A DNA stretch of 10,211 nt, from assembly GCA_016209865.1 (NCBI GenBank), contig JACQVL010000200.1, forward strand, positions 1 to 10,211, read 5' to 3'. Both the position numbers and the translations under genes were made by a program. The notes beneath the pieces are model-generated. The model had not been told where the DNA came from and ran no database searches. It saw only the letters and a list, made by a program, of their open reading frames with translations. This DNA is from Candidatus Latescibacterota bacterium (GTDB taxonomy: Bacteria > JAAXHH01 > JACQVL01). Below are positions 1 through 10,211 of the stretch, piece by piece. The stretch's first letter is position 1. Every line of letters starts with the position of its first letter.

Positions 1-662
1 CCGTCATGGACATCACGATTCCCCCGGCGACTGACGACGACATCACGGGAACGGTGGCGGTGATGGGCGGGGACGATCTGCGGCGGTGGACGGAAGCGTT
101 GTTAGACGCGGACGCGCTGGCAGAGGGGGCACGGGTCGTGTCGTTCTCCTACCTCGGCCCTGACCTTACCTGGCCGATCTACCGCAGCGGCACGATCGGT
201 CGCGCGAAGGAAGACCTGGAGCGCACGACCGCTCACCTCGACGCCCTCCTCCAGACCCGCATCGGGGGACACGCGTACGTGTCGATCAACAAAGCGGTCA
301 TCACGCAGTCGTCCTCCGCCATCCCCATCGTCCCGCTGTACCTCAGCCTGCTCTACCGCGTGATGAAAGAACGCGGCGTCCACGAAGACCCGATTCACCA
401 GATGGTCCGCCTCTTCCGCGACCACATCGGGCCAGATCAGGCACCAACCCTGGCCGAGGCCAGGCGTATCCGTCTGGATGATCGCGAACTCACGTCCGAC
501 ATCCAGGCCGAGATCCGCCGCCGCTGGGCACTCATCACCACGGAGAACCTGCACGAACTGGCCGGGTATGATGACTTCAAACGCGGCTTCCGCCAACTAT
601 TCGGGTTTGAGGTCGACGGTGTGGACTACAGCGAAGCCGTGGAGGTGGAGGCGGAGATTTAA
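1..662 (+). CDS. fabV: FabV-type trans-2-enoyl-CoA/ACP reductase, C-terminal half (5' end outside window)
   Basis: FabV performs the NAD(P)H-dependent reduction of trans-2-enoyl-ACP or enoyl-CoA, the last step of each fatty-acid elongation cycle, in the cytoplasm. About 219 residues are visible; the family is usually about 400, so the N-terminal Rossmann half lies to the left. The ATG at 6 is internal: the frame stays open to base 1 and the residues after it (VAVMGG, then SYLGPDLTWPIY) match mid-protein FabV sequence. The family's Y-X8-K catalytic pair is present in the stretch WPIYRSGTIGRAK (about residues 59 and 68 counted from that ATG). Further family hallmarks are QSSSAIPIVPLY and the C-terminal TTENL and LFGFEVDGVDY. 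The TAA stop (660-662) is the first part of a purine-rich repeat. The gene converges on the purH-like gene. Family assignment is firm from motifs recalled from known FabV proteins. Confidence 0.93.
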   Translation, partial: VMDITIPPATDDDITGTVAVMGGDDLRRWTEALLDADALAEGARVVSFSYLGPDLTWPIYRSGTIGRAKEDLERTTAHLDALLQTRIGGHAYVSINKAVITQSSSAIPIVPLYLSLLYRVMKERGVHEDPIHQMVRLFRDHIGPDQAPTLAEARRIRLDDRELTSDIQAEIRRRWALITTENLHELAGYDDFKRGFRQLFGFEVDGVDYSEAVEVEAEI

Positions 663-725
663 AAGGACGAAGGACGAAACTGCAAGGGGAATTAAAAGGA
701 CGAAGGACAAAGGACGAAACTGCAA
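660..725 (+). repeat. Two direct copies of a purine-rich heptamer element (ARGGACR units)
   Basis: Two copies lie at 660-685 and 693-725. Both begin TAAAAGGACGAAGGAC and end GAAACTGCAA. The second copy is longer by exactly 7 bases, one extra AAGGACA-type unit, as expected for slippage in a tandem heptamer. The fabV stop codon lies in the first three bases of copy one. Units alternate G and A at the last position, the same G/A/G rhythm seen in the GTGACRA arrays elsewhere in the window. Function is unknown. Confidence 0.85.
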
Positions 726-735
726 AATGAACGCT

Positions 736-794
736 CCCCGCAGCAAGCTGCGGGGTATCTGCCACTGCCAGGGCATGGAACGCGGCAAGCCGCG
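736..794. repeat. Pair of related short hairpins in the fabV-purH gap
   Basis: A perfect inverted repeat has arm CCCCGCAGC at 736-744, an AA spacer, and its complement at 747-755. A second has arm CGCGGC at 781-786, AA, and its complement at 789-794. Both have a GCAAGC core, and each is followed by GGTATC (with GGGGTATC after the first and GAGGTATC after the second), so they look like two diverged copies of one hairpin unit about 44 bp apart. Neither is directly followed by a T run on the plus strand, so a standard intrinsic terminator is not supported, although the position between convergent genes makes some role in transcript ends plausible. Confidence 0.7.
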
Positions 795-827
795 AGGTAT
801 CAGACCCGGCAGAGGAATGAATCGGTT

Positions 828-898
828 TTGTTCTTCGTCCTTTGTTTTTTTCGTCCTTTGTCCTTGTCCTTTTCGTCCTTCATCCTTCGTCCTTGCCT
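828..898 (-). repeat. Heptamer-like repeat, inverted relative to the 660-725 copies
   Basis: The plus strand is pyrimidine-rich with repeated GTCCTTT, GTCCTTC and GTCCTT units; the minus strand reads AAGGACG/AAGGACA like the element next to fabV. Bases 850-865 are the exact complement of 703-718 (16 bp), so a transcript reading through from either side could form a long stem enclosing the two small hairpins. Spacing is less regular than in the other arrays, with 6- to 9-base steps. It begins five bases downstream of the purH stop. Confidence 0.75.
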
Positions 899-900
899 TC

Positions 901-2016
901 TCAGTGGTGCGAAAAACACCGCTCGCCCGTGAACACCATCGCGATCCCATGTTCGTTGCACGCGTCGATGCACTCGTAGTCCCTGATCGACCCGCCCGGC
1001 TGGACGATCGCCGCAACCCCCGCACGCGCCGCCATGTCGATCGAGTCGCGGAAGGGGATGTACCCGTCGGAGGCCATGACCGCTCCCTCGATCCGCTCCT
1101 CGCCACGGTATTTTCGCTGGTATTTCTCGATCGCCTGCTCGACCGCGCCGACCCGGTCCTGCTGACCCGTCCCGACCGCTAATGTCGTCCCGTTCCGGGC
1201 GATGACGACCGCGTTCGACCGGACGCCGATCGTGGTATACCAGGCGAACAGGAGGTCCTGCGCCTCCCGTGCTGTCAGCCTCCGCTCGATCCGGACCGTC
1301 CCGCGCGTCTTGTGCTCCGCCTCCGCCGGGATCAGGTCCTCACTCGATCGGATTTTCGACAGGAACGGCACGGCCATGATCAGGGAGCCATCCCCTAACA
1401 CCTTGATCTCCCGATGTCCCTCGGTCTCGTCCCCGATGAATTTGGGCAACTGGTCGAGCCCCGGCACTTCGACCACCCGGATGTCCCGGTTCTTACCAAA
1501 CCGTTTGAAATCCTCGAACAGAGCGAGCACGCTCGGCTCGTAGCCGGGAGCCACGACGCACTCGACGACGGTCGTCATGATTTCTTCCGCCGTCGACCGG
1601 TCGACCGGTCGGTTGAACCCGACGACCGACCCGAACGCCGCCTGCGTGTCGCAGTCCCGCGCCCGGACGTAGACCGTCCGGAGCGTCTCCCCGGACAGCC
1701 CGACGGCCACTCCGCTCGGGTTGACGTGTTTCATCACCGCTGCCGCTGGCCCGGTCTGGTATTTCAGGATGGACAACGCGCCGTTCATATCCTCAAGGTT
1801 CGTCTGAGACAGCCCGCTCTTCCCCTCCTTGAGCACCCGATGCTGGCCGAGGACGAGCGCGGTGGCGTGAGCCGGACGGTAATAGGCCGCTGGCTGGTGG
1901 GGGTTCGTCCCGTACCGCAGGTCGGTCACCTTCACGTACGTGACGCCCAGACAATCAAACTGATCAGGGAACTCACCGACATTGGCCGTGAAGTACAGGT
2001 TGCGGAGGCTTGACAT
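901..2016 (-). CDS. purH: Stand-alone AICAR transformylase (PurH C-terminal domain, no IMP cyclohydrolase domain)
   Basis: The protein (371 residues) transfers a formyl group from 10-formyl-tetrahydrofolate to AICAR to give FAICAR, the penultimate step of IMP synthesis. It contains only the AICARFT region: LRYGTNPHQ near residue 33, the catalytic Lys-His in MKHVNPSG (K96, H97), AFGSVVGFNRPVD, APGYEPSVL, SNAVVIARNG, and the C-terminal run from ASDGYIPFRDS through QPGGSIRDYE to AMVFTGERCFSHH. Bifunctional PurH is about 520 residues with an N-terminal MGS-like IMP cyclohydrolase domain, which is absent here. Stand-alone versions are known in some bacteria and archaea. I chose ATG 2016, preceded by AAGGG with an 8-base spacer. 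The frame is open upstream to 2088, but that part is translated REP-like sequence (FPRKRES). The gene is last in the minus-strand series, 75 bp after mqnA, and converges on fabV. Confidence 0.93.
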   Translation of the reverse strand: MSSLRNLYFTANVGEFPDQFDCLGVTYVKVTDLRYGTNPHQPAAYYRPAHATALVLGQHRVLKEGKSGLSQTNLEDMNGALSILKYQTGPAAAVMKHVNPSGVAVGLSGETLRTVYVRARDCDTQAAFGSVVGFNRPVDRSTAEEIMTTVVECVVAPGYEPSVLALFEDFKRFGKNRDIRVVEVPGLDQLPKFIGDETEGHREIKVLGDGSLIMAVPFLSKIRSSEDLIPAEAEHKTRGTVRIERRLTAREAQDLLFAWYTTIGVRSNAVVIARNGTTLAVGTGQQDRVGAVEQAIEKYQRKYRGEERIEGAVMASDGYIPFRDSIDMAARAGVAAIVQPGGSIRDYECIDACNEHGIAMVFTGERCFSHH

Positions 2017-2036
2017 GAGACAGACCCTTGTGATGG

Positions 2037-2056
2037 ATTCCCGCTTGCGCGGGAAT
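2037..2056. repeat. REP-like palindrome (ATTCCCGC arms)
   Basis: Perfect 8-bp arms ATTCCCGC (2037-2044) and GCGGGAAT (2049-2056) enclose a TTGC loop, in the context GGATTCCCGC to GGGAATGAC. This is the well-known dispersed palindrome of many bacterial genomes, whose spurious translation is the peptide FPRKRES. Here it lies just upstream of purH and produces a false N-terminal extension if the longest frame is taken. Confidence 0.85.
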
Positions 2057-2081
2057 GACAATAAAAACGTGGGTTGCTTGC

Positions 2082-2110
2082 TCGTCACTCGTCACTTGTC
2101 ACTCGTCACT
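2082..2110 (-). repeat. Heptamer array, four units (GTGACRA on the minus strand)
   Basis: Four tandem 7-bp units of plus-strand consensus TYGTCAC plus one extra T. The third unit (2096-2102) carries T at position 2 and the others carry C. The mqnA stop codon TGA (2094-2092) and its last five codons are inside the array. Each minus-strand unit contains TGA, and because 7 is not divisible by 3, any three consecutive units place a stop in all three frames of that strand. Confidence 0.9.
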
Positions 2111-2913
2111 GCTCTCTCATAAAATCGTATCGCCGGTATTGCCTCGATCAGTCCGAGCCGGTGGGCACGCTCGTAGAATTCCATCAGCCCGGCGAGCTCG
2201 TCCGGCCCGAGAGGGTACTGGAGGTGATCCCGCAGGTACGATTCGTAGAACGCGGACGAGCCGGGATGGGATGCGGCATGCTCAGCCGCGATCTGGCGGA
2301 TGAGGGTCATCCCGACCTCTTTCGCGCGGATCAGACTGTCGACCGCGATCGAATCGAGTGCGTCCTCGCGTCCCGCCCAGAAGGCGTAGACGAACGGCCG
2401 GCCGGTCATCGCAAACCATTCGAGGCCCAGGTCCCGGCGTGGTTCCGGCCGGTCGGTATAGTCGAGCGCGTTGTCCCCGATGACGAGCGCCGCGTCCGCG
2501 ACGGCGAGCATCTCGTCGAGCACCGGCGGATGGTCGATATACCTGGCGATCAGCCCGTACCGATCTCTCAGGATGATCTGCGCCAGCGCGGCGGACGTGC
2601 GGGAGCTCGAATCGAGCGCGACCGTCCTGATGCGGTCGAACGGGACTGTATGGAATAAGAGGATGCTCTGGACCGGGCCGCGCGAGGAGATCGAGATGTC
2701 CGGGACGATCCAGTAAGGCACCGCGCTCCGGGCGTACTCGATCGAAGGAATGATGCCCACATCCGCCTCCCCGCGCTTCAACTTCGTCGCGCAGACGGAC
2801 GGGACGTCATAGGCAATCTCGAAATCATGCGGCACACGGCGCTGGGCGAGCGGAAGGACGAGAGGCCTGGAGTTGAGGTAACTGACGGCGCTGAGTCGGG
2901 TTGGCATATTCAC
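2092..2913 (-). CDS. mqnA: Chorismate dehydratase MqnA (futalosine menaquinone pathway)
   Basis: MqnA dehydrates chorismate to 3-[(1-carboxyvinyl)oxy]benzoate, the first committed step of the futalosine route. The protein (273 residues) has the family's periplasmic-binding-protein-like fold signatures: AVSYLNSRPL at 9-18, GEADVGIIPSIEY at 48-60, SSRGPVQSILLF at 76-87, DSSSRTSAAL at 101-110, ADAALVIGDNAL at 139-150, and TGRPFVYAFW at 170-179. No signal peptide is visible, as expected for a cytoplasmic enzyme. The GTG start at 2913 overlaps the mqnC stop by four bases (GTGA), pointing to translational coupling; an ATG two codons later is an alternative. The native end appears to be near RFYER; the final VTSDK and the stop are encoded by a heptamer repeat, and the same five residues end MqnE. 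Confidence 0.95.
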   Translation of the reverse strand: MNMPTRLSAVSYLNSRPLVLPLAQRRVPHDFEIAYDVPSVCATKLKRGEADVGIIPSIEYARSAVPYWIVPDISISSRGPVQSILLFHTVPFDRIRTVALDSSSRTSAALAQIILRDRYGLIARYIDHPPVLDEMLAVADAALVIGDNALDYTDRPEPRRDLGLEWFAMTGRPFVYAFWAGREDALDSIAVDSLIRAKEVGMTLIRQIAAEHAASHPGSSAFYESYLRDHLQYPLGPDELAGLMEFYERAHRLGLIEAIPAIRFYERAVTSDK

Positions 2914-4001
2914 TTCACTGCCTCATACCTCGTATTCCTCCGCCGTGGCTCGAACCCGGCGTCCCGGATGAGCCGTTCGATCTCCTGGACGGGCATGACG
3001 AAGCTCGTCCCCCCCGCGCTGATGACGTTCTCCTCCATCATCGTGCTGCCGAAATCGTTGATCCCGTACCGGAGGGCGATCTGCGCGATCTTCGGCCCCT
3101 GCGTGACGTACGACGCCTGGATGTTCTCGATGTTGTCCAGCATCAGCCGGGCGACGGCGACGGTGCGGAGATAATCGTACCCCGTGGCCTTGCGCGTCCC
3201 TTCTAACTCCGTCCCTTCCGGCTGGAAGCTCCAGGCGATGAACGCGGTGAAATACCCGCCGTCGCGGGCACGCGCGTCGTCCTGCACATCCCGCACCCGG
3301 AGCAGGTGCCTCAGGCGATGCTCGACCGTCTCGACCGACCCGAACATCATCGTCGCCGTCGATTTCATACCGATGCAGTGGGCCGTCCGGTGCACGTCCA
3401 GCCACTCGTCCGTGGTTTCCTTGCGGTACGCGATCACCCGGCGGACTTCGTCGTCTAAGATCTCGGCGCCCGCCCCGGGGAGGGACGACAGACCGGCGTT
3501 CCGGAGCCGGACGAGCGTTTCTTCGACCGACAGTCGGGAGATGTGCGCGATGTAGACGATCTCCGCGACGGAGAGCGAGTGAATGTAGACCGCCGGATAA
3601 CGGGCTTTGACGGTGGAAAACAGGCGTTCATAGTACTCGATCCTCAGCTTCGGGTTCAGACCGCCCTGCATCAGGATTTCGCACGATTCCGGCTCGGCCC
3701 CTCCGGCCGTGACGAGGTCGTCGATCTTCCTGAAAATCTCTTCATCGGAGAGGGTATACCCTTCAGCATGGCCCGGCGGGCGGTAGAACGCGCAGAAGGT
3801 ACACCGCACCCAGCAGACGTTCGTGTAGTTGATGTTCCGTCCGACGTTGTACGTGACGACCGGCTCCGGATGCTTCGTCCACCGGACGGAGTCGGCCAGC
3901 AGTCCCAGCTCCGTTACGTTATGGTGGTGGAACAGCCGCAGGCCGTCCTCGTACGTCAGCCGCTCGCCTGCGTACACTTTTTCGGCAATATCCGTGATCA
4001 T
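2910..4001 (-). CDS. mqnC: Cyclic dehypoxanthine futalosine synthase MqnC (radical SAM)
   Basis: MqnC uses a [4Fe-4S] cluster and S-adenosylmethionine to cyclise dehypoxanthine futalosine. The radical SAM motif CX3CX2C is in NYTNVCWVRCTFCAFYRPPG (C63, C67, C70 of 363 residues). MqnC rather than MqnE is indicated by MQGGLNPKL, IHSLSVAEIVYIA, SLPGAGAEIL, TATMMFGSVE, ATGYDYLRTVAVARLMLDN, NIQASYVTQGPK and NDFGSTMMEENV. I chose ATG 4001 because GGAG stands eight bases upstream and residues MITDIAEKVYAGERL match the usual N-terminus; the longer frame would need a TTG at 4043 without a binding site. It is 94 bp downstream of mqnE and overlaps mqnA by four bases. The adjacent mqnE is a paralogue of the same superfamily with a different signature set, so the two calls support each other. 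Confidence 0.95.
   Translation of the reverse strand: MITDIAEKVYAGERLTYEDGLRLFHHHNVTELGLLADSVRWTKHPEPVVTYNVGRNINYTNVCWVRCTFCAFYRPPGHAEGYTLSDEEIFRKIDDLVTAGGAEPESCEILMQGGLNPKLRIEYYERLFSTVKARYPAVYIHSLSVAEIVYIAHISRLSVEETLVRLRNAGLSSLPGAGAEILDDEVRRVIAYRKETTDEWLDVHRTAHCIGMKSTATMMFGSVETVEHRLRHLLRVRDVQDDARARDGGYFTAFIAWSFQPEGTELEGTRKATGYDYLRTVAVARLMLDNIENIQASYVTQGPKIAQIALRYGINDFGSTMMEENVISAGGTSFVMPVQEIERLIRDAGFEPRRRNTRYEAVK
2921..2924 (-). promoter_or_regulatory. Ribosome binding site of mqnA inside the mqnC coding end
   Basis: GAGG on the minus strand lies seven bases before the GTG at 2913 and inside the last codons of mqnC. It favours the GTG over the ATG at 2907, which would be 13 bases away, and supports coupled translation of mqnC and mqnA. 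Confidence 0.6.
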
Positions 4002-4009
4002 CGAGGGAA

Positions 4010-4013
4010 CTCC
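4010..4013 (-). promoter_or_regulatory. Ribosome binding site deciding the mqnC start
   Basis: GGAG on the minus strand sits eight bases before the ATG at 4001. The competing TTG at 4043 has no such sequence in front of it; the bases there belong to a nonamer repeat. Confidence 0.65.
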
Positions 4014-4029
4014 AGTATCTGGCTCAAAC

Positions 4030-4047
4030 CGCAAAGGGCGCAAAGAG
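4030..4047. repeat. Two-unit nonamer repeat in the mqnE-mqnC gap
   Basis: CGCAAAGGG (4030-4038) is followed directly by CGCAAAGAG (4039-4047), two 9-bp units differing at one base. It is short and may be chance, but it stands beside a heptamer array and next to an imperfect palindrome (GTCAT at 4058-4062, ATGAC at 4076-4080). Confidence 0.5.
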
Positions 4048-4092
4048 CACGAAGAAAGTCATGAATTCCTGCGTAATGACGATAGATTTTTC

Positions 4093-4114
4093 TCGTCACT
4101 TGTCACTCGTCACT
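4093..4114 (-). repeat. Heptamer array, three units (GTGACRA on the minus strand)
   Basis: Three tandem units of plus-strand consensus TYGTCAC plus one T, with the T-variant unit in the middle. The order matches the last three units of the array at the end of mqnA. The mqnE stop codon (4098-4096) falls in the unit directly beside the T-variant unit, exactly as in mqnA, so the reading phase into the repeat is the same in both genes. Confidence 0.9.
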
Positions 4115-5223
4115 ATTCTCATCGGCTCTGGCCGGTCGATGATGTGGTACAGCGCGTCTCGCTCGATCGGCTCGCGTCCCGCCTCCGCGATCATGTCGAG
4201 CATCTGCGTCCGGGTGAGTGCCTGCATCCGGTCGGTCACCGGGTCGCGCGTGATTTCATACTCCAGGACGCTCCCGTCCATATCGTCCGCGCCGTACCAC
4301 AGGGCGACCTGCGTGACCGCCGGGGAATTCATGATCCAGAACGACTTGATGTGCGGGAAATTGTCCAGCATCAGCCGGGCAACCGCGATCTCCCGCAAGT
4401 CCATCTGGCCGGTCGGTCCGGGCAGGTGCTCGATGGCCGTCCGCTCCGGATGCCAGGACAGAGGGATGAACGCCAAGAACCCGTTTGTCTCATCCTGTAG
4501 TTCGCGGAGCTTGACGAAATGGTAGACTTTCTCGTCCGTCTGCTCGACGTGGCCGTACAGCATCGTCGCGTTCGACGGGAGGCCGATCAGGTGGGCGGTG
4601 CGAGCGGTCTCCAGCCATTTGTCGGAATCGGACTTCGCCTGGAACAGCTCCTCGTGCACCCGGTCGCTGAACACTTCCGCGCCGCCGCCCGGCAGGGCAT
4701 CGACCCCGGCCTCCTTCAGTTCCATGAGGGTCTCATCTAACGGCTTCTTCGCCACGCGCCGAATCTGCTCGATCTCGATCATCGTGAACGCTTTGAGGGA
4801 GACCGCAGGCCGGACTTCTTTGATCGCCCGGACGACGTCGAGGTAGTACGAGTACGGGAGCTTTGGGTTGACCCCGCCGACCATGTGGATTTCAGAGATG
4901 GGAATGGTGATGTACTGGCGCACCCGATCCTGGACCTGCTCCGGGGAGAGGACGTACCCGGCCGGGTCCTTCGGCGGGGCGTAGAACGAGCAGAACAGGC
5001 AACTCTTGTTGCAGACGTTCGTGTAATTGATGTGCTGGTTGCGGACGAAGTACGCCCGGTGCCCGTTCATCCGCTCCCGGACGAGGTTGGCCAGGTAGCC
5101 GACGGCGGGCAGGTTGGGCGTTCTATACAGCCTCAGCCCGTCGTCGTACGACAGCCGTTCACCGTCGAGCACTTTCTGATGTATCTCCGCAAGCCCGGCC
5201 TGGGCGAGGAGGGTATCGAACAC
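4096..5223 (-). CDS. mqnE: Aminofutalosine synthase MqnE (radical SAM)
   Basis: MqnE adds the 5'-deoxyadenosyl radical from S-adenosylmethionine to 3-[(1-carboxyvinyl)oxy]benzoate, the MqnA product, giving 6-amino-6-deoxyfutalosine. The protein (375 residues) has CX3CX2C in HINYTNVCNKSCLFCSFYAP (C71, C75, C78). MqnE-type signatures are EIHMVGGVNPKLPYSYYLD, LKAFTMIEIEQI, LPGGGAEVFSDRV, GLPSNATMLYGHVE, FLAFIPLSWHPE, HLPGPTGQMDLREIAVARL, DNFPHIKSFWIM and YGADDMDGSV. The GTG start at 5223 is set by GGAGG six bases upstream. It lies 30 bp after the ubiD-like gene, so the two are probably co-transcribed. The last residues VTSDK and the stop come from the heptamer repeat. MqnC was the alternative for this gene, but the CNKSC cluster and the GPTG motif fit MqnE. 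Confidence 0.95.
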   Translation of the reverse strand: MFDTLLAQAGLAEIHQKVLDGERLSYDDGLRLYRTPNLPAVGYLANLVRERMNGHRAYFVRNQHINYTNVCNKSCLFCSFYAPPKDPAGYVLSPEQVQDRVRQYITIPISEIHMVGGVNPKLPYSYYLDVVRAIKEVRPAVSLKAFTMIEIEQIRRVAKKPLDETLMELKEAGVDALPGGGAEVFSDRVHEELFQAKSDSDKWLETARTAHLIGLPSNATMLYGHVEQTDEKVYHFVKLRELQDETNGFLAFIPLSWHPERTAIEHLPGPTGQMDLREIAVARLMLDNFPHIKSFWIMNSPAVTQVALWYGADDMDGSVLEYEITRDPVTDRMQALTRTQMLDMIAEAGREPIERDALYHIIDRPEPMRIVTSDK

Positions 5224-5229
5224 GGTGAA

Positions 5230-5234
5230 CCTCC
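5230..5234 (-). promoter_or_regulatory. Strong ribosome binding site for the GTG start of mqnE
   Basis: GGAGG on the minus strand, six bases before GTG 5223, is the best Shine-Dalgarno match in the window and fixes a non-ATG start. Confidence 0.75.
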
Positions 5235-5253
5235 GATGCTCTGCTGAGGTCTA

Positions 5254-6699
5254 TTACAACCCCAATTGCCCTAACAACTCGTCCACCCGTTGACTCACCT
5301 CATCCGGCATCCGCAGGATGTCCGGCCAGCCGCGCGTGAACCCTTCTTCCGGCCATTTCGTCGTCGCATCGATCCCTAATTTCCCGCTGTAATCCGGGAA
5401 CTGCGCGGCAAAATCGAGGACGTCGCACGGCCCCTCGCTCAGGATCACGTCCCGGCGCGGGTCGATCGACACCCCCACCCGCCAGACGACCTCCCGCATG
5501 TCGTGGACGTTCACATCCTTATCGACGACGATGACGACTTTCGTGAACATCAACTGGCCGAGACCCCAGATGGCGTGCATCACTTTCTTCGCATGGCCGG
5601 GGTACCGCTTGTCGATCGAGACGATGGCCAGGTTGTGAAAAATCCCCTCGATCGGCAAGTCCATGTCCACGACCTCCGGGAGGGTCGTCCGGATCAGCGG
5701 GAGAAAGATGCGCTCCGTCGCCTTACCCAACCAGCCGTCTTCCTGCGGCGGCGGGCCGACGATGATCGTCGGGTAGATCGGGTTCGTCCGCCGCGTCACG
5801 GCGGTCAGATGGAACACCGGGTACTGATCGGGCAGCGAATAGTACCCCTGATGATCTCCGAACGGGCCTTCTACCCGGCGCTCCCCCGGTTCGGCATACC
5901 CTTCGAGGACGATCTGCGCATTCGCCGGGACTTCGAGATCGACCGTCTTGCACTTGACAAGGTCGACCGGCTCGCGACGGAGAAATCCGGCCAGCATGAA
6001 CTCGTCGATCTCATCCGGCAGCGGCGCCGTCCCCGCGTAGATGACCGCCGGGTCGGGTCCGAGGAAGACGGCGACTTCCAGCCGCTGGCCGATTTCTTCC
6101 GCGACGCGGTAATGGTGAGCGCTCCCCTTGTGCCGCTGCCAGTGGAGGCCGAGGGTGCGTTCGTCGAACACCTGCAGTCGGTACATCCCGACGTTGCGCG
6201 TCCCCAGCGTCGGATGCCGGGTCACCACCTGCGGCAGGGTGATGTACCGTCCCCCGTCCTTCGGCCAGCATTTGATGATGGGGAGGTCGGCGAGGGACGG
6301 ATGTTCAGTCTCCACGACTTCCTGGCAGGGGCCACTCCGGACGGTCTTCGGCGAGAGGTCGGCGAGGCGGGACAGCTTGGGTAGCATCTGCAGCTTGCCC
6401 ATCAGCGTCGCTGGAATCTTCGGCTGGATGAGTTCCGCGATCTCCGCCGCGATCGCGTCGAGGCTCTCCGTCTCCAGCGCCAGCTCCATCCGCCGCTTCG
6501 ACCCGAACGTGTTGATGAGGACGGGAATGCCAGGATGCCCCTTCACGTTCGTGAACAGGAGCGCCGGGCCATTCCGTTTGACGACCCGGTCCGCCATCGC
6601 GCTGATCTCCAGCTCCGGGTCGATTTCGGCGGTGATCTCCTTCAATTCCCCGTGCTGACGCAGGACATCGAGAAATGCGTTGAGGTCGCGATAGGCCAT
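5254..6699 (-). CDS. ubiD: UbiD-family prenylated-FMN decarboxylase, probably the late menaquinone decarboxylase
   Basis: UbiD enzymes decarboxylate aromatic acids using prenylated FMN made by a UbiX partner. The protein (481 residues, usual length about 490) starts MAYRDLNAFLDVLRQHGELK as most family members do. It has TLPQVVTRHP then NVGMYRLQVFD (R174 is the likely cofactor-contacting Arg), and VEGPFGDHQGYYS, where E277 and D282 match the acidic pair of the E-R-E/D active site. Later come NPIYPTIIVGPPPQEDGWLGK and WGLGQLMFTKVVIVVDKDV. Because it is followed after 30 bp by mqnE and then mqnC-mqnA, its substrate is most likely the naphthoate intermediate of the futalosine route, prenylated or not; 3-octaprenyl-4-hydroxybenzoate in ubiquinone synthesis is the alternative. 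No UbiX is in the window. The ATG has no visible Shine-Dalgarno; heptamer repeat stands there instead. Confidence 0.9.
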   Translation of the reverse strand: MAYRDLNAFLDVLRQHGELKEITAEIDPELEISAMADRVVKRNGPALLFTNVKGHPGIPVLINTFGSKRRMELALETESLDAIAAEIAELIQPKIPATLMGKLQMLPKLSRLADLSPKTVRSGPCQEVVETEHPSLADLPIIKCWPKDGGRYITLPQVVTRHPTLGTRNVGMYRLQVFDERTLGLHWQRHKGSAHHYRVAEEIGQRLEVAVFLGPDPAVIYAGTAPLPDEIDEFMLAGFLRREPVDLVKCKTVDLEVPANAQIVLEGYAEPGERRVEGPFGDHQGYYSLPDQYPVFHLTAVTRRTNPIYPTIIVGPPPQEDGWLGKATERIFLPLIRTTLPEVVDMDLPIEGIFHNLAIVSIDKRYPGHAKKVMHAIWGLGQLMFTKVVIVVDKDVNVHDMREVVWRVGVSIDPRRDVILSEGPCDVLDFAAQFPDYSGKLGIDATTKWPEEGFTRGWPDILRMPDEVSQRVDELLGQLGL

Positions 6700-6707
6700 A
6701 GAGAGAC

Positions 6708-6724
6708 GGTGGTCGGTGGTCGGT
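6708..6724. repeat. Heptamer array, 2.4 units of GGTGGTC, upstream of ubiD
   Basis: Two full GGTGGTC units and GGT, ending eight bases before the ubiD ATG. On the minus, coding strand it reads ACCGACC repeats, so the usual ribosome-binding position is filled by CT- and AC-rich sequence rather than a purine run. Confidence 0.8.
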
Positions 6725-6728
6725 TTTA

Positions 6729-6773
6729 GCCCCGGAGGGGCGGTCGATCATAGCCCACGGCTTCAGCCGTGGG
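6729..6773. repeat. Two adjacent hairpins in the aroA-ubiD gap
   Basis: GCCCC-GGA-GGGGC forms a short hairpin at 6729-6741. CCCACGGC (6754-6761) and GCCGTGGG (6766-6773), with loop TTCA, form a longer one. Both are perfect. They look like dispersed palindromic repeat units rather than a terminator, since on the minus strand the second hairpin is not followed by a T run. Confidence 0.75.
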
Positions 6774-6775
6774 AA

Positions 6776-6797
6776 TCGGATGCAATTCGGATGCAAT
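6776..6797. repeat. Perfect 11-bp tandem duplication in the aroA-ubiD gap
   Basis: TCGGATGCAAT occurs twice head to tail (6776-6786 and 6787-6797). It sits between the hairpins and the 3' end of aroA. It could be a replication slip or a tandem binding site; two copies alone cannot tell. Confidence 0.8.
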
Positions 6798-6832
6798 ATA
6801 GAAGGGAACGAACGGGAAGTCAACAAAAAGCC

Positions 6833-8110
6833 CTATGCGGTCAGCCGGGCCAGCCGCTCGAAATAGTCCGGAAACGTCTTGCGCACGCACGCTGGGTTGA
6901 GGATACGAATGCCCGGCACGCGCAGGCCGATCAGCGCAAAACTCATCGCCATCCGATGATCGTCGTACGTCTCCACGTCGCCTGCGTGCGGGAGCGCCGG
7001 GTAGATGATCATCCGGTCGGGGAACTCGTCCACGCCGCCGCCTAAGCGCCGTAATTCGGTCACCGCTGCGGCGATGCGATCCGTCTCTTGGAGACGAGTA
7101 TGCGCGATGCCCCGGATCGTCACCGGCCCGTCCGCGAACGGGGCGATGGCGGCGAGCGTCAGGGCCGTATCGGAAATCCCGCTCATGTCGATGTCGATCC
7201 CGTGAAGACGCGATCGACCGATCACCTCGATGGATCGATCATCCCAGATGATCCGGCAGCCCATCCGTTCCAGGACATCGACGAAACGCAAGTCGCCCTG
7301 CGCGGAGTCCCGTCCCAGGCCCTCGACCCGCACCCGTCCGCCCGTCACCGCAGCGGCTGCGAAGAAGTAAGACGCGTTCGTCGCGTCCGGCTCGACGTTG
7401 TACTTCCTCGCCCGGTAGCCTTGCCCGCCCGGCACGATCAAGCGCGTGTACGCTTCATGACGCATCTCCGCCCCGAACCGGCGCATGACGGACGCCGTCA
7501 GGTCGATGAACGGCCGCGATACCAGGTCGCCGTCGACGTCGATCTCGAGCCCGTCCCGGGTGCACGGGCCGATGAGCAGGAGCGCGCTGAAGTACTGGCT
7601 GCTCTGATGTCCCGCCATGCGAACTCGTCCACCGTGCAGGCCATCTGTCTCGACGATGACGGGCGGGCAGCCATTCCCATGCTGAGCGGTCGCCCGAACC
7701 CCAAGTTGGTTGAGTCCATCGAGCAACGGCTGAATCGGCCGTTCTCGCATCCGTTCCGTCCCGTCGAGGACGTACCGCCCGTGTCCGAGCGCGACGAGCG
7801 CGGTCAGGAACCGCATCGCCGTCCCCGCGTTCCCGACGAACAGGTCGGCGGATGAGACGGGTACGCCTCCGTTCTGCCCGTCGACCCGGATCGTCCCGGC
7901 CGTCTCATCAGTCAGCACCGTGAGTCCGAGCGCCCGCAGAGCGCCCGCCATGTACTGCGTATCGTCGCTGAACAACGCGCCACGGAGCTGCGACGACCCA
8001 TCCGCTAACGCCGCCACGATGAGCGCACGGTTGGTGTCGCTCTTCGAGCCGGGGACGGTGACGACGGCGTCGAGGGGAGAGGAGAGGGGATGGATTTCGA
8101 TGGTGGACAT
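6833..8110 (-). CDS. aroA: 3-phosphoshikimate 1-carboxyvinyltransferase (EPSP synthase)
   Basis: AroA joins phosphoenolpyruvate to shikimate 3-phosphate to give EPSP, the step before chorismate. The 425 residues hold the full set of family motifs: VPGSKSDTNRAL with K23, GNAGTAMR at 93-100, SSQYFSALLL at 170-179, EPDATNASYFFAAAA, SDTALT with the likely catalytic D314, RLQETDR with E342, DDHRMAMSFAL, and the end motif KTFPDYFERLARL with K411. Residue 101 is Phe where class I enzymes normally have Pro in GNAGTAMRP. I chose ATG 8110, eight bases after the stop of the oxygenase gene; a longer frame to GTG 8161 would overlap that gene and adds no conserved sequence. No clear Shine-Dalgarno precedes it, so it may be translated by coupling. 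Its product feeds chorismate, the substrate of MqnA encoded downstream on the same strand. Confidence 0.96.
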   Translation of the reverse strand: MSTIEIHPLSSPLDAVVTVPGSKSDTNRALIVAALADGSSQLRGALFSDDTQYMAGALRALGLTVLTDETAGTIRVDGQNGGVPVSSADLFVGNAGTAMRFLTALVALGHGRYVLDGTERMRERPIQPLLDGLNQLGVRATAQHGNGCPPVIVETDGLHGGRVRMAGHQSSQYFSALLLIGPCTRDGLEIDVDGDLVSRPFIDLTASVMRRFGAEMRHEAYTRLIVPGGQGYRARKYNVEPDATNASYFFAAAAVTGGRVRVEGLGRDSAQGDLRFVDVLERMGCRIIWDDRSIEVIGRSRLHGIDIDMSGISDTALTLAAIAPFADGPVTIRGIAHTRLQETDRIAAAVTELRRLGGGVDEFPDRMIIYPALPHAGDVETYDDHRMAMSFALIGLRVPGIRILNPACVRKTFPDYFERLARLTA

Positions 8111-8118
8111 GGGGTGAT

Positions 8119-8958
8119 CTATCTGGCTAAATACTCTTCCGGCACCCGGTTGAACTGGCACGGCTCGGCGGTGCCGGTATACGGAGGCACGAGGATGTCA
8201 CGCATGATCGATGGTGCATTCTCGCGCGGCGGGCTCATCTTTCCGATGGCGGCCTTGATCGTCTCCGGGAGCGAGGCGTAGTGGGGGAAATACCACAGCG
8301 TGAGACAGGAGCGACGCTCATCCGTCTGGTTGGCATGCGCGGCGTGGAGCAGACGCGCGTCCCCGATGACGACATCGCCCGCTTTTACCGGGACATCCAC
8401 CTCATCGGGGTGGAGGCCGTGGATGATGGAATGCTCATCCGAATGGTACGTCTCATCTGTATGAGCGGGTGGAAGCTCGTCATGGAGCGGAATACGCTTT
8501 CGATGTGTCCCGGGGATCAGGCGCAAACACCCGTTCTCACGCCGGGTGTCGGTCAGGTAGTACATGGCAAAGACCTGAGAGGGTTCCTCATCCGCGCTGC
8601 ACGGGATATGCCACGCCCACCAGTCCTGGTGCCAGTAGAGCGACGGGGCATGCGGCGCTTTGCTGAGCAGATAGCCGCTCCAGTATTTCGGGTCGGTGAA
8701 CCCGACCTGCGTGAACGCGTCGAGCGTCTTCGGGCAGGTGATCAGTCGCGTGAACACCGGATGCCGGTCATCGATGGCGATGTTGCTCCCCTGATACCGA
8801 TACCGTTCTCGATCCTCGGGCGAAACCCGGCTGACGAGTTCCTCGGTCACCTGGATCAGGTCGGCTAACAGGCGCCGATCCAGGACGCCGGGAAACAGGC
8901 AATAGCCAGCCGATCGGAGCTGTCGGGCTTCAGGAGTGCTGGGGGACGATATGGTCAT
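8119..8958 (-). CDS. Phytanoyl-CoA dioxygenase (PhyH)-family Fe(II)/2-oxoglutarate oxygenase, substrate unknown
   Basis: The protein (279 residues) has the double-stranded beta-helix metal site of the PhyH family: HxD at H110 and D112 in LYWHQDWWAW, and a distal His in GDARLLHAAHANQ (H205 is the best candidate), followed by R216/R217 as candidate 2-oxoglutarate-binding Arg. It begins with the typical helix and strand (ARQLRSAGYCLFPGVLD), and LRLIPGTHRKR at 145-155 is another family signature. No signal peptide or membrane segment is seen. Such enzymes hydroxylate varied small molecules; the sequence does not reveal the substrate. It stands 153 bp after ilvE and eight bases before aroA, so it is probably co-transcribed with aroA. 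Start choice: ATG 8958 has AAAGGA nine bases upstream, whereas ATG 8997 starts directly beside a heptamer array with no binding site. Ectoine hydroxylase is unlikely because its motif differs. Confidence 0.85.
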   Translation of the reverse strand: MTISSPSTPEARQLRSAGYCLFPGVLDRRLLADLIQVTEELVSRVSPEDRERYRYQGSNIAIDDRHPVFTRLITCPKTLDAFTQVGFTDPKYWSGYLLSKAPHAPSLYWHQDWWAWHIPCSADEEPSQVFAMYYLTDTRRENGCLRLIPGTHRKRIPLHDELPPAHTDETYHSDEHSIIHGLHPDEVDVPVKAGDVVIGDARLLHAAHANQTDERRSCLTLWYFPHYASLPETIKAAIGKMSPPRENAPSIMRDILVPPYTGTAEPCQFNRVPEEYLAR

Positions 8959-8967
8959 GAGAGACGA

Positions 8968-8973
8968 TCCTTT
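8968..8973 (-). promoter_or_regulatory. Ribosome binding site deciding the PhyH-family start
   Basis: AAAGGA on the minus strand lies nine bases before ATG 8958. It excludes the 13-residue upstream extension from ATG 8997. Confidence 0.65.
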
Positions 8974-8998
8974 CGGATTGCGGCGGTCGAAACTCATC

Positions 8999-9022
8999 AG
9001 TGACGAGTGACAAGTGACGAGT
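8999..9022 (+). repeat. Heptamer array, three units (AGTGACR on the plus strand)
   Basis: Three units, AGTGACG, AGTGACA, AGTGACG, followed by a partial AGT. It is the same repeat as at the ends of mqnA and mqnE but in the opposite orientation. Here it lies upstream of a gene rather than at its end. Confidence 0.9.
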
Positions 9023-9111
9023 ACTAAAGAAGAAAAGGGTGGCTTTCTCGTTTCCCCTTTTCGCCCGGTGGGGAAAGGAAGTGATGGGAATTCCCCTTTT
9101 CGCCCCCTTCT
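9023..9111. repeat. Low-complexity gap with a 15-bp direct repeat and short palindromes
   Basis: TTCCCCTTTTCGCCC occurs at 9052-9066 and again at 9091-9105. TTCCCC (9052-9057) can pair with GGGGAA (9070-9075), and GGGAATTCCC at 9086-9095 is a perfect palindrome. Downstream of ilvE on the minus strand this could form several alternative small hairpins. No T run follows a strong stem, so I do not call a terminator. Confidence 0.6.
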
Positions 9112-10032
9112 TTACACCGCCGTTCTCCACGCTTCATACCGCGTCTCGTTGCCCCGGATCAGGTCGTTGTACAGCCGGCGGAGCTGCTGCGTGATCGGGC
9201 CGATGCCGCCGTCTCCGATCGTGTACCCATCGATCGAGGCCACCGGGTTGACCTCGGCCCCCGTCCCACAGAAGAACACCTCGTCCGCTGTATAGAGCTC
9301 CGTCCGGTCGACTTCGCGCTCCACTGTCTCGATCCCCAGCACGTCGCGGCAGACCTGGAGTAGGGTCAAACGGGTGACGCTCTCCAGGATGTCACTCGTC
9401 ACCGTCGGGGTGATGACCGCCCCATCCCGGATGAACATCAGGCAGGCGCCCGGGCCTTCTGACACTTTCCCGCGCGTGTTGAGCAGAATCGTCGAGTCGT
9501 ACCCGTTGAGGGCGGCTTCCGTCCAGGCTAAGGCGCTGTTGCGGTAGTTCGCGTAGCACTTAATCCGAGCCGGGAGGATGTTGTCCGCGATCCGCGTCCA
9601 CGAACTGACGCAGCACTTCAGGCCGGTCGGCCGGTCGAGTTGCGAGGCGCGCGGCCACGTGTTGATGAGCACGTGCGCCGGGCCGGTGGCGCTGGACAGT
9701 TGAAAACCGGGGTCGAAGTACGCGAGCGGACGCACGTAGATGTCCTCCCGGTAGCCGTTTACCCGGCAGACTTCGACGGCGCCGTGCGCGATCTGTTCTT
9801 TCGAGAGCGTCGTACTCATCCGCATCAGTTTCATCGAGTGGATGAACCTCGTGAGATGGGCATCCAGACGGAAGATGTACGATCGCTCCTGGGCCGGGTT
9901 CCAGTAGGCCCGGATGCCCTCGAAGATCGAATGGGCGAACGCGGGCGCATCGGTGATGTGCATCGTGGCCCGTTCCCAGGGTACGATCTCACCGTCGAGC
10001 CAGAGGACGGAGGGATGGGAGGAGTCAGGCAT
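9112..10032 (-). CDS. ilvE: Branched-chain amino acid aminotransferase (class IV PLP enzyme)
   Basis: IlvE transfers the amino group from glutamate to branched-chain 2-oxo acids, the last step of valine, leucine and isoleucine synthesis. The 306 residues match the usual length. Fold IV features are LWLDGEIVPWERA at the start, FEGIRAY with R41, YVRPLAY at 99-105, the PLP lysine in ARIKCYANYRNS (K158), KVSEGPGACLMFI with E192, a threonine-rich PLP phosphate region near TRLTLLQV, and CGTGAEVNPVASIDG near the end. The loop reads GPGACLM where the common form is GxGENLF, so the usual Asn is missing. Start ATG 10032 has AGGAG seven bases upstream. D-amino-acid aminotransferase and aminodeoxychorismate lyase are related, but FEGIRAY and the C-terminal motif fit IlvE best. 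Neighbours give no pathway partner in the window. Confidence 0.93.
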   Translation of the reverse strand: MPDSSHPSVLWLDGEIVPWERATMHITDAPAFAHSIFEGIRAYWNPAQERSYIFRLDAHLTRFIHSMKLMRMSTTLSKEQIAHGAVEVCRVNGYREDIYVRPLAYFDPGFQLSSATGPAHVLINTWPRASQLDRPTGLKCCVSSWTRIADNILPARIKCYANYRNSALAWTEAALNGYDSTILLNTRGKVSEGPGACLMFIRDGAVITPTVTSDILESVTRLTLLQVCRDVLGIETVEREVDRTELYTADEVFFCGTGAEVNPVASIDGYTIGDGGIGPITQQLRRLYNDLIRGNETRYEAWRTAV

Positions 10033-10057
10033 GAAAGGTCTCCTGTGCAGAGAGTGT

Positions 10058-10111
10058 GGTGGTCAGTGGTCAGTAAAGCCAGTTTTAACCGACCACCGGT
10101 CACCGATCACC
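10058..10111. repeat. Two facing heptamer arrays upstream of ilvE
   Basis: The left array has two exact GGTCAGT units (10061-10074) preceded by GGT. The right array (10088-10111), read on the minus strand, is GGTGATC, GGTGACC, GGTGGTC, GGT. GGTGGTC at 10058-10064 is the complement of GACCACC at 10091-10097, so the two can pair. The right array contains the stop codon of the neighbouring partial gene. These units bridge the GGTGGTC type near ubiD and the GTGAC type near mqnA and mqnE. Confidence 0.8.
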
Positions 10112-10211
10112 CGATTCCCCGAACGCGATCTCATCCGATAATTCGTTCTTGTCCGTCACCGCGTTGTACGGGAATTGGGTCTTCAAGATCTGGCCGACCT
10201 GCGCGATCACA
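10100..10211 (-). CDS. Unrecognised protein, C-terminal 36 residues (5' part outside window)
   Basis: The minus frame is open from the right edge to TGA at 10102-10100 and reads VIAQVGQILKTQ, then FPYNAVTDKNELSDEIAFGESGDR before the stop. I do not recognise the family. The stretch looks protein-like, with an amphipathic start and an acidic tail, and its position 67 bp before ilvE on the same strand suits the end of a preceding gene. The last residues GDR and the stop are encoded in a GGTGATC/GGTGACC heptamer repeat. Without the rest of the frame, coding status is probable but not certain. Confidence 0.5.
   Translation of the reverse strand, partial: VIAQVGQILKTQFPYNAVTDKNELSDEIAFGESGDR

Follow-up and report, generated by a model that had tools for sequence, protein, structure and literature searches.

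VTSDK protein tails as by-products of directional heptamer arrays at bacterial gene borders

The C-terminal peptide VTSDK shared by two unrelated enzymes of a Candidatus Latescibacterota bacterium is a passenger peptide, a by-product of a heptamer repeat, and the proteins have no need of a shared tail. The arrays that encode it are probably (a probability of roughly 0.7) arms of small inverted-repeat elements lying between genes, some in pairs and others left without a partner, and these elements behave as swappable modules. Each arm would consist of a run of one G-rich heptamer (AGTGACR or one of at least ten other units) with a short A-rich stretch outside it. The arrays follow a rule of orientation, pair with each other, keep a conserved flank, occur in many phyla and are exchanged between families at orthologous gene borders.

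Window arrays and the gene ends they reach

The window, which is the whole stretch of 10,211 nucleotides analysed, belongs to a draft genome of 3.75 Mb in 356 contigs (83% complete; hereafter G000), whose nearest relatives examined are from other families of the same order. Its relevant features are as follows:

663-718 (+): AAGGACG arrays adjoining the fabV stop (660-662) and directed into the spacer; they form the left arm in a facing pair
826-894 (-): AAGGACG arrays next to the 3′ end of purH; they form the right arm in that pair, between the convergent fabV and purH
2081-2110 (-): AGTGACG-AGTGACA-AGTGACG-AGTGACG-AG array at the mqnA end (VTSDK 2095-2109, stop 2092-2094)
2092-2913 (-): mqnA (PF02621), C-terminus ...RFYERA-VTSDK-TGA, with RA-VTSDK probably supplied by the array module
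4092-4114 (-): AGTGACG-AGTGACA-AGTGACG-AG array at the mqnE end (VTSDK 4099-4113, stop 4096-4098)
4096-5223 (-): mqnE, aminofutalosine synthase (TIGR03700, Radical_SAM and CofH_C), C-terminus ...RPEPMRI-VTSDK-TGA, with RI-VTSDK probably from the array module
6707-6724 (+): CGGTGGT array, outer end towards the 5′ end of a UbiD-family menaquinone decarboxylase gene
8999-9022 (+): third window copy of the 23-mer AGTGACGAGTGACAAGTGACGAG, outer end towards the 5′ end of a PhyH gene, reading into the spacer
10059-10074 (+): GTGGTCA array with its outer end pointing to the 5′ end of ilvE; left arm, facing 10088-10111
10088-10111 (-): GGTGATC/GGTGACC/GGTGGTC array, right arm and partner of 10059-10074; holds the stop of the right-edge gene (...GESGDR*)

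No inverted partner of the mqnA-end array was seen on its purH side. The purH gene itself (901-2016, minus strand) encodes the AICAR formyltransferase part only, matching PurH from about residue 186, and the IMP cyclohydrolase part is missing. A palindrome, GGATTCCCGCTTGCGCGGGAATGACA, at about 2036-2061 represents a second dispersed repeat, which is found inside many spacers between heptamer arms. On the mqnC side, ACCGCAAAGGGCGCAAAGAGCACGAAGAAAG (4021-4060, plus strand) is a repeat of another period that lies opposite the mqnE array, and given this arrangement the facing rule described below may reach beyond heptamers.

The first-pass annotation had noticed that MqnA and MqnE both end in VTSDK followed by a stop codon, and the coordinates were confirmed: each tail is read from an array that contains AGTGACGAGTGACAAGTGACGAG (23 bases). 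The lack of relationship between both enzymes also stands (PF02621 versus Radical_SAM plus CofH_C, TIGR03700), and their family profiles stop at residue 251 of 273 in MqnA and 367 of 375 in MqnE, with the tails outside the profiles. The further idea that the array starts at the native C-terminus is right for MqnA, whose homologues in same-order relatives end in RFYET, RFYPRQ or RFYPRQGRR where the window reads RFYE-RAVTSDK. For MqnE it is only approximate, as the homologues show longer and variable tails of about 10-45 residues past the RPE(P/T) position, where the window reads RPEP-MRIVTSDK. The relatives compared carry neither the repeat nor VTSDK, and the 21-base core of the AGTGACGAGTGACAAGTGACGAG run was found in no relative searched. 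These same-order genomes are too distant (78-83% protein identity in MqnE) to serve as empty sites for the window. The gap between mqnE and mqnC measures 5-40 nt in 13 relatives (mostly 5) versus 94 nt in the window; therefore, additional DNA came with the array at this narrow border between genes. As for the other two stops assigned to repeats, that of the right-edge gene (SGDR-TGA) does lie within the heptamer array at 10088-10111, whereas the fabV stop at 660-662 abuts the AAGGACG array starting at 663, yet is not inside it.

A count of C-termini was carried out over 1.13 Mb of G000, read as stretches with home-made gene calls in which stops are reliable and starts less so. VTSDK came out as the top C-terminal pentapeptide (10 of 895 genes), with SDE and Q endings about equally frequent, and SDE (14) and SDK (11) were the commonest C-terminal tripeptides among these genes; contigs bearing the 23-mer had been chosen on purpose, which raises the density of arrays and the number of C-termini derived from repeats, while the statistics of orientation and frame are unaffected. 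The 13 proteins ending in VTSD[KE] show no similarity to one another, and 11 of them have K or R two residues before the V (p about 1e-9), because the A-rich flank travels with the array. The added tail would thus probably comprise seven residues and not five, [K/R]-[A/S/I]-VTSDK.

Abundance, direction and stop codons

The 23-mer AGTGACGAGTGACAAGTGACGAG has 93 exact copies in G000, and none when written backwards as a control. More generally, the 1.13 Mb sample contains 347 arrays of period 7, most of them outside genes, versus 5 in a Markov control; a signal at period 14 is a multiple of 7, whereas the other periods are at or near background, with a modest excess at period 8. A chance origin is excluded. 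Strings of two to four AGTGACR units dominate, with no preference for four units of the type described by Rehm et al. (2015), and the GAG order of units is the prevailing one in G000. A fixed 23-mer copied as such through all phyla was rejected, since the A/G order varies freely in other genomes, and so was a quadruplex role for AGTGACR, which has no GG run or G-tracts. The arrays begin at one phase with a C just before them, between A-rich outer (AAGAGC-like) and inner (AAAAA) flanks: C occupies position -1 in 122 of 144 arrays, with A at -3 in 112 and at -5 in 102, and a tract with A at four of five positions lies outside the outer end of 36% of arrays versus 1.3% of random points.

In every large family of G000, the G-rich strand runs from the gene edge into the spacer. 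At gene 3′ ends, the median distance to the outer end of the array is 1-7 nt, and at 5′ ends about 20-35 nt; some 100 nt separate the inner end from the next gene. For AGTGACR, the median distance from the array to the 5′ end of the downstream gene is 128 nt, and no placement at start codons of the TAACTGA type was found. Checked against the gene map, the 9 arrays listed for the window all obey this rule. Of the neighbouring arrays separated by less than 200 bp, 83 pairs are facing and 25 lie on the same strand (all but one of these with different families), and none are back to back. AGTGACR alone gives 30 facing pairs out of 30, and its inverted partner is located inward in 39 of 111 arrays and outward in none. 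About two thirds of the tested AGTGACR arrays of G000 (at least 22 nt) have no same-family partner within 250 bp, and the spacers between arms are not conserved, so that many copies in this genome are not tidy hairpins. This tells against the module reading, as does the weak fold (z -1.45) of the last pair of the window (10059-10074/10088-10111).

It had also been proposed that a sense array closes every reading frame, whatever its phase, after only a few extra residues, a view that the gene ends bear out. Among 99 AGTGACR arrays with a gene 3′ end on their outer side, 40 hold the stop codon of that gene, versus 0 of the 61 cases in which the 3′ end faces the inner side (antisense). Overlaps range from 2 to 19 nt: 19 nt (VTSDK/E) in 12 genes, 12-13 nt (SDE/K) in 11, 5 nt (Q) in 10 and 2-7 nt in the remaining 7. 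The same annotation went further and saw in the stop codons a possible reason for the arrays being tolerated at gene ends, where three-frame stops would make their landing harmless. Besides the sense bias, this reading draws on the fact that stop-bearing families overlap gene stops more often than stop-less ones (53 of 111 versus 21 of 72, p = 0.014), and an equivalent argument has been published for TAACTGA (PMC4679880). However, the families ATTTTGG, CGGTGGT, AAGGACG and CGGGGTT, which lack stop codons in all frames on both strands, show an equal closeness to gene 3′ ends (median 1-7 nt) and an identical direction, as does GGGAATC in Xanthomonas (PMC4692102), and the rule also holds at gene 5′ ends, where stops are irrelevant. 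Harmless landing is therefore an unlikely account, and as a cause of placement it is for the most part disproved. What stop codons influence is how deep the overlap goes, not where arrays are placed; the few residues added are due to the stop codons of the array, which do not explain its position at gene ends.

Under the module reading, the pathway would start with the entry of whole elements into the short gaps of a compact genome. With so little room (relatives have 5-40 nt between mqnE and mqnC), the outer end of the element would land on or near the upstream stop codon. The last codons would be replaced, and the gene would then run into the array up to the first in-frame TGA, yielding VTSDK, SDE or Q depending on the phase.

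Occurrence in other phyla and turnover between close species

A scan of GTDB r220 gave matches to the 23-mer AGTGACGAGTGACAAGTGACGAG that, among those listed, include Acidobacteriota, Bacteroidota, Kapaibacterium, Ignavibacteria, Neomarinimicrobiota, Verrucomicrobia, Kiritimatiellae, Chloroflexi, Aminicenantes, Nitrospinota, Proteobacteria and others. In 110 loci of other phyla, where gene calls were cruder (longest open frames), AGTGACR pairs are facing in 59 cases and back to back in 1, gene stops fall within 55 of 115 sense arrays and 0 of 67 antisense ones, and the gene ends VTSDK, VTSDE, SDE and Q recur, read from the AGTGACR array. When all heptamer families of these loci are taken together, 109 pairs are facing and 9 back to back, which makes the facing rule strong but not absolute outside G000.

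The turnover of the arrays was followed in two Pyrinomonadaceae genomes, BP_17 (G059) and BP_15 (G060), about 92-96% identical over most aligned stretches, of which about 85 kb were compared and the borders classed by eye. At about ten orthologous borders, both species keep a heptamer-armed inverted pair, but of a different family (AGTGACA versus AAGTTTC, AGTGACG versus GCGGATT, and AGAGGTC versus GTTGTCC are examples). Other borders keep the family with changed units, two have the pair in one species only, and some inverted pairs are nested. At one border the spacer is inverted between similar arms (L281, about 1106-1200, versus L326), which points to recombination between arms. One of the presence/absence borders reads TTGGTCAG-TTATC without the pair and TTTGGTCAG-TTGTCAGTGGTCAG... 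when filled, so the array continues a unit-like seed. No clear target-site duplication was found at the two presence/absence sites (two sites only), and none was seen in the array flanks inspected by eye.

These data bear on local replication slippage, in which chance seeds would grow locally into heptamer runs and no modules would move. Such a process would fit the differences in unit number and A/G variant between orthologous copies, as well as the unit-like seed TTGGTCAGTT at a presence/absence site. Nevertheless, it has a low probability as a general explanation: the units, their start phase and the A-rich flank recur at hundreds of sites in many phyla, whole two-armed elements recur as well (in BP_15, elements of 85-97 bp exist in dozens of copies with 80-89% identity), and slippage cannot make inverted partners or swap families.

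A facing pair, flanked on one side by an A-tract and on the opposite side by a T-tract, may constitute a hairpin with two-way terminator-like action or one that protects 3′ ends, a weaker inference than that of the modules. Among the features of intrinsic terminators, the A/T tract is enriched and the fold is strong in one Pyrinomonadaceae copy, a BP_17 element predicted to form a nearly perfect hairpin with UUUUU behind it (-63 kcal/mol, z -7.1), while in G000 there are many single arms and long loops. This predicted function would explain why borders keep a hairpin while the family changes. Xanthomonas RNA data, in which transcripts start or stop more often at quadruplex-forming heptamer repeats (PMC4692102), fit a terminator-like action, but they are no proof for AGTGACR.

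Known heptamer repeats and candidate movers

The closest precedents are the GGGAATC and GGGGA(C/T)T heptamers of Xanthomonas and Nostoc (Rehm et al. 2015, PMC4692102), which are likewise tandem and intergenic, have the G-rich strand pointing away from the nearest gene, and lie near or over stop codons on the coding strand. GGGAATC, which contains no stop codons, forms 70-75 convergent pairs per Xanthomonas genome. Unlike AGTGACR, these heptamers have G-tracts and fold into quadruplexes, and Xanthomonas sites are mostly conserved between species (83%; PMC4692102), in contrast to the frequent family swaps seen here. TAACTGA direct repeats of Beggiatoaceae (MacGregor 2015, PMC4679880) resemble AGTGACR in stopping all frames in one orientation and in overlapping gene ends by up to 18 nt (LITDN* versus VTSDK*), with 13 such genes described. 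However, they are found mostly just upstream of start codons, with one indirect repeat only, and neither a flank rule nor a facing-pair rule was reported (PMC4679880). In the Class I and Class II P6b stems of the Nostoc trnL intron (Kaasalainen et al. 2015, PMC4476775), the arms are also complementary heptamer runs, and the whole stem has repeatedly been exchanged for another class, although at one locus in an intron, whereas the elements described here are spread genome-wide at gene borders.

Stop overlap (TAACTGA, PMC4679880), placement with convergent pairs (GGGAATC, PMC4692102) and stem exchange (Nostoc, PMC4476775) are thus already published. As far as the literature was searched, the new observations are the AGTGACR unit with its three C-terminal products, a placement independent of stop codons, a unit and geometry common to many phyla, and the exchange of families at many borders between close species. 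Together, the reports from Xanthomonas, Nostoc, Beggiatoaceae and the trnL intron look like one phenomenon across many phyla, and a general rule emerges that is testable in any genome: heptamer runs at gene borders with a fixed direction, mostly facing, and family-swapped between close species.

With regard to the mover, REPINs, the inverted REP pairs moved by RAYT (PMC3116915), offer the most familiar model. A REPIN or MITE mobilized by a known transposase would account for pairs that are inverted, extragenic, dispersed and nested. Against this, the arms are here tandem heptamers of many families, the spacer is variable, no target duplication appears at the two presence/absence sites, and Y1/RAYT (PF01797), the sole transposase family searched, is absent in G000, BP_17 and BP_15 (MAGs that may be incomplete). 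RAYT/Y1 was accordingly rejected as the mover, and this type of element seems improbable. A reverse transcriptase as writer was rejected as well, given the absence of PF00078 in G000 and in all seven other array-rich genomes tested, BP_17 and BP_15 among them, as far as incomplete assemblies allow. Finding neither enzyme in these genomes weighs against the module reading, as does the lack of a target-site duplication at the two presence/absence sites.

A highly speculative possibility is that an unrecognised enzyme writes G-rich heptamers in telomere fashion on both ends of intergenic breaks before their joining. Such writing would leave arrays that face each other, a seed resembling the unit (as at one presence/absence site) and swaps of family, and the lack of PF00078 implies that it would need a polymerase of another type. 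If this were true, facing pairs would be healed junctions, and the set of units found across phyla would reflect shared enzyme templates.

Selection at the protein level, with VTSDK as a useful tail or degradation tag, deserves hardly any credence: no other pentapeptide ends as many of the sampled genes, but the other two frame products are as common, the genes are unrelated, their relatives lack it, and loci of other phyla obtain the same frame products from the AGTGACR array. Predicted proteins ending in VTSDK, VTSDE, SDE or SDK in array-rich genomes are to be read as repeat-derived and not as carrying a motif.

A last observation concerns the Rfam family RF01687 (Acido-Lenti-1 "RNA"), which has a match in the window at 6728-6773 (minus strand), just inside the CGGTGGT arm. 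An Acidobacteria MAG (G062) contains about 50 copies of RF01687, many as inverted pairs about 148 bp apart with a nearly constant spacing, together with ten PF01797 transposase matches, a pattern suggesting that RF01687 represents a DNA repeat of the REPIN type instead of an sRNA.
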